Of a DNA stretch of 64,000 nucleotides, positions 1 to 64,000 are shown piece by piece. Numbering within the stretch: position 1 is the stretch's first letter; each line of letters opens with the position of its first letter. Where the stretch lies: positions 1,077,037-1,141,036 of the forward strand of contig VXVC01000004.1 of the NCBI GenBank assembly GCA_009836625.1, in the 5' to 3' direction. The translations under genes were made by a program, and so were the position numbers. Source of the DNA: Holophagales bacterium (GTDB taxonomy: Bacteria; Acidobacteriota; Thermoanaerobaculia; Multivoradales; Multivoraceae). The notes beneath the pieces are model-generated. The model did not search any database, was not told the DNA's origin, and saw only the letters and a list, made by a program, of their open reading frames with translations.

Positions 1-1
1 G

Positions 2-1411
2 CGCATCCGGTGCGTTGTCAGCGTCAACATGCTGAGCGAGGGATGGGACGCGAACAACGTCACGCAGATCCTGGGTCTCCGAGCCTTCCACAGCCAGTTG
101 CTCTGCGAACAGGTCGTCGGTCGGGGCCTGCGGCGGATGGACTACACGCCGGATCCCGAGACCGGCTTGCTGACGCCGGAGTACGTCGACATCTTCGGCA
201 TACCGTTCTCTCTGATCCCCTTCAAGGGCCGCCAGCCCGGTCGCAGCACCGTCGACGACGACCGGCCCAAGCACGAAGTCCTGGCAGTCCCCGAGCGAAA
301 GGGCTTCGAGATCCGCTTCCCCGTGGTCGAAGGCTACGTCACGGTCCTTGAACGCAGGCGCATCGCCTGCGCGGTGGAAGAGGTCGAGCGAACCGCTCTG
401 AACCCCTGGGCCACCCCGACAGCAACGGTCATTCGACCCGAAGTCGCCTACCGGGTGGGCAGCCCCTCTCAATACGCATCGGGGTTCGAATCGAAAGAGG
501 CGAATCGGGAGCAGTACTACGAGTCCGTCCATCCCCAGACGATCGAGTTCGCCATCGCCGAAGCCGTTACCCGGGAGCTGACCGAAGCAGCTCACGCCGG
601 CAAGGAGGAGCTTCGGACGGAGTACCGCCAAGCACTGTTTCCGCAGACCCTCCGCATCGTCAAGAAGTACATCGAGACGCGGGTAGACCTCAACGGGATG
701 AACGCACGCGACATCGGCCTGCAGGTCTACGCGCAGCGCATCGTCAATCTTCTCGTTTCAGCGATCAGGCCAGACACGGCCGCCGGAGAGGCACCGGAGT
801 TGCCTCGAATCAACCGCTACCGACCTTTCGGCTCCACCGAGAGCGTTCACTTCAAGACGACGAAACCCGTTCAAGCCACGACCGCGAGCCACATCAACTA
901 CGTTGCCTGCGACACGGAGAGTTGGGAACAGGCCGCCATGTTCCAGTTGGAGGAACTGGCCAAGCGGGGAGTGGTCCGCGGCTACTCCCGTAACGACGGT
1001 CTGGACTTCTCCATACCGTACGACCGAAACGGCTACTCCGCCGCCTACGAGCCGGACTTCATCGTCGAGTTGGAGGATGGGAGCTACGTGGTAGTGGAGA
1101 TCAAGGGCTACGAACAGTCAACCGCCGGCCTCAAGCACGAAGCCGCCAAACGCTGGGCGCGAGCCGTCAGCCACTGGCAGCAGTTGGGGGACTGGGAGTT
1201 TCTCGTCTGCCGGGAACCCCAGCGCCTGGGCGACGAGATCAACCACCTGCACGCCGCCCGGAAAGAGCGCCTCCGCGACACGGTCTCCCAACTTCACGCT
1301 CAGGCCAAGGAGGAGGAGCGACGCCTTCGGGCAGCAGGCTGGAAGAAGACAGACTTTGCCAACGCGCTGGTCGGGATGCTCGACGAACCGGACCAGCCGT
1401 GGAAGCCCTGA
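2..1411 (+). CDS. Type III restriction enzyme Res subunit, C-terminal part (5' end outside window)
   Basis: The reading frame is open from base 2, so the start lies upstream. The visible part begins in the second helicase domain, with SEGWDANN and the motif VI region EQVVGRGLRR, followed by PEYVDIFGIPFS, a stretch I associate with the BPTD_3080-like Res family. Near the C-terminus EPDFIVELEDG plus VVVEIKGYE has the D...ExK spacing of a PD-(D/E)XK nuclease. Together this is the ATP-dependent translocase and endonuclease chain of a type III-like restriction system, cytoplasmic and dependent on a Mod methyltransferase, which would have to lie upstream. The stop overlaps the GTG start of the PIN gene by 13 bases. 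The family assignment is good; whether it is a true R-M enzyme or a solitary helicase-nuclease cannot be judged here. Confidence 0.85.
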   Translation, partial: RIRCVVSVNMLSEGWDANNVTQILGLRAFHSQLLCEQVVGRGLRRMDYTPDPETGLLTPEYVDIFGIPFSLIPFKGRQPGRSTVDDDRPKHEVLAVPERKGFEIRFPVVEGYVTVLERRRIACAVEEVERTALNPWATPTATVIRPEVAYRVGSPSQYASGFESKEANREQYYESVHPQTIEFAIAEAVTRELTEAAHAGKEELRTEYRQALFPQTLRIVKKYIETRVDLNGMNARDIGLQVYAQRIVNLLVSAIRPDTAAGEAPELPRINRYRPFGSTESVHFKTTKPVQATTASHINYVACDTESWEQAAMFQLEELAKRGVVRGYSRNDGLDFSIPYDRNGYSAAYEPDFIVELEDGSYVVVEIKGYEQSTAGLKHEAAKRWARAVSHWQQLGDWEFLVCREPQRLGDEINHLHAARKERLRDTVSQLHAQAKEEERRLRAAGWKKTDFANALVGMLDEPDQPWKP

Positions 1412-1914
1412 ATGCCGCCAACCTACGCCTGGTCCTCGACACCAACCAAATCGTCGGTGCCGGTTCTCGCTGGCTAGTGTCCGGACCCGGCTACGCCTCT
1501 TCCAACCTGCACGTCCGGCTACTGCGCCTGACTGCCACAGAACACACCGGCCTGTACTGCGACGAGATCATCGACGAGTACTTGGAGAAGCTACTCGATC
1601 GCAACCACCCGCCGGACCGGGCAGCGCGGTTGATCACTTACATACTCGGCGCCTTCGACGATGTCCAACTCGTCACGACACGAGCACCGGTGCGCCCTTG
1701 CGATCCAGATGACGAAGTCTTCCTGCTTTGCGCAATCGACGGAGACGCCCACTATCTAGTCTCCGAGGACGGTGATCTGCTGGATCTCGCCGACGAGTAT
1801 GAGCATCCCACCATCGCTCAATGCGACGCCGTGCTTAGCGACCTTGAATCCAGGCAGAACTCTGACCCCTCGGGCAAAACTGGCAACGCCGAGCCCTCTG
1901 GGTTCAATGGCTAG
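1399..1914 (+). CDS. PIN-domain protein (putative ribonuclease) overlapping res
   Basis: This 171-residue protein starts at a GTG inside the end of the Res gene, so translation is probably coupled. It begins LRLVLDTNQIVG, the PIN core strand with the first metal-binding Asp (residue 14) and the DTN signature. Later DPDDEVFLLCAIDG and HYLVSEDGDLL match the acidic C-terminal half of COG1569-type PIN proteins. PIN domains are metal-dependent nucleases, often toxins that cut RNA. No small antitoxin gene sits beside it. The partner instead appears to be the Res gene, so a role as an accessory nuclease in a defence module is possible. The alternative is an orphan VapC-like toxin. Confidence 0.7.
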   Translation: MEALNAANLRLVLDTNQIVGAGSRWLVSGPGYASSNLHVRLLRLTATEHTGLYCDEIIDEYLEKLLDRNHPPDRAARLITYILGAFDDVQLVTTRAPVRPCDPDDEVFLLCAIDGDAHYLVSEDGDLLDLADEYEHPTIAQCDAVLSDLESRQNSDPSGKTGNAEPSGFNG

Positions 1915-1952
1915 TCTGCGGGGCGGTTCATCCGGACAACACCGGTCGGGAC

Positions 1953-2675
1953 CTACGCATCGAGCTCGGGCTCGGACTCCGTCCGGGCCAATGAACCGAG
2001 CGTGACGGGCTCCTGGTTCCAGCACAGCGTACGCATCTCCTCCCAGAAACCGAGGAGGGCAGCACACCATTCGTCCAAGTGGTGCCTGTGAACATACAGG
2101 TCGAAGTCCAAGGAACCGTCGTCGTCGGCCTCCTGGTCAGAGAGCGCAGGATCGCGGAAGAACTCTCGCGGGAGCTTCTTCAAATCGTCCTTTTCCTTTC
2201 TCGCTCCCTCTCTGCCGTGTTTGATCGTGTTCGCCACGACTCGAAGCACCCTGATCTCTTGCACAGAGGCGAAGTCGCGGTAGTCAAGCCCTATCTCCGC
2301 AAGTCCCTTTCCGGCACCCTTGAGGCCTCGGACGTCCTTGGCGCCCCCACCCCTGAAGCGGACCGCGCTTCGAGTGAAGACCGTCACCTGCCTCTCGAAT
2401 AGATGGTACAGACCGACCGCCAGGATGTTCCGAGTCTCCTGCTCGACATGAATCGCGGTAAGGAAGAAGTCTGCGGCCAGATCGCCGATGACCTCCTCGT
2501 CCGCCCCCAAAGATCTCAGACGCTGCTCCTCACGCTCCCATTCGACGGCGACCCCGTCCATGGCGTGAACGAGTCGTTTGATCGTGTGATCGCGGAAGCG
2601 CCGCAGTGCGTCCTCGTAGAAGGGGACCATCATTGTGTCGACAGCGGCAAGTCGCACGTCCTCGGGAAAGGCCAT
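1953..2675 (-). CDS. Uncharacterised helical protein beside Res/PIN
   Basis: I do not recognise this 240-residue cytoplasmic protein. The frame is open up to 2735, but an AGGAGG ribosome-binding site lies five bases before the ATG at 2675, which decides the start (MAFPEDVRLAAVDT). The sequence is rich in Glu, Arg and Leu and should be mostly helical, with no signal peptide or membrane segment. A central VVANTIKHGREGA stretch has the N-x-x-K-H pattern seen in some HEPN-like helical proteins, which is only a hint. It is convergent with the PIN gene (38 bases between stops), on the opposite strand from the restriction genes, and followed upstream by the sulfatase-fold gene in the same direction. 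A defence role is inferred from position only. Confidence 0.6.
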   Translation of the reverse strand: MAFPEDVRLAAVDTMMVPFYEDALRRFRDHTIKRLVHAMDGVAVEWEREEQRLRSLGADEEVIGDLAADFFLTAIHVEQETRNILAVGLYHLFERQVTVFTRSAVRFRGGGAKDVRGLKGAGKGLAEIGLDYRDFASVQEIRVLRVVANTIKHGREGARKEKDDLKKLPREFFRDPALSDQEADDDGSLDFDLYVHRHHLDEWCAALLGFWEEMRTLCWNQEPVTLGSLARTESEPELDA

Positions 2676-2759
2676 TCGTTCCTCCTCAGCGAGCTTCGTC
2701 CCGCCGCGGCGAGAAGCGGGTTCTGGCCGCCTCAATGAGCCGATGAAGAGCCATGTCGT

Positions 2760-4208
2760 TCAGTCCACGTAGCCCAACGCCCTGAGCCGCCGGCGCACGT
2801 CCTCGTCGAGCTGGTCGTCCTCGATCTCTTGGGCGGAGAAGATCTCGCCGGCCAGGTTCTGGTCCGCCAGCAGGCCAAGCATCCGCTCCACGACCTCCGG
2901 CCGGTCGGCGGCAAGGTCTTCCTGCTCGGCCGGATCCGCTTCCAGGTCGAAGAGCATCGGCTTCGTTCCCTGGGACGGTGACTGCGGCAGCACGAGCTTG
3001 TAGCGGCCGCGGATCACGGAGGCCGCGCGGTGGCCGTCGACGTCGAGGTGAGTGTAGACATCCGGCGGACCGTCTCCGCGGCGGGGGGCCGCCAGCAGGT
3101 CGCGTCCGTCGGTGGGTGGCGCCTCGATGCCGAGGTAGCCGAGCAACGTAGGCAGGACGTCGACGTGCTGGGCCGGTGCTTCCACGCGCCGCGGCGGCAC
3201 CCCGGGAAGGCGCATGACGAGGGGGACGCGCAGCACCTCTTCGTAGAGCGAGAGCCCGTGCTCCCAGCGGCCGTGCTCCGCGAACTCCTCGCCGTGGTCT
3301 GAAACGTAGATCACGGCGGTGTCCTCGGCCAGGCCACGACCTTCCAGTTCGTCCAGCAGTTCGCCGAAGGCGCGATCGTTCTGGGCCACCTCGGCGTCGT
3401 ACAGCCGAGAGAGCGCCTCCGCGGTCCCCGGCCCAGGCTCCACCTCGCCGCGGTTCAGCCCCAGCAGGTAGCGGACCGTCCGGTAGTGCGCCGGCGCGCC
3501 GCCTGCCTCGAACATCTCCTCGAACTCAGGAGCGGGATCGTAGGGCCCATGCGGGTCGATCGCGTGCAGGAAGAGGAAGAACGGCCCATCCGCGCCTTGC
3601 CGCTCGTCGAGCCACAGACGGACCCGGGCGAGCATCGTCTCGTCCCGTTCACGATCCTCGCTGCGAAACCGGGTAAAGCCCTGGGCGAAGCCGAACGCAC
3701 GACTGACGTTCGGATTCCGCACCAGACCCAGACCTTCGTAACCGTTGGCGGCGAGGATCTCGGCCAGGGTCATGGCGTCCTCGGGCAGCACGGAACGGCG
3801 GCCGACGGTGCGATGCGCCGGCGGCAACAATCCCGTGAACAGGGAGGCTACCGCCGGCCGCGTCCACGACGACTGGGCGTAGGCGTTCTCGAACAGGACG
3901 GCGCCCGCCGCGAATCCGTCGAGTCGCGGCGACGTCGGCTTCTCGTAGCCGTAGGCGCCCAGACGGTCCGCGCGGACAGTGTCCACGACGTAGAGCACGA
4001 TGTTCGGCCGCCGCGCCTCGGAGGTCCCGTCCGGCGGCCCGGCGCCGCAGGCGGCCAGCGCGACGGCCACTGCCGCTCCACCCACCAGGCGACAGGCGGA
4101 ACGGGCGGCGCCGCTCAGCGCCGTGAGCGCCAAACGGGAGTCGTGCAACGGAGGAGAAGACGGCGGCATGTCGACAGGAGGAGCGGCGGCCGGCCCGAAC
4201 CGTAGCAA
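2760..4208 (-). CDS. Sulfatase/alkaline-phosphatase-fold lipoprotein
   Basis: A 482-residue exported hydrolase. A hydrophobic stretch ending VALAACGAG (Cys54) is a lipobox, so the mature protein is probably a lipid-anchored periplasmic or outer-membrane protein. The sulfatase fold is shown by RRPNIVLYVVDTVRADRLGAYG (first Asp metal ligand), ASLFTG, HAIDPHGPYDP and YVSDHGEEFAEHG. At the place where arylsulfatases have the formylglycine Cys or Ser, the alignment SWTRPAVASLFTG gives Thr116, as in phosphoglycerol and phosphoethanolamine transferases. The true substrate is therefore uncertain. ATG at 4208 is the first start, but Met14 (4169) is equally possible because neither has a clear ribosome-binding site. 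It is divergent from the DUF1499 gene, leaving only 26 to 65 bases for both promoters. Confidence 0.8.
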   Translation of the reverse strand: MLRFGPAAAPPVDMPPSSPPLHDSRLALTALSGAARSACRLVGGAAVAVALAACGAGPPDGTSEARRPNIVLYVVDTVRADRLGAYGYEKPTSPRLDGFAAGAVLFENAYAQSSWTRPAVASLFTGLLPPAHRTVGRRSVLPEDAMTLAEILAANGYEGLGLVRNPNVSRAFGFAQGFTRFRSEDRERDETMLARVRLWLDERQGADGPFFLFLHAIDPHGPYDPAPEFEEMFEAGGAPAHYRTVRYLLGLNRGEVEPGPGTAEALSRLYDAEVAQNDRAFGELLDELEGRGLAEDTAVIYVSDHGEEFAEHGRWEHGLSLYEEVLRVPLVMRLPGVPPRRVEAPAQHVDVLPTLLGYLGIEAPPTDGRDLLAAPRRGDGPPDVYTHLDVDGHRAASVIRGRYKLVLPQSPSQGTKPMLFDLEADPAEQEDLAADRPEVVERMLGLLADQNLAGEIFSAQEIEDDQLDEDVRRRLRALGYVD

Positions 4209-4234
4209 GTCCCGGCCTGCTACCCTCCGCCGCG

Positions 4235-4969
4235 ATGAACTCCCTTTCCGCTCTAGCTTCTCCGCTGATCTCGGCCACCGCGCTCGTGGTCGGTCTGATC
4301 GGCGTTCTTGAGGCCCGGTTCGGCCTGGTTTCGCCCCTCCTCGGCTTCGCCCTGTTCTCCTTTCTGATGCCCCTGGGTGTCGTGTTCGGCCTGGTCCTCG
4401 GGCTGGTCGGCCTGGTTCGGACCCGCCGCAACCAGCGCCGCGGCGGAGCGTCCCAAGCGTGGGCTGGAGCGCTCCTCTCCGTCGCGGTGCTCGGCTGGGT
4501 GTTCGTGCTCGGTTATGGAACCGCGCAGGCGCCGCCGATCCACGACATCACGACGAACATCGACGACCCGCCGGCCTTTGAGGCCGCAGCCGCCCAGGAC
4601 AGCCGCGGCGCCGGCTTCGCCTATCCGAGCGGCGGCGCCGCGGTACCCGATCAGCAGCGCCAAGCCTACCCCGACATCGACACGCTCCAGCTCGCCATCT
4701 CACGGGACGAGGCGGCGTGGCGAGTCCGCCACGCGGCTGAGGACCTCGGCTGGACGCCGATCCTCGAAGACCCGGAGAACGGGCGCTTCGAGTTCTCGGA
4801 CGCCACGCCCTGGTTCCGTTTCATCGACTTCGTCGCCGTCCGCGTAAGCCCCGAAGCCGCGGGCACGGCCATCGACGTGCGCTCCGTGTCCCAGGTCGGA
4901 GTCGGCGACCTCGGTGAAAACGCTGCCCGGATCCGTCGGTTCCTGGACGTGCTTGGCCACGACCACTGA
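4235..4969 (+). CDS. DUF1499 family membrane protein
   Basis: A 244-residue protein with three predicted membrane segments in the first 100 residues (around LISATALVVGLIGVL, FALFSFLMPLGVVFGLVLG and AGALLSVAVLGWVFVLGYG). A soluble domain follows, containing FRFIDFVAVRV and TAIDVRSVSQVGVGDLGENAARI, the characteristic end of DUF1499 (COG4446). That family has no firm biochemical function; members are small envelope or organelle proteins. The gene stands alone on the plus strand, opposite the sulfatase gene. The sequence TACCCT eight bases before the ATG resembles a -10 element, which would make the transcript nearly leaderless. No enzyme role should be assigned. Confidence 0.75.
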   Translation: MNSLSALASPLISATALVVGLIGVLEARFGLVSPLLGFALFSFLMPLGVVFGLVLGLVGLVRTRRNQRRGGASQAWAGALLSVAVLGWVFVLGYGTAQAPPIHDITTNIDDPPAFEAAAAQDSRGAGFAYPSGGAAVPDQQRQAYPDIDTLQLAISRDEAAWRVRHAAEDLGWTPILEDPENGRFEFSDATPWFRFIDFVAVRVSPEAAGTAIDVRSVSQVGVGDLGENAARIRRFLDVLGHDH

Positions 4970-5049
4970 GCGGCTACGATACCGGCCCGTTCCACCAACG
5001 ATCCCCACGTCAACGCACCGGCGCGGCCGCGCCAGGAGACACCACCGAT

Positions 5050-7140
5050 ATGACCCCACTCACCGACATGGTCGACTACGAAGTCCGCGGCAAGGTCGCG
5101 CTGATCGTGATCGACAACCCGCCCGTCAACGCGCTCAGCCACGGCGTGCGCGCCGGCATGGTCGACGGACTGGCGAAAGCCGAAGCCGATGAACAGGTGG
5201 CCGCGGTGCTCCTGGTCTGCAAGGGCCGCACGTTCATCGCCGGCGCCGACATCACCGAGTTCGGCAAGCCGATGAAGGAGCCGGGGCTCAACGAGGCGAT
5301 CGAGGCGATGGAGCACGCGTCCAAGCCCGTCGTGGCGGCGATCCACGGCACCGCCCTGGGCGGCGGCCTGGAGACGGCGATGGCCTGCCACTACCGGGTG
5401 GGAGTCGCGTCGGCCCGCTTCGGCCAGCCCGAGGTCAAGCTGGGGATTCTGCCGGGCGCGGGCGGCACGCAGCGGCTGCCCCGACTGGTCGGCTACCCGA
5501 AGGCGCTCGAGATGTGCGTGATCGGCAACCCGATCGGCGCCGCGGAGGCGCTCGAAGGTGGCCTGATCGACGAGATCGTCGACGACGTGTTCGAGGGCGG
5601 CGTCGCCTTCGCCGAGAAGCTGATCGCCGAGGACCGGCCGCTCAGGAAGATCCGCGACCTGGACGAGAAGGTCAACGAGGCGCGGGCCAACCGGAAGGAG
5701 ATCTTCGATGGCTTCCGTCGGAAGATCGCTCGCCGCACCCGCGGCTTCGAGGCGCCGGAAGCGAACGTGCGAGCGATCGAGGCCGGTCTCGACATGTCCT
5801 TCGACGAAGCCCTCGACTACGAGAGGAGGCTGTTCGGCGAGCTGATGTCGGGCAAGCAGTCGATCGCCCAGCGCTACTACTTCTTCGCCGAGCGCGAGGC
5901 GGCCAAGGTGCCCGACGTACCGCGGGACACCCCGATGCGCAAGATCGAGAAGGTCGGCGTCCTCGGCTGCGGCACGATGGGCGGCGGCATCTCGATGAAC
6001 TTCGCCAACCGCGGCATCGGCGTGACGATCGTCGAGGCCGAGCAGAGCCGGCTCGACCACGGCTTCGGCGTCATCCGCAAGAACTACGAACGGACCGCCA
6101 GCCGCGGCCGGATGACGATGGAACAGGTCGACCAGTGCATGGGCCTGCTCAACGGCGTGACCGAGCGCGAAGCGCTCGCCGACTGCGACCTGGTGATCGA
6201 GGCCGTGTTCGAGAACATGGATCTGAAGAAGGAGATCTTCGCCAGCCTCGACCGGATCGTGAAGCCGGGCGCGGTGCTGGCCACGAACACGTCGGCGCTC
6301 GACGTGAACGAGATCGCCGCCGTCACCGGCCGGCCCGAGGACGTGATCGGCATGCACTTCTTCTCGCCCGCCAACATCATGCGGCTGCTCGAGGTGGTAC
6401 GCGGCGAGAAGACGGCGACGGACGTGATTCACACCGCGATGACGATCTCCAAGCAGATCGGCAAGGTGCCGGTGCTGGTCGGCGTCTGCCGCGGCTTCGT
6501 CGGCAACCGGATCCTGTTCCAGCGCCAGGCGCAGGCGCAGCAGATCATCCTGGAGGGCGCGAACTACTACGACGTGGACCGCGTCCTGTACGACTTCGGC
6601 TTCCCGATGGGTCCGTTCGCGATGAGCGACCTGGCCGGCCTCGACATCGGCTGGAACGAGAAGGAGTCGGCGTCCCGCGACATCCGCGAGATCCTCTGCG
6701 AATCCGGCCGGCGCGGCCAGAAGAACGGCAGTGGCTACTACGTCTACGATCCCGAAACCCGCGCCTCGGCACCCGATCCGGAGGTGCTGCAGATCATCAG
6801 CGACTTCGGCTCCGCCCAGGGCATCGAGCAGCGTGAAGTCGGCGAGGAGGAGATCCTCGAACGCTGCCTCTACCCGATGGTCAACGAGGGCGCGAAGATC
6901 CTGGAGGAAGGGATCGCGATCCGGCCGTCGGACGTCGACGTGATCTGGGTCAACGGTTACGGCTGGCCGGTCTACCGGGGCGGCCCGATGCACTGGGGCG
7001 ACAGCGTGGGCCTCGGCAAGGTCACCGCGCGAATGCGGGAGTTCGCGGACCAGACGGGCGACGACTTCTGGCAGCCCTCGGCCCTGTTGGCGGACCTCGC
7101 CTCGGAGGGCAGGAGCTTCAGCGACTGGAGAGCCGGCTGA
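5050..7140 (+). CDS. Fused enoyl-CoA hydratase / 3-hydroxyacyl-CoA dehydrogenase
   Basis: A 696-residue multifunctional beta-oxidation enzyme. The N-terminal crotonase domain shows TFIAGADITEFG (oxyanion hole), GTALGGGLETAMACHYRVG and PEVKLGILPGAGGTQRLPRL, carrying the two catalytic Glu positions. A Rossmann domain follows with GVLGCGTMGGGI, NTSALDVNEIA and GMHFFSPANIMRLLE, then the 3-hydroxyacyl-CoA dehydrogenase C-terminal domains with GFVGNRI and YRGGPMHW. It hydrates 2-enoyl-CoA and oxidises the resulting 3-hydroxyacyl-CoA with NAD. The size matches FadJ or peroxisomal bifunctional enzymes. No thiolase gene is next to it. The LLM oxidoreductase begins at its stop codon, so the two form a transcription unit. 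Confidence 0.93.
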   Translation: MTPLTDMVDYEVRGKVALIVIDNPPVNALSHGVRAGMVDGLAKAEADEQVAAVLLVCKGRTFIAGADITEFGKPMKEPGLNEAIEAMEHASKPVVAAIHGTALGGGLETAMACHYRVGVASARFGQPEVKLGILPGAGGTQRLPRLVGYPKALEMCVIGNPIGAAEALEGGLIDEIVDDVFEGGVAFAEKLIAEDRPLRKIRDLDEKVNEARANRKEIFDGFRRKIARRTRGFEAPEANVRAIEAGLDMSFDEALDYERRLFGELMSGKQSIAQRYYFFAEREAAKVPDVPRDTPMRKIEKVGVLGCGTMGGGISMNFANRGIGVTIVEAEQSRLDHGFGVIRKNYERTASRGRMTMEQVDQCMGLLNGVTEREALADCDLVIEAVFENMDLKKEIFASLDRIVKPGAVLATNTSALDVNEIAAVTGRPEDVIGMHFFSPANIMRLLEVVRGEKTATDVIHTAMTISKQIGKVPVLVGVCRGFVGNRILFQRQAQAQQIILEGANYYDVDRVLYDFGFPMGPFAMSDLAGLDIGWNEKESASRDIREILCESGRRGQKNGSGYYVYDPETRASAPDPEVLQIISDFGSAQGIEQREVGEEEILERCLYPMVNEGAKILEEGIAIRPSDVDVIWVNGYGWPVYRGGPMHWGDSVGLGKVTARMREFADQTGDDFWQPSALLADLASEGRSFSDWRAG

Positions 7141-8096
7141 AGGAGACCCGCATCGAGATCGGGCTGACACCCTGGGTCAACTACCTGGGCGACGAGGCGG
7201 CCGCGATCGCCGATCAGGCCGAGTTCGCGGACCGGCTCGGCTTCCACTCCCTCTTCCTGCCCGAGAGCCACTTCACCGGTCAGGCCGCCTGCCCCTCACC
7301 CATCGTCGTTCTGGCCGCCGCGGCGGCCAGAACAAAGCACCTTCGCCTGGGCACGACCTCATACCTCCTGCCGGTTCGCAACGCCTTCCAGGCGGCCGAA
7401 GAGGTCGCCGTCCTCGACCGACTTTCGAGCGGCCGGGTCATCCTCGGCCTGGGCCGCGGTTTCCGGCCCGCGCTGTTCGCGGCGTTCGGCGTCGACCCGC
7501 GGACCAAGCGCCAGCGCTTCCTGGAATCGCTCGACCTGATGAAGCGCGCCTGGGCCGGCGAAGCGATCGAGGTCGGTGAGTCCGGCGCGCGTCAACCCGT
7601 GCGGATCGCGCCGCTGCCGGTCCAGCAGCCGCATCCGGAACTCTGGGTCGCCGCCTTCGGCCCGCTGGCGCTCAAGCAGGCCGGCGAACTGGGCCTTCCC
7701 TACCTGTCGTCCCCCCTGGAGACCATTTCCCGGCTCACGAGGAACCACGAACTCCACCGTGAGGCCCTGCCGCAGGGTGCGTCGCGACCGATCGTCCCGG
7801 TCATGCGAACGGTGTTCATCTCGGAAGACCGGGCCACCTGCGAGCGCGTCGGCTCCGCCCTGACCGCGCAAGCGCTCAGGATGGCGCGCGCCGGCACCCG
7901 CCTCGTGCAGGAAGAGGAGCTGGCCGACATCGAGAACTGGGCGGTCGTCGGCGGACCGGATGAGGTGCGCGCGGGTTTCGACCGCTACCGTGAGCGCATC
8001 GGCATGACCCACGTCATCGCCCGCTGCGGCGTTCCCGACGCGGCGCCGTGGGAGATCGAGGAGTCGATCCGGGCCCTGGCCCATATCGGCTCGTAG
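7137..8096 (+). CDS. LLM class flavin-dependent oxidoreductase, non-canonical start
   Basis: About 319 residues of luciferase-like monooxygenase fold: ETRIEIGLTPWVNYLGDEAA at the N-terminus, then HSLFLPESHF, LRLGTTSYLLPVRN, LDRLSSGRVILGLGRGF and HPELWVAAFGPLALKQAGELG. The first in-frame ATG is at 7539, in the middle of the fold, and no ATG, GTG or TTG occurs between 7083 and 7539 in this frame. The best start is CTG at 7137. It overlaps the upstream TGA (CTGA) and has GGAG six bases before it, so translational coupling is likely. LLM enzymes use FMNH2 or F420; the substrate is unknown. A frameshift or sequencing error upstream is the alternative explanation for the missing start. Confidence 0.8.
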   Translation: MKETRIEIGLTPWVNYLGDEAAAIADQAEFADRLGFHSLFLPESHFTGQAACPSPIVVLAAAAARTKHLRLGTTSYLLPVRNAFQAAEEVAVLDRLSSGRVILGLGRGFRPALFAAFGVDPRTKRQRFLESLDLMKRAWAGEAIEVGESGARQPVRIAPLPVQQPHPELWVAAFGPLALKQAGELGLPYLSSPLETISRLTRNHELHREALPQGASRPIVPVMRTVFISEDRATCERVGSALTAQALRMARAGTRLVQEEELADIENWAVVGGPDEVRAGFDRYRERIGMTHVIARCGVPDAAPWEIEESIRALAHIGS

Positions 8097-8105
8097 GACC
8101 GTCCC

Positions 8106-8705
8106 CTAACTGCTCGCCGGGCAGGCGTCGGGGAACGCGCCGACTTCCGTCAGCGCCGGGTGGCCCTTCGCGAGGACGTTCCGCTGGTAGTCCTCATCGG
8201 ACTCATCCGGACCCTGAGGCCGTCTGACGATCGGCGGGAAGTCGTACGTCCTCGAGTTGACGATCATGCCGCCGTCGGCGTTCTGGGCCGGAAGCGTCGT
8301 GTCGCGAACGACCAGCCGGATGCCGACATCGCTCGCCGTGGCGGCGAACACCCAGTGATGCTGGTTCTCGCCGCAGCCGTCGAGCACCTTGAGCAGCATC
8401 TCCCAGTTGTTCCGCTCGAAGAAGTAGAACAGTCCCGAATCCCTCGTACGAGGCCTCGCCACCCTGGCGGCCATCGTCTCGCTGTTCACCGTGAACTCGG
8501 CCGTGACCTCGTAGCGGCCTTCGTGCAGGCACAGGACGGTTTCGCTCTCGACGCAGCCGCCAGCCTCGCTGGCCGCCGGCACAGATGCGGCCGAGCGGGT
8601 CCGTTCCCGCACGTCGGTTTCGCCGGCCTGAAGCGGCTCGAGATGCAGTCCTGCCAGCAGCAACAGACCAGCAGCGGGGGCGACCTTTCGGACCATCTTC
8701 GGCAT
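8106..8705 (-). CDS. Secreted protein of unknown function
   Basis: The frame extends to 9017, but ATG at 8705 gives a plausible Sec signal peptide (MPKMVRKVAPAAGLLLLAGL), so I place the start there; the ribosome-binding site is weak. The 199-residue product is Cys-containing and ends with a compact domain: CLHEGRYEVTAEFTV, GLFYFFERNNWEMLLKVLDG, NQHHWVFAATASDVGIRLVVRDT. That pattern of an aromatic FF, a KVLDG loop and a W-V-F strand recurs in exported proteins of environmental bacteria, but I cannot name a function. It is convergent with the LLM gene (nine bases between stops). An AGTGTA (TACACT on the gene strand) 64 bases upstream may be its -10 element. Confidence 0.7.
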   Translation of the reverse strand: MPKMVRKVAPAAGLLLLAGLHLEPLQAGETDVRERTRSAASVPAASEAGGCVESETVLCLHEGRYEVTAEFTVNSETMAARVARPRTRDSGLFYFFERNNWEMLLKVLDGCGENQHHWVFAATASDVGIRLVVRDTTLPAQNADGGMIVNSRTYDFPPIVRRPQGPDESDEDYQRNVLAKGHPALTEVGAFPDACPASS

Positions 8706-8850
8706 CCTGGCACTCCCGTCGTCATGACGACCGAACGACGGTCGTCTGCAGCCGGGCACAGACGATCCTAGTGTACGGCGGCTGTCGGAGGCCAGCCGCC
8801 GGGGCCAGCCGTATAGAGTCGCCTCCCCGATCACACGACCCGGAGTCAAC

Positions 8851-10446
8851 ATGGCCGAGATTCGCTGCCGCAGAAACCGAGTCCGCTGGACCGTCATCCT
8901 GGTTTCCGCGCTCCTGTTCGTTACCGCAACCCTCGGCGCCAGCTCCGACACCGGCGTCGTCAAGATCGATTCCGGCAAGCTGCAGGGCGAAGTGCTCGAT
9001 GCGGACAGCGGCCTCACGGTCTACCGCGGCATTCCGTTCGCGGCGGCGCCGGTCGGGGGACTGCGCTGGAAGGTGCCGCAACCGGCGTCGACGTGGAGCG
9101 GCGTGCGCGACGCGACGGAGTTCGGCGCAATCTGTCCGCAGAGCCCCGTCCTGGCGATGATGACCGGCGCGGCCCTGCCGGAAACCTCCGAGGACTGCCT
9201 GTTCCTGAACGTCTGGACGGCGGCCCGCGAGGGCGAGGAACCACGGCCCGTCATGGTCTGGATCCACGGCGGGGGCCTGAGCCTCGGCTGGGGCAACGAG
9301 GCGACGTACGACGGGTCCGCGTTCGCCGCCAGGGGCGTCGTCCTGGTCTCGATCAACTACCGTCTCGGCCCGCTTGGCTACCTCGCCCACCCCGCGCTCT
9401 CAAGGGAGTCCGGCGGCGAGTCCGGTAACTACGGCTTCCTCGATCAGATCGCGGCGCTCCGCTGGGTCGAGCGGAACATCGCTCAGTTCGGCGGGGACCC
9501 GGAGAACGTGACGATCTTCGGCGAATCCGCGGGCGGCACCAGCGTCCATGCCTTGATGGCGAGCCCACTGGCCGCCGGGCTCATCGACCGTGCGATTGCC
9601 GAGAGCCCATGGATCACGGACACGAACATCCGCCCGCTCACAGGGGCGAACGGCATGCACGCCAGTGCCGAAGGAGTCGGGATCGCCTGGGCGAAGGCGC
9701 TCCTCGGCGATGGCGAGCAGACCGCGAAAGCGCTGCGCTCCCTCGACCCTCAGACGATCATCACGAAGACACCCCAGGCGGGGCAACCCGGCTCCTACGA
9801 GCCGCACATCACCTACGGCACCGTCTTCATGCCCGACTCGAGCGAAGACCGGTACTCCGCCGGCAAGCAGAACGACATCCCCCTGATGGCCGGCACGAAC
9901 CGCAACGAGGGGACGATGTTCATGTCGTTCCAGCCGCTCGCCGACCGGGCGCAGTTCCTCGAAACACTGAAGGCCGTGTACGGCGACCACGCCGAGCAGG
10001 TCGCTGAACTCTACCCGTCGTCGGGCGCCGACGAACTCAAGGTGCAGCAGGACCGTTTCATCACCGACACCTGGTTCCTGCGCGGCACCCGCAGGATGCT
10101 GCTCGGCATGGACAACGTGTCCTCGCCCGCTTTTCAGTACTTCTTCACCCGCGTGAATCCGGAGAACCCCGCCTGGGGCGCCCATCACGCGGCGGAACTC
10201 GGCTACGTCTTCAACACGCTCCAGGGCGAGAACTACGACGGCACGGACGAACGGCTCGCCGCCCTGATGATCGACTACTGGGTCGAGTTCGCCCGCAGTG
10301 GCGATCCGAACGGAGGCGATCGACCGGCCTGGCCGAGGTTCGACGGCAAGAAGCAGGCGTATCTCGAACTCGGGGACGAGGTGAAGACGGGAGTGGCGCT
10401 GGAGCGGGAGATCAACGACCGGCTGGAAGCGATTCGCGGACAGTAG
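8851..10446 (+). CDS. Type B carboxylesterase, exported
   Basis: A 531-residue alpha/beta-hydrolase of the carboxylesterase/para-nitrobenzyl esterase family. Residues 1-31 (arginine-rich start, then VILVSALLFVTATLGA) form a signal peptide. The mature start KLQGEVLDADSGLTVYRGIPFA, the SEDCLFLNVW motif, WIHGGGLSLG (oxyanion hole) and the nucleophile elbow FGESAGGTS are all typical. NRNEGTMF and WGAHHAAELGYVF supply the acid and histidine positions. It hydrolyses carboxylic esters in the periplasm or outside. The MFS transporter begins 21 bases downstream, so import of a released carboxylate product is a reasonable guess. CGGAGT precedes the ATG. Confidence 0.9.
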   Translation: MAEIRCRRNRVRWTVILVSALLFVTATLGASSDTGVVKIDSGKLQGEVLDADSGLTVYRGIPFAAAPVGGLRWKVPQPASTWSGVRDATEFGAICPQSPVLAMMTGAALPETSEDCLFLNVWTAAREGEEPRPVMVWIHGGGLSLGWGNEATYDGSAFAARGVVLVSINYRLGPLGYLAHPALSRESGGESGNYGFLDQIAALRWVERNIAQFGGDPENVTIFGESAGGTSVHALMASPLAAGLIDRAIAESPWITDTNIRPLTGANGMHASAEGVGIAWAKALLGDGEQTAKALRSLDPQTIITKTPQAGQPGSYEPHITYGTVFMPDSSEDRYSAGKQNDIPLMAGTNRNEGTMFMSFQPLADRAQFLETLKAVYGDHAEQVAELYPSSGADELKVQQDRFITDTWFLRGTRRMLLGMDNVSSPAFQYFFTRVNPENPAWGAHHAAELGYVFNTLQGENYDGTDERLAALMIDYWVEFARSGDPNGGDRPAWPRFDGKKQAYLELGDEVKTGVALEREINDRLEAIRGQ

Positions 10447-10467
10447 TCGGGTCGGTCGAGCGAAATC

Positions 10468-11739
10468 GTGAAGCGGACCAGGCGCCCGTTCATCGGCTGG
10501 TGGATCGTCGGGGTCGGCTCGCTCTGCTATGGCTTCGGCATCTCGCCGATGTACTACTCGTGGGGCCTCTTTCTGCCCGAGATGCAGCGCGATCTGGGCC
10601 TGAACGACACCCAGAGCGGCCTTGTCTTCAGCGTCTTCAGCTACATCTACCACCTGCTCGGCCCCCTGGTCGGCATCGCCATGGGCCGCTTCGGAATCCG
10701 GTCGGTGATGGTGCCCGGCTCCGCGATCGCGGTGATGGCCTTCTGGCTGATGAGCCGGGCCGACTCCTTCGCCGACTGCCTGTTCGCCTATGGAGTCCTG
10801 GGCGGAATCGCGATCGGCCTGGCGACGATCCTGCCCGCTCAGACCCTGGCCTCGAACTGGTTCGTCCGCTCGCGTTCGAGGGCCATCGCTCTGGTGCTTG
10901 GCGGCGGCGCCGTCGTCGGTTTCGGCGTGAACAAGTACTTCGCACCGGAGATCCTCCGACTGGCTGACTGGCGCACCGGCTGGGTGATCATCGCCGGCAT
11001 CTCGGCGACCGTCGGCGTGATCGCCGCGCTGTTCGTCCGCGGCACACCCGAGAAGGTCGGCCAGGAGCCGGACGGTGGACCCGCCGCGGGCGACGCGGAA
11101 CTCGAAGATCAACGCGGTCCCACCGGCCAGGGTGAGTGGACCGCGCCGCTCGCTCTCAGGACGTCCCAGTTCTACCTCCTGGTCGGCCTGTCGATCGCCT
11201 ACGGCGTTCCGTGGGGCATCATCAGCGTCTTCGGCCGAGACCACCTGGAATCGCTGGGCTTCACCCTCGCAGTCGCCGGGTCGATTCTCGGCGCGCGGGT
11301 GCTGGTCAGTCTGTTCGGCCGGTTCAGCGCTTTCCTCGGCGACTTCATGCCGCCACAGACACTGCTGGGCATCGTGCTGCTCATCGAGGGATTCGGCTGC
11401 GCCGGACTGATCTTCGCCGAGACGACCCTGCTGGCCTACCTCTCCGTCATCCTCGTCGGCCTTGGCTTCGGCGCCGCCTACGTCTGTATCCCCGTCACCT
11501 ACTCGGCGTTCTACGGTCGCCGGGCCTTCGGCACCACCGTCGGCACCCGCTTCGCAATCACCGGCGTCATCGCCCCCGCCGCCCCCACGCTGGCCGGCAT
11601 GCTCTCCGACTGGTCAGGCTCCCATGTCCTGACTTTCTCGATCATGGCGACGACCTGTCTCCTGGGGGCACTGGTCGCCTTCGGCCTGCGCGCTCCCGTG
11701 CTCGGAGCGAGACCGATCACGCCGGTGGCCGCCGGCTAG
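10468..11739 (+). CDS. MFS transporter (OFA/monocarboxylate-like)
   Basis: A 423-residue polytopic membrane protein beginning at GTG, with about twelve hydrophobic segments split by a cytoplasmic loop around residues 195-220. It opens WWIVGVGSLCYGFGISPMYY and SWGLFLPEMQRDLGLNDTQSG, then has MGRFGIRSVMVPG between segments 2 and 3, an arrangement typical of the oxalate/formate or monocarboxylate branch. The substrate cannot be read from sequence. It follows the carboxylesterase closely and may be co-transcribed. Its stop shares the palindrome CTAG with the convergent DUF2911 gene. Confidence 0.88.
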   Translation: MKRTRRPFIGWWIVGVGSLCYGFGISPMYYSWGLFLPEMQRDLGLNDTQSGLVFSVFSYIYHLLGPLVGIAMGRFGIRSVMVPGSAIAVMAFWLMSRADSFADCLFAYGVLGGIAIGLATILPAQTLASNWFVRSRSRAIALVLGGGAVVGFGVNKYFAPEILRLADWRTGWVIIAGISATVGVIAALFVRGTPEKVGQEPDGGPAAGDAELEDQRGPTGQGEWTAPLALRTSQFYLLVGLSIAYGVPWGIISVFGRDHLESLGFTLAVAGSILGARVLVSLFGRFSAFLGDFMPPQTLLGIVLLIEGFGCAGLIFAETTLLAYLSVILVGLGFGAAYVCIPVTYSAFYGRRAFGTTVGTRFAITGVIAPAAPTLAGMLSDWSGSHVLTFSIMATTCLLGALVAFGLRAPVLGARPITPVAAG

Positions 11740-11754
11740 CCGGCGGCGGCCACC
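11724..11754. terminator. Hairpin over two convergent stop codons
   Basis: GGTGGCCGCCGGC and the opposite arm GCCGGCGGCGGCCACC form a long GC stem with a three-base bulge. The shared CTAG that provides both stop codons sits in the loop. There is no U-tract on either strand, so it may act as a barrier to convergent transcription rather than a classical intrinsic terminator. Confidence 0.45.
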
Positions 11755-12407
11755 GTCGTCTGCCAGAGGTGTTCGCCCCAGGACAGCTTGAGCGTTCCAG
11801 GAGTGTCGCCTTCGGGCGGCTCGATGGCGATCGTCAGGCGCGGCTTCCCGCCTTCCACGATCGAGTGCTCAAGCCGGATCTCGCCCAGGTCCCTCGCCGG
11901 ATCGTGCATCGTGCCCCAGACGTCGGGTTCGTGGTTCACGATCAATACCCACTGGCCGTCGTCGTCGAGGCGGAGCCACAGGCTGTAGAGACCCGCGAAA
12001 CCGGCTGAGACGTTGCCGGACGGCACCTCGAGGTCGCCGACCACGATGTCGGCCTCCGTGCGCAACTTGATCGCTGCCGCGGTCTGAAACTCGAACAGAC
12101 CCTGTTCGTGTTCCTGCAACGCCTCCCAGTCCACGCCGAGGAGCGGCAGCCTTCCGGCGTTCACCTCGACCATGCCGCCGCCGACCTCGGCCCTGTCGAT
12201 CGAACGCGTCGCGTTGACCAGCAGCGCGAAGGCGTTGGTCAGGCCCGAGGCGTCGAGCTTGCGACCCTCTCCCTCCTTCGAGGGTTTCTCGATGACTTTC
12301 TCCGTCTCGGCGAACTGACCCGCCGCCGGCGCCCCAAACGCCGCTGCCGAGAGCAGCAGGACGGCAGCGACCGAAGGCAGCCGCCACGACCCGCGCAAAC
12401 CGGTCAT
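11736..12407 (-). CDS. DUF2911 domain exported protein
   Basis: A 223-residue protein with an N-terminal signal peptide (PSVAAVLLLSAAAFGAPAAGQ). The C-terminal half fits DUF2911: GLYSLWLRLDDDGQWVLIVN, then WGTMHDPARDLGEIRL, then a closing strand GTLKLSWGEHLWQTTV. DUF2911 proteins are periplasmic and without known activity. The gene begins ten bases after the stop of the cytochrome c-Cu monooxygenase gene, so the two form an operon and the protein may assist or modulate that enzyme, which is inference. Its stop overlaps that of the MFS gene by four bases on the opposite strand. Confidence 0.8.
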   Translation of the reverse strand: MTGLRGSWRLPSVAAVLLLSAAAFGAPAAGQFAETEKVIEKPSKEGEGRKLDASGLTNAFALLVNATRSIDRAEVGGGMVEVNAGRLPLLGVDWEALQEHEQGLFEFQTAAAIKLRTEADIVVGDLEVPSGNVSAGFAGLYSLWLRLDDDGQWVLIVNHEPDVWGTMHDPARDLGEIRLEHSIVEGGKPRLTIAIEPPEGDTPGTLKLSWGEHLWQTTVAAAG

Positions 12408-12417
12408 TCCCGCCTAC

Positions 12418-13749
12418 CTACTCCCCGCCGCCGGTGCTCTGAATCGAGGCGACTCCAAGCCGCAGCGCGATCGGATCGACCGGCTCGACCGGCGCCCAGG
12501 CGACGAAGCCGAGCATCATCTCGTCGGTCGTGGCCGTGCCGTTGATCACGTTGTCCGCCGGGTCGAAGCCGCGCTCCTCGCCGCGCTCAGGCGAGTTCTC
12601 GAACCACATCGAAACCTCGACCCGGGTGCCGGCAGGGATCGTCTTCGGCTTCTTGTACTGATAGGTCGTCTGCCATTCCTGGTCGTAGTTCGGCACGTCG
12701 AGCAGGACCTCCGTCGTGCCGTCCGGGTAGTACGCGTCGTAGCGCACCGCCACCGAGCGCAGGTGGGCATGTGGCCACAGGGCCAGGATGTCCGTCTCGA
12801 CCGGGAAGACCCGCGCGGCGCCGACCTTCCAGCGCTCGTGACCGGGCGGAATCTCGAAGGTCAGGTTGCCGATCGAGTCGAACTTGACTTCGCGCAGCTC
12901 GCTCGCCGGGGCGTCCGCGAACACGAAGCCGATCTCGGACCGGTCGGAGAAGCCGCTGTCCTCGCCGGCCTCCTTGTTGTAGTGCATGGAGAACTCGATC
13001 GTCGAGCCGGGCTCGAGCTTCATCGCGTAGCCGGGCTCCATCAGGTGGCTCTCGGCGCCGAGGGCGATGCAACCGAGCGAACTGTCGCTGAACTTGCCGA
13101 GCGCCGTCGCGCCCCCCGGAGGCCTGACGCTGGCGCACATGTGATGGACATCGCTGCCGCCGACCTTGAACTCGACGCCGCGCACCCAGACGGGTTCGGG
13201 CAGGATCTCTTCGGTCAGCTCGGTCTCGAAGTTGATGTTGATGTCGGCGATGTCATCCGCCACCCAGTACTCCTCGGGCATCGCGACGACCAGGTCGGGG
13301 CGGCCGAGCGACCAGCCGCCCGAGCCCTCCTCCACGAACTTCTTCGGCGCCGGCGCGTCGGCCGCGTCGCCGGCGGGCGAGCCGCCGCGGGCCCAGGCCA
13401 GGACTGTCTCGATCTCGTCGTGCGACATCACCCGCTCATGGTGGAACTGCCCGCGGGTCGCCTCGGTCGCGAACCAGGGCGGCATCGAGCGGTTCTCGAC
13501 CGCCCGCGCGATGGACCGCGCCCAGGGACGCGTCTGCTGGTACGTCATCAGCGGCATCGGCGCGATCATGCCGCCGATGTTCTCGCCCTCGCCGTCGGGC
13601 CGGTGGCAGGTCTGGCAGTTCTCCTGCAGGACCGGCAGCACGTCGGCGTAGAAGGTGGGCGTATCCGCCTCGGCCGCCAGACCGAAGCCGGGGACGGCGA
13701 CGGCGGCGATGAGCATGAGCAGGATGGGACGAGAGGTCTGGGTCTTCAT
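12418..13749 (-). CDS. Cytochrome c fused to type II copper monooxygenase-like domain
   Basis: The frame runs to 13875, but the ATG at 13749 gives a signal peptide (PILLMLIAAVAVPGFGLA) and is preceded by GGGAG. Just after it, CQTCH (Cys45, Cys48, His49) is a c-type heme site. The C-terminal 300 residues resemble ascorbate-dependent type II copper monooxygenases of the PHM/DBM kind: DVHHM, WPHAHLRS (His-x-His) and TDEMMLGFV (Met ligand) fit the two copper sites. The heme could supply electrons to the copper domain. The protein is periplasmic or lipid-associated, substrate unknown. It ends in a TGGGE tail. A paralogue with the same layout lies at 60021-61340. Confidence 0.82.
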   Translation of the reverse strand: MKTQTSRPILLMLIAAVAVPGFGLAAEADTPTFYADVLPVLQENCQTCHRPDGEGENIGGMIAPMPLMTYQQTRPWARSIARAVENRSMPPWFATEATRGQFHHERVMSHDEIETVLAWARGGSPAGDAADAPAPKKFVEEGSGGWSLGRPDLVVAMPEEYWVADDIADININFETELTEEILPEPVWVRGVEFKVGGSDVHHMCASVRPPGGATALGKFSDSSLGCIALGAESHLMEPGYAMKLEPGSTIEFSMHYNKEAGEDSGFSDRSEIGFVFADAPASELREVKFDSIGNLTFEIPPGHERWKVGAARVFPVETDILALWPHAHLRSVAVRYDAYYPDGTTEVLLDVPNYDQEWQTTYQYKKPKTIPAGTRVEVSMWFENSPERGEERGFDPADNVINGTATTDEMMLGFVAWAPVEPVDPIALRLGVASIQSTGGGE

Positions 13750-13916
13750 CTTCGTGCGCTCCCGGTATTGCGGACCGCTACGTCCGCTGTCGGCGACCAG
13801 GGAACGCTTGCCGGTTCGGTTCCTTGGTCGGTGCTCAGTAAGTGTATCCGACGAGACTGGCGTATCGTCGGCCACTGCGGATCAATCGACCAGAAAAGCG
13901 AACGGAGGTCGCCGAC

Positions 13917-15737
13917 ATGCGGAAGGTGCTAGCCAACTCAGCCAGAACCGTGGGGACCGCCACCTTCCTGATGCTCAGCGGCACCCTTGCCGCGACAGCC
14001 CAGGAAGCCGAGCGCAGGGCCCTGTTCGGCGACCTGCACGTGCACACGCGCTACTCGTTCGACGCCTTCATCTTCGGCACTCGCACGACCCCGGACGACG
14101 CCTACGAGTTCGCCAAGGGCAAGGCAATCGAGCATCCCGCCGGGTTCGACCTCCAGCTCGACCGGCCGCTCGACTTCCTCGCCGTGACCGACCACGCCAA
14201 CTATCTCGGCATGCTGGAGGCGATGTCGCAGCCCGACCATCCGCTGTCGAAGCTCGACCGGGCGGCAGACTTCACCCAGGCACGGACGATCAGCGAGAAG
14301 CGGAGCGCCTTTCGCAGCGGCGCCTACGTCCGGGAACATCGCGACGTCGACGTCATCCGCTCGGCCTGGAAGCGGACGGTCGAGGCGGCCGAACGCCACA
14401 ACGCCCCGGGGGCCTTCACCACCTTCCCTGCCTACGAGTACACGTCGAGCCGCGAAGGCGGCAACCTGCACCGCAACGTGATCTTTCGCGGCGACGCGGT
14501 GCCGGACTACCCGTACGGCCGCGGCGACTCGATCAACCCGGAGGATCTCTGGGCGTGGATGGACGATCTCCGATCGCGCGGCATCGAGGCCCTCGCCATC
14601 CCCCACAACTCGAACGGCTCCGACGGCCACATGTTCCAGCTCGTCAACTTCGCCGGCGAGCCGATCGACGCCGCCTACGCCGAAACCCGGATGCGGAACG
14701 AGCCCCTGGTCGAGGTCACCCAGGTCAAGGGCACCTCCGACACCCACCCCTTCCTGTCGCCGAACGACGAGTGGGCGGACTTCGAGATCATGCCCTACCG
14801 GATCGCCCAGTGGAACAAATCGAGGCCGCGCGGTTCCTACGTCCGCGACGCCTACCAGCGCGGCCTCAAGCTCCAGACCGAAAGCGGCGTGAATCCCTAC
14901 CGTTTCGGCCTGGTCGGCGCCAGCGACACCCACAACGGCGGCGCCTCCCTGGACGAATCGAACTTCGTCGCCAAGGTTGGCATCCTGGACGCGACGGCCG
15001 AACTGCGCGGCTCCGTGCCGATCGTGTCGGAGGAGGGCATCACGGCCTACAACGACACCTACTACAAGACCTGGAGCGCCTCCGGCCTGGCCGGCGTCTG
15101 GGCCGAGGAGAACACCCGCGACTCGATCTACGACGCCTTCCGCCGCAAGGAGACCTTCGCGACCTCCGGCCCCCGTATCGTCGTCCGCTTCTTCGCCGGC
15201 GACTATCCGGACGACCTGGCCCACCGCGACGATGTGGTCGACCTCGCCTACGCCGAGGGTGTGCCGATGGGCGGCGAACTGCCCGCGGGTTCGGACGGCG
15301 CGGCGTCTCCGCGCTTCCTCGTCTGGGCGCTCCAGGACCCGCTCGGCACGCCGCTTCAGCGGGTGCAGGTGATCAAGGGCTGGAGCGACGATGGACATGC
15401 GAAGGAACAGGTGTTCGACGTCGCCTGCTCGGACGGCGGCACACCCGACCCCGAGACGCACCGCTGCCCGGACAACGGCGCCGAGGTCGACCTCTCCGAC
15501 TGCAGCATCACGCCTGACAGGGGAGCCTCGGAGCTCGTCGCTCTCTGGCGGGACCCGGACTTCGGAGCCGGCCAGCACGCCTTCTACTACCTCCGGGCGC
15601 TGGAGAACCCCACCTGCCGCTGGTCGACCTGGGATGCCGTCAAGGCCGGAGTCGATCCGAGGCCGGGGCTCCAGGCGACGATCCAGGAACGCGCCTGGTC
15701 GTCGCCGATCTGGATCGGCGGCCCGCCCACCCAGTGA
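13917..15737 (+). CDS. DUF3604 (PHP-like) exported protein
   Basis: A 606-residue protein. The open frame starts at 13842, but GGAGG eight bases before the ATG at 13917 and a signal peptide (TVGTATFLMLSGTLAATAQ) fix the start. The mature N-terminus LFGDLHVHTRYSFDAF is the metal-binding HxH motif of PHP-like phosphoesterase folds, followed by LDFLAVTDHANYLG, IEALAIPHNSNGSDG and LVGASDTHNGG. These are hallmarks of DUF3604, a large family in environmental bacteria without established substrates. Length and domain coverage are complete. It is divergent from the cytochrome c-Cu monooxygenase gene across a 167-base gap that must hold both promoters. Confidence 0.88.
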   Translation: MRKVLANSARTVGTATFLMLSGTLAATAQEAERRALFGDLHVHTRYSFDAFIFGTRTTPDDAYEFAKGKAIEHPAGFDLQLDRPLDFLAVTDHANYLGMLEAMSQPDHPLSKLDRAADFTQARTISEKRSAFRSGAYVREHRDVDVIRSAWKRTVEAAERHNAPGAFTTFPAYEYTSSREGGNLHRNVIFRGDAVPDYPYGRGDSINPEDLWAWMDDLRSRGIEALAIPHNSNGSDGHMFQLVNFAGEPIDAAYAETRMRNEPLVEVTQVKGTSDTHPFLSPNDEWADFEIMPYRIAQWNKSRPRGSYVRDAYQRGLKLQTESGVNPYRFGLVGASDTHNGGASLDESNFVAKVGILDATAELRGSVPIVSEEGITAYNDTYYKTWSASGLAGVWAEENTRDSIYDAFRRKETFATSGPRIVVRFFAGDYPDDLAHRDDVVDLAYAEGVPMGGELPAGSDGAASPRFLVWALQDPLGTPLQRVQVIKGWSDDGHAKEQVFDVACSDGGTPDPETHRCPDNGAEVDLSDCSITPDRGASELVALWRDPDFGAGQHAFYYLRALENPTCRWSTWDAVKAGVDPRPGLQATIQERAWSSPIWIGGPPTQ

Positions 15738-15833
15738 GGGGAGGCGCACCGCCGCCGGCCCCTTAACAGGCGGCTATACTTCCGGCGGCCTCCCGCGACT
15801 TCACCTGCTTCTCCCCGAGTGTCCACCCCGATC

Positions 15834-17084
15834 ATGCGCAAGTGTCTGATTCCGCTCGCGCTGAGCATGGCCGTCGGCACTGCGCCCGGTCTAGCGCAAG
15901 GCGACGACGAGAACGCTCCTCAAGAGCCGGCGACGCTTGGACAGGCCATCCGCGACGCGGACGTTTCGCTCGGTCTCCGCTACCGGGTCGAGCAATCCGA
16001 TGACGACGCGTTTGACGCCACGGCGCTCGCTTCGACCCTTCGCACGACCCTCAAGCTGCAGACGAAGGCCTTCCGCGGCCTTTCCTTCCTGCTCGAGGCG
16101 GAGGACGTGACCCCGGTCGGCAACGACCGCACCTACCGCAACCTCGGCTACGGCAGCCTTGACAACGGTGTCCGCGACCGGCCGGTCATCGCCGACCCGG
16201 CGCTCACGGCGATCAACCAGGCGGCCGCGAAGCTGGAGCGCGGGCCGGTCGCGTTCACGCTCGGCCGGACGGAACTTCTGATCGGCGACCAGCGTTTCGT
16301 CGGCGCGGTCGGCTGGCGTCAGCATCACCAGGCCTTCGATGCCGCGGCTCTCGACGCCTCCCTGGCCTCGGACTGGACGCTTCGCTACGCTTTCCTCGAC
16401 CGCGCCCATCGGATCACCGGCGCCGAGGAGCCGATGGGGTCCCACGTAATCCACGTCTCCGGCCCGGCGGGCCCGGGCAACCTGGCCCTGTTCGGCTACC
16501 TGCTGGACTACGAAAGGCCGGGCGCCGTGGCCAACTCGACGTCCAACTGGGGCGCCAGCTACAACGGCTCGCACGACGCCGGCGCGGCGTCCGTCCTGTG
16601 GGAACTCCAGTACGTCGTGCAGTCCGACTGGGCGGACCACCCCGGCAGCGTCGACCTCGACTACCAGAAGACCGGCATCGGCTTCACGCGCGGCGACATC
16701 AGTGTGCGCGCGGTGCGCGAAGCCCTCGACGGAGACGGCACGTACGGCTTCCGCACGCCGCTGGCCACGCTCCACGGGTTCAACGGCTGGACCGACAAGT
16801 TCCTGGGCACTCCCGCGAACGGCCTTGTCGACTTCTACCTGCGCCTGGACCACAACCTGGACACGTGGAACTGGACCGTCCGCTGGCACCAGTTCCGCTC
16901 GGCGGTCGGCAGCATGGACTATGGCTCCGAGATCGATGCGATGGCCGTATGGAACACCCCCTGGAAGCAGGACTTCGGCATCAAGCTGGCGCAGTACGAC
17001 GCCGACGAGTTCGGCACCGATACGTTCAAGGTCTGGGTGTGGACCTCCTGGAACGTCAGCCTGCGATCCGCAGGCGGCCGCTGA
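15834..17084 (+). CDS. Outer-membrane porin-like (alginate-export type) protein
   Basis: A 416-residue protein with signal peptide LIPLALSMAVGTAPGLAQ. The body shows alternating aromatic/hydrophobic strands typical of a beta-barrel: VSLGLRYRVEQSD, LRTTLKLQTKAF, FTLGRTELLIGDQRFVGAVG, WTLRYAFLDRAHRI, VDFYLRLDHNLDTWNW, ending FKVWVWTSWNVSL. The RTELLIGDQRFVG stretch and strand pattern fit the alginate-export family of outer-membrane channels; the substrate may differ. An upstream GTG at 15819 is possible, but ATG at 15834 gives the better signal peptide. TATACT at 15775 is a good -10 candidate. It is convergent with the aconitase X small subunit; the stops overlap by 29 bases. Confidence 0.75.
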   Translation: MRKCLIPLALSMAVGTAPGLAQGDDENAPQEPATLGQAIRDADVSLGLRYRVEQSDDDAFDATALASTLRTTLKLQTKAFRGLSFLLEAEDVTPVGNDRTYRNLGYGSLDNGVRDRPVIADPALTAINQAAAKLERGPVAFTLGRTELLIGDQRFVGAVGWRQHHQAFDAAALDASLASDWTLRYAFLDRAHRITGAEEPMGSHVIHVSGPAGPGNLALFGYLLDYERPGAVANSTSNWGASYNGSHDAGAASVLWELQYVVQSDWADHPGSVDLDYQKTGIGFTRGDISVRAVREALDGDGTYGFRTPLATLHGFNGWTDKFLGTPANGLVDFYLRLDHNLDTWNWTVRWHQFRSAVGSMDYGSEIDAMAVWNTPWKQDFGIKLAQYDADEFGTDTFKVWVWTSWNVSLRSAGGR

Positions 17085-17478
17085 CCTCGACCGCGGCTTC
17101 GGCCCCTTCCGGCAAGACCTCCCAGTCGGCGGGGGCCAGTAACAGCACCGGCGGCGACTGTTCGTAGAGTTCGCGAGCCACCGCCGCGCCGAGGGCGAGG
17201 ATTCCGTCGAGTTCCCGCAGCACGACCGCTGCCGGCGCCGTGCCGAGGCGTACGCCCTCGAGCAGAACCGAGCTCGAACTGCTCGACCCCCGCCCGTAGG
17301 GCATCACGAGGACGCGGCCGGCGACGCTCTCTCCGCAGCGCGGATGCCTCCGGTCGATGATCGTCCCGCTCACCGGATCGACGCCGCCCCAAAACGACAG
17401 CGGCTCCTCGAGCCGCAGCACCTTGCCGACGGCGGCGCCGGCGACCAGAGCCTGGGCCTTGAGTTCCACCGCGCTCAC
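17056..17478 (-). CDS. Aconitase X small (swivel) subunit, DUF126
   Basis: About 140 residues. GTG at 17478 overlaps the TGA of the large subunit gene (GTGA), which fixes the start. The sequence LKAQALVAGAAVGKVLRLEEPLSFWGG, then GTIIDRRHP, GRVLVMPYGRGSSSSSSVLLE, then GTAPAAVVLRELD is the DUF126/AcnX swivel domain with the conserved Ser-rich loop. It closes over the substrate bound by the catalytic subunit. Known bacterial AcnX enzymes dehydrate cis-3-hydroxy-L-proline, and the archaeal one acts on phosphomevalonate. Nothing nearby indicates the substrate. Confidence 0.88.
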   Translation of the reverse strand: MSAVELKAQALVAGAAVGKVLRLEEPLSFWGGVDPVSGTIIDRRHPRCGESVAGRVLVMPYGRGSSSSSSVLLEGVRLGTAPAAVVLRELDGILALGAAVARELYEQSPPVLLLAPADWEVLPEGAEAAVEVSGRLRIAG

Positions 17479-18791
17479 GGCCACAACTCCGGGTCGCGCC
17501 ACAGACGTCCGCCGTGGGCCGAGCGAACGCACTCGGCCAGACTGCCGAAGACAACATCGAAGCCCACGTTGCCGGGGGCGTAGTGCGCGAACTTGCCCGA
17601 GTTCGTCATCAGGACGCCACCGGCCGGCGTACGCAGGATCGGCGCCACGACCACACAGGTATCCACGACTACGCGGACACCGTGCGCCCGCAGCTGTTCC
17701 AGCTTTCCCGTCCGCTCCAGCTCGCCGAGGGAAAGCCGGTTCGTACAGACCACGAACTCGACGCCACCGGCCGGCGGATGGCGCTCGACGAGGGGCATCA
17801 GCTCCGCGAACTCGCGCGGCGAGAAGTGGGGGCTGCCAAGCGCCACAACGTCGATCGCCAGCTCGACGCTTCCCGCGGCGCCGGCTTCGGCCTCACCCGG
17901 TGCCGTCGACAGGCTCCGCAAACCGTCGCGCAGGTCGGACACGCCGACCTCGATCCACTCCTCAGGCTCCGCGCGGCCGAGCGCCGCCTCCAGAGTCGGC
18001 GCCTCGGGCGTGATGCCGACCGCGTGGAACAAGGCGACCGCACCCGAGGACGCCGCGGCCGCCCCCAGCGCCTTCAGGCCGTCCTCGTCCACCCGCTCCA
18101 GACCGAGCAGAACGGGAATCCGGTTGCCGCAGCGCTCCCCCACCAGGTAGCCGATCGCCGGCAGCAACCAGGACGCGCTCCGGAGAGCGTGCGGCAGCGA
18201 CCGCAGGTCGAACACGACCTGGGCGCGGCGGTTCTCCTCCAGGTGGAGTCCCACCGCCGGCGCCCGTCCGGTGATCGCGGCGCAGATGTCGATGAAGTCG
18301 CCGTAGCGATGGGTGCGCGCGCCGAGGACCGAGTTCGCGAACACGATCGCGTTGCTCTCCGCCCAGGCGACCTGCTGCCCGAACGCCGGCCGCGGCGTCG
18401 TCTGGTAGGGAGCGCAGGTCCAGATCGTCCGGCAGCCCATCTCCTCGTAGCACTCCATCAGCCGTAGCGCCTTCGCGCGGCGTTCAGCCGTGCCGGCGAA
18501 CTCCTCCGGGTGCAACAGGTCGAGGCCGCCGACGTTCAGCGTCGTCGGTACGCTGACGCGCGCGCCGCCCGCAACCAGGAGTTCCGCAAAGTCGACGCCC
18601 GAGTCGCCGTGGTAGAGGCAACCGTCGATGTGAGCGCCCTCGATGTCGAGCAGCCGCTCCGCGCCGTAGACGCCGGCCATCGTAACCAGGATGCGCATCG
18701 CGACCGCCGCGGCTTCACCGAAATCGCCCTCAAGCATGGCCCGGTCACGCTCGGTCAGCTCGACCGTCTCGGGCGTGTTCGCGGCGGCCAT
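17475..18791 (-). CDS. Aconitase X large (catalytic) subunit, DUF521
   Basis: A 438-residue protein matching the AcnX catalytic subunit: DGCLYHGDSGVDFAELLV, RTIWTCAPYQ (cluster Cys region), WAESNAIVFANSVLGART, ICAAITGRAP, VVVDTCVVVAP and TNSGKFAHYAPGN. These Cys positions bind the iron-sulfur cluster in characterised members. It is a dehydratase with the small subunit encoded by the overlapping downstream gene. Its start lies eight bases from a TACACT hexamer on the same strand and lacks a ribosome-binding site, so the mRNA may be leaderless. No hydroxyproline racemase or transporter genes are adjacent, so cis-3-hydroxyproline dehydratase activity is only the default guess. Confidence 0.9.
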   Translation of the reverse strand: MAAANTPETVELTERDRAMLEGDFGEAAAVAMRILVTMAGVYGAERLLDIEGAHIDGCLYHGDSGVDFAELLVAGGARVSVPTTLNVGGLDLLHPEEFAGTAERRAKALRLMECYEEMGCRTIWTCAPYQTTPRPAFGQQVAWAESNAIVFANSVLGARTHRYGDFIDICAAITGRAPAVGLHLEENRRAQVVFDLRSLPHALRSASWLLPAIGYLVGERCGNRIPVLLGLERVDEDGLKALGAAAASSGAVALFHAVGITPEAPTLEAALGRAEPEEWIEVGVSDLRDGLRSLSTAPGEAEAGAAGSVELAIDVVALGSPHFSPREFAELMPLVERHPPAGGVEFVVCTNRLSLGELERTGKLEQLRAHGVRVVVDTCVVVAPILRTPAGGVLMTNSGKFAHYAPGNVGFDVVFGSLAECVRSAHGGRLWRDPELWP

Positions 18792-18799
18792 GGGCAGTC

Positions 18800-18819
18800 A
18801 GTGTAGCTATGGGTACACT
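18800..18819. promoter_or_regulatory. Back-to-back -10-like elements between divergent genes
   Basis: AGTGTA (18800-18805) and TACACT (18814-18819) form an inverted repeat with an eight-base spacer, in the gap between acnX (minus) and the acyl-CoA ligase (plus). Each half, read toward its gene, is TACACT. The minus copy is eight bases from the ATG. The same hexamer precedes several other genes in the window in the correct orientation. No clear TTGACA-like -35 is seen. Confidence 0.4.
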
Positions 18820-18915
18820 CGCGGCTCTTATCAGGAACACGGCTCCAGAAAACCAGAGCAAGGCAACGAGAAAACCAGGGCGCCGGCCTCTTCCGGCGCC
18901 CGCGGAGAGGCCCGC

Positions 18916-20496
18916 ATGGCGATCGACGCAGCACTGCAGGAACGACTCATGGCCGCCGCGCCCCACGGCATGGGCATCGCGGTGCACGCGGAAGAAGCTC
19001 CCGAGCGAATGGCCGTGCTGTCGAAGTTCGGCGGCCGGACGCTCGGCGAACTGAACGCCAACGCCAATCGCCTGGCCCGCGTACTGCGGGCCCACGGCGT
19101 CGGTCCCGACGTCGGCGTCGCCCTGCTGTGCCGGAACCGGCCGGAGTTCATCGAAACGGTCGTGGCCTGCCAGCGATCCGGCGGACGCATGACGCCGATC
19201 AACTGGCACCTCGCGCCACCCGAGGTCGCCTACATCGCCGACAACTGCGAGGCCCTCGTGTTGATCGCCGACGAGGCCTTCGCGCCGGCCGTCGCCGCGG
19301 CTCAGGCCGCCTCCAGCCACTTGCGCCTGACCCTGGCGATCGGCGGCGAGATCGAGGGTGCCGAGTCCTACGAGGAAGCGCTCGCGGCCGAGGAAGGTTC
19401 GAACATCGACAACCCGATCCTGGGCACGCCAATGCTCTACACCTCCGGCACCACTGGCCATCCCAAGGGGGTCTACCGCAAGGCGGACCCGACGCCGACG
19501 CCATTCCTGCTCGCAGTCCGCGAGTCGGGCGACTTCGAGCCGGACACGGACTGCGCCCTGGTCACCGGGCCGCTGTACCACGCCGCGCCGCTGGGGCTCA
19601 ACCTGGCGATGCCGATGGGCGCCGGCGTCGGTTCGGTGCTGATGGACAAGTGGGATGCCGAGGAGACGCTCGCCCTCATCGACCGCCACCGAGTTACTCA
19701 TACCCACATGGTGGCAACGATGTTCCACCGGATGCTCGCACTGCCGCCGGAGGTCAGGGAGCGCTACGACGTCTCCTCCATGCGCTGGCTCTGCCACGGC
19801 GCGGCGCCGACGCCGGTCCACGTCAAGCATCTGATCATCGAGTGGTTCGGGCCCGTCGTCTGGGAGTACTACGCCGCCACCGAAGGCGGGACCTTCTGGG
19901 TCGACTCGAAGGAGTGGCTCGAGAAGCCCGGCAGCGTCGGCCGCACCGTGGAGGGAACGAGGTACAAGGTGCTCGACGACAACGGCGAGCCGGTGCCGAG
20001 CGGAACCACCGGCACGGTCTACTTCGAGGCGTCCGAGAACAGCTTCGTCTACTTCAAGGCGCCCGAGAAGACCGCCTCCGCCTACCGCGACGGCTACTTC
20101 ACGATGGGCGACATGGGCTACGTCGACGAGGACGGCTACCTGTTCCTGACCGGCCGCTCGGCGGAGACGATCATCGCCGGCGGCGTCAACATCTATCCCC
20201 AGGAAATCGACGACGTGATTCAGCAGCACCCCGCGGTCTACGAGGTCTGCACCGTCGGCGTGCCCCACGAGGAGTGGGGCGAAAGCGTCAAGTCGGTCGT
20301 CGAGGTCGACGAAGGCTACGAAGCCGGCGACGAACTGGCCGAGGAACTCCTGGCCTGGTGCCGCGAGCACCTGCCGGACTTCAAGCGCCCGCGCTCCATC
20401 GACTTCGCGACCGACCTGCCGCGCATGCCCACCGGCAAGATCCAGCGGGGCCTGGTCCGGGCGCCGTACTGGAAGGGCCGCGAGCGGCAGATCTGA
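18916..20496 (+). CDS. AMP-forming acyl-CoA synthetase/ligase
   Basis: A 526-residue ANL-family ligase. The frame opens at 18691, inside acnX on the other strand, but GGAGAGG five bases before ATG 18916 fixes the start. Core motifs are YTSGTTGHPKGV (A3 phosphate loop), YYAATEGG, DMGYVDEDGYLFLTGR and PTGKIQRG (C-terminal catalytic Lys). It activates a carboxylic acid to its CoA thioester. The chain-length preference is unknown. It leads a plus-strand block with a quinone oxidoreductase, an LLM oxidoreductase and a PQQ dehydrogenase. Confidence 0.92.
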   Translation: MAIDAALQERLMAAAPHGMGIAVHAEEAPERMAVLSKFGGRTLGELNANANRLARVLRAHGVGPDVGVALLCRNRPEFIETVVACQRSGGRMTPINWHLAPPEVAYIADNCEALVLIADEAFAPAVAAAQAASSHLRLTLAIGGEIEGAESYEEALAAEEGSNIDNPILGTPMLYTSGTTGHPKGVYRKADPTPTPFLLAVRESGDFEPDTDCALVTGPLYHAAPLGLNLAMPMGAGVGSVLMDKWDAEETLALIDRHRVTHTHMVATMFHRMLALPPEVRERYDVSSMRWLCHGAAPTPVHVKHLIIEWFGPVVWEYYAATEGGTFWVDSKEWLEKPGSVGRTVEGTRYKVLDDNGEPVPSGTTGTVYFEASENSFVYFKAPEKTASAYRDGYFTMGDMGYVDEDGYLFLTGRSAETIIAGGVNIYPQEIDDVIQQHPAVYEVCTVGVPHEEWGESVKSVVEVDEGYEAGDELAEELLAWCREHLPDFKRPRSIDFATDLPRMPTGKIQRGLVRAPYWKGRERQI

Positions 20497-20533
20497 CCGA
20501 GAGCTTCCCCACAAACCACATCCCGAGGCAACC

Positions 20534-21514
20534 ATGAAGGCAGTTGTATGCAGCGCGTTCGGCCCCCCGGAGAACCTGACGATCGAGGAGCTTCCCGATC
20601 CGGCACCGGGACCGGGCGAGGTCGTCGTCGACATCCGGGCGGCGGCGATCACATGGCCCGACACCCTGATCATCGAGAACCGTTACCAGTTCCGGGGAGA
20701 GCCGCCCTTCGTCGTCGGCGGCGAGGTGGGCGGCAGGATCGCGGCCGTCGGCCCGGAAGTGAACGGCCTTGCCGTCGGCGACGACGTGGTCGGCGGCGGC
20801 GGCACCGGCGGCTTCGCCGAGCAGGTGCGGCTCAAGGCGTCCCAGGTGCGCAAGCTGCCACCGGGGCTCGGCCACGCGGAGGCCACGGGGTACGGCTACG
20901 CCTACGGTACCGGCCACTACGCGCTGAAGTACCGCGGCAATCTCAAGCCGGGCGAGACGCTCCTCGTGCTGGGCGCCGCCGGCGGCGTCGGCCTCGCCGC
21001 CCTGGAGCTGGGCAAGGTGATGGGCGCGCGGGTGATCGCAGCCGCCTCAAGCGAGGAGAAGCTGGCGCTCTGCCGCGAACGCGGCGCCGACGAGACGATC
21101 AACTACGCCGACGAGGACCTGAAGAACCGGGCCAAGGAGCTGACGGACGGCAAGGGCGTCGACGTCGTCTACGACGCGGTCGGCGGCGACTACGCCGAGG
21201 CCGCGCTCCGCGCCACGAACTGGCGCGGCCGGTTCCTGGTGATCGGCTTCACCGCCGGCATCCCGCGCATGCCGCTCAATCTCACCCTGCTCAAGGGCTG
21301 CGACATCGTCGGCGTGTTCTGGGGCGCATCCAGGATGCGCGAGCCGGAGGTCTTCGAGGCGACCCGGGTGGAAACGGAGGCCCTCGCCGCCTCCGGCAAG
21401 ATCCAGCCCTACATCTCGCGCCGCTATCCCCTGGAAGAGGTCCCGCAGGCGCTGCGCGACATGATGGACCGCAAGATCATCGGCAAGATGGTCATGCAGC
21501 GCAACGGACAATAG
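20534..21514 (+). CDS. NADPH:quinone oxidoreductase-like zinc-free MDR enzyme
   Basis: A 326-residue medium-chain dehydrogenase/reductase. The start MKAVVCSAFGPPENLTIEELP, FVVGGEVGGRIAAVG, LVLGAAGGVGLAALELGKVMGARVIAAASS (Rossmann nucleotide site) and KGVDVVYDAVGGD match the quinone oxidoreductase branch. It lacks the structural-zinc Cys cluster of alcohol dehydrogenases. It reduces quinones or enones with NADPH, and in this setting may act on an acyl or enoyl intermediate. GAGG lies a few bases before the ATG. It sits 37 bases after the ligase and 19 before the LLM gene, so an operon is likely. Confidence 0.9.
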   Translation: MKAVVCSAFGPPENLTIEELPDPAPGPGEVVVDIRAAAITWPDTLIIENRYQFRGEPPFVVGGEVGGRIAAVGPEVNGLAVGDDVVGGGGTGGFAEQVRLKASQVRKLPPGLGHAEATGYGYAYGTGHYALKYRGNLKPGETLLVLGAAGGVGLAALELGKVMGARVIAAASSEEKLALCRERGADETINYADEDLKNRAKELTDGKGVDVVYDAVGGDYAEAALRATNWRGRFLVIGFTAGIPRMPLNLTLLKGCDIVGVFWGASRMREPEVFEATRVETEALAASGKIQPYISRRYPLEEVPQALRDMMDRKIIGKMVMQRNGQ

Positions 21515-21533
21515 GCCGAGAGGAGGAGGACAC

Positions 21534-22460
21534 GTGAAGTTCGGCGCGCAGGTCACCGTCTATCGCAACACCTGGGACAGCGTCCGGGAGGTGGCCGAGC
21601 TGCTCGACCAAGGCCCCTGGGACAGCATCTGGTACGCCGACCACTACCTGCCGCCGCCGGGCATCAAGGAAGAGGAGCACCTCGCGGCGCAGGAGGCCTT
21701 CACCGTCGCCGCGGCAACCGCCAGCATCACGAAGAACCTGAAGATCGGCCACCTGGTACTCGGCAACACATACCGGAATCCCGGCCTCGTCGCGAAGATG
21801 GCCGGCACCCTGGACCACATCTGCCACGGCCGCTTCGTGCTCGGCATCGGCGCGGCCTGGTTCAAGCGCGAGCACGAGGCCTACGGCTGGTCCTTCCCGT
21901 CGATGAAGGAGCGCCAGGACCGCCTCGAGGAGGCGGTCGAGCTGATCCGGGCCCTGTTCCGATCCAACGAGCCGGTCGATTTCAAGGGGGAGTACTACGA
22001 CCTCGACTCCGCGCCCCTCTCGCCCGGCTGTTACGACGCACCCATCCCCATCCTGATCGGCGGCACCGGCGAGAAGCGGACGCTGCGCACCCTGGCGCGC
22101 CACGGCGACGTGATGAACCTCGATGGCTGGGCGCGAGGACCGATGACCCGCGAGTACTTCCAGCACAAGGTTTCCGTCGTCAACCGCCACTGCGAGGACG
22201 CCGGCCGCGACCCGGGCGAGATCCGTCACACGGTGCTGATGCCAACCTTCGTGACGGACGACGAGGCCGCCGCCGGGCGCTTCATCGCGGCCCGCGGCCT
22301 CGGCGAAGGAACGGCCGCCGGCCCGAAGAGCTACGTGATCGACCGGATCGGCGAGATGATCGACGCCGGCGCCCACGAGATCATGATCGGCGGCATTCCG
22401 ACACACCGTCTCGACCACTACCAGATGGTCGCGGAAGAGATCATCCCCGCCTTCGACTGA
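21534..22460 (+). CDS. LLM class flavin-dependent oxidoreductase (F420-type)
   Basis: A 308-residue luciferase-fold enzyme starting at GTG behind a strong purine-rich site (AGGAGGAGGA). It begins MKFGAQVTVYRNTWDSV, with WDSIWYADHYLPPP, LKIGHLVLGNTYRNPGLVAKM, GRFVLGIGAAWFKREHEAYG and PIPILIGGTGEKRTL, the features of F420-dependent LLM proteins. It probably oxidises or reduces a small organic compound in the same pathway as the ligase and quinone oxidoreductase. The substrate is unknown. The PQQ dehydrogenase gene starts five bases after its stop. Confidence 0.88.
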   Translation: MKFGAQVTVYRNTWDSVREVAELLDQGPWDSIWYADHYLPPPGIKEEEHLAAQEAFTVAAATASITKNLKIGHLVLGNTYRNPGLVAKMAGTLDHICHGRFVLGIGAAWFKREHEAYGWSFPSMKERQDRLEEAVELIRALFRSNEPVDFKGEYYDLDSAPLSPGCYDAPIPILIGGTGEKRTLRTLARHGDVMNLDGWARGPMTREYFQHKVSVVNRHCEDAGRDPGEIRHTVLMPTFVTDDEAAAGRFIAARGLGEGTAAGPKSYVIDRIGEMIDAGAHEIMIGGIPTHRLDHYQMVAEEIIPAFD

Positions 22461-22465
22461 GGCGG

Positions 22466-24514
22466 ATGTCCGGCGAGGCTCAGCCGGCACCCGCGGCGGC
22501 GCTCCTGGGCGCCGCACTTCTACTGCCGGGCGTTGCCCAAGTTTGGGCGCAGGACACGGACTGGCCGACCATTACCGGCGGCAACGACGCCGGCCGCTAC
22601 GCCGCGCTCGACCAGATCGACGCCGCCAACTTCGCCCGCCTGGAACCGGCCTGGCGCTGGCGGCTGCCGGACAACGACCTGATGGAGAGTGATCCGCGCT
22701 TTGAAGACCCGTCGATGAAGCAGCGCACGCACGTCACGACGCCGATCAAGATCGGCGACCGGCTCTACGTCGTCACGGGCTACGGCATCGCCGGCGCCGT
22801 CGATCCGGCAACGGGCACCACGGTCTGGCAGCACGATCCGCAGAGCTACGGCCACGGCCGGCCCACGAACCACGGCTTCACCCACAAGGGTCCCAGCTTC
22901 TGGCGCGACCCCGAACGCCCGGACGCGCCGGGCCGTCTGATCTACGCCAGCACCGACGCCATCCTGCGCGCGGTCTACGCCGACGAGGGCACACCGGTGC
23001 GCTCCTTCGGCAACCACGGCGGCGTCGATCTCACGACCGGCCTGCACCGGGCCGTCGAACGCCGCAAGTACACCGTCAGTTCGCCGGCGACCATCTGCCG
23101 CGACGTGGCGATCCTCGGTTCATCCATCTCGGACGGTCCGCTCGGACCGGACGACGGTCCGCCGGGCGACGTGCGCGGCTTCGACGTGCGCACCGGCCGG
23201 CAGCTCTGGACCTTCCACACCGTGCCCCAGGAGGGCGAGCACGGCACGGACACCTGGGAGGACGAATCCTGGCGGATCACCGGCGGCGCGAACGTCTGGG
23301 GCCTGATGAGCGCAGACGAGGAACTGGGCCTCGCCTACCTGCCGACCAGCACGCCGACGAACGACTGGTACGGCGGCCATCGCCGCGGCGACAACCTCTA
23401 CGCGGAGAGCCTGATCGCCGTCGACTGCGAAACGGGCGAACGCCGCTGGCACTTCCAGGCGATCCACCACGGCCTCTGGGACTACGACTTCGCCGCGCCG
23501 GCCGTCCTGGGCGACCTCGTCGTCGACGGACGCACCGTCACGGCCGCGATGCTCCCCAGCAAACAGGCGTTCCTCTACGTCTTCGACCGGGAGACCGGCG
23601 AACCCCTCTGGCCCATCGAGGAACGGCAGGTCCCACAGACGGGCATCCCAGGCGAGCAGACCTCGGCCACCCAGCCCTTCCCTACCAAACCGCCGCCGTT
23701 CGACCGCCAGGGCATGCAGCTCGCCGACGTGATCGACTTCACGCCCGAAATTCGCGCCGAGGCGGAGCGCATCCTGACCTCCCACCAGTACGGGCCGATA
23801 TACACGCCGCCCAGCGAACGCGGCACCGTCGCCATGCCGGGCTTCGAGGGCGGCGCCAGTTGGCCCGGCGGCGCATTCGACCCGGACACGGCCAGGCTCT
23901 ACGTGCCGTCCTTCACGGCGCCGATCCTGATCACGCTCCGGAGGCCCGACCCGAACCGCTCCTCCTTCGACTTCGTGGCCAGGGTCTCGGGCTTCCACGG
24001 CCCCTTCGACCTGCCGATCTCGAAGCCACCGTACTCGCGGATCACCGCCTACGACATGAGTCGCGGCGACGTCGCCTGGCAGACCCCCCTTGGCGAGGGG
24101 CCACGGCGGCACCCCCGGCTCGCCGGTCTCGACCTGCCGCTCCTGGGCTCAGGGGTCCGCGGCCATGCCCTGGTGACGAAGACGCTGCTCATCGTGAGTT
24201 CCGGCCATTCCCGTTCGTTCCGGTACCAGGAGGCGAAGGCGGAGCGCGAGTGGAACGAGCAGCCCGAGGAGGTCACCGGCGGCCTCCCCTGGACCAATCC
24301 GCAGTCGGCAGCCCGTGAGGACTGGCGCTATACCGTGCCGGCTGTCCGCGCCTTCGACAAGGCGACCGGCGAGCTCCTCGCCGAGATCGAACTGCCGGCC
24401 CACTCCGACGGCAGCCCGATCACCTACCTGCACCGGGGCGTGCAGTACATCGTCCTCTCCATCGGTGGCCGCGGCGAGCCGTTCGAGCTGATCGCGTACC
24501 GGCTCCCGGGCTAG
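22466..24514 (+). CDS. PQQ-dependent (quinoprotein) dehydrogenase, periplasmic
   Basis: A 682-residue protein with a short signal peptide (ALLGAALLLPGVAQVWAQ) followed by DWPTITGGNDAGRYAALDQI, the usual N-terminus of soluble quinoprotein glucose/alcohol dehydrogenases. Propeller repeats include IGDRLYVVTGYGIAGAVDPATG, WHFQAIHHGLWDYDFAAPAVL and YVFDRETGEPLWP. There is no C-terminal heme c motif, so electrons must go to a separate carrier. It oxidises an alcohol or sugar in the periplasm. GAGG precedes the ATG closely. Its stop shares CTAG with the convergent PAL-like gene. Confidence 0.88.
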   Translation: MSGEAQPAPAAALLGAALLLPGVAQVWAQDTDWPTITGGNDAGRYAALDQIDAANFARLEPAWRWRLPDNDLMESDPRFEDPSMKQRTHVTTPIKIGDRLYVVTGYGIAGAVDPATGTTVWQHDPQSYGHGRPTNHGFTHKGPSFWRDPERPDAPGRLIYASTDAILRAVYADEGTPVRSFGNHGGVDLTTGLHRAVERRKYTVSSPATICRDVAILGSSISDGPLGPDDGPPGDVRGFDVRTGRQLWTFHTVPQEGEHGTDTWEDESWRITGGANVWGLMSADEELGLAYLPTSTPTNDWYGGHRRGDNLYAESLIAVDCETGERRWHFQAIHHGLWDYDFAAPAVLGDLVVDGRTVTAAMLPSKQAFLYVFDRETGEPLWPIEERQVPQTGIPGEQTSATQPFPTKPPPFDRQGMQLADVIDFTPEIRAEAERILTSHQYGPIYTPPSERGTVAMPGFEGGASWPGGAFDPDTARLYVPSFTAPILITLRRPDPNRSSFDFVARVSGFHGPFDLPISKPPYSRITAYDMSRGDVAWQTPLGEGPRRHPRLAGLDLPLLGSGVRGHALVTKTLLIVSSGHSRSFRYQEAKAEREWNEQPEEVTGGLPWTNPQSAAREDWRYTVPAVRAFDKATGELLAEIELPAHSDGSPITYLHRGVQYIVLSIGGRGEPFELIAYRLPG

Positions 24515-25752
24515 TCCGAAGGCCAGGGGGTGCCCAAGTCCTCCTCCGGCACCGGCCGCATCCCCAGGTTGACGAACTTCTGCAGCCGCTTCCCCTCGTA
24601 GGTCTCGGTCGTGTAGATGTTGCCCTTCGAGTCGGTGGCGATGCTGTGGACGGCGAAGAACTGGCCGGGCTGGCGGCCGCCGTCGCCGAAGGCGTAGAGC
24701 ACCTCCATGCTCGCGCGCTCGATCACGTAGACCTTCATGTTCTGGCCGTCGGCGAGGTAGAGGAACTTCTGCTCCTCGTCCGGCGAGAAGGCGACGTCCC
24801 AGGTCGAGCCCTGGGAGAGGGTCTCGGGAGCGATGAACACCTCGTTGACAAAGGTGCCGTCGGCCTGGAACACCTGGATCCGGTCGGCAGCGCGGTCGCA
24901 GACGTAGAGCAGGCCGTCGGCGGAGATGTCGGCGCAGTGGACCGGACCGCGGAACTGGGTCGCCGGCGGATCGCCGGGGACGTACTGCCCGAGGTCCAGT
25001 TCGTCGTCGGGCGCCTCGCCGTAGGCGCCCCAGTAGCGCTTGAACTCACCGGTGTCGGCATCGATCACGACGACACGGCGGTTGAAGTAGCCGTCGGCGA
25101 CGTAGATCTCGTTCGCTTCCGGGTCGACCGACAGCTTGGCCACCCGGCCGAAGTTCTCCATGTCGTGGCTGTTGCGCACGAACGGGGGATCTTCCTCGCC
25201 GGCGCCCTCGTTGACTAGGGCGTTCGCCTTGCCCACCTGCATGAGGAACTGACCGTCGCGGGTGAACTTCAGGGCGTGGGAATCACCGCCGCCGTTGCCG
25301 CCGATCCACACGTTGTCCATGTGGTCGACGAGGATCCCGTGGTTCGACGCCGGCCACTCGTACTCGCCGGTCTCGCTGGGCCCGCCCCAGTGGCCGACCA
25401 GGTTGCCGTCCGGATCGAACTCGAGAACCGGCGGCGCCGGGATGCAGCACTCGGAGAGCGGCGGATCCTGCGCCGCGCCGATCTCGTTGATCGCGCCGAA
25501 GGCGCCCGGCGTGTTCCGATGAACGATCCAGACGTGGTCGCGAGAGTCGACCGTCACGCCGATCGCCGGGCCCAGGATCCAGTGGTTCGGCAGTGGCTGA
25601 GGCCAGAACGGGTCGACCTCGAAACGCGGCGCCATCGGTCCGTCGCCGGCGGCATCGTCGCCGCCGTAGCCGCCGTCGGCACCGCAGGCAGCGAGGAGGA
25701 AAGCAAGGGCTGCCACGCAGCCGAGTACCGAGTACGAACGCATCGATGTCAT
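24511..25752 (-). CDS. PAL-like NHL beta-propeller lipoprotein
   Basis: A 413-residue lipoprotein (lipobox FLLAACGAD) with a six-bladed propeller. DNVWIGGNGGGDSHALKFT, NEIYVADGYFNRRVVVID and ISADGLLYVCDRAADRIQVF line up with blades of peptidyl-hydroxyglycine alpha-amidating lyase (PAL), including the DGY-N-R and DR-RIQ signatures. PAL removes glyoxylate from hydroxyglycine peptides in animals; bacterial relatives are mostly uncharacterised. Notably, PHM-like copper monooxygenase domains are encoded at 12418-13749 and 60021-61340, though not adjacent. An AGTGTA hexamer (TACACT on its strand) 77 bases upstream could be its -10. Function as a true lyase is unproven. Confidence 0.78.
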   Translation of the reverse strand: MTSMRSYSVLGCVAALAFLLAACGADGGYGGDDAAGDGPMAPRFEVDPFWPQPLPNHWILGPAIGVTVDSRDHVWIVHRNTPGAFGAINEIGAAQDPPLSECCIPAPPVLEFDPDGNLVGHWGGPSETGEYEWPASNHGILVDHMDNVWIGGNGGGDSHALKFTRDGQFLMQVGKANALVNEGAGEEDPPFVRNSHDMENFGRVAKLSVDPEANEIYVADGYFNRRVVVIDADTGEFKRYWGAYGEAPDDELDLGQYVPGDPPATQFRGPVHCADISADGLLYVCDRAADRIQVFQADGTFVNEVFIAPETLSQGSTWDVAFSPDEEQKFLYLADGQNMKVYVIERASMEVLYAFGDGGRQPGQFFAVHSIATDSKGNIYTTETYEGKRLQKFVNLGMRPVPEEDLGTPWPSD

Positions 25753-25927
25753 CGTCGGTTCATCCAGTCGTTGGAATCCGTCGTCTGCCGCGCTGTTGGC
25801 GGTTCCTGCAACACCCGGGAGGTACGGTCAGTGTACAACGGGCCTGACGGGGTGCGCCGGCGTCCCCGCCGGCATTCCGGGCGGCGCGACGGTTAGCATT
25901 CGCCGCCTGTACCGCCTCCGTTCCAAA

Positions 25928-27289
25928 GTGTTTCTGCGACTTCAGGTCGGCTCCGCCGTCCTCGCCGCAGCGCCGCTACTCTTCGCCGCTGATTCCGCGG
26001 CCGCCCACGAGGTGCCCGGCAGCGTCACGGTCCAGGTGCTGGTCAAGCAGCAGGATGACCGGCTCCAGGTGCTTTTGCGCACCCCGCTCGAAGCGATGCA
26101 GGAGATGCAGTTCCCGGTCGGCTACCGGGGCATCCTGGACCTCGAAGCCCTACGCGCCGGCAGCCTGCTAGTGGAAGCCGCCGACCGCTGGATCACGCCC
26201 AACCTCGATCTGTACGCCGGCCGCGACCAACTGCCGACGACGACCGTTCAGGCGGTCCGGCTTTCGATCCCGTCCGACCGCTCCTTCACCGACTTCGACC
26301 GCGCCCTCGCCCACATCCGCGGGCCACCCCTGCCGGCGACCACGCAGCTCGTCTGGCGACAGGCGCTGCTCGACGTCCACCTGGAGACGCCGCTCGGTGC
26401 TCACGGTGTCAAAGAGCGACCCCGATTCTCGATTGATCCGCGTTTCGGTCGCCTGGGCCTGCAAGTGCTCACGGTCATTCGCTACGAGTCGTCCGACGGC
26501 GACGCGCGAGCGCTTCAGCTCGCCGCGGAACCCGGCCGGGTCCGCCTCGACCCGAACTGGGCGCAGGCCTCGATCCACTTCATCGCGATGGGCTTCGAAC
26601 ACATCCTGAGCGGCCTTGACCACCTGCTCTTCCTGGTCTGCCTGGTCGCGCCGCTACGTCGCCTGCGCCAGCTCGTGCTCGTCGTGACGTCGTTCACGGT
26701 GGCCCACTCGATCACCCTGATCGCTTCGGCGGCTGGACTCGCGCCACGCGCGCTGTGGTTCCCCACCCTGGTGGAGGTCCTGATCGCGCTCTCGATCGTC
26801 TACATGGCGTTCGAGAACATCCTGGGAGTCGGCCAGGAGCGCCGCTGGACCGCCGCCTTCGGCTTCGGCCTCGTCCACGGCTTCGGCTTCTCGTTCGCTC
26901 TCAGCGAATCGCTCCAGTTCGCGGGTTCGCACCTCGTGACCTCCCTGCTCGCCTTCAACGTCGGCGTCGAACTCGGCCAGCTCCTGGTCCTTCTGCTCCT
27001 GATTCCGCTGCTGGACTTCGTCTTCCGCCGCCTACCCAATGAACGGCTCGGAACCATCCTCATCTCCGCCCTGATCGTCCACACTGCCTGGCACTGGACC
27101 GGCGACCGGGGGTCGGATCTCCTGCAATACCGCCCCCTGGCGCCGCTGCTGGATACCGTGCCTCAGGGCGTCCTGCCATGGATTCTGGTGATTGCGGCGG
27201 CCGCGGTTCCGACAAGCCAGTGGCTGCGACGACGACGCTCTCGACCGGGAGAAGGCCAGCAGCAGCAACCGAACGGTGCGTCTAGCTGA
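25928..27289 (+). CDS. HupE/UreJ-like membrane protein with large periplasmic domain
   Basis: The frame is open from 25796, but no good start lies there. GTG at 25928 begins a plausible signal peptide (GSAVLAAAPLLFAADSAAAH), giving 453 residues. Residues about 25-215 form an exported beta-rich domain (EVPGSVTVQVLVKQQDDRLQ). The C-terminal half has six or seven membrane segments with FEHILSGLDHLLFLVCLV, FTVAHSITLIA and FGFGLVHGFGFSF, the HupE/UreJ family signature whose conserved His and Asp bind metal. Related proteins transport nickel, cobalt or copper. A His-Glu right after the predicted cleavage site (AAHEVPGS) may also bind metal. The substrate is unknown. Confidence 0.75.
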   Translation: MFLRLQVGSAVLAAAPLLFAADSAAAHEVPGSVTVQVLVKQQDDRLQVLLRTPLEAMQEMQFPVGYRGILDLEALRAGSLLVEAADRWITPNLDLYAGRDQLPTTTVQAVRLSIPSDRSFTDFDRALAHIRGPPLPATTQLVWRQALLDVHLETPLGAHGVKERPRFSIDPRFGRLGLQVLTVIRYESSDGDARALQLAAEPGRVRLDPNWAQASIHFIAMGFEHILSGLDHLLFLVCLVAPLRRLRQLVLVVTSFTVAHSITLIASAAGLAPRALWFPTLVEVLIALSIVYMAFENILGVGQERRWTAAFGFGLVHGFGFSFALSESLQFAGSHLVTSLLAFNVGVELGQLLVLLLLIPLLDFVFRRLPNERLGTILISALIVHTAWHWTGDRGSDLLQYRPLAPLLDTVPQGVLPWILVIAAAAVPTSQWLRRRRSRPGEGQQQQPNGASS

Positions 27290-27324
27290 CGACGTCCGGG
27301 CGGGTGCACGCCGCCGACGCGCCG

Positions 27325-28563
27325 CTACCGCACGGCGTCGGCGAGCGCCGCGACCAGAGCCGCGCGGTGGCGGCTGTACTCCGGGCTGGTCGCGTAGGGC
27401 CAGGCGCTGTGGGTGACGATGACGGTGTTGGCCGACGGATCCATCCACAGGTACTGGCCGAAGATGCCGATGCCGGCGAAGACGCCGTCGCCGGCTAGCC
27501 ACCAGAGGTAGCCGTAGCCGTCATAGCCGTCGCTGGGGGTTGTCGACTCCTCCATCCAGCCTTCGGGCAGCACACGCGTCCCGTCGCGCAGGACGCCCCC
27601 GTTCATCGCGAAGATCCCGATCCGGGCGTAGTCGCGGAGCGTCGCATTGATGCAGCAGCCGCCCAGTTCGCCGCCACCCTCCTCGTGGAGCAGCCAGTTG
27701 GCGTCGGCCTCCATCCCGAACGGGCCCCAGATCTTGTGCTCGAGGTAGGTCGAGAGGTTGTTGCCGATCGCCGCCCGCAGCACGGCGCCGGCCATGTTCG
27801 TCTCGCCGGTGTTGTAGTTGAAGACCTCGCCCGGAGGATGGAGCTCCTCGAGCCCCGCCATGTACCGCGTCTGGTCAACGATCGGCCCGGGCAACGTCGC
27901 CACGTCGGACTCGGGGTCCGCGTAGTCCTCGTTCCAGTCGACGCCGGAAGCCATCTGCAGCACGTCCCTGATCGACACTTCGTCGTAGCCGCCGCCCGAA
28001 AGCAACGGCAGGTACTTCGTGACCGGATCGTCGACGCTGCCGATATAGCCGTCGGCGATCGCGGCGCCATAAAGCATCGAGACGACCGACTTCGCGATCG
28101 AGAACGAGATCCAGCGGCTGTTCTCGTCGTTGCCCAGGCCGTAGCGCTCGAACACGACCTGGTCATCCTTGACCACCAGGAGGCCGGCGATTTGCCGATC
28201 CTGGATGTATTCCTCGACCGTGAAGGTCTCCCCTTCGACCTCGTAGGTCACAGCCGACAGGTCCCGCGGCGCCGGCGCCAGCGGATACGGATCGTCGGAG
28301 GCCTCGAACCAGCGGGCGGCACCGACGAGGTCCGCGTTCCGGTAGCCCGCGATCTGCTGCTCCGGCGTCCAGAACAGCACCTGATCCCGCGGACCCAAGT
28401 TTTCCAGATCGGGATTGACCGGCTCGGCCGCGCCGGCAGCCTCGGTGTCCGCGACAGGTGCCGCGCAGGCGGCGAACGCCAGCATCATCGCGACTCCGGC
28501 GACCAACCACGAGTTTCTCCACCTTCGCGTACTCACGATCCGTTCTCCCCGCCTTCCAGACAT
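27325..28563 (-). CDS. Serine hydrolase of the class C beta-lactamase family, lipoprotein
   Basis: A 412-residue protein starting at ATG 28563 with AAGGAGG just upstream; the frame is open to 28671. A lipobox MMLAFAACAAP makes it lipid-anchored. The beta-lactamase/DD-peptidase fold is shown by SFSIAKSVVSMLYG (catalytic Ser-x-x-Lys), a YNTGETN motif in the Tyr-x-Asn position and GYGYLWWLAGDG. Such proteins are usually esterases, amidases or peptidases rather than antibiotic-resistance enzymes. The start region overlaps no gene, and the next gene (28652) is divergent across 88 bases. The substrate cannot be told from sequence. Confidence 0.87.
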   Translation of the reverse strand: MSGRRGERIVSTRRWRNSWLVAGVAMMLAFAACAAPVADTEAAGAAEPVNPDLENLGPRDQVLFWTPEQQIAGYRNADLVGAARWFEASDDPYPLAPAPRDLSAVTYEVEGETFTVEEYIQDRQIAGLLVVKDDQVVFERYGLGNDENSRWISFSIAKSVVSMLYGAAIADGYIGSVDDPVTKYLPLLSGGGYDEVSIRDVLQMASGVDWNEDYADPESDVATLPGPIVDQTRYMAGLEELHPPGEVFNYNTGETNMAGAVLRAAIGNNLSTYLEHKIWGPFGMEADANWLLHEEGGGELGGCCINATLRDYARIGIFAMNGGVLRDGTRVLPEGWMEESTTPSDGYDGYGYLWWLAGDGVFAGIGIFGQYLWMDPSANTVIVTHSAWPYATSPEYSRHRAALVAALADAVR

Positions 28564-28651
28564 CTCATCGTCCTCCTTTGGTCGGAACGTCTGATCGTAC
28601 CCCCCACTGGCTCTCGAAAGGCCGGCCCCGGTAGGCTGACCTCCGGTTGCC

Positions 28652-29728
28652 ATGAACGACGAACGATCCACCGTCGAACCAGTTCCCGCCGCTCTCGCCT
28701 CGGTTCACTCCGCCGCTGGCGACGATGGCGTCCGCGAACTGTTCGAGGCCCGTGGCTGGACGGACGGGCTTCCCATCACACCACCGACGCCGGACCACGT
28801 CACGGCCGCGCTCGAGGCCGCGCTACTGGAGCCGGGCCAGGTGCTGGGCGTGGAGACGGTCCGCGGCCGCGCGATCACGGCCCAGAAGGCGGCGATCAAC
28901 GCGGTGATGGCCGGCTGCCGCCCGCGTGCCTTCGCGGTCGTCGCCGCCGCCGTCGAAGCGATGTGCGACCCGGCCTTCCTGCTGCACGGCGCCACTTCGA
29001 GCACGGGCGGCTGCGCGGTGCTGATCATCGTGAACGGACCGATCCGCCGGGAGCTCGGCATGACCGGGACGTTCAACGCCCTGGGCGGCGCCGACCGGGC
29101 CTCGCTGGCGATCGGCCGGGCCGTGCGGCTCATCTTCCGCAACCTGCTCGGCGTGCGGCCCGGAGAACTCGACCGTTCCACCCTGGGGCATCCCGGCAAG
29201 CTCAGCTACTGCCTGGGCGAGGACGAAGAGGGCTCACCCTGGCCGTCGCTGGGGACCGACCGCGGTGCACCCGCCGGTGCCTCGACGGTGACCGTCTTCG
29301 CCGCCGGTTCGCCCCGGCAGATCATGAACGAGTGGACGACGGAACCGGAGGCGATCCTCGACACGATCGCGGCCGAGATGCGGGCGAATCTCCTCCACTA
29401 CTCGATCTGGGCAGGCAACCACTGTCTCGTCCTGCCGCCGCAGCTGCGGGACCGCTTCGCCTCCGCCGGCTGGAGTAAGGCGGACATCCGGGCCTACCTG
29501 TATCGGCACGCCCGGGTGCGGCGCGGCGACTGGGAACGAGTCGGCAAGGCGTCCGTGGTCAGCGACGCGAACCGGGACCAGGAGTACGCGGCGCTCCAGT
29601 CACCGGATGATCTGCTGATCGTCGCCGCCGGCGGCCCGGCCGGAGGCTTCGCCGCGGTGATTCCGCCATGGTTCGGCAACAAGTCCCGGGCGGTGACGGC
29701 TGGCGTCGGCTTTTGCCTGGAGTGCTGA
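28652..29728 (+). CDS. Uncharacterised protein with DGLPITPPT motif (UGSC-associated type)
   Basis: A 358-residue soluble protein, no signal peptide. Near the start ARGWTDGLPITPPTPDHV matches a sequence I associate with UGSC-type proteins, but the U-G-S-C domain itself is not recognisable. It continues ITAQKAAINAVMAGCRP, FLLHGATSSTGGCAVLIIVNGP, GADRASLAIGRAVRLIFRNL, and ends VGFCLEC. The conserved Gly/Cys clusters suggest an enzyme. There is no in-frame TGA hinting at selenocysteine. It is flanked by a divergent serine hydrolase and a convergent secreted protein, so context gives no pathway. I assign no function. Confidence 0.7.
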   Translation: MNDERSTVEPVPAALASVHSAAGDDGVRELFEARGWTDGLPITPPTPDHVTAALEAALLEPGQVLGVETVRGRAITAQKAAINAVMAGCRPRAFAVVAAAVEAMCDPAFLLHGATSSTGGCAVLIIVNGPIRRELGMTGTFNALGGADRASLAIGRAVRLIFRNLLGVRPGELDRSTLGHPGKLSYCLGEDEEGSPWPSLGTDRGAPAGASTVTVFAAGSPRQIMNEWTTEPEAILDTIAAEMRANLLHYSIWAGNHCLVLPPQLRDRFASAGWSKADIRAYLYRHARVRRGDWERVGKASVVSDANRDQEYAALQSPDDLLIVAAGGPAGGFAAVIPPWFGNKSRAVTAGVGFCLEC

Positions 29729-29733
29729 GCCTC

Positions 29734-30252
29734 TCAGCCCTCGCAGGAGGCGCTGAGCAGGTCGGCCAGCGCTGCTCCTGAGACCGAACCGCGGTAGCGG
29801 TCGCAGACCTCGCCGTCCTCCAGCCGGATCACGAAAACGGCTTCCGCCTGGTTCTCTTCTTCGCCGTTCGAGCCGGCCAGCTCCCGCCAGACGTCCGCAC
29901 CTTCCTCGACGATCAGAAACGAGTCCTGGCGCGCGGCGGGCACGTCGCCGCGGAGTGCCCGCACCACCATCCGGCGGACGAAGCCGGGCGCTCCTTCGAG
30001 CACGACCACGGTGTAGACCGCCCAGCCATCGACCCGCGGGTCGTCGTCGAGAACGCGCCGCCACTCCCGCGCTCCGCCGTTCGCGACGCGATGGAAGCTG
30101 ACGACGAGCAGGGACCGCGCGCCCAGATCCCCGGTCGCCTCGACCTCGTTCCCGGCCAGGGTCACCGCCCGCGGCCTCTCGCCGGACGCGCCGGCACCAG
30201 CAGCGTTCAGCACCAGGCACAGGCCCAGCGCGGCCACGCTTCGCCAACGCAT
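29734..30252 (-). CDS. Small exported protein, possibly thioredoxin-like
   Basis: A 172-residue protein with signal peptide (SVAALGLCLVLNAAGAGA). The mature part contains SLLVVSFHRVANGGAREWRR, GWAVYTVVVLEGAPGFVRRMVV and AVFVIRLEDGEVCDRYRG. The alternation of strands and helices and the LLVVSF strand resemble a thioredoxin-type fold, but no CxxC is present, so a redox role is unlikely. It begins four bases after the stop of the methyltransferase gene, so they are co-transcribed. No family is recognised with confidence. Confidence 0.6.
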   Translation of the reverse strand: MRWRSVAALGLCLVLNAAGAGASGERPRAVTLAGNEVEATGDLGARSLLVVSFHRVANGGAREWRRVLDDDPRVDGWAVYTVVVLEGAPGFVRRMVVRALRGDVPAARQDSFLIVEEGADVWRELAGSNGEEENQAEAVFVIRLEDGEVCDRYRGSVSGAALADLLSASCEG

Positions 30253-30256
30253 CGTC

Positions 30257-31198
30257 CTAGGGCGCGCTTCGGAAGCGCATGACCCGGTAACTCCTGGTCA
30301 TCGCGAAGGCCTCCGGATCCAGTAACCGGTCGAGCCGGTCCAGGCGGCGGGTCACCGGGCCCGCCAAGCGCCAGGCGGCCCCCGCCAGCCGGGGGAAACG
30401 CGACGTCGAGGCGTCGCGCAGCAGGTTCAGGATGCCGTGGCCGAAGCGATCCACGATCGCCTGTCCGAGACGGAGCGTGGGCAGCACCGAAGGGGTGACG
30501 TCCTCGTCCACCTCCAGCACGAGGCCGGCCGCCTCGGCCCGGGCCAGGAACTCGTCCAGCGGGTGGCCGCTCCTCGGCCTCCCCTGGTCGAACTCCACGG
30601 TGAAGTAGTCGCAGAGCAGCACGCTGCCTCCGGGCGCCAGAGATCGCTCGACCGCCTGGAAGAAGTCCTCGAGCCAGACGTACTGTGCCGACTCGCACAG
30701 GAACAGCAGGTCGTACCGGCGATCCGGCTCGAACTCCTGGAACCGGCCCAGGTGGAAGCGTCGCTCAGGAAGCCGCCCGGCGAACAGCCTGCCGTGATAC
30801 GGATCGGGCGACAGACCCTCGACGTCGTAGCCGAGGGCGGTCAGCCGCTCGCTGATCACGCCGGTGCCGCAGCCGACATCGAGCACGGAAGACACGCCAG
30901 ACGGCAGCAACTCGAACAGTCGCGCCACCAGGCGTTCCTGGGCGCGGCGCAGGCCCGTCACGTCGAGAGGATCGTCCTCGCTCCAGATCCCGAAGTTCAG
31001 GTGCTCCAGGCCGACGATGCGGTGCAGAAACTGAAGCGCGAAGCTGGTCTTCACCTGGCGCGGGCTCTTGCCGTCCGCGGCCTGCCGGAACAACTGCCGG
31101 CCCTGCGGCCCGGGCCAGCGTGGCGGCGCCGCCGGAACCGGTGCGGGGGCAGAAGCCACGCTCGAGCGCGGAGGTGGCGGAACGATGCGCAAACTCAC
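30257..31198 (-). CDS. Class I SAM-dependent methyltransferase
   Basis: A 313-residue cytoplasmic protein starting at GTG. A Pro/Ala-rich N-terminal 40 residues precede the domain. Motif I is VSSVLDVGCGTGVISERL, followed by GYDVEGLSPDPY (acidic loop) and DLLFLCESAQYVWLEDFF, LAPGGSVLLCDYF, the usual Rossmann methyltransferase order. A stretch FALQFLHRIVGLEHLNFGIW before the SAM domain probably contacts the acceptor. The acceptor is unknown. TACACT lies nine bases upstream of the GTG, so transcription may start at or very near the start codon. It is co-transcribed with the small exported protein. Confidence 0.85.
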   Translation of the reverse strand: MSLRIVPPPPRSSVASAPAPVPAAPPRWPGPQGRQLFRQAADGKSPRQVKTSFALQFLHRIVGLEHLNFGIWSEDDPLDVTGLRRAQERLVARLFELLPSGVSSVLDVGCGTGVISERLTALGYDVEGLSPDPYHGRLFAGRLPERRFHLGRFQEFEPDRRYDLLFLCESAQYVWLEDFFQAVERSLAPGGSVLLCDYFTVEFDQGRPRSGHPLDEFLARAEAAGLVLEVDEDVTPSVLPTLRLGQAIVDRFGHGILNLLRDASTSRFPRLAGAAWRLAGPVTRRLDRLDRLLDPEAFAMTRSYRVMRFRSAP

Positions 31199-31207
31199 CG
31201 GGCGGAG

Positions 31208-31213
31208 AGTGTA
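31208..31213 (-). promoter_or_regulatory. Candidate -10 (TACACT) for the methyltransferase
   Basis: AGTGTA on the plus strand reads TACACT toward the methyltransferase gene and is nine bases before its GTG. No ribosome-binding site lies between, which fits a leaderless or nearly leaderless transcript. Confidence 0.4.
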
Positions 31214-31310
31214 CCGCTCACAGGCGCGCGGGATAGGGTCGCCTCATCGACCGGAAGACTTATCGCGGCGGCCGGCGCATCCACCCGGCCGCGCGGTACG
31301 AGGAGCCGCC

Positions 31311-33296
31311 ATGAGAAAGTCGCCGCTGATCGTCCTCTTCGCCGCCGCCCTGAGCGCCGGGCTCCCTGCCCTGGCGGTGGATCATCCGCTGGATCCCCTG
31401 AGCCACCAGGAAGTCTGGCGCACGCTGGTGCTCCTCCGTGACGCCGGCCATCTGGACCGGGACACGAAGTTCTCCCAGCTGACGCTCCAGGAGCCGGCCA
31501 AGCGGGAGGTCCTGGCCTGGAAGGCTGGTGATCCGATGCCCCGCAGAGCCTACGCACTGGTGCGCAGGGACAAGGACTCCTTCGAGGCGATCGTCGACCT
31601 CGTCGATGAGGAGGTCGTCTCCTGGGATCGGCTCGAGGGAGTCGAGCCGAACTGGCACGGCGGCGAGTACGAGTCGCTGACCGACAAGGTGCTGGAGCAC
31701 CCGGACTTCCTCGCCGGCCTCGAAGCGCGCGGCATCACCGATCTAACCTTCGTCGATTGCGGCGCCGGACCGCGCGGCTACTTCGGGACGGAAGAGGAAC
31801 AGGGTCGCCGCATCGCCCACGTGAGCTGCGGCGAGCCCGACGGTGTCAGCCAGCATGCGATCGAAGGCCTGGTCGCGGTCGTGGACCTCGAATCCGAAGA
31901 AGTGCTTCGCGTCGTCGACGAGGGCCCCGGCCCGATTCGCGCGGTCCCGACGGACTTCCGCGAGATGCTCAAAGAGGAGCGGGAGATCGCCGGACCGATC
32001 GAGGTCCGTCAGCCGCTCGGCCCCGGCTTCGAGATCGACGGCTACGAGGTCTCCTGGCAGAACTGGAGCTTCCACCTCCGCCCGGATCAGCGCACCGGTC
32101 TCGTCGTATCCCTGGTGGACTACCGCGAGGGTCCCGACGCCACTCCGCGGCGGGTGCTCTACCAGGGGTACCTTTCCGAGATCTTCGTTCCCTACATGGA
32201 CCCCAGGTTCGACTGGTACACGCTGAACTTCATCGATGCCGGCGAGTTCGTCGCGGGCGGTCTCGGCAAGCCGTTGATGCAGGGGGACGACTGTCCCGAC
32301 CACGCCGTCTACATCGATACGACGAAGACCGGCGCCAACGGCCATCCCCGCACCGTGCCCGGCACGATCTGCGTCTACGAGCGCGAAACCGGCGATCCCT
32401 CCTGGCGGCACTGGTCCTCCGAGCGGCCCGAGAGCCGCAGGAGCCGCGACCTGGTCGTGCGGGTCGGCGGCGTCGTCGGGAACTACGACTACCTGCTCGA
32501 CTGGATCTTCCGGCAGGACGGTGCGATCGAGGTCCGGGTCGGCGCCACCGGCATCCTCGCCTACGAGACGACGGCCGCCACGTCGGCCGAAAGGCCCACA
32601 CCTGCCGCCGGGCCGGTGAACCCCGGCGCCGCGGATGCACTGCTTCAAGACGCCTCCGCCGACGCCTACGGACGCTTCGTGCAGGAGAACGTCGTCGCCA
32701 TCAACCACGATCACTACTTCAGCTTCCGGCTCGACATCGATGTCGACGGCACGGACAACCGTTTCGTCGCCGACCGTCTCGTCGCCCGGAGCCTTCCCGA
32801 CGGGCATCCCCGGCGCAGCCTGTGGGTCCAGGAACCGCGGGTCGCTTCGAGCGAACACGAAGCCCGGCTCAACATGGACCTGAACCGGCCGACGCTGTGG
32901 CGGGTGCAGAGCACGAGCCGCAGGAACGCGGTCGGCTACCCCACCAGCTTCCAGGTGATGCCCGGCCGGAACACGAACACGCTGCTGTCGGCGGACGACT
33001 ATCCGCGACGGCGCGCGGGCTTCATCGACCACCACCTCTGGGTCACGCCGCAGCGCGATGGGGAGCGCTTCGCCGCGGGTGACCACCCGACACTCAGCGA
33101 GCCCGGGATGGGGCTGCCGGAATGGACCGAGTCCGACCGGCCGATCCAGGACACCGACATCGTCCTCTGGCACACCGTCGGCATGCACCACCTGCCGCGG
33201 GCCGAAGACTGGCCGGTCATGCCGACGCTCTGGCACGGCTTCGAGCTCCGTCCGTTCGACTTCTTCGACCGCAATCCGGCGCTCGACCTTCCCTGA
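31311..33296 (+). CDS. Copper amine oxidase (primary-amine oxidase), first of tandem pair
   Basis: A 661-residue exported enzyme. ATG 31311 follows GAGGAG and starts signal peptide SPLIVLFAAALSAGLPALA. Topaquinone is formed from the first Tyr of GNYDYLLDW (Tyr392). Copper ligands are His466 and His468 in NHDHYFSFRLD, with the third His in the C-terminal WHTVGMHHLPRAEDWPVMP region. The catalytic Asp lies in NFIDAGEFVAGG. It converts primary amines to aldehydes, ammonia and hydrogen peroxide in the periplasm. A related second copy follows 78 bases downstream, and then an ammonium transporter, so scavenging amine nitrogen is a reasonable role. Confidence 0.93.
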   Translation: MRKSPLIVLFAAALSAGLPALAVDHPLDPLSHQEVWRTLVLLRDAGHLDRDTKFSQLTLQEPAKREVLAWKAGDPMPRRAYALVRRDKDSFEAIVDLVDEEVVSWDRLEGVEPNWHGGEYESLTDKVLEHPDFLAGLEARGITDLTFVDCGAGPRGYFGTEEEQGRRIAHVSCGEPDGVSQHAIEGLVAVVDLESEEVLRVVDEGPGPIRAVPTDFREMLKEEREIAGPIEVRQPLGPGFEIDGYEVSWQNWSFHLRPDQRTGLVVSLVDYREGPDATPRRVLYQGYLSEIFVPYMDPRFDWYTLNFIDAGEFVAGGLGKPLMQGDDCPDHAVYIDTTKTGANGHPRTVPGTICVYERETGDPSWRHWSSERPESRRSRDLVVRVGGVVGNYDYLLDWIFRQDGAIEVRVGATGILAYETTAATSAERPTPAAGPVNPGAADALLQDASADAYGRFVQENVVAINHDHYFSFRLDIDVDGTDNRFVADRLVARSLPDGHPRRSLWVQEPRVASSEHEARLNMDLNRPTLWRVQSTSRRNAVGYPTSFQVMPGRNTNTLLSADDYPRRRAGFIDHHLWVTPQRDGERFAAGDHPTLSEPGMGLPEWTESDRPIQDTDIVLWHTVGMHHLPRAEDWPVMPTLWHGFELRPFDFFDRNPALDLP

Positions 33297-33374
33297 CCAG
33301 TACACTCCGGGGACACGGTCCCTGAAGCAGCCACCGACCAGGCCTCGCGGTTCGAGACCTCAAGGGGAGCAACC

Positions 33375-35372
33375 ATGCGCAAGCCGACCCTCCGTCTGAC
33401 TCTCTGTCTGCTCGCGGCAGCAGCGATCCCCGCCGCCGCGGCGGACCATCCGCTCGATCAGCTCAGCTACCAGGAAGTCTGGCAAGCGCTCGAGATCCTC
33501 CGCGACGCCGGGCGACTCGACAGCGAGACGACCTTCTCTCAACTCACGCTGAGCGAGCCGGCCAAGGATGTCGTCCGTGCCTGGCAAGAAGGCGACGAGA
33601 TACCGAGGGCCGCCTACGCTCTCGTTCGCCAGGGCGAGGACACGTTCGAGGCGACGGTCGACCTGAACGCCGGGGAGGTTTCTTCCTGGACGCCGCTCAC
33701 CGGCGTCCAGCCGAACTGGAGCCTCGGAGAATTCGGCGCGGTGGTAGGCAAGGTGCTCGAACATCCCGAGTTCATCGCGGGGCTCGAGAAGCGGGGCATC
33801 ACCGACACCAGCTTCCTGGACTGCTCGACGATTCCGCCCGGCTACTTCGGCACCGAGGAGGAGAAGGGGCGGCGGCTCGGACATGTCCGCTGTTCCGAGG
33901 CTCGCGGTGCCCGGAACACCTGGGCGCGCCAGGTCGAGGGCCTGACCGCCGTGGTCGACCTGACGGCCGGCGAAGTGCTCAAGGTCGTCGACGACGGGGT
34001 GGCGCCGATCCCGGACGTGGACGCCGACTACGACCGGACCACGCTCGACCATCCGCGCGAGATCGCCGGCCCCTTCAGACTCGATCTGCCCGAGGGCGTC
34101 GGCTTCGACATGAACGGCTACCAGGTGAGCTGGCAGAACTGGAGCTTCCACCTGCGGCCGGACCAGCGCACCGGACTGGTGGTGTCGCTCGTCGACTACC
34201 GCGAGAGCCCCGACACGAATCCGCGCTCGGTCATGTACCAGGGCCAGCTCTCCGAGATCTACGTGCCCTACATGGACCCGGCCTTCGCCTGGTACGCCCG
34301 CAACTTCATCGACGCCGGCGAGTTCCCGGCGGGCGGGCTGGCCAAGCCGTTGCTCCGCGGCCGCGACTGCCCGGAGCACGCGGTCTACATCGACTCGATC
34401 AACACGAGCGCCCAGGGCCGGCCGCGCACGGTGCCCCGGACCACATGCATCTACGAGCGCGAGACCGGAGATCCGTCCTGGCGGCACTACGAGGACGAAC
34501 AGCCGGACAGTAGAGCGAGTCGCGACCTCGTCGTGCGCACCGCCGCCGTGGTCGGCAACTACGACTACCTGCTCGACTGGATCTTCCGCCAGGACGGCTC
34601 GATCGAGGCCCGCGTAGGCGCCACCGGCCTCCTCGAGGTCAAGGCGACGAGCGCCGTGTCGGCCATCCGACCGGCCCCGGCGGCCGGCCCGGTGAACGCC
34701 GCCGCCGTGGACGCCCTGCAGGCCGGAACTCCCGCCGACGCCCACGGTCGCTTCCTCGACCGCAACGTCATCGGCGTGAACCACGACCACTACTTCAGCT
34801 ACCGCCTCGACCTCGACGTCGACGGCGCGGACAACCGGTTCGTGGCGGACCGCCTGGTCACGCAGGAGCTGCCGGCCGACCATCCCCGCCGCAGCCTCTG
34901 GGTTCAGGAGGCTCACGCCGCGCAAACCGAGCAGGACGCCCAGCTCGACATCAATCTCGCCAAGCCCGCGCTGTGGCGGGTTCTGAGCACAAGCCGCCAG
35001 AACGCGGTCGGCTACCCCACGAGCTACCAGTTGATGCCGGGCCGGAACGCCAACCACCTGTTCGTCGCCGACGACTACTCGCTCCGGCGCGCCGGATTCA
35101 TCGATCATCACCTCTGGGTGACGCCGTACGACCCGGACGAACGTTTCGCCGCCGGTGACCATCCCACGCTGAGCGAGCCGGGGATGGGCCTGCCGGCCTG
35201 GACCGAAGCGAACCGGTCGATCGCCGACGAGGATCTCGTGCTGTGGCACACGGTCGGCATGCACCACCTGCCCCGCGCCGAGGACTGGCCGGTGATGCCG
35301 GTCATGTGGCACGGCTTCGAACTGCGGCCATTCGACTTCTTCGACCGCAACCCGGCACTCGATCTGCCCTGA
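33375..35372 (+). CDS. Copper amine oxidase, second of tandem pair
   Basis: A 665-residue paralogue of the upstream gene, collinear with it from the mature start (DHPLDQLSYQEVW) to the shared end (FDFFDRNPALDLP). Signal peptide LTLCLLAAAAIPAAAA. The TPQ Tyr is residue 396 (GNYDYLLDW), copper ligands are in NHDHYFSYRLD, the catalytic Asp in NFIDAGEFPAGG. Divergence is spread along the gene, including the mature N-terminal 130 residues, so the duplication is old and the copies may differ in amine preference. GGGAG precedes the ATG. TACACT at 33301 could give this copy its own promoter. Confidence 0.93.
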   Translation: MRKPTLRLTLCLLAAAAIPAAAADHPLDQLSYQEVWQALEILRDAGRLDSETTFSQLTLSEPAKDVVRAWQEGDEIPRAAYALVRQGEDTFEATVDLNAGEVSSWTPLTGVQPNWSLGEFGAVVGKVLEHPEFIAGLEKRGITDTSFLDCSTIPPGYFGTEEEKGRRLGHVRCSEARGARNTWARQVEGLTAVVDLTAGEVLKVVDDGVAPIPDVDADYDRTTLDHPREIAGPFRLDLPEGVGFDMNGYQVSWQNWSFHLRPDQRTGLVVSLVDYRESPDTNPRSVMYQGQLSEIYVPYMDPAFAWYARNFIDAGEFPAGGLAKPLLRGRDCPEHAVYIDSINTSAQGRPRTVPRTTCIYERETGDPSWRHYEDEQPDSRASRDLVVRTAAVVGNYDYLLDWIFRQDGSIEARVGATGLLEVKATSAVSAIRPAPAAGPVNAAAVDALQAGTPADAHGRFLDRNVIGVNHDHYFSYRLDLDVDGADNRFVADRLVTQELPADHPRRSLWVQEAHAAQTEQDAQLDINLAKPALWRVLSTSRQNAVGYPTSYQLMPGRNANHLFVADDYSLRRAGFIDHHLWVTPYDPDERFAAGDHPTLSEPGMGLPAWTEANRSIADEDLVLWHTVGMHHLPRAEDWPVMPVMWHGFELRPFDFFDRNPALDLP

Positions 35373-35679
35373 GCCCGGACGCTGGGCGCGCGCGACAAAT
35401 CTGTCGCACCCAACTACCGACCGCACATTCCTGTGCTGCGAGTGCGTGCCGACTGCTTCGGCGAGTCGGTCGCTGAGCCTGTCCAGAAGCTTCCCGACAC
35501 CTCCCTCGTTCGACCCTAAGTCCCGTTGAACCGGCGATTTCTGGGTCACCGGCCGGCCGCCGTCCGGCCCGGCGCCCGCGACTGTCGCCGACCCGCGTGG
35601 TTGGCACGATTCTCGATACATGTCCGGGCAAGCCCGGGCGACGCTCGGCCGGGCCAACCGACTACGAGGAGGTACTCGA
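35373..35679. other. Intergenic control region upstream of amtB
   Basis: This 307-base gap has no credible gene. It holds two short perfect inverted repeats, GCGACA-aatc-TGTCGC (35392-35407) and GCACA-ttcc-TGTGC (35423-35436), then the sigma-54-like site at 35602. The first hairpin could end the amine oxidase transcript, but it lacks a U-tract. The second resembles half-sites of an NtrC-type operator but with non-standard spacing. Both are weak calls. Confidence 0.4.
35602..35617 (+). promoter_or_regulatory. Sigma-54-type promoter for amtB
   Basis: TGGCACGATTCTCGAT compared with consensus TGGCACGNNNNTTGCW matches all seven bases of the -24 block and T, G and W in the -12 block; two -12 bases differ. 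It is 62 bases upstream of the amtB ATG, a normal distance. Control by sigma-54 and an NtrC-like activator would suit ammonium-transport genes. Confidence 0.5.
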
Positions 35680-37017
35680 ATGAGCTTCAGAACGCGAGGC
35701 CGGACGTTTCGTCTGGGTCCGGCCCTGGGACTGACGCTGCTCCTGGCCCTGCTGGCAGCTTCGCCCGCGGCAGCCCAGGACGGCGTGGACACCGGCGACA
35801 CGGCGTGGATGCTGGCCGCCAGCGCCCTGGTGCTGCTGATGACGCCGGGACTGGCGTTCTTCTACGGCGGACTCGTCCGCCGCAAGAACGTCCTCTCGAT
35901 CCTCATGCAGTGCTTCCTGTGCATGGGCGTCATGACCGTGCTGTGGGTCGTCATCGGCTTCAGCCTCGCCTTCGCCCCTTCCGCCCTGGGCGGCCTGATC
36001 GGCGGCGGCGACTACTTCCTGCTCGGCAGCCTGGGCCACGACGCCTGGGACGGCACGACCATTCCGGCACCGCTGTTCATGATCTTCCAGGGCATGTTCG
36101 CGATCATCACGCCGGCACTCATGATCGGGGCCTTCGCCGAGCGGATGAAGTTCAGCGCCATCTGCCTGTTCATGAGCGCCTGGCTGCTGGTCGTCTACGC
36201 TCCGGTCTGTCACTGGGTCTGGGGTAGCGGCGGCGGCTTCTTCGGATTCGGCGAGGGAGCACTCGACTTCGCGGGCGGCACCGTGGTCCACATCAACGCC
36301 GGCGTTTCCGCCCTGGTCGCGGCGATGGTCCTCGGCCGGCGTCGGGACTATCCCGTGCATACCTCCCCGCCCCACAACCTGCCGTTCGCCGTCCTCGGCA
36401 CGGGGCTGCTCTGGTTCGGATGGTTCGGCTTCAACGCCGGCAGCGCCCTGGCAGCCAACGGGTCGGCCGCCAACGCCTTCGTCGTCACCCAAGTGGCAAC
36501 CGCCACCGCGGCCGCCACCTGGGGACTGATCGACTGGATCCGCGACTCGAAGCCGACGCTCCTGGGCGTCATCACCGGCGCAGTCGCCGGCCTCGTGGCG
36601 ATCACGCCGGCCTGCGGCTCCGTCAGCGCCATCGGCGCGATCGGCGTCGGCGCCGGCGCTTCACTGTTCGCCTACCTGGCCGTCACCTGGCTCAAGGCCA
36701 GGCTCGGCTACGACGACTCGCTGGACGTCTTCGGCGTCCACGGCGTCGCCGGCATGTGGGGCGCGGTCGCGGCAGGACTCTGGGCCACGGACACCGTGCC
36801 TGAGAACGATGCGAACGGCCTGTTCTACGGCAACGCCGGACAGGTCTGGACCCAGATCGAGGCGGTTCTCTTCACCATCGTCTGGGCCGCCGTCGTGTCC
36901 TTCATCCTGCTCAAGATCGTCGACCTGATCGTTGGCCTCCGCGTCAGCGACGACGAGGAGCGGATCGGTCTCGACCTCACCGACCACCGCGAAAACGCCT
37001 ACACCCTGGTTGACTAG
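35680..37017 (+). CDS. amtB: Ammonium transporter AmtB
   Basis: A 445-residue membrane protein starting at ATG 35680 behind GAGGAGG; upstream ATG 35620 has no such site. A signal peptide (ALGLTLLLALLAASPAAAQ) precedes eleven membrane segments. The family opening DTAWMLAASALVLLMTPGLA with FFYGGLVRRKN, the first pore His in VVHINAGVSALVAAMVLG and the second in DVFGVHGVAGMWGAVAAGLW form the twin-His conducting site. It imports ammonium and is gated by a P-II protein binding from the cytoplasm, here encoded 18 bases downstream. The sigma-54-like site upstream suggests induction under nitrogen limitation. Confidence 0.96.
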   Translation: MSFRTRGRTFRLGPALGLTLLLALLAASPAAAQDGVDTGDTAWMLAASALVLLMTPGLAFFYGGLVRRKNVLSILMQCFLCMGVMTVLWVVIGFSLAFAPSALGGLIGGGDYFLLGSLGHDAWDGTTIPAPLFMIFQGMFAIITPALMIGAFAERMKFSAICLFMSAWLLVVYAPVCHWVWGSGGGFFGFGEGALDFAGGTVVHINAGVSALVAAMVLGRRRDYPVHTSPPHNLPFAVLGTGLLWFGWFGFNAGSALAANGSAANAFVVTQVATATAAATWGLIDWIRDSKPTLLGVITGAVAGLVAITPACGSVSAIGAIGVGAGASLFAYLAVTWLKARLGYDDSLDVFGVHGVAGMWGAVAAGLWATDTVPENDANGLFYGNAGQVWTQIEAVLFTIVWAAVVSFILLKIVDLIVGLRVSDDEERIGLDLTDHRENAYTLVD

Positions 37018-37035
37018 GGCCGAAGGAGGAATGAC

Positions 37036-37377
37036 ATGAAGTACATCGTGGCAATCGTTCAGCCCGACAGGATGCAGGAGGTCCTCGATCTGCTGGAAGA
37101 GAAGGAGATTCACCTCCTGACCGTCTCCAGCGTGATGGGACGCGGCCGCCAGCGAGGGGTGGCCGAGGTCTACCGGGGTCACAAGGAAGCGGGCGCCCTG
37201 CTGCGCAAGCTCAAGATCGAGATCGCGGTGAACGACGACTACGTCGACATCGTGATCGACGCGATCACGAGGGGCGCCAAGACCGGCCGGGTCGGCGACG
37301 GGAAGATCTTCGTCCTGCCGCTCGAGGAGACCATCCGGATCCGCACTGGCGAAACGGGGAACGTCGCGATCGGCTGA
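37036..37377 (+). CDS. glnK: P-II nitrogen regulatory protein (GlnB/GlnK) lacking Tyr51
   Basis: A 113-residue protein collinear with E. coli GlnB without gaps. Conserved residues are Gln39 in GRGRQRG, Lys58, the GRVGDGKIFV loop with Lys90, and IRIRTGE with Arg101 and Arg103, so ATP/ADP and 2-oxoglutarate binding should be intact. In the T-loop EVYRGHKEAG keeps Tyr46 but has Glu51 where enterobacterial P-II carries the uridylylated Tyr51. The protein therefore cannot be modified at that site by GlnD and probably signals by ligand binding alone. AAGGAGGA precedes the ATG. It should bind and block AmtB, and may also act on GlnE, whose gene is convergent. Confidence 0.95.
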   Translation: MKYIVAIVQPDRMQEVLDLLEEKEIHLLTVSSVMGRGRQRGVAEVYRGHKEAGALLRKLKIEIAVNDDYVDIVIDAITRGAKTGRVGDGKIFVLPLEETIRIRTGETGNVAIG

Positions 37378-37404
37378 CTACAGCCATCGCGCACAACTGG
37401 AACG

Positions 37405-37439
37405 CGCGCCGTGGGAGTTCCCGCTCCCCGGCGCGTTTT
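37405..37439. terminator. Intrinsic terminator after glnK
   Basis: CGCGCCG-t-GGGAG pairs with CTCCC-CGGCGCG around the loop TTCCCG, a twelve-base-pair stem with one bulged T, followed by TTTT. It lies between glnK and the convergent end of glnE (stop at 37445), and should end the amtB-glnK transcript. Confidence 0.8.
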
Positions 37440-37444
37440 CCTTC

Positions 37445-40400
37445 TCAGTCCGACAGCCCGTCGAACAGACGCTCGAGCGATCGCATGTGCTGGACGATCC
37501 GGTCCCAGGCGCCCTCCTCGTCCGGCAGCTGTCCGAGACTGTGCAGCCGACGTGCCAGGAAGCGGAACTCCCTCGTATCCGCCGGGGGAATGACGAGGTC
37601 CTTGCTGTGCCCGCGGACGATCCGCAGGCAGTTGATCACCGCGCGCAGGAGCCGGTAGCCCTCGCTGATCTGCTCGAACTCGTCAGCCGACAGGTGGCCG
37701 CGCTCGTGGAGCGCGTGAACCGCGTCGAGTGTGTTCGTCTGCCGCACCTCCGCGTCGCCGGCGCCGGCCGCGATCTGCCGCACCTGGACGGAGTACTCGG
37801 CGTCCAGCAGGCCGCCGGCGCTGAACTTCGCGTTCGTCGTGCCGCGCGTGACGAGTTCCGACCGCTGGCGTTTCCTGAGATGCCGGATCCTCGCGACGTC
37901 GTGCGGACGTGGATCGAAAACGAACTCCTGGCGGTGCGCCTCGACGCGAGCGGCAAGATCCGGGTCGCCGGCCACCGTGCGTAGCCGCACCAGCGCCTGA
38001 CGTTCGTACGGATCCGCCTCCCCGTCGAAGCTGTAGTACGAAACGAAGCGCTGAAACGAGGCGGCAAGCGGCGACGAAGCGCCGCCCGGCCGCAGCCGCC
38101 AGTCGAGTTCGAAGATCCCGTCGCGCTTGGCACGGATCAACCGCGACAGCCGTTGCGCCGCTCTCTCGTAGAACTCGCCACCCTGAGCGAGCAGGGACCG
38201 TTCGGCGTCCCAGACGAACATCAACTCGATGTCCGACGCGTACCCCAGATCGCGTCCGCCCCACTTCCCGAGCGCGCAAAGGCACCAGGCTCCAGACTCG
38301 GCTCCGTCGCCGGCCGTCTCCCCGACGGCTTCGGCCGCCGCCCGCGCGAGCACGACATCGGAGAGCGTCGACAGCTCTTCGCCGAAATCGCTGAAGCGCT
38401 CGATCCGCCGCGTCAGGTGACGCATGTCGATACGTCCGATCTCGTCGTCCTTGAAGCGGTTGAGGGCCTCCTCCGGCGCCTCCTGTCCTTCGAGCGCGAC
38501 ATCGAGGCGGCTCTCCAGGTCCTTCCGTCCAGCGCCCAGGTCGAGGTCGGCCATGCCCTCGAGCAGCGGCATCAGGTTCTCGTGCTGGCGACGCAGGAAC
38601 TCCTCCCAGAGATACGTGCCGGCTCCCAGCACGCGTGCCAGTTCGTCGAGCGACGACGCCAGGGCCTGCGTCGGATCGGCAACCTGCTTGCAGGCCGCAT
38701 CGATCAGCGCCCCGAACTGCCGCAGGGCGAGCTGCGGGTTCGGCGCCACCGCCAGCCGCCGCGCGAACTGCTTCATCAGCGTCACCGTGAGTCGGAGATG
38801 GTCGACGCCGATGCGGTCCTCGATCTTCCCGCCGCTCCGCGTGGTGACGAACAGGCGGTCGCGGACTTCGCCCTGGACCGTGTCGAACTCGACCTTGTCG
38901 ATCCAGTAGTCGCGGGTAGAGAGAACATTGGCGAACTCGAACAGGAACATGAAGCTGTCGGGACTTCGGATCTCGAGGATCGTGCAGTGCTCGTCCGACT
39001 CGTTGTCGACCGAAATCGATATGGGAGGCATGACCTGTTCGGCATCGACGCCCGGATCGGCCAGACGGGCGGCCTCCATCACGCGCAGGGTCAGTTCCTC
39101 GTTGGCGCGCTGCGCGTCACCCTCGGCCAACATGCCCAGAAGCCGGTTCAGGTCCCGCTCGAAGTCCGTCCAGGAGAAGACGCGGGAAGCGTGGGCCGGC
39201 GCCGGCTGGATGTCGGCGGAGTACACGATGCGCGTGGGGCCAGGCGTCGCTGGCCGCGACTTCTGGTCCTTGCGGTGACGCTGGCGGCCGCGCCGGCCAC
39301 GCGTCCGCGACGAAGGACGCCGGCCCGCCCTCCCGGGCCGCCGGTAGAACTCCATGTCGCCCGTGTCCTGGTAAGTGTAGGAACTGCCGCTCAGGATCGA
39401 CTGGCCGTAGGCCGCGAGCAGGCCGCAGATCTTGGCGAACTCCCCCTGGTAATCGTTGGCGACCACCGTCACGCGGCGAGTCGAACCGACGTGCCGCACG
39501 TCGACCCGGCACAATCGCTCGCTGTCGAGTTCGTGGATCAGCTCGACGTGGCGGGACACCTCCTCCACCGGGTGAGCGAGGAAGTAGGCGCTCTCGAGGC
39601 GCCGAAAGTGCTCGTCGATGAGTTCCGCCGGCAGGTCCGGGCACCGTTCCCGCACCTGGTGCTTACGTTCCAGAAAGTCGATCGTCTCGTCGAAGAACTC
39701 GCCGAAGATGCGCCGCACCTCGGCCGCCGTCTCTTCATAGCGGCCGCCCAGATCGAGCGTGTCGAGCGGCTGGCGCAGTGCGAAGGCAACCCGCCACTGG
39801 AATGTCGCCCACTGTTTCGGCGCGCGCGGAAGCTGGCGTACCGGCAGGTCGCGTTCCAACTGCAACACGTGCTCGACGACCCGCAGGAAGATGTAGGCCT
39901 CGCGCAACCGGTCGTACTCCTCCTTCGTGACCACGCGGTGCGCCCGCAGCCGGGACATAGCCCGCAGCGTGTTCGGCGAGCGCAGGCTCTTGTTGGAGGC
40001 GCCGTGGTAGAGCTGCAGCAACTGGACGATGAACTCGATGTCGCGGATGCTGCCGGCGCCGAGCTTCACATTGCCGATCTCCGTGCCCTTGGAGCGAAGC
40101 GACTTCTCGATCATCTGCTTCATCTCGAAGACTTCCCGCAGCAGGGTCTCCGGCGGCCTGTCCGGATCGAAGACGAAGCGCCGCGTACCGTCGATCAGCG
40201 CCTTGGCCGCGGCTGCGTCGCCCCCGGCGAAGCGCGCCTTGATCAGCGCCTGGAACGTCCAGTTCATGCCGTAGCGCTCGTAGAAGCGGAGGTATTGACT
40301 CACCGTCCGCACCAGGGGGCCCATCTTGCCCTCGGGCCGCAGGCGCATGTCCACGCGGAAGACGAAACCGTCGCCCGTGTTGTCGGAGATCAGGCGAATG

Positions 40401-40942
40401 AACTGGGGCGCCTGCCTCTGCAGCCGGTGCAGGGCTTCCTGGTCGACATCGTCCGAGGCCACGAACAGGGCGTCGATGTCCGAGCTGTAGTTCACCTCCA
40501 GCCCGCCCCACTTGCCCATCGCGATCACCGCGAACGGTTCCTTGTCCAGGCCGGTCGCATCGAGCGCCCGCTGGACGCAGACGTCCGCCACCTGGGAGAT
40601 CTTCTGTGTCGTCGCGGCGAAGTCGTCGAGGCCGCTGAAGTCGGCGACCGCGACCCGGATCAGCTCGCGATACCGAAGGACGCGGAGCCAGCGGCGCATG
40701 TCCTCGTCCGGCGCCGGCCGGAGCGCGGCCATGCGCTCGCGCTGCGCGTCCACCGACTCCTGTTCGACGGGAAAGAGCCCCTCGTCCGCGTCCGGATGCG
40801 CGTCGAGCCACCGGGCGTAGGCCGGGGCGTACTCGCGCAGGATGTCCCGCTGCGCCAGCGCGAGGGTTTGCCGCGGATCCTCGGCGTCCTCGATGTCCAT
40901 GGCCGCGAAGGCCTCGATCGCTTGCTCAAGGCGCGAGTTCAC
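37445..40942 (-). CDS. glnE: Glutamine synthetase adenylyltransferase/deadenylase with internal ACT-like domains
   Basis: GTG 40942, behind GAGGAG, gives 1165 residues, against about 950 in E. coli GlnE. Two nucleotidyltransferase halves are clear: GKWGGLEVNYSSDIDALFV (residues 144-161) and LGKWGGRDLGYASDIELMFV (891-910), each followed by a helical domain (LGAGSIRDIEFIVQ and SAGGLLDAEYSVQ). Between them are a stretch RVTVVANDYQGEFAKICGLL with AYGQSILSGS (about 488-535) and CTILEIRSPDSFMFLFEFAN plus DYWIDKVEFDT (about 650-705), both shaped like ACT regulatory domains. They are joined by an Arg-rich linker (536-565). It adenylylates and deadenylylates glutamine synthetase. The extra domains suggest direct sensing of glutamine or another amino acid. 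Confidence 0.9.
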   Translation of the reverse strand: MNSRLEQAIEAFAAMDIEDAEDPRQTLALAQRDILREYAPAYARWLDAHPDADEGLFPVEQESVDAQRERMAALRPAPDEDMRRWLRVLRYRELIRVAVADFSGLDDFAATTQKISQVADVCVQRALDATGLDKEPFAVIAMGKWGGLEVNYSSDIDALFVASDDVDQEALHRLQRQAPQFIRLISDNTGDGFVFRVDMRLRPEGKMGPLVRTVSQYLRFYERYGMNWTFQALIKARFAGGDAAAAKALIDGTRRFVFDPDRPPETLLREVFEMKQMIEKSLRSKGTEIGNVKLGAGSIRDIEFIVQLLQLYHGASNKSLRSPNTLRAMSRLRAHRVVTKEEYDRLREAYIFLRVVEHVLQLERDLPVRQLPRAPKQWATFQWRVAFALRQPLDTLDLGGRYEETAAEVRRIFGEFFDETIDFLERKHQVRERCPDLPAELIDEHFRRLESAYFLAHPVEEVSRHVELIHELDSERLCRVDVRHVGSTRRVTVVANDYQGEFAKICGLLAAYGQSILSGSSYTYQDTGDMEFYRRPGRAGRRPSSRTRGRRGRQRHRKDQKSRPATPGPTRIVYSADIQPAPAHASRVFSWTDFERDLNRLLGMLAEGDAQRANEELTLRVMEAARLADPGVDAEQVMPPISISVDNESDEHCTILEIRSPDSFMFLFEFANVLSTRDYWIDKVEFDTVQGEVRDRLFVTTRSGGKIEDRIGVDHLRLTVTLMKQFARRLAVAPNPQLALRQFGALIDAACKQVADPTQALASSLDELARVLGAGTYLWEEFLRRQHENLMPLLEGMADLDLGAGRKDLESRLDVALEGQEAPEEALNRFKDDEIGRIDMRHLTRRIERFSDFGEELSTLSDVVLARAAAEAVGETAGDGAESGAWCLCALGKWGGRDLGYASDIELMFVWDAERSLLAQGGEFYERAAQRLSRLIRAKRDGIFELDWRLRPGGASSPLAASFQRFVSYYSFDGEADPYERQALVRLRTVAGDPDLAARVEAHRQEFVFDPRPHDVARIRHLRKRQRSELVTRGTTNAKFSAGGLLDAEYSVQVRQIAAGAGDAEVRQTNTLDAVHALHERGHLSADEFEQISEGYRLLRAVINCLRIVRGHSKDLVIPPADTREFRFLARRLHSLGQLPDEEGAWDRIVQHMRSLERLFDGLSD

Positions 40943-41063
40943 GGCAACTCCTCCTCGTCTGTGGCCCGCCGACAGCGGCGGAGGCAGGATGCTAGCGAAC
41001 GGTGCGCCGCACCTTGCGACTGGAGCGGTATGGTTCACGAACGTCCTGACGGAGGAGTTCGCC

Positions 41064-43484
41064 ATGAGATCAGCTATCGCCATCGCCTGCTCGCTACTCG
41101 CTCTCGCCTTCATCGACGCGGCCGCGGCACAGTCGCACCCTGGCTCCTCCGGCGGCTATCTCAGCCCGCCGCAGGAGATCGTCGACATCCTCGACGCGCC
41201 GCCGACTCCCGGCGTGCTCGTGAGCCCGAACCGGGACGTCATCGTGCTGACCGAGCGACGGAGCATGCCGCCGATCTCCTGGCAGGCGCGGCCGCTGGAG
41301 CGTCTGGCGGGCTACCGGATCGACCCGCGCAACAGCGGGCCCTGGCGAGCGCCCGAGACCGCGGCGCTGACGATCCGCCGGGTCGAAGGGGACGCGAGCG
41401 CCGAAGGCATGCGCATCGACGCGCCCCACGGAACGACGCTCGGCTGGCCGCAGTTCTCGCCCGACGGCTCCCACCTCTCCTATGCCGTCCTCCGCGACAC
41501 GGGGATCGAGCTCTGGATCATCGACATTGGGAGCGGCAAGCAGCGAGCGCTGACTTCGGCGTCGCTCAACGCGACGTGGGGGAACCCGTGCCAGTGGCTG
41601 TTCGACTCGAGCGGCGTGCTCTGCCGCTTCCGAATGCCCGGAAGGGGCGCGCCACCTTCGCCGCCGCGGCAGCCCGACGGGCCGAACATCCAGGAACACG
41701 ACGGCCGCCTGTCACCGGTGCGCACCTACCAGGACCTGCTCGCGAACGCCTACGACGAGGCGCTGTTCGAGTACCACTTCACGAGCCGGATCGAGACCGT
41801 CGACCTTGCCACCGGGAAGCGGACCCAGATCGGCGAACCCGGGCTCTTCATGCGCGTCTCCGGCGCTCCCGACAGCCGGCACCTGCTCGTGGAGCGGCTC
41901 GAGCATCCCTTCTCCTGGTTGCACCCGGCGAGCCGCTTCCCGCGTGCGGTCGAAGCGTGGACGCGGGACGGCGGCAAAGTCGCCACGCTGGCGACGCTGC
42001 CGCTCGCCGACGCCGTGCCGATCGGCGGCGTTCCCACCGGGCCGCGAGGTCACCGCTGGAATCCCGCGGCGCCCGCCACGCTCGTCTGGAGCGAGGCGCA
42101 GGACGGCGGCGACCCGAAGGCCGAGGTGCCGCACCGCGACCATGTGTTCGCGCTTGACGCGCCGTTCGACGGCGAACCGCGGGAGCTGACCCGCACGGAA
42201 CACCGCTTCACGGGGATCGGCTGGACAGCCGACGGCACCGCTCTGGTCAACGAGTACGACCGCGAGACCCGCTGGTTCCGCACGTCGCTGCTCGATGTCG
42301 GCGGCGACGAGCCGCGGACGCTTTTCGACCGCAGCGCCGAGGACCGCTACGGCGATCCGGGCTTCCCGTGGCAGCGGCCTGGGGGCGGCACCGCGAGCTC
42401 CGTGGTCCTGCAGGACGGCGACAGCATCTACCTCGTGGGCCGCGGCGCCTCGCCCGAAGGCGACCTGCCCTTCGTCGACCGTCTGAATCTCAACACCCTG
42501 GCCACGGAACGTCTGTTCCGCAGCGAGTCCGGGACCTACGAAACGGCGGTTGCCGTGCTGGCGGCGGACGGCGGCTCGCTCCTGACCCGCCGCGAGCGCA
42601 CGACCGAGCCGCCCAACTACTTCGCGACGAACCCCTCGACAGGCGGCCGGCGCGCCCTGACCGACTTCAGCGACCCGGCGCCGATCCTCCGGCAGGTCGA
42701 GAAGCGGCTGCTGACCTACGAACGGGAGGACGGCGTCGGCCTGTCGGCGACTCTCTACCTGCCGCCGGGCTACCAGGAGGGCGACCGGCCGCCCATGCTG
42801 CTCTGGGCCTATCCTCGCGAGTTCACGAACGTCAACGCGGCGAGCCAGGTGACCGGCTCGCCCCACCGTTTCACCACCCTGCGCGGCGCCTCCCACCTGT
42901 TGCTACTGACCCAGGGCTACGCGATCCTGGACGGACCGACGATGCCGATCGTCGGCGAGGGCGAGACGGCGAACGACACGTACGTCGAGCAACTCGTCTC
43001 GAGCGCGAAAGCGGCGATCGACAAGGTCGTCGAACTCGGCGTCGCTGACCCCGATCGGATCGCCATCGGCGGCCACAGCTACGGCGCCTTCATGACCGCC
43101 AACCTGCTCGCCCACTCCGACCTGTTCGCGGCCGGCATCGCCCGCAGCGGCGCCTACAACCGGTCACTCACCCCGTTCGGCTTCCAGAACGAACGCCGCA
43201 CCTTCTGGGAAGCGCAGCACATCTACGCCGCCATGTCGCCGTTCTTCCACGCCGAGAAGGTGAACGAGCCGATCCTGCTCACCCACGGCGAGATCGACAA
43301 CAACTCCGGCACCTTCCCGATCCAGTCCGAGCGCTTCTACCAGGCCCTGAAGGGTCACGGCGCCACGGTGCGCTACGTCACGATGCCTCACGAGTCCCAC
43401 GGCTACGCCGCGCGGGAGTCGGTGCTACATGTCGTAGCCGAAATGCTGAACTGGTGCGACCGCTACCTGCGTAAGGGGCAGTGA
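41064..43484 (+). CDS. S9 family serine peptidase (prolyl oligopeptidase fold), exported
   Basis: An 806-residue protein. ATG 41064 follows GGAGGAG and starts a signal peptide (AIAIACSLLALAFIDAAAAQ). Residues up to about 560 form a beta-propeller (for example WPQFSPDGSHLSYAVLRD). The C-terminal alpha/beta-hydrolase domain has PPMLLWAYPREF, the nucleophile IGGHSYGAFMTANLLAHSDL, LLTHGEIDNNSGTFPIQS (Asp) and MPHESHGY (His). It most resembles the glutamyl endopeptidase/acylaminoacyl-peptidase branch of S9. It would cut peptides in the periplasm. It is divergent from glnE across 121 bases. Confidence 0.9.
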   Translation: MRSAIAIACSLLALAFIDAAAAQSHPGSSGGYLSPPQEIVDILDAPPTPGVLVSPNRDVIVLTERRSMPPISWQARPLERLAGYRIDPRNSGPWRAPETAALTIRRVEGDASAEGMRIDAPHGTTLGWPQFSPDGSHLSYAVLRDTGIELWIIDIGSGKQRALTSASLNATWGNPCQWLFDSSGVLCRFRMPGRGAPPSPPRQPDGPNIQEHDGRLSPVRTYQDLLANAYDEALFEYHFTSRIETVDLATGKRTQIGEPGLFMRVSGAPDSRHLLVERLEHPFSWLHPASRFPRAVEAWTRDGGKVATLATLPLADAVPIGGVPTGPRGHRWNPAAPATLVWSEAQDGGDPKAEVPHRDHVFALDAPFDGEPRELTRTEHRFTGIGWTADGTALVNEYDRETRWFRTSLLDVGGDEPRTLFDRSAEDRYGDPGFPWQRPGGGTASSVVLQDGDSIYLVGRGASPEGDLPFVDRLNLNTLATERLFRSESGTYETAVAVLAADGGSLLTRRERTTEPPNYFATNPSTGGRRALTDFSDPAPILRQVEKRLLTYEREDGVGLSATLYLPPGYQEGDRPPMLLWAYPREFTNVNAASQVTGSPHRFTTLRGASHLLLLTQGYAILDGPTMPIVGEGETANDTYVEQLVSSAKAAIDKVVELGVADPDRIAIGGHSYGAFMTANLLAHSDLFAAGIARSGAYNRSLTPFGFQNERRTFWEAQHIYAAMSPFFHAEKVNEPILLTHGEIDNNSGTFPIQSERFYQALKGHGATVRYVTMPHESHGYAARESVLHVVAEMLNWCDRYLRKGQ

Positions 43485-43500
43485 AGCAGGGCTGCGGAGC

Positions 43501-44847
43501 CTAGGCCGCGTCGGCGGATTCCTCGATGACCCGGTCGAGCTCCAGCTCGACACTCCCCGCGTCGGGCGGCGTCTCGACCTCGCCCGTCGTCACGAGGTCG
43601 AGCAACCGACCGTCCTCGTCGAAGGCGCGGTAGATCGCTCCCTCGCCGGACAGCTCGGCCATCCAGAAGTGCGGCTCGCTCGCCGAGCGCTCGATGTACC
43701 AGCGTTCCTCGGCATCGACCGTGCGAGCGTCCACGCCCATCGTACCGTCGCCCAGGTAGAGCACGCCCTCGTCCGGCCCGACGACCTCGCCGAGCCGGAT
43801 CGGATGGCTGCGCTTGAGGACGTGGTCGTGGTTCTCCAGCGCCACCGTCAACCCGCCCCGATCGAAGACCCCCTCCCACGCTTCGCGCGCCCTGGCCGAA
43901 GCCTCGTAGGACCGATGGGCCGGATAGAGCGGGACGTGGTAGAGCGCGACCCTGTTCGGCAGATCGGCGTCGGCCGCCAGGTGGGCCTCCAGCCACGAAG
44001 CCTGGTCTGCGTGGGCCACGAGGTGGCCGGTGTCCAGGACGTAGAGCGCGCCAGCGGCGCCCAGGCCGCGGCGAAAGTACGTCGCGCCGCCGGCGTCGGC
44101 GGAGTTCCCGGGCGCCTGGTTTTGCGCGAACAGCCCGAAGAAGAACGGCGCCTTCCGTTCCGGCGGCGCCGACGCGGAAACCCCGCCGTCGCGGCCGACG
44201 TTCACCTCGTGGTTGCCGATCGCCAGCACCATGGGAACCGTGTGGCCTTCCGGCGTGACCAATCCCTCGGTGACGTGTTCGAGCCACGTCCGCCAGCGCG
44301 GCCACCTCGAAACGAGCCCGTTCGCGTAAGCGAGGTCGCCGCCGATGACGAGCATGTGCGGCGACTGCCCCGCCGCCTGCGCCAGAAGCGCCAGCGAAAG
44401 CGGTTCCGTGCCAACGTCGCCACCCGCCGCCAGACGTACCGGGCCTTCCCGCGGCACGGTGCGGAAGCTGCGCACGTTGCCAAGGGGCCGGCCCTCGGCC
44501 GTTGTCGTGAAGTCGTAGCTGGCGCCGGGTTCCAGGTCGCGCAGCTCAAAGTGGAACACGCGAACGCCCGGGACGCCTTCAATCTCGACGGCTGTCCCCG
44601 CAACCGAGGAGGCCTGACCCTCCGTCCCCGACGGACGCCATTCGACGCTTGCCGCCCCTGGCAATCTCTGGTCCGAGCCGTCCGCCTCAACGACCAGGTT
44701 GACGGTCATCGTCGTTGACGTGTCGCCCTGCCAGGTCAGGTGGACCGAGTGCCAGGGCGGCTCGCCGCCGGAGCCGGAACATCCCGCAACGAGCAGCGCC
44801 GCGAGAACGACGGTCGATGGTGAAGAGAATCTACGGTGCGGCTTCAT
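43501..44847 (-). CDS. Metallophosphoesterase lipoprotein (purple acid phosphatase-like)
   Basis: A 448-residue protein with a lipobox (AALLVAGCSGS). A fibronectin-type N-terminal domain (WHSVHLTWQGDTSTTMTVNL) precedes a calcineurin-like phosphoesterase core: RLAAGGDVGTE, LVIGGDLAYANGL, MVLAIGNHEVNVG and VALENHDHVLKRS carry the metal-binding Asp, Asn and His residues. This order matches purple acid phosphatases. It should hydrolyse phosphomonoesters or related substrates in the periplasm. Its first 17 bases overlap the end of the LLM oxidoreductase gene upstream on the same strand. Confidence 0.87.
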   Translation of the reverse strand: MKPHRRFSSPSTVVLAALLVAGCSGSGGEPPWHSVHLTWQGDTSTTMTVNLVVEADGSDQRLPGAASVEWRPSGTEGQASSVAGTAVEIEGVPGVRVFHFELRDLEPGASYDFTTTAEGRPLGNVRSFRTVPREGPVRLAAGGDVGTEPLSLALLAQAAGQSPHMLVIGGDLAYANGLVSRWPRWRTWLEHVTEGLVTPEGHTVPMVLAIGNHEVNVGRDGGVSASAPPERKAPFFFGLFAQNQAPGNSADAGGATYFRRGLGAAGALYVLDTGHLVAHADQASWLEAHLAADADLPNRVALYHVPLYPAHRSYEASARAREAWEGVFDRGGLTVALENHDHVLKRSHPIRLGEVVGPDEGVLYLGDGTMGVDARTVDAEERWYIERSASEPHFWMAELSGEGAIYRAFDEDGRLLDLVTTGEVETPPDAGSVELELDRVIEESADAA

Positions 44848-45697
44848 GGAGTTGCTCCATCACGGTCTGAGCGTTGTCCGGCCGCCCGAGGTGCAGTCCC
44901 ATGCCCGGCATCGGCGCCACCGGCACGAGAACGCGAGCGACACCCAGCTCGGCCAGCGAACGCAGACCCGACAGGTCCTCGCCGATGCCCGTGGTGATCT
45001 CGAGCGCGTCCGGGTCGCGGCCATGCTCGGCGGCCACGTCCCGCGCGAGGCCGATCAGTTCGGCCGAGGCCCCGCGCGCGGGGAAGAACCCGTCTCCCAG
45101 CCGGCCCGCGCGTCGCGCCGCCGGCTTCGAGTGGCCACCGACGATGATCGGAACGCTGCCCTTGACCGGCTGGGGGCGGCAGTACGCGGCATCGAAGTGA
45201 ACGTACTCGCCGTGGTAGGTCGGACGTTCGGCGCCCCAGAGCTCACGCATCGCCTCGATGTACTCATCAGTCCGGCGCCCTCGATCGGCAAACGACGCGC
45301 CGATCGCGTCGAACTCCTCCTTCAACCAGCCGACGCCGATGCCTAGCAGCAGACGTCCCCCGGTCAGATGATCGAACGTGGCGATCTGCTTGGCCGCCAC
45401 GACCGGGTTGTGCTGGGGCACGATCAGGATGCCCGTCGCGAGCCGGATCCGCCGCGTCTGCGAAGCGACGTAGGCCATCCAGATCAACGGATCGGGCAGG
45501 TCGAAATCGTCGCGCCCGCCGGCCATCTTGCCGTCGGGCGAGTAGGGATACGCCGACTCGTAGCCGCCCGGAACGACCGTGTGTTCGACCGTCCAGATCG
45601 ACTCGAAGCCCGCCTCGTCCGCGGCAACCGCCAACTCCACCGCCAGGCCCGGATCGACGAAGCGGCCCGTGTTGCAGTACCTGAGTCCGAACTTCAT
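44831..45697 (-). CDS. LLM class F420-dependent oxidoreductase
   Basis: A 288-residue enzyme: MKFGLRYCNTGRFVDPGLA, FESIWTVEHTVVPGGY, RIRLATGILIVPQHNP, LTGGRLLLGIGVGWLKEEFDAIG and SVPIIVGGHSKPAARRAG follow the TIGR03619-type F420-dependent LLM pattern. The substrate is unknown. It is upstream of, and overlaps by 17 bases, the metallophosphoesterase gene. TACACT nine bases before its ATG (45707-45712) and the absence of a ribosome-binding site suggest a nearly leaderless transcript. It is divergent from the Nudix-HD gene with only 33 bases between starts. Confidence 0.88.
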   Translation of the reverse strand: MKFGLRYCNTGRFVDPGLAVELAVAADEAGFESIWTVEHTVVPGGYESAYPYSPDGKMAGGRDDFDLPDPLIWMAYVASQTRRIRLATGILIVPQHNPVVAAKQIATFDHLTGGRLLLGIGVGWLKEEFDAIGASFADRGRRTDEYIEAMRELWGAERPTYHGEYVHFDAAYCRPQPVKGSVPIIVGGHSKPAARRAGRLGDGFFPARGASAELIGLARDVAAEHGRDPDALEITTGIGEDLSGLRSLAELGVARVLVPVAPMPGMGLHLGRPDNAQTVMEQLHEAAP

Positions 45698-45706
45698 AGG
45701 CGACGC

Positions 45707-45712
45707 AGTGTA
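45707..45712 (-). promoter_or_regulatory. Candidate -10 (TACACT) for the LLM gene
   Basis: AGTGTA on the plus strand reads TACACT toward the LLM gene, nine bases from its ATG, in a 33-base gap between divergent genes. The promoter of the Nudix-HD gene must overlap this region or lie inside the LLM gene. Confidence 0.4.
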
Positions 45713-45730
45713 GCCGGCTCCTCCGCTACG

Positions 45731-46861
45731 ATGCCCGCGGTGCGCGAAGCCGCGGGTAAAAGGAAGGTCGCCGACATCGACTGGCGGTCGTGGCGCGCAG
45801 TCGACAAGGCAACGCTGACCTTCGTCCTCGAAGACAGCCGGGTGCTCCTGATCCGCAAGAAGCGGGGCCTGGGAGCGGGCAAGGTGAACGGTCCCGGCGG
45901 CCGCCTCGAACCCGGTGAAGAACCGATCGTCTGCGCGGTCCGCGAAGTCGAGGAAGAGGTCGGCATCACGCCACTCGACCTCGAGTACAGGGGCGAGAAC
46001 CTGTTCCAGTTCGTCGACGGCTACTCAATCCACGTCTACGCGTTCACGGCTTCCGGGTACCGGGGAGCACTCCGCGAGACCGAGGAAGCCACGCCCATGT
46101 GGACGGACCTGGACTCGATCCCCTACGACGAGATGTGGGAGGACGACCGGCTGTGGTTACCCCACTCCCTCAGCGGCCTGAAACCGCAGGGCCGGTACAT
46201 CTTCGACGGCGACCGCATGTTGGACTGGGAACTCGAAGTCGACGGCGAGTTCTACCGTCCCGAGCAGCCGCCCGACGAACGCCTCGCGCAGCAGATGCGC
46301 TTTCTGCTCGAAGTCGATCAACTCAAGCAGGTGCTGCGGAACACCTACATCGTCGGCAATCACCGCCTCGAGAACTCCGCGGAGCACTCGTGGCACGTGG
46401 CGCTGATGGCGCTGGTGCTGTCGGAACACGCGGCCGCTTCGAGCCTCGATCAACTCAAGGTGCTGAAGATGCTGATCGTGCACGATCTGGTCGAGATCGA
46501 CGCGGGCGACACCAACGTCTACGACCAGGCGGGCCTGAAGGACCAGGCAGAGCGAGAAGAGCGGGCAGCGGAGCGCATCTTCGGCATGCTGCCAGCCGAG
46601 ACCGGGGCCGAACTGCGCGCCGTCTGGGACGAGTTCGAGGCGCGGCAGAGCGCCGAGGCGAAGTTCGCGAGGGCCCTGGACCGCCTGCAGTCCGTGGTCC
46701 TCAACTACACCAACGGCGGCGGGCCCTGGCGGGAGCGCGGCGTCCGGGCGGACCAGGTACGCAAGGTCATCGGCTGCATCGGGGACGGTGCTCCCGAGCT
46801 CTGGCGCTACGCCGAGGAACTGATCGATGACGCCATCCGGCGCGAAGTCCTGGCTCCTTGA
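45731..46861 (+). CDS. MTH1-like Nudix hydrolase fused to YfbR/HDDC2-like HD phosphohydrolase
   Basis: A 376-residue two-domain protein. Residues 26-172 align along the whole of human MTH1: KKRGLGAGKVNGPGG, a perfect Nudix box at 57-79 (GRLEPGEEP to REVEEEVGI), and MWEDDRLWLP at 135-144, matching the Trp117/Asp119/Asp120 region that recognises oxidised purines. Residues 185-370 are an HD domain: NSAEHSWHVALM (His219), IVHDLVEIDAGDT (His251-Asp252) and KFARALDRLQ, as in YfbR-type 5'-nucleotidases. The Nudix half would give an oxidised dNMP and pyrophosphate, and the HD half could strip the phosphate. Cytoplasmic, single frame, no gap between domains. The start ATG 45731 has no clear ribosome-binding site. 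Confidence 0.88.
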   Translation: MPAVREAAGKRKVADIDWRSWRAVDKATLTFVLEDSRVLLIRKKRGLGAGKVNGPGGRLEPGEEPIVCAVREVEEEVGITPLDLEYRGENLFQFVDGYSIHVYAFTASGYRGALRETEEATPMWTDLDSIPYDEMWEDDRLWLPHSLSGLKPQGRYIFDGDRMLDWELEVDGEFYRPEQPPDERLAQQMRFLLEVDQLKQVLRNTYIVGNHRLENSAEHSWHVALMALVLSEHAAASSLDQLKVLKMLIVHDLVEIDAGDTNVYDQAGLKDQAEREERAAERIFGMLPAETGAELRAVWDEFEARQSAEAKFARALDRLQSVVLNYTNGGGPWRERGVRADQVRKVIGCIGDGAPELWRYAEELIDDAIRREVLAP

Positions 46862-46888
46862 AGCGCGAACGCCGTGGCCGCGCGGGGC

Positions 46889-47101
46889 TTACTCCTGCTG
46901 AGCACCGGGGCCGCGGGCGACTTGCGAGGCGCTCGCCTTCTCGAAGTGACGGGTCGCGTCTTCGAACTTGTCACGGCATCCGGGATTGCAGAACCCGACG
47001 ACACGGCCGCCATACTCGCTGAGCGAGTCGGCCTGCACCGGCTTGCCGGACCAGGGGCAGGTGTCGTTGATGCAATCAGCGATGTCGAGCGTCAGCGGCA
47101 T
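46889..47101 (-). CDS. Small Cys-rich YHS/TRASH-like protein
   Basis: A 70-residue protein, MPLTLDIADCINDTCPWSGK onward. Cys10 and Cys15, then a second pair in VVGFCNPGCRDKFEDA (Cys38, Cys42), resemble the YHS or TRASH metal-binding modules. The frame is open far upstream (to 47563) but is antisense to the toxin-like cassette there, and the domain starts only at this Met. I choose ATG 47101 on domain boundaries because no ribosome-binding site is clear. It lies 27 bases from the convergent Nudix-HD stop. Metal binding is inferred from the Cys pattern. Confidence 0.65.
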   Translation of the reverse strand: MPLTLDIADCINDTCPWSGKPVQADSLSEYGGRVVGFCNPGCRDKFEDATRHFEKASASQVARGPGAQQE

Positions 47102-47208
47102 GAGGTTGGACGAGTGGTCGGCGTCTTGGAACGGTCCGCGTAGACTTGAGGCCTGTAAGCGCTCAGCGCAACCGCACGTTAGCGCAGATCGAACCGGAGG
47201 ATGGCGAG

Positions 47209-47667
47209 GTGGACGGAGGACACACCGGCCGGACCAGGGATGCCCCGACCGGGCTACGGCGGTTCTCCCTGGCGGACTTCGTTGTCGGGATCGAAGAAGG
47301 CTGGCCCGAGGGCGATATCCAACGGTGGATCGTGGGCGGTCTGCCGCGTGAGTTTCTCGCCTTAAGCGCGGCCGACCAGCGAAAGGTACTGGCGGAACGC
47401 GTGCCGCTGACGCACACGAAGTGGGACGCCCTCCTGGCCGCGATGGTGGAGCACCTGGCGAGACTTCACGGGCATGAGCAGCCGGCCTGGGTGGACGAAC
47501 CGGAGCGGTTTCTCGACAGTCCGTGGGTGCTGTCACCGGTTCCGGTGATCCGGATGGAGGCACTGATGTTCGCGCCAGCCGCGTTCCTTCGGCACGGCGC
47601 GATCCCGGACCCGCGGGACCTGGATGACCGCGGCGGAGAACGGCATGACTGGGCCCCTCGGCCGTGA
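47209..47667 (+). CDS. Putative antitoxin/partner of nucleotidyltransferase
   Basis: About 152 residues. The frame starts at TTG 47146, but GTG 47209 has GGAGG eight bases before it and is the better start. The sequence is small, charged and helical: FSLADFVVGIEEGWPEGDIQRW, GLPREFLALSAADQRKVL, KWDALLAAMVEHLARLHG and PWVLSPVPVIRMEALMFAPAAF. I recognise no domain. It overlaps the start of the nucleotidyltransferase gene by 23 bases, so the two are translated together, as toxin-antitoxin partners usually are. The antitoxin role is inferred from this arrangement alone. Confidence 0.6.
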   Translation: MDGGHTGRTRDAPTGLRRFSLADFVVGIEEGWPEGDIQRWIVGGLPREFLALSAADQRKVLAERVPLTHTKWDALLAAMVEHLARLHGHEQPAWVDEPERFLDSPWVLSPVPVIRMEALMFAPAAFLRHGAIPDPRDLDDRGGERHDWAPRP

Positions 47668-48187
47668 CCGAATCCTAGAGCTGTTCGACGAGCTGTCCGA
47701 GGAACTGCGGTTCGGCCGGACGCGCGCGCAGGTCTACGTGGTCGGGGGGGCGGCGATGAGCCTGGCGTTCGACCGGGAGCGAACGACCAGGGACGTGGAT
47801 GCGCGGATCGCCTCCGGGCACCATCAGCTCTCGCTGGCGGTGCGTACGGTCGGACTGAGGCACGGACTGCCAGATACCTGGTTGAACGAGCAGGCAACGG
47901 CGTGGATGCCTCTTGCCGACGACGCGCGGGCGAAGACGCTGTATGAGAGTCCCTACCTGACGGTGACCGGCGCGTCGGCCAGCCACCTGTTGGCAATGAA
48001 GCTGAGGAGCGCACGGGAGCGAGACCGAGAGGACGTCGCGCTGCTCTGCAAGGACCTGGAGTTGGAAGGTCCGGAGGAAGCGATCCGGATCTACCGGCAA
48101 GTGTTCCCTGGGGAGCGCCTGCACTCACGCGCACGGGCGCTGCTGGACAGTCTGTTCCAGGATCGGGGCGCGGACTTAGAGCGCTAG
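47645..48187 (+). CDS. DUF6036-like nucleotidyltransferase, putative toxin
   Basis: About 180 residues. ATG 47645 has GGAG six bases upstream and is preferred to ATG 47624. QVYVVGGAAMSLAFDRERTTRDVDARI is the nucleotidyltransferase core (GG...D-x-D), as in AbiEii-like and DUF6036 proteins. LLAMKLRSARERDREDVALL is the typical following helix with the REDVALL end. Such enzymes transfer nucleotides to RNA or protein, and several act as toxins. Its partner gene overlaps its start. A GC hairpin follows at 48206-48224. It forms the left border of the metal island. Confidence 0.72.
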   Translation: MTGPLGRDRILELFDELSEELRFGRTRAQVYVVGGAAMSLAFDRERTTRDVDARIASGHHQLSLAVRTVGLRHGLPDTWLNEQATAWMPLADDARAKTLYESPYLTVTGASASHLLAMKLRSARERDREDVALLCKDLELEGPEEAIRIYRQVFPGERLHSRARALLDSLFQDRGADLER

Positions 48188-48205
48188 CCGTAGCCGTACT
48201 CGCCG

Positions 48206-48224
48206 CCGCCGGTGAATCCGGCGG
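48206..48224. terminator. GC hairpin after nucleotidyltransferase gene
   Basis: CCGCCGG-tgaat-CCGGCGG, a perfect seven-base-pair stem with a five-base loop, lies 18 bases after the stop of the nucleotidyltransferase gene. There is no U-tract, so termination is only probable. Confidence 0.35.
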
Positions 48225-48335
48225 AGGCGGCCGCGCGGTTCGTGCTGGGCTAGTCGAAGATAGGAGGCCTGCAGCACCTGCCGGGCCTCGCGGGGCGTGG
48301 CTCAGCGCACCTAGGTTCCCGTGCCGACAGAAGGC

Positions 48336-48378
48336 TTGCAGATAACTGAGAATCGAATATCATCTCTCCATGGAGAGA
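48336..48378 (+). promoter_or_regulatory. Promoter/operator of the Fur/Zur-family gene with two palindromes
   Basis: TTGCAG (48336-48341) and TATCAT (48358-48363) with a 16-base spacer form a good housekeeping-type promoter, placing transcription start at about the ATG at 48370. No ribosome-binding site is present, so the mRNA is probably leaderless. Between and over the -10 lies TGAGAAT-CG-AATATCA (48347-48362), an imperfect inverted repeat like a Fur/Zur box. A perfect 16-base palindrome TCTCTCCATGGAGAGA (48363-48378) is centred on the start codon. Autoregulation is likely. Confidence 0.55.
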
Positions 48379-48738
48379 GCCAAGCAGCAACTGACCGTCC
48401 TGCGAGCCCTTGCCGAGGCGGACGGCCCCCTATCCGCCAGGGAACTGTGGAGCCGCCTGAGCGGAACGGGTGTCGGTCTCGCCACGGTCTACCGCGCCCT
48501 CCAACGGGGTGTCGAGGAAGGCATGCTCGAGTCGGTCGAGCTGTTGGGCGGCGGCGTTCGGTACGAGCCCAAGGACCGCGAGCATCACCACTACTTTCTT
48601 TGCTCGACCTGCGACCACGCGTTCGACCTCTACGGCTGCGTCGACGGCCTCGAGTCCCTGGTTCCCGACGGGTTTCAGCTGACGGGACACGAAGTGGTCC
48701 TGCTCGGAACCTGCGATGCGTGTGGCGATGCGGCATGA
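48370..48738 (+). CDS. Fur/Zur-family metal-dependent repressor
   Basis: A 122-residue protein, somewhat shorter than usual. The winged helix covers residues 1-60 (LSARELWSRLSGTGVGLATV then YRALQRGVEEGML). The metal/dimer half has EHHHYFLCSTCDHAFDLYG (His72-74, Cys78, Cys81) and TCDACGD (Cys115, Cys118), the structural-zinc pairs of Fur/Zur proteins. It should repress under metal sufficiency. It heads a block containing an ECF transporter, a COG0523 GTPase and a TonB receptor, so Zur is the best guess, but Fur or Nur cannot be excluded. The CbiM-like gene starts 27 bases after its stop. Confidence 0.85.
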   Translation: MERAKQQLTVLRALAEADGPLSARELWSRLSGTGVGLATVYRALQRGVEEGMLESVELLGGGVRYEPKDREHHHYFLCSTCDHAFDLYGCVDGLESLVPDGFQLTGHEVVLLGTCDACGDAA

Positions 48739-48765
48739 CGGTTGCCCACGCCGGGGAGGGCGCTG

Positions 48766-49689
48766 ATGCATCTGGCGGAAGGCGTGCTACCGCTGAGCCA
48801 CGCTGTGGCCTGGAGTGCCCTGGCCGCACCCGCCGTGGTCTGGAGCCTTCGTGACGAGCAACGAACGCGACGCGAGAAACCGTCTTCCACGGTCATCATG
48901 GCGGGCGCCACGAGCCTGCTCTTCGCCGGCACTCTGCTGCCGCTGCCGGTTCCCGTCGCAGGCGTAACCAGCCACATCTGCCTTACGCCGGTGCTCGCCC
49001 TGATCGTCGGCGTTCCCCGCATCGTGTGGCCCACGTTCTTCGTGCTCCTGCTGCAGGCGGTCTTCTTTGCTCACGGCGGGCTGACGACACTGGGGGTCAA
49101 CATCCTGACCCTCGGAATGCTGGGGCCTCTGACGACCGTTGGGCTCTGGGCCTTGCTCCGCCGGCTCGGCGTCGACGGGGCTCTCGGCCTCGGTCTCGCA
49201 TGCGGCGTCGGTGGCCTGAGCGTGTACGTGGCGGACGCCGTCGTGCTCGCCGCGGCATTGTCCGATGTGGCGGCGCCTGCAACGACCTTCGGCGCGGTGC
49301 TGATCGGGTTGGCTCCGGTCCAGATCCCCCTGGCGGTTCTTGAAGCCGTCGCCTCCGTCGGCATCGTACGGCTGTTGGCCACACGCCGGCCGGACCTCCT
49401 GCCGAACTCGCTGAGAGGAGGCTTTCGCACCCTGTCCGCGCCCGTTGCGACCGTCAGCCTCCTGCTCCTGATCGGCCTGTCGGGATGTGCCTATGAAGGC
49501 GTCGACGGAACCGTGTTCGGTGCGACCGCGGAAGGGGCGGGGCGACCGCCCACAGGGAGCATCGTGGACCTGAGCCAGGGGGAGGTCGGGCTCGCGATGT
49601 CCGTCCTCATCCTCTTCGGGCTGGGATTCGTCGCGGGGCGCAGCTGGGAACGACTTCTCGGAAGGCGGCGAGATGCACTGCCACGCTGA
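48766..49689 (+). CDS. CbiM-like ECF metal-uptake substrate component
   Basis: A 307-residue membrane protein. ATG 48766, with GGGGAGGG just upstream, gives MHLAEGVLP, the conserved CbiM N-terminus whose free amine, His2 and a later His bind the metal, so this start matters functionally. About seven membrane segments follow, with HICLTPVLALIVG and FFAHGGLTTLGVNILTLGMLG supplying further His/Asn ligands. After residue 225 come two extra segments around a periplasmic loop (VATVSLLLLIGLSGCAYEG and GLAMSVLILFGLGFVAG), resembling a fused CbiN/PDGLE-like part. It would bind zinc, cobalt or nickel. The fused membrane/ATPase gene starts 17 bases before its stop. Confidence 0.85.
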   Translation: MHLAEGVLPLSHAVAWSALAAPAVVWSLRDEQRTRREKPSSTVIMAGATSLLFAGTLLPLPVPVAGVTSHICLTPVLALIVGVPRIVWPTFFVLLLQAVFFAHGGLTTLGVNILTLGMLGPLTTVGLWALLRRLGVDGALGLGLACGVGGLSVYVADAVVLAAALSDVAAPATTFGAVLIGLAPVQIPLAVLEAVASVGIVRLLATRRPDLLPNSLRGGFRTLSAPVATVSLLLLIGLSGCAYEGVDGTVFGATAEGAGRPPTGSIVDLSQGEVGLAMSVLILFGLGFVAGRSWERLLGRRRDALPR

Positions 49690-51034
49690 GCACTCCCTGT
49701 TCTTCGAGCGCCCTCAACCCCCATGGGTTGCGCCATTGGGTATCGCGCTGACCGGCAGCGTGCTGATCGTCAACGCAGGCGCGCAGAGTACCGCCCTCTC
49801 CCTGACCGGCTCCGGGATCGGCGCGGTGCTTCTGCTGGTCGCACATGCCCATGGACGCCGCAGGATCAAGCCTGCCCTCGCGTGGACCTTGGCGGTCGTG
49901 GCGCTGGCACTGCTCGGCGGGGTCGCCCTGGATGCCAACACGGACGTCATCGTCCAAACAGGCGCCAGGGTCCTGTGCGGCGCCATCTGGATCCTCTGGC
50001 TGGGCACTCAGGTCGACTGGGCGTCGCTGCGGCAACTCCTGCTTCGGATTCGGACTCCCGAGGGCGTCGTGGCCAGCCTCGACCACGCGCTCATGCACGG
50101 TGTTCTCGCCCAGCGTGAGTGGGTCCAGCGGCGTGACGCGGCCCGTGTCCGCCTGGGATCACCGCGCTTGCCTGTCGCCGCCTTGGGACCGCTGGTCGGC
50201 GAAGGCGCCCTGCACGCCTTCACGCGCCTCGAAGGCTCGGAGGAGAACGCACTGCTGCGTAGTGCCTCCAGCGAAGACGCTCGGCCTCATGACGGCGTCC
50301 ACCTCGATGCCATCGACGTCGAACGCGGCGGGCACCTCGTGCTCCAGCAGCTCGAACTTCGCCTCGAGAGAACAGAGTGGCTGCTCGTGCTCGGACCAAG
50401 TGGAGCCGGAAAGTCGAGCCTGTTGCGCCTGCTCGCGGGGCTCGACGGACCCGCGCAAGGAACGATGACGCGCTTGGGAAACCGCGTGTCGCCCGATACG
50501 ACGCTCCGCGACCGGCTCCACGGACGCGTGGCCCTTCTCGGCCAGAACCCGGAGCACCACTTCATCGCAAGCACGGTTGCCGAGGACATCGCCTGGGGCC
50601 TGCTTCGCCGTGGCGTTGAGCCAGACGAGGCGCGATGTCGATCCCGCGAGGTGGCGATGGCCTTGCGCATCGACGATCTGCTGCAGCGTCCGTGTCATCA
50701 GCTCAGTTTCGGGGAGCAGCGTCGCGTCGCGCTCGCCGGTCTCCTCGTTCTCAAGCCCGAGCTGCTGCTCCTCGACGAGCCCACGGCCGGGCTCGATCCC
50801 GTCGCGGCCCTTGAGCTGCGCACGCTCGTTGCCGAGGCTGTTCGCCGAACGAGCGCCACCTGCGTCTGGGCAACCCACTGTCTTCACTCACTGCCGTCCC
50901 AGGCAACGCGCGTCATCCTGCTGCGAGACCGGCGGGTGCTCTTCGACGGGTCGACGGCAGAAGGGCTGTCGAAGCCGTGGCTGATCCAGGCTCGTCTCGC
51001 CGTCCGAAAAAGAAATCCATGGAGGACTAGATGA
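49673..51034 (+). CDS. Fused ECF transmembrane (CbiQ-like) and ATPase (CbiO-like) protein
   Basis: A 453-residue protein joining two normally separate ECF transporter parts. Residues 1-225 carry four or so hydrophobic segments ([50 protein letters not shown]) and a charged region with [10 protein letters not shown] like a coupling helix. Residues 226-453 are a full ABC ATPase: Walker [10 protein letters not shown] at 241, [13 protein letters not shown] at 344, Walker [14 protein letters not shown] at 364 and ATHCLH. The first residues MHCHAEH are unusually His/Cys-rich. It energises uptake by the CbiM-like protein. Overlaps neighbours at both ends (17 bases and ATGA). No second ATPase is nearby. 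Confidence 0.82.
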
Positions 51035-52386
51035 ACGCACCCCGGAAGATCCCTGTCACGATCCTCACCGGCTTCCTCGGCTCCGGCAAGACGACCCTGC
51101 TGAACCGGATCCTGAGGGAGGAACACGGCAAACGCATCGCCGTGATCGAAAACGAATTCGGAGAGGTCGGCATCGACCAAGCGCTCGTCATCAACGCTGA
51201 CGAGGAGATCTTCGAGATGTCGAACGGCTGCATCTGCTGCACCGTGCGCGGAGACCTGATTCGCGTACTGGGCAACCTCATGAAACGCAGGGACAAGTTC
51301 GACTACGTGCTGGTGGAGACCACGGGGCTCGCGGATCCCGGTCCCGTCGCCCAGACCTTCTTCATGGACGACGAGATTCGCGCGGAGTTCGAGCTGGACG
51401 GGATCGTCACGCTCGTCGACGCTGCACACATCGAGCAGCAGCTCGGCCGAAGCGACGAGAGCACGGAACAGGTCGCGTTCGCGGACGTCCTCGTTCTCAA
51501 CAAGACGGATCTCGTCGTCGACGACGCGCTCGACAAGATCGAGGTCCGGCTCCGGGACATGAACCGGATGGCGCGAGTCATCCGCAGCGAGATGGCGGAC
51601 GTCTCCGTCGAGACGGTGCTCAACCTCGCCGCCTTCGACCTGGACCAGGCGCTCGAGCGTCGTCCCACCTTTCTCGAGCCGGAGTACCCGTTCGAATGGA
51701 CTGGCGTCTATTCGCTCGACACCGGCCGCTACGAACTCAGCCTGGCCGAGGGACCTGATCCGGCGATGTCTCTCGTCATCGTGCCGGACCAGGGCACGGA
51801 TGACCCCGCGCTTCGTGAAGGTGCGGAGTGGTGTGTGCGTCGGTACGCCGAACCCGCGGACGACATTCGTCCGGGGGACGAGATTCCGGTCGGAAAGCAC
51901 CTGAACATCCTGCTTGACTCCCCGGGACGCAAGTCGTTCTTCCTGGAAGTCGATACGCAGGTGAGGGTCGGCCTCTACGCCCAGCACACCGCGGAGGAGT
52001 TCGACCTCCAACTGACGAACGGCGCCCCCCACGTCAACGGAGTGATTCCCGCCGAGGTCGAGCGAACCTGGGTCGCACAGCACGAGCACGACGACGAAGT
52101 GGGCTCGATCGCGATCGAGACGGAGGGCGACGTCGACCCCGGCAGGCTCAACGCGTGGCTTGGTGAACTCCTCCGAGAACGCGGGGTGGACATCTTCCGT
52201 ATGAAGGGGTTCATCAGCCTCGCGGGTGAGTCGCGTCGCTTCGTCTTCCAGGGGGTTCACATGCTCTTCGACGGACAGCCGGATCGTCCATGGGGCGACA
52301 CTCCCCGTCGCAATCAGCTCATCTTCATCGGCCGCAACCTTGACGAGCGCTCGATCCGGCTGGGATTCGAGGCATGCCTGATTTGA
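51031..52386 (+). CDS. COG0523 (CobW/ZigA-type) metal-chaperone GTPase
   Basis: A 451-residue G3E GTPase. GFLGSGKT at residues 14-21 is the P-loop, [12 protein letters not shown] (Cys67, Cys69, Cys70) is the CxCC metal site, [16 protein letters not shown] is switch II, and [10 protein letters not shown] the guanine site. The C-terminal half has a CobW_C-type domain ([20 protein letters not shown]) after a longer middle region than in small family members. These proteins deliver metal, often zinc, to client enzymes using GTP. The start ATG overlaps the upstream TGA (ATGA) with GGAGG five bases before, and its end overlaps the WD40 gene by 13 bases. Confidence 0.92.
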
Positions 52387-53414
52387 ATGACGGCAGCCTG
52401 AAGGGCGTTCTTCGCCCGGGTTGGGCCGCCGAGGTCGGTGACTACGGCATCGCCGGTGGGTGGACCCCACGCGGTGAGGCGCTGGTGGTCGGAGATGCCG
52501 CGGGTGGCGTCTACGCGTTCGATGGCAGGACCGGCGCCACCATCTGGGCGCAGCGCGAAGCCCATGAAGGTGGAGTGCTCGCGCTGGCGATGCAGCCGAA
52601 CCGAGCCGCGTTCGCAACGGCCGGCCAGGATGGCCGAGTCCTGGTCTGGAGTGCCGCCGACGGCCGGATCATCCAGACGATCGACCTCGGGAGCGGCTGG
52701 GTGGAGAATGTCGCGTGGTCGCCGGACGGCCAGTCCCTGGCCGCATCCTGCTCCCGAGAGGTTCACGCGTACAGCGCCGATGGAACGGAGATCCGGCGAT
52801 TCAACACTCATCCGAGCACCGTCAGCGCGATCGCGTGGTCCCGCGCGGGCGAACTGGCGACCGCCTGCTACGGTCGGGTGACGTTCTTCGACGCGTCCAC
52901 CGGGACGGTTCGCCAGAAGCTGGAGTGGAAGGGCTCCCTAGTGTCGATGGTACTGAGCCCGGACGGCGACATTGTGGCGTGCGGCAGTCAGGACAACTCG
53001 GTGCACTTCTGGCGTCGCTCCACGGAGCAGGACTCGATGATGTCGGGCTATCCCGGCAAACCGTCGGCCCTGGCCTTCAATGACACCGGCACCCTCCTGG
53101 CCACAGGCGGAGGCGACGCGATCACGGTCTGGAGCTTCCAGGGGAAAGGCCCCGAAGGCACGCGGCCCGGCGTTCTGGAACTTCATTTTGGGGCCGTTAC
53201 AACGCTCGCCTTCGCTCGCGGGGGAAGGCGCCTCGCCTCCGGAGCTCGGGATGGCGCGGTCGTCGTGTGGTCACTTGGGCGCAACGGACAAGGCGATCCG
53301 GTGGGAATAGCGCCTGTCGCGGACATTGTCGGCGCCGTGTACTGGCGACCAGATGGACGCGCGCTCGCCGCGCTCGACGCCAAGGGCGGCGCGACGGCCT
53401 GGCGAGTCGGCTGA
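52374..53414 (+). CDS. WD40-repeat protein linked to the COG0523 GTPase
   Basis: A 346-residue soluble protein made almost only of WD40 blades: [20 protein letters not shown] with [44 protein letters not shown] with [37 protein letters not shown] and [19 protein letters not shown]. About seven blades would close a propeller. No signal peptide or catalytic domain is present, so it is a cytoplasmic scaffold, presumably for the GTPase or its client. The 13-base overlap with the GTPase gene argues for coupled production. A specific role is inference. Confidence 0.88.
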
Positions 53415-53516
53415 ACAAAGCCCCGAACTCCACGTCGCAGCTCGATCGCCGCAGCAATGACTCAAGCGTCGGCCTCGCCGGCGACACCATGACCCTTGCA
53501 TCACAGGAGAAGACCA

Positions 53517-55715
53517 ATGCAACATAAGGCAAACCCACTCAACCTGTTTCATCTACTCCCGGCGGTCCTGCTCGTTACTCTAGCCACGACCGCGGGACTG
53601 AATGCCGAGGAAAACACCACGTCACGCCAGAGAGCGAGCGAGGGTGACCAGGTCGGCGCGGTCGATTCCCCCGCCGACGGTGAAGCCGAAGACGAAACCA
53701 CGGTGACCGATCGGATCACGGTCTATGGCAAGCCAGTCAACCCTGCCAGCACGACAGGCAGTCGGCTGGAGCTTACCGTCCTGGAAACCCCGGCGACAGT
53801 CGACATCATCGACGGAGATTCGATCCGTGAGCGGCTGGACACGAGTGTGATGGAGGCCGTCACCCGCTCCGCCGGCTTCACCAACGATGGACACCCCGGC
53901 AATGGAAGCCAGAACATCGCCGCCAGGGGCTTTCGTGGTCAGGGCACTGTCACCAAGATGTTCGACGGCACGAACTACTACAACGCATTCAACACGCTCA
54001 CCTTTCCTTTCGACATCTGGGGCATCGAGCGCATCGAAGTACTGAAGGGCCCTGCCTCAGTGCTCTACGGTGAAGGCGGAATCGGTGGCGCGTACAACGT
54101 CATCCCCAAGCGACCCCAGCAGGACCCCAGTGGCGACCTGCGGGTATCCGTCGGCGAGAATGACACCCGTTTTCTCGGACTCGGGCTGACCGGCGGCCTC
54201 ACCGACAACGTCGCCTACCGGCTCGACTACAGCAACAACCAGTCCGACAACTGGGTGGACAGGGGTGACAGCAAGACCGAGATGATCTCCGCCTCGCTCC
54301 TGTGGCAAGTCACCGACGACTTCTCGCTGACAGGCCGGTACGATCACGGCGACCAGGAACCCATGCGGTACTTCGGGACGCCACTGGTCGACGGGGCCTT
54401 CCCAACCGAGTTGATCGAGAGCAACTTCGATGTCACGGACGGGCGGGTCCGCTACGAGGACGGGGTTGCCCGCCTCAGAGCCGACTGGAACATCAGTGAA
54501 CGCCTGTCCATGCAGTCGGAGTTGTACCGGCTCACCAGCGATCGTTTCTGGAAGACGCTCGACTACTTCCAGTACGACCGGCCCTCAGCCACGGTGAACC
54601 GGTCCTCACCCCTGGTCATCGCCCATGACATCGAGCACGACGGATTCCGCACCAACTTCGTGCTCGATACCGGGAATGACAGGCGCCAGGTCAAGACCTC
54701 GGCAGGCTTCGAGATCAACGACCTCACCTTCGCGCGGGCGACCAACTTCGGCGGTGCGAACCCCAACGGTGTCGACTGGAACAATGACTTCGACGTCGTC
54801 AGCGCCTTCGACTTCAACCCCGGCGTGTTCTCGGACATCACCGACGCGCAGGACAGAACGGAGATCATCTCCGACGTCGCCCAACTCGCGGTGTTCGCCG
54901 AGAGCCAGATTGGCCTCAGCAGATCACTGACGCTCGTCCTGGGCCTGCGCCACGAGGACGTCGAGACGGACTACGAGGATGTAAGCAATCCTCCGATCTT
55001 CGATCAAAGCGTGGACGCCCTGACGGGCCGGGCGGGACTGACCCTTGACCTTCGCGACGATACCGTGCTCTACGGCCAGTACACCACCGGTGCGACCCAC
55101 CCGAGTAACAGTATCGTGCAGACCACGCCGAGGAATCGGGAAGTGGATTTCATCACGAGCGAGCAGGTGGAAGTCGGCATCAAGCAACAGCTTCTGAATA
55201 GGCGTTTGTCCTGGAGCGCGGCCCTGTTCGACATTGTCAAGAACAACCTGATTGAAGACGATCCGGATTCGCTCAACCCGGAGGACGTGATCGTCATTCC
55301 GGAGCAGACTTCCCAGGGTGTTGAGTTCAGCCTCACAGCCGCGCTGGCCGATGCCCTGACGTTGACAGCCACCGGTGTCCTTCTGGATGCGGAAACGGAT
55401 ACCGGCGAGACGCCAAGAGAGGTGCCTGAAGAGACCTTCAACCTGGGGCTCGTCTGGGCTCCTCTCGGAAAGCTGCAGTTCTCGGCTGACGCCCGCTATG
55501 TCGGCGAGCGCGCTCATCCTGACAACCCGATTCCCTCGTACACGGTCGTTGACGCCTCAGCACGCTGGCGCTTCAATGAGGACCTTTCCGTCGCCATGCG
55601 CGTCGACAACGTGTTTGACGAGCTCTACGCCGTTTCCGCGTACTACTGGCCCAATACCTGGCTTGTCGGCAAACCCCGCACGGTCAGCCTGACCCTGGAT
55701 TACGACTTCTTCTAG
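53517..55715 (+). CDS. TonB-dependent outer-membrane receptor (siderophore type)
   Basis: A 732-residue receptor. ATG 53517 follows AGGAGAA and starts signal peptide LFHLLPAVLLVTLATTAGLNA. The plug domain has ITVYGKPVNPASTTGSRLEL, ETPATVDIIDGDSIRE, NIAARGFRGQ and IERIEVLKGPASVLYGEGG. The barrel follows, ending SLTLDYDFF with the C-terminal Phe. The layout and the PepSY gene after it match siderophore or metallophore receptors. A short TonB box is probably at VTDRITVYG. The ligand could be a ferric siderophore or a zinc or other metallophore. Third codon positions look less GC-rich than in flanking genes. Confidence 0.92.
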   Translation: MQHKANPLNLFHLLPAVLLVTLATTAGLNAEENTTSRQRASEGDQVGAVDSPADGEAEDETTVTDRITVYGKPVNPASTTGSRLELTVLETPATVDIIDGDSIRERLDTSVMEAVTRSAGFTNDGHPGNGSQNIAARGFRGQGTVTKMFDGTNYYNAFNTLTFPFDIWGIERIEVLKGPASVLYGEGGIGGAYNVIPKRPQQDPSGDLRVSVGENDTRFLGLGLTGGLTDNVAYRLDYSNNQSDNWVDRGDSKTEMISASLLWQVTDDFSLTGRYDHGDQEPMRYFGTPLVDGAFPTELIESNFDVTDGRVRYEDGVARLRADWNISERLSMQSELYRLTSDRFWKTLDYFQYDRPSATVNRSSPLVIAHDIEHDGFRTNFVLDTGNDRRQVKTSAGFEINDLTFARATNFGGANPNGVDWNNDFDVVSAFDFNPGVFSDITDAQDRTEIISDVAQLAVFAESQIGLSRSLTLVLGLRHEDVETDYEDVSNPPIFDQSVDALTGRAGLTLDLRDDTVLYGQYTTGATHPSNSIVQTTPRNREVDFITSEQVEVGIKQQLLNRRLSWSAALFDIVKNNLIEDDPDSLNPEDVIVIPEQTSQGVEFSLTAALADALTLTATGVLLDAETDTGETPREVPEETFNLGLVWAPLGKLQFSADARYVGERAHPDNPIPSYTVVDASARWRFNEDLSVAMRVDNVFDELYAVSAYYWPNTWLVGKPRTVSLTLDYDFF

Positions 55716-55748
55716 TCAACGGTCCTGTCGGACGCACTGGACGGACTC

Positions 55749-57284
55749 ATGAAGCCGGTGGGGTTCAGACCCACGATGAGCCTTAAGAGGCTGCTCTATC
55801 TCAGCCATCGGTGGCTGGGCATCGGCATGTGCGGGGTCCTGGCCATGTGGTGCGTCAGCGGCGTGGTGATGATGTACGTGGGTTTCCCCGAGCTGACCAG
55901 GGACGAGTACTACGACGGGCTGGAACCGCTCGCTGTAGACCGTGTCAACGTCGGTCTCGAATGGCCACTGGGCCTCGCCGACTCCGAGGCCGGTATCGAG
56001 CAGCTACTGCTGACCAGCAGTGCGGGCCGGCCCGTCTATCTTCTCAAGCTGGAAGGCGGCTCCTGGATGGGCATGTACGCAGACACCGGCGCGGGCGTCG
56101 CTCAACTGCCGGCGGAGGCAGCCGTGGCGGCGGCAGTCGACTTCTACGAAGCGCAACACTCGACCAAAGCCGTGAGCGGCAAGCATCTGGAGCTGCTGCA
56201 CATGGATCAGTGGTCCGTGTCTGACGGCCTGCACCCCTACCGGCCACTGCACCGGGTGTCGATCGAGGACGGCAAGGGCACTGAGCTGTATGTCTCTTCG
56301 TTGACCGGCCAGGTCGTACGTGACACCCACCGCAACGAGCGCATCTGGAACTGGCTGGGATCGAATCTGCACTGGATCTACCCGGTGCAGCTACGGGAGC
56401 ACCGCGGCGTCTGGGAGCAGGTCATCATCGTCCTTTCACTCGCGGGCCTGGTCTCGGTGATCACTGGCGCGATCATCGGGCTCACGCGCCTGCGATTGAA
56501 GCGCAGGTACCGGAACGGCTCCCGTTCGCCCTACCAGGGCATGACCAGGTACCACCATCTTCTGGGCTTGCTGGCGTCGGCGGTCCTGCTGACGTTCCTC
56601 CTTAGCGGCCTGATGTCGGTGGGGCCCTGGGACGTATTCGAGTCCAGAAGCAGTTTCTCCGAGCAGAGGCAGCGTTACCAGCAGCAGGATGGCATTTCGC
56701 GGTCGGCTCCCGCCTACTCACGCGCCGAGGGCATTCGAGAGCTGATCAGGAAGGACGCGGGATTCCCCGTCAAGGAGATTTCATGGCACTGGATTGGCGG
56801 CGAGTCCCATATCTCCCTGCACGGCTCCAGACACGAAGTCCAGCACCTGCTCGCTCCGGGCGAGACGGAGTCCCTGGAGCAGAGAATCCATGGCGGCATC
56901 GGTAACCTGATTCCCGGCAGCAGCATCCGGGATTGGCAGCTGCTGGATCGCTACGATCTCTACTACTACTCCCATCACGACCGCCACCGCCCGTTGCCAG
57001 CGCTACGGGTTAAGTTCGCTGACCCTGAATCGACGTGGTTTCATGTCGACTTATCCACCGGCCAGATCCTCGATCGCTTGACCGACAGGCGGCGGCTGGA
57101 GCGCTGGATCTTCAACGGGCTACATACGCTGGACTTCACTTTGTTGATCAATCACCGACCTGCGTGGGACCTGGTGATGATCAGCCTTTGTAGCGGCGTC
57201 TTCGTCTTTTCGGTGACATCCGTGGTCATCGCCGTGCAGTATCTGCGGCGGAGAACGCGCTCGTTCGGCAGGCCAACTCCTTGA
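55749..57284 (+). CDS. PepSY-domain membrane protein (PepSY_TM, siderophore-linked)
   Basis: A 511-residue inner-membrane protein. It begins LLYLSHRWLGIGMCGVLAMW, followed by a periplasmic part, then VIIVLSLAGLVSVITGAIIG, HHLLGLLASAVLLTFLLSGL and, at the end, LVMISLCSGVFVFSVTSVVI, four membrane segments in the PepSY_TM pattern, with His residues in the first and third. Such proteins often sit beside TonB receptors and are thought to reduce or release metal from imported chelates. It lies 33 bases after the receptor gene. Met10 (55776) is an alternative start. It closes the island. Confidence 0.87.
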   Translation: MKPVGFRPTMSLKRLLYLSHRWLGIGMCGVLAMWCVSGVVMMYVGFPELTRDEYYDGLEPLAVDRVNVGLEWPLGLADSEAGIEQLLLTSSAGRPVYLLKLEGGSWMGMYADTGAGVAQLPAEAAVAAAVDFYEAQHSTKAVSGKHLELLHMDQWSVSDGLHPYRPLHRVSIEDGKGTELYVSSLTGQVVRDTHRNERIWNWLGSNLHWIYPVQLREHRGVWEQVIIVLSLAGLVSVITGAIIGLTRLRLKRRYRNGSRSPYQGMTRYHHLLGLLASAVLLTFLLSGLMSVGPWDVFESRSSFSEQRQRYQQQDGISRSAPAYSRAEGIRELIRKDAGFPVKEISWHWIGGESHISLHGSRHEVQHLLAPGETESLEQRIHGGIGNLIPGSSIRDWQLLDRYDLYYYSHHDRHRPLPALRVKFADPESTWFHVDLSTGQILDRLTDRRRLERWIFNGLHTLDFTLLINHRPAWDLVMISLCSGVFVFSVTSVVIAVQYLRRRTRSFGRPTP

Positions 57285-57354
57285 GTGCGCGGCGCCTGCC
57301 GACTCGTCCGCCGCGCCGGCCGGGAGCCTCCGGACGATTCCCGAAGCCGACCAA

Positions 57355-58704
57355 TCAGGCCTCGGCCAGCGCCTCGGCCATGTTGTTCAACGCCAACTCC
57401 ACGATCCTGCGCGAAGAGGCCAGGTTCATGCGCATGTGTCCAGCCCCGCCGGTGCCATACCAGGGCCCCTGGTTCAGGAACACGCCCGCGCGCTCCGCGA
57501 ACCACCGTTGCACGACCGCTTCGGGGGTCACCGGATAGACCGCCTCGGCGCTCTCGCGCGCGGCGGTCTCAGCGGCCCCGATCCGCTCCGCGAACTCCGC
57601 CACGTCGAGCCAGGCGAGGTAGGTGCCCTGCGCCTTGGCGTAGCGGATACCCGGCAGGTTGTCGCGGATGTGTGTTGCGGCGAAGTCGTGGTTGGCGTCG
57701 ATGTAGGGGATCAGTTCATCCAGCCACGGGGCCCCCTCCTCGAGCGCGGCCCGCATCGCCACCAGTGCGAGCGGGTTCAGATCGGCGCGGGTGTTGGCCT
57801 TGACGCGCTCCAGCAGATCGGGGTTGGTGCTGTAGTACCACCCCAGCCTCATCGCGGAGAGCCCGAACGACTTGGTCCCGGAGTTGAAGGTCAGGCTGTT
57901 GGCGACGATCTCGGGGTCGAGCGTGGCGAAGGGCGTGTAGCTGCTCCCGCGGATCACGAAGTCGCAGTGGATCTCGTCGGCGAGGACGACTACGCGATGC
58001 TTCAGGCAGATCTCGCCGAGGCGGGTCAGGTCGTCGCGGGACCAGTGGTTGCCGGTCGGGTTCTGCGGGTTGCAGAGGAGGAAGGTGTTGCAACGCTGGG
58101 CGCGCCGTTCGAAGTCGTCGAAGTCGATGGAGTAGCGGCCGTCCGCGTCAACGACCATCTCGCTGTCATCTGCGACCGTGCGTGTGAACCAGAGGTCGCC
58201 GTAGAAGCCGTCGTAGGTGGGTGTCGTCATGAGGACGCGGGTGCCCGGGGGTGAGAAGGTCCGCAGCGCGGCGACGATGCCCGGATGCACGCCGGTCGTG
58301 AAGACGAGGGTGGACGGATCGATCTCGACGCCGTAGCGGCTGTCGTTCCAGGCCACGACCGCTTCGGCGTAGGAGTCGGAGCGGCGTATGTAGCCCCAGT
58401 TCTCGTGGGCGCAGCGCTCGGCGAGTGCGCGCGTGACGCAGGGGGCCGCGCGGAAGTCCATGTCGGAGACGCCCATGGCGGCCACGATGCCGGGGCCGTA
58501 TCGCTCGATCGGGCCATCCCAGCGGGAGCTGTCGGTGCCCCGACGATCGTAGATTTCGTCGAAGTCGATGGCGGGTGTGGATTGGCTGGGCTGTGCGGAG
58601 GCGTGGCGGGTGTTCAAGAGCGCGGGGGCGCCGGCAGCGCCGAGGAGGACGCTGGTGCCGGTGCTTCGCAGCAGGGTACGGCGGCTGAATGCGTCGGGCG
58701 ACAT
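57355..58704 (-). CDS. Tat-exported class I/II aminotransferase (MalY/PatB type)
   Basis: A 449-residue PLP enzyme with an N-terminal twin-arginine signal (SRRTLLRSTGTSVLLGAAG). The MalY/PatB layout is visible in DRRGTDSSRWDG, AMGVSDMDFRAAPCVTRAL, NPQNPTGNHWSRDDL, VVLADEIHCDFVI and the PLP Lys in TFNSGTKSFGLSAMRLGW. Members cleave cystathionine or cysteine-type C-S bonds. Export in folded form with bound PLP is unusual for this family. It follows the erythromycin-esterase/ChaN-like gene by 19 bases on the same strand. It is convergent with the PepSY gene across 70 bases. Confidence 0.88.
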   Translation of the reverse strand: MSPDAFSRRTLLRSTGTSVLLGAAGAPALLNTRHASAQPSQSTPAIDFDEIYDRRGTDSSRWDGPIERYGPGIVAAMGVSDMDFRAAPCVTRALAERCAHENWGYIRRSDSYAEAVVAWNDSRYGVEIDPSTLVFTTGVHPGIVAALRTFSPPGTRVLMTTPTYDGFYGDLWFTRTVADDSEMVVDADGRYSIDFDDFERRAQRCNTFLLCNPQNPTGNHWSRDDLTRLGEICLKHRVVVLADEIHCDFVIRGSSYTPFATLDPEIVANSLTFNSGTKSFGLSAMRLGWYYSTNPDLLERVKANTRADLNPLALVAMRAALEEGAPWLDELIPYIDANHDFAATHIRDNLPGIRYAKAQGTYLAWLDVAEFAERIGAAETAARESAEAVYPVTPEAVVQRWFAERAGVFLNQGPWYGTGGAGHMRMNLASSRRIVELALNNMAEALAEA

Positions 58705-58723
58705 GGGCTGGAGCTCTTGCTCC

Positions 58724-59953
58724 CTACTCGACCGGAAGCCGGCTTGGCTCAGAACGGTCTAGAAGGACCACGGCGTCAAAGGACATGACGAGATCCCAGT
58801 ACTCCCACCCATCCGGATAGGACTGCAGTGCGTTCAGTCGCGCTTGCCTTAGCAGTGCGCGCAGCCCTCGAAGGTCGAACAGTGTCCAGTCCGCTACGGC
58901 AGCGGAGCGAAACGGCCGTAGCGCTTTCTGTTGTTCCCAGGTGCAGGGTCTGGGAAAGTCCCCGGGAGAAGTGTCCCGGCAGTTGATGATCGCGAGGTTC
59001 AGCATCCCCGTTCGCTCGGCGATCGCCAACTCCGCGACGAAGTTGGCGAGTGTAGAGGTGCCGAAGTCGTGCATCAGCCCACGGGCGGCATGGTAAGCGC
59101 CGAGCCGGAACATCACCCGCGGCCTCGAGTCGCCTGCTTCCTTCGCAGCTCGGTACTGGCGCAGAAAGAGCTCCTTCTTGAGGTTGTCGCTCGCGTGCTC
59201 CTGGGGCGCGGAGATTCGCCAACGCAGCGCATCGAGTATGTAGCGCAGCTCGGTCTTCGGCCTGGCTCGCGTCTGCTGTATGACTTGCTCGATGGCATCC
59301 CGGAAGGCACCAGTGTTGTAGTCGCCGCTTCTCTCCGCAGCCCCTACCTGCTCCAGAAGGGACTGTACCGCCTGTCGCCTGGCGGGCCGCGGCGACAGCT
59401 CCGCCAGCCTCTTCAGCAGTGGAGCCGCTCGATACTCGGCATCCAGTCCCCAGATCAAGGGAGCGGCAGACCTGCGGTGTGGGCCGCTGACGCTGCCAAG
59501 TTCCTCGTAGAAGGCAACGTCCTCCTCCGAGATCGGCGGCACGCTGTTGTTCGGCAGACGAGGCCAGGTTGCCCCCTGGAAGTGAGAAAGGGCCTGTTGA
59601 TCCGAGAATCTTGCGAACCTGTCGAGCCTGTCGCCGAGCCAGGGGCCAGCTTCGATCGCTACGTGTTCGTAGCCCAAGGGAACGAGTTCCCGCCAAAGAG
59701 CACCCACGAGAATCGGGACTTCCCGGACATCGTGCTCTTCGCCGATGAACACGAACTGGGCCTCGGCAGCCTCGGCGCGAAACCACTCTTTCGCAGGCCC
59801 TTCGAGCTCTCCCTCAGCACTCAGGGCCACCTCGAAGGCGCTCTGTTCCAGATACGCGGCGACCGTCTCGTGAATGCCCGGCTCCGGGCCATCCTGAGCT
59901 GCGGCGGTTTCGCAGAACGCGACAAAGCTCAAGAGTCCCAGCAAGAACTGCAC
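58724..59953 (-). CDS. Exported erythromycin-esterase/ChaN-like protein
   Basis: A 409-residue protein from GTG 59953, with a signal peptide (LLGLLSFVAFCETAAAQ). FVFIGEEHDVREVPIL and GYEHVAIEAGPWLGDRL are the paired Glu-x-His and Glu motifs of the EreA/ChaN/TraB superfamily. Later, LIWGLDAEYRAAPLL and RVMFRLGAYHAARGL add conserved Asp, Arg and His positions. That superfamily includes esterases, heme-binding and peptidase-like proteins, so activity is open. It lies between the cytochrome c-Cu monooxygenase (67 bases upstream) and the aminotransferase. Confidence 0.68.
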   Translation of the reverse strand: MQFLLGLLSFVAFCETAAAQDGPEPGIHETVAAYLEQSAFEVALSAEGELEGPAKEWFRAEAAEAQFVFIGEEHDVREVPILVGALWRELVPLGYEHVAIEAGPWLGDRLDRFARFSDQQALSHFQGATWPRLPNNSVPPISEEDVAFYEELGSVSGPHRRSAAPLIWGLDAEYRAAPLLKRLAELSPRPARRQAVQSLLEQVGAAERSGDYNTGAFRDAIEQVIQQTRARPKTELRYILDALRWRISAPQEHASDNLKKELFLRQYRAAKEAGDSRPRVMFRLGAYHAARGLMHDFGTSTLANFVAELAIAERTGMLNLAIINCRDTSPGDFPRPCTWEQQKALRPFRSAAVADWTLFDLRGLRALLRQARLNALQSYPDGWEYWDLVMSFDAVVLLDRSEPSRLPVE

Positions 59954-60020
59954 AGGCGCCTCGTGAACGTCCCCTGGCCCCCTCCGCCGTGCCCTCGGCG
60001 GGCGGGTGTACTCGTCGCCG

Positions 60021-61340
60021 CTACTCGCCGCCCCCGGTCGAACCGGCGGCGCCGGCGGCCAGGATCGCGGACGCGTCTTCCGGCTCGACGTAGGTCCAGG
60101 CCAGGAACGGGGCCATCATCTCGTCGGTGCTCTGGGCACCCCAGTCCACCGCCCGCCCGATGTCCAGGAAGGGATACTCGTCAAGCTTCGTTTCCGAGTT
60201 GTCGTAGACGGCTTCGATCTCGACCCGGGTACCGGCGGGCAGCACCTTGGGCTCCCGGTAGATGTAGTTCGTCTGCCAGCTGTAGTCGTACTCCGGCACG
60301 TCGAGCAGCACCTCGGCGCCGCCGTCGGGGTAGTACGCGGTGTACTTCATGCTCTGGCCGCGGAAGTGCATGTGCGGATGGAGCGACAGCAGCACGGTGT
60401 CCTTCTCGAAGATCCGGGACGAGCCGACGCGCCAGTTTCCGTGGCCCGGCGGGATCTCGAAGGCGCCGGCGCCGATCGTGTTCCAGGTCACCTTGTGCTT
60501 CACCTCGGCGCCGACCGGGTGGAACCTGAAGGCGACCGCTGAACGGTCGTAGCCGCCGCTACCCGGACCGGGTTCCTTGTGGTAGTGGACGTTGAGGCGC
60601 ACGACCATGCCCGCCCGCAACAGGTTGCCGAAGCCCGGCGGGTAGATCGTCGGGTCCTCGCCGGCGGCAATCGAACCGAGCGAGAAGGTGTTCTCGCTCA
60701 GCACGTCGACCTCGCCATCCTCGTCAGGGATCAGCGCCCGGCCGGTGATGTGATGGACGAACTCGGCGTCCGGTTGGTACTCGATCGCCTGCAGCCAGCG
60801 GGGCTCGGGGAGCATCTCCTCGGTCAGCGTGATGAAGAAGTTCGGCTGCTCGTCCTCCACGTCGTCGCCGACGTAGTACGGCTCCTCCATGTAGACGATG
60901 AGATCCGGCTTGCCGATCAGGAAGCCGCCCGTGTCCTCCCACTCACGCGGCGCCGGACCCTTCGAGGGATCACCCTTGGGGGCGCCGCGCTTCGCCCAGG
61001 CCACGACCGTGTCGATCTCTTCCTGGGTGAGGGTCCGCTCGTTCAGGAACACGCCGGCGGTGTGGTCCGTCGCGTCCCACGGAGGCATCTCACGGCTCTG
61101 CACGAGGCGGGCGATGGACCGGGCCCACGGCCGCACCTCCTCGTAGGTCATCAGCGACATCGGCGCCACCATGCCGGCCACGTTGTCGCCGCCCGGACGG
61201 TGGCAGGTCTGGCAGTTCTCCTGGAAGATGGCCAGCACGTCCTCGTGGAAGGTGACGGCCTCCCCGCTGTCGGCGGCAACCGCGACGGAGGTCAGTCCGA
61301 GCGTGCCAAGAACGAGAAGTGCAGCGATCGAGCGGTTCAT
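60021..61340 (-). CDS. Cytochrome c fused to type II copper monooxygenase-like domain (paralogue)
   Basis: A 439-residue exported protein; GGAGG five bases before the ATG supports the start. After signal peptide AALLVLGTLGLTSVAVAA comes CQTCH (Cys43, Cys46, His47), a c-type heme site with the same surroundings as the paralogue at 12418. Copper-site motifs are FVHHITGRA (HHI where the paralogue has HHM), LHPHMHFRGQS (His-x-His) and STDEMMAPFLAW (Met). The shared domain order and the TGGGE tail show recent common origin. It should be a periplasmic redox enzyme, substrate unknown. The change from HHM to HHI may alter copper binding. Confidence 0.82.
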   Translation of the reverse strand: MNRSIAALLVLGTLGLTSVAVAADSGEAVTFHEDVLAIFQENCQTCHRPGGDNVAGMVAPMSLMTYEEVRPWARSIARLVQSREMPPWDATDHTAGVFLNERTLTQEEIDTVVAWAKRGAPKGDPSKGPAPREWEDTGGFLIGKPDLIVYMEEPYYVGDDVEDEQPNFFITLTEEMLPEPRWLQAIEYQPDAEFVHHITGRALIPDEDGEVDVLSENTFSLGSIAAGEDPTIYPPGFGNLLRAGMVVRLNVHYHKEPGPGSGGYDRSAVAFRFHPVGAEVKHKVTWNTIGAGAFEIPPGHGNWRVGSSRIFEKDTVLLSLHPHMHFRGQSMKYTAYYPDGGAEVLLDVPEYDYSWQTNYIYREPKVLPAGTRVEIEAVYDNSETKLDEYPFLDIGRAVDWGAQSTDEMMAPFLAWTYVEPEDASAILAAGAAGSTGGGE

Positions 61341-61410
61341 GCGCGCCTCCAGCTTCCAACAAGTTGTACCGAGCCGACGGACGAACTCTAGCAGCTAGCT
61401 GGCCACTCAC

Positions 61411-62382
61411 TCAGTCCCACACGCCCTCGGGGATGGGCTTCGCCTCGACCACCTCTACCGCCACCTTGTCCGGCCCCATGACGAAGAAGCTCCGCATGTC
61501 GAGTTCCGGCCGGTACGTGATCGGCTCGACGATCTCGACTCCCGCCGCCTGCAGCCGCTCGAACACCGGCTCGATGTCGCGGTAGGAGAAGGCGAAGTGA
61601 TCGATCGCCCGGCCGAGCTGGGGCTCAGTCTCCAGGAGCGGCGGAGCCTCCGGAGGCCACCACGGCGCCACCGGCTCGTAGTCCGGCAGGTTGTAGACGA
61701 TGAAGTTGACGTTGTCGGTGCGGAAGGCATTCGACCAGGCCCGGTGCTCGCGGTGGAACTCCTCCCAGGTAGCGAACTCCGCGCCCTCGCCCACCGGCCG
61801 GGGGTTGCCTTCAGCACTGCGCCGCGCGGCCAGTCCGAAGTGGCGCTCGTACCAGGCGGCCGTTTCGTTCACGTCCGCCGCGAACAGGTGGACGTGGGCG
61901 AAGCGGTGATGGCCCATCGTGTTCACCTCGATCATCTCCCGGTCCGGACCGTTCACGTAGATGACGTGTCCCCGCCCCAGGCGGTAGATCGGCGTGTGGA
62001 TGTCGACTCCACGGGACACGAGCCACCGGTACTGGTTCGGGAGATCGACGCCGCCCCAGCCGAAGTGCCAAATGCCGCTTACCTGGCTGCCATCCGGCGC
62101 CTCTTCCACCTCGTTCAGGAGGATGAAGGACCGCTCGGTGAACAGGGCGTCCGCCACGCCGCGGAACTCGATGGGCAACGCACCGAACGTGTCGCGGTAG
62201 AAGGCGACCGATCGGCCGATGTCGGTGACGTTGAGGTGGACGTGGTGGAAGCGCGCCCGCTCGACCGCGGTCGCCGGTTCCTGGGCCGCGAGCGGCGCCG
62301 CCATGAACACGGCCGCCGCCACGGTGAAGCCGCGCACCGGTCCCGTGAACCGCAGCCAAGTCAGGCCAGGCCCCTGACTCAA
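61411..62382 (-). CDS. Exported two-module VOC (glyoxalase/dioxygenase-fold) protein
   Basis: About 323 residues from a TTG start at 62382 that overlaps the TGA of the upstream VOC gene (TTGA); GTG 62337 is the alternative. A signal-like segment (VRGFTVAAAVFMAAPLAAQ) precedes two or more beta-alpha-beta-beta-beta modules: FHHVHLNVTDIGRSVAFYRD, YVNGPDREMIEVNTMG, FAHVHLFAADVNETAAWYER and IDHFAFSYRDIEPVFERL. VOC metal ligands (His, Glu) are present. Substrate unknown. The much longer open frame upstream to 63069 is antisense-free shadow of the neighbouring gene in another frame. Confidence 0.78.
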   Translation of the reverse strand: MSQGPGLTWLRFTGPVRGFTVAAAVFMAAPLAAQEPATAVERARFHHVHLNVTDIGRSVAFYRDTFGALPIEFRGVADALFTERSFILLNEVEEAPDGSQVSGIWHFGWGGVDLPNQYRWLVSRGVDIHTPIYRLGRGHVIYVNGPDREMIEVNTMGHHRFAHVHLFAADVNETAAWYERHFGLAARRSAEGNPRPVGEGAEFATWEEFHREHRAWSNAFRTDNVNFIVYNLPDYEPVAPWWPPEAPPLLETEPQLGRAIDHFAFSYRDIEPVFERLQAAGVEIVEPITYRPELDMRSFFVMGPDKVAVEVVEAKPIPEGVWD

Positions 62383-63218
62383 GGAACCCCCCCGGCGAGA
62401 ATCTCCACCAGCTCGATCTTCGTGCCGTCGGGGCCCTCGACGTAGGCGATCCGGTGCCCGGCGTCCAGCACCAGCGGCTCGACGACGAACTTCACGCCGT
62501 CGCCACGCAACCGTTCGAGCCAGGAGTCGTACTCCGTGGTGTGCCACCCGATGTGATCGACCACCGTACCGTCGGTGCCGGTCCGTTCGCCCGGCACCTG
62601 ATTGACGATCAGCCAGGTCTCGTCGCCTCCGTTGTCGTAGAGGATCGAGTGCAGTGGCGCAAGCCCCTTGAAGGCCACGACTTCGCCGCCGAACTGCTTC
62701 GCGTACCAGGCCGCCGTCGAGACGGCGTCGTTCGAGAACACGTGAACGTGGTGGAGGCCGGGGGCGCCGCCGTGGTCCATGTCGTCGATTACTTCGATTC
62801 GCGTTCCCCACGGGTCTTCGCAGAAACCGAAGGTGAATCCGGCCGCCTCCACGTGTCGCGCGGCGCCGACGACCTTGCCGCCCGCCGCCTCGCATGCTTC
62901 CAGGGTCGCCGCCACGTCCGCGACCGAGAAACCGATGTGATCGAGCGACGTGCCGCCGCTGCCGCTCGTCGGCTCGCCTTCCCGGACCTTCAGGATGTCG
63001 TTGCCGTAGAAGACGGAGTCGAAGGGGCCGCTCTTGCCAAGCCTGCCGCCGAAGAGCTCGTTGTACCACTTCGCGGCCGCCATCGTGTCCGGAGCGACCA
63101 GGTGAACGTGGTCGAACTCTTCAGCGACCACAGCCGGCGCAGCGCTGAAAGCGAGGCCCAGAACCGCCAGCGAGACGATGAAACCGGGAGCAGTGACTCT
63201 TGGAGAATCGGGGCGCAT
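62379..63218 (-). CDS. Exported VOC (glyoxalase-fold) protein
   Basis: A 279-residue protein from ATG 63218, with a signal peptide (GFIVSLAVLGLAFSAAPAVVA). VOC modules are seen in EFDHVHLVAPDTMAAAKWYN, LDHIGFSVADVAATLEAC, EDPWGTRIEVID, LHHVHVFSNDAVSTAAWYA and VEGPDGTKIELVE; His and Glu metal ligands are conserved. It resembles the N-terminal half of the following gene, and the two are a coupled tandem pair. VOC proteins act as glyoxalases, dioxygenases or binding proteins. The usual location is cytoplasmic, so export is unusual. Confidence 0.82.
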   Translation of the reverse strand: MRPDSPRVTAPGFIVSLAVLGLAFSAAPAVVAEEFDHVHLVAPDTMAAAKWYNELFGGRLGKSGPFDSVFYGNDILKVREGEPTSGSGGTSLDHIGFSVADVAATLEACEAAGGKVVGAARHVEAAGFTFGFCEDPWGTRIEVIDDMDHGGAPGLHHVHVFSNDAVSTAAWYAKQFGGEVVAFKGLAPLHSILYDNGGDETWLIVNQVPGERTGTDGTVVDHIGWHTTEYDSWLERLRGDGVKFVVEPLVLDAGHRIAYVEGPDGTKIELVEILAGGVP

Positions 63219-63289
63219 GTGAGTCCGACGCTTGTATGATTCCTGGAGCGGCAACCGGCAGCGTACCAGTCCGACAGGGTACAACTGCC

Positions 63290-64000
63290 ATGAACACCAC
63301 GAACGGAAAGGCCGGCGCGACGCTCGCAGCGTGCGCGCTGTTCCTGTTGTGTCTGGCGAGTTTCGGCTGCAACGGCGTCGGCGCCAAGCGTGCCGCCGGC
63401 CAGACGGAGGCGTCCGCCGCCGTTTCGGCGTTCCGCAGCGAAACCGCACCGACCACTCGCGTGCGGTACGGCCAGGTAGACGCCCTGGTGACGGCCTCCG
63501 GCTCCGTCGTCGCGCCGCGCCTGACCGAACTCGGCCCCGAAGTCCCGGGGCGACTGTCGGCCGTCTACTTCAACGTGGGCGACCAGGTCGCGGAGGGCGA
63601 CATCGTCCTGCAACTCGACCCCGTTCCCTTCCGGATCGATCTGCAACGGGCGCGCGCCGGTCTGGCCCTGGCTCAGGCCGAGGCCGCACAGGCGCTCCAG
63701 GAACTCGAGCGGGTCGAGCGGCTGGCCGAGCAGGAAGTGGCCCCACCCCAGGAGCTCGACCGGCAACGGACCCAGCTCGCGGTCGCCAAGGCCCGAGTCG
63801 AGCAGGAACTCGCCGCCGTGAGAAGCGCCGAGCAGGACCTGACCCGGACCGGGGTGATCAGCCCGTACGACGCCCACGTGGTCGAACGTCAGCTTCACGA
63901 GGGAGCGATCGTCGGTCCGGGTTCGGTCGTCGTGACGATTCAGGAACTGAGCGGCTTCGCGGCGGAACTCGACGTGCCAGCCGCGGCGGCGGCGCCGGTC
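63290..64000 (+). CDS. RND-type efflux periplasmic adaptor (membrane fusion protein), 5' part
   Basis: The gene runs off the right edge; 237 residues are visible. A signal sequence with a weak lipobox (LCLASFGCNG) is followed by the barrel-sandwich start VDALVTASGSVVAPRLTELG, LSAVYFNVGDQVAEGDIVLQ and LDPVPFRIDLQRARA, then a coiled-coil hairpin (residues about 115-190) and the second half VISPYDAHVVERQLHEGAIV. This is the HlyD/AcrA adaptor pattern linking an inner-membrane RND or ABC pump to an outer-membrane channel. TACAAC a few bases before the ATG may be a -10. The partner pump should be downstream. Confidence 0.88.
   Translation, partial: MNTTNGKAGATLAACALFLLCLASFGCNGVGAKRAAGQTEASAAVSAFRSETAPTTRVRYGQVDALVTASGSVVAPRLTELGPEVPGRLSAVYFNVGDQVAEGDIVLQLDPVPFRIDLQRARAGLALAQAEAAQALQELERVERLAEQEVAPPQELDRQRTQLAVAKARVEQELAAVRSAEQDLTRTGVISPYDAHVVERQLHEGAIVGPGSVVVTIQELSGFAAELDVPAAAAAPV

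Follow-up and report, generated by a model that had tools for sequence, protein, structure and literature searches.

The GlnD/P-II/GlnE cascade is a textbook model of covalent signal relay. Canonical E. coli GlnE answers to glutamine directly, without ACT domains. In the relay, uridylylation of P-II at Tyr51 yields the form that drives GlnE (PMC3612183). The ACT domains of GlnD are regarded as the probable glutamine sensor (PMC3173338), and in other ACT proteins ligands are bound at the strand 1-loop-helix 1 segment (PMC3173338). GlnD-type ACT domains also exist outside GlnD. Plant ACR proteins contain them (PMC3173338), but these proteins consist of repeated ACT domains and have none of the catalytic halves of GlnE. 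Control that does not depend on P-II has a precedent in actinobacterial GlnE, where adenylylation of glutamine synthetase (GS) is not governed by P-II (PMC3612183).

The window (the whole stretch of 64,000 nucleotides that was analysed, from a Holophagales bacterium) encodes a GlnE with a large insert between its catalytic halves, and the insert resembles the C-terminus of GlnD. One lineage of Acidobacteriota has this GlnD-type sensor module inside GlnE and lacks GlnD, which suggests a shortened nitrogen-sensing pathway. If so, a single protein can take the place of the cascade. In other words, the sensor of the first member would reside inside the last member, and the first member itself would be absent.

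Architecture of the GlnE and its insert

The first-pass annotation had described a GlnE of 1165 residues with ACT-like domains between its catalytic halves, and both points stand. The open reading frame at 37445-40942 (minus strand) is uninterrupted, and AGGAGG is present upstream of its GTG start (Table 1). Pfam GlnE (PF03710) matched the protein twice (1e-72), and the GlnD_UR_UTase helical domain also matched twice (2.6e-31), each time after a nucleotidyltransferase domain. NCBIfam GlnE models were the best matches, yet they scored below the curated thresholds (400 bits where 625 are required). TIGR01693, the full-length GlnD model, scored 70 bits against the whole protein and did not reach its cut-off of 519. 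Metal-binding acidic motifs are found in both halves, SSDID and RVDMRLRP in the first and SDIE and ELDWRLRP in the second. From its domains and motifs the protein is identified as a bifunctional GS adenylyltransferase/adenylyl-removing enzyme. By analogy with E. coli, residues 131-420 would form the adenylyl-removing half and residues 831-1165 the adenylylating half. The protein is not a GlnD because it has two nucleotidyltransferase halves and no HD hydrolase domain.

The two halves, the helical domains, the acidic metal motifs and the central helical region are shared with E. coli GlnE (PF03710), and as in other GlnE systems a GS with the target tyrosine is encoded in the same genome. Three features set the protein apart from E. 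coli GlnE: the ACT1-ACT2 insert of ~240 residues, a shortened N-terminus and SDIE for SDLD. In the alignment, the N-terminus is also ~120 aa shorter than that of distant ACT-type relatives. The change from SDLD to SDIE (DxD to DxE) in the second half is found in all ACT-type GlnEs and lies at 38225-38233 of the window (residues 904-906).

Table 1. Features of the ACT-type glnE and the neighbouring genes in the window
Feature	Residues	Position	Strand	Basis or remark
amtB-type ammonium transporter gene		35620..37017	+	Immediately upstream of P-II gene; assigned by sequence and gene order
Single P-II gene, convergent with glnE		37036..37377	+	T-loop YRGHKEAG, Glu at Tyr51 position
glnE (ACT type), GTG start	1165 aa	37445..40942	-	Open in 15/15 near-full-length close relatives
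N-terminal helical part	1-130	40553..40942	-	Alignment with distant ACT-type relatives
First nucleotidyltransferase half and helical domain	131-420	39683..40552	-	SSDID, RVDMRLRP retained
Insert start: linker like GlnD stretch just before ACT1	421-487	39482..39682	-	PRK05092, hhalign
ACT1 first part (strand 1, helix 1, strand 2)	488-526	39365..39481	-	Loop glycine G500 (NDYQGE)
Arg-rich loop within ACT1	~527-569	39236..39364	-	13/43 Arg; variable; gap versus GlnD
ACT1 second part (strand 3, helix 2)	~570-612	39107..39235	-	Alignment, hhalign
ACT2	~639-710	38813..39028	-	NCBIfam GlnD match, alignment, hhalign
Central helical region	711-800	38543..38812	-	Alignment to E. coli and canonical Acidobacteriota GlnE resumes
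Second nucleotidyltransferase half	831-1165	37448..38452	-	SDIE (D904, E906) in place of SDLD

How closely does the insert resemble GlnD? NCBIfam GlnD models matched the protein at residues 425-527 and 624-710, and positions 675-780 of PRK05092 aligned to the first of these segments. When the insert was searched alone, it matched PRK05092 (1.3e-14) and TIGR01693 (1.2e-11). An HHpred-type comparison had been named in the first-pass annotation as a check. Performed with hhalign on a profile of 19 inserts and a profile of eight GlnD C-termini, it gave a probability of 99.7 and an E-value of 8e-27 over 227 columns. The alignment is colinear with the GlnD C-terminus (TIGR01693) over the pre-ACT linker, ACT1 and ACT2, and its one large gap corresponds to the Arg-rich stretch. 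Further evidence comes from the three GlnEs of a second family of the same class, which matched GlnD models across the linker, ACT1 and ACT2 with values up to 3.4e-21. Three distant members matched Pfam ACT or ACT_ACR9_3rd, the latter a link to the plant ACR proteins; one match was over the cut-off (7.7e-8) and two were weaker. Pfam ACT models gave no match in the window GlnE itself.

The module differs from its GlnD counterpart in being internal and in having an ACT1 that is split by the Arg-rich loop. The first-pass annotation had counted two ACT domains, which is upheld, but had placed them at about 488-535 and 650-705; ACT1 spans ~488-612 around the Arg-rich loop, and ACT2 spans ~639-710. 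It had also taken the Arg-rich stretch for a linker separating the two domains, whereas this stretch lies within ACT1, after strand 2 and ahead of strand 3. The ACT1 loop reads NDYQGE, and DRPG is common in GlnD. In ACT2 the loop glycine is replaced by Met665 in the genus and is Gly in the other family. ACT1 of E. coli GlnD likewise lacks the loop glycine (DRPYLF).

Structure prediction with AlphaFold gave a mean pLDDT of 50 for the insert and 44 for the whole protein, from input relatives that were too alike. The order of strands and helices in the insert model (pLDDT 50) was compatible with an ACT fold, and Foldseek listed a few ACT proteins, none of them significant. Searching PDB sequences with an insert profile gave nothing relevant. 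Because the AlphaFold confidence is low, the assignment of an ACT fold rests on homology and not on predicted structure. The homology strongly supports the presence of GlnD-like ACT domains within GlnE.

Distribution and constraint

A class-wide survey searched 149 genomes with the GlnE family. GlnE was found in every one of the 21 genus genomes and in three genera of the second family, each represented by one genome; no GlnE was found in any other of the 149 genomes. The insert was detected in all 24 of these GlnE genomes, one genus genome being fragmentary there. The second-family proteins show 36% identity to the genus type. E. coli GlnE has no counterpart of the insert at the same site in the alignment, in line with the first-pass statement that it lacks ACT domains, and none is present in nine canonical GlnEs from other classes of the phylum. 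Among ~400 genomes drawn from Acidobacteriota, no further insert-bearing GlnE was detected, and the remaining weak matches were mainly GlnD proteins or fragments. In a tree of the first half that omitted E. coli, the ACT-type GlnEs formed one group with modest support (80/76). The tree that included E. coli left their origin open.

The GlnE survey covered Acidobacteriota and the records of a plasmid collection. GlnE matches in the plasmid collection spanned at most 62% of the query; those from Nonomuraea and Tsukamurella covered under half of it, in two pieces. We know of no ACT insert in actinobacterial GlnE. Two GlnE matches came from viral contigs, one whose matched length is too short to fit the insert (L159) and one that is partial (L160). 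The close public relatives are metagenome-assembled genomes of Holophagales, Thermoanaerobaculia, Acidobacteriota and similar. No description of an ACT-bearing GlnE was found in titles or abstracts of the open-access full-text literature, a body that leaves most subscription journals outside its coverage.

Selection on the module was assessed from pN/pS in 12 members of the genus. Residues 488-526 of ACT1 had a pN/pS of 0.000, with zero nonsynonymous differences and 28% of synonymous sites differing on average. The value was 0.056 for ACT2, 0.076 and 0.156 for the first and second catalytic halves, and 0.51 for the Arg-rich loop. In other words, the ACT cores are under constraint at least as strong as the catalytic parts, and the Arg-rich loop is weakly constrained.

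P-II, GlnD and glutamine synthetase

The genus arrangement has glnE tail to tail with the P-II gene and the amtB-type gene, and P-II adjoins glnE in every locus examined. The Glu that stands in P-II where E. coli has Tyr51 is identical in seven of seven further genus members that were checked. Two sister genera from this family, which have neither GlnE nor GlnD, also carry a P-II with Glu51. Glu51 is therefore not a response to the fusion; it must either predate the presence of GlnE or be unrelated to it.

Whether glnD is present had been raised in the first-pass annotation as well. None of the genus genomes contains GlnD above the cut-off, and in the own genome of the window the best GlnD score was 26 bits, from GlnE itself and from an HD-type region elsewhere. 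The main GS-I of this genome retains the GlnE target tyrosine (DIYDLSPEE).

In the second family, glnA adjoins or lies near the ACT-type glnE in all three genomes. One of them holds glnD, a Tyr51 P-II, an amtB-type gene, glnA and the ACT-type glnE within 20 kb (L067 1308-18483). Full GlnD and ACT-type GlnE occur together in two of the three genomes, and the third has no GlnD above the cut-off. Since GlnD is kept in two of three distant relatives, the fusion is not simply or generally a GlnD replacement. The earlier proposal that GlnD-like sensing had been merged into GlnE fits the genus, where GlnD was not found. In the second distant genome with GlnD (L071 6471-9386), no aligned P-II has Tyr51 in the usual place.

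A possible role of the module in sensing

How would the module act? The reading that we favor, with a probability of about 0.62, is that GlnE gained the GlnD sensor module (linker, ACT1 and ACT2) between its halves, which would shorten the glutamine relay. The sequences argue for it through the homology and colinearity with GlnD, the conservation of the module, the absence of GlnD and of P-II Tyr51, and the retained tyrosine of GS. Glutamine or another amino acid would bind mainly at ACT1, and binding would swing GlnE between adenylylation of GS under nitrogen-rich conditions and its de-adenylylation under nitrogen-poor ones. The relay from GlnD via P-II-UMP to GlnE would then be reduced to ligand and GlnE, and unmodified P-II may still add ligand-dependent input. 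ACT1 is the likelier putative binding site, given its loop glycine and extreme conservation and the lack of that glycine in ACT2 of the genus. As the best account of these data we infer that GlnE senses an amino acid directly. Most likely, the ACT domains of GlnE would read glutamine and so circumvent the relay through GlnD and P-II-UMP. A stricter form, in which GlnE reads glutamine and sets GS alone, there being no GlnD and a P-II that cannot be uridylylated, has a little less than an even chance. Because E. coli GlnE is already glutamine-responsive, the novelty would lie in the dedicated sensor module and not in direct sensing as such. Against the favored reading stand the low confidence of the structure models, Met665 in ACT2, the co-occurrence with GlnD in two of three distant relatives, and Glu51 in the GlnE-less sister genera.

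Could the module be real but serve something else? It might sense another ligand (e.g. glutamate, aspartate or a branched-chain amino acid) and so tie GS to a different signal. Many amino acids are bound by ACT domains, and the replaced glycine of ACT2 and an ACT1 loop unlike the DRPG of GlnD agree with this idea. The module is specifically GlnD-like, however, and the likely ligand of GlnD is glutamine (PMC3173338), so another ligand seems unlikely. We find it just as improbable that the module senses no ligand and instead serves structure or oligomerisation, or docks P-II or GS, with regulation left, as in canonical enzymes, to unmodified P-II and to glutamine acting elsewhere on GlnE. P-II is the constant neighbor of glnE in the genus loci examined, and ACT domains often pair with each other. 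The GlnE of Actinomycetes is free of P-II control (PMC3612183), so other GlnE inputs exist. Yet the strongest conservation falls on strand 1-loop-helix 1 of ACT1, the ligand segment in other ACT proteins (PMC3173338), which argues against a purely structural or docking role.

An artefact, whether a frameshift, mis-joined genes or chance resemblance to ACT domains, has hardly any probability left, even if the Arg-rich stretch resembles out-of-frame GC-rich sequence at first sight. The insert is open, stop-free and kept in all 15 near-full-length public relatives, which come from separate assemblies, and it is thus not an assembly or frameshift artefact; a frameshift or mis-joining of genes was rejected. 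Moreover, pN/pS is low on both flanks of the Arg-rich stretch, and the hhalign probability contradicts chance resemblance. If GlnE does sense through a GlnD-derived module, as we favor, GlnD-type ACT sensing becomes directly testable because the readout, GS adenylylation, is in the same chain.

Besides its main GS-I, the own genome of the window encodes a second glutamine-synthetase-like protein of 438 aa (L073 4554-5870).
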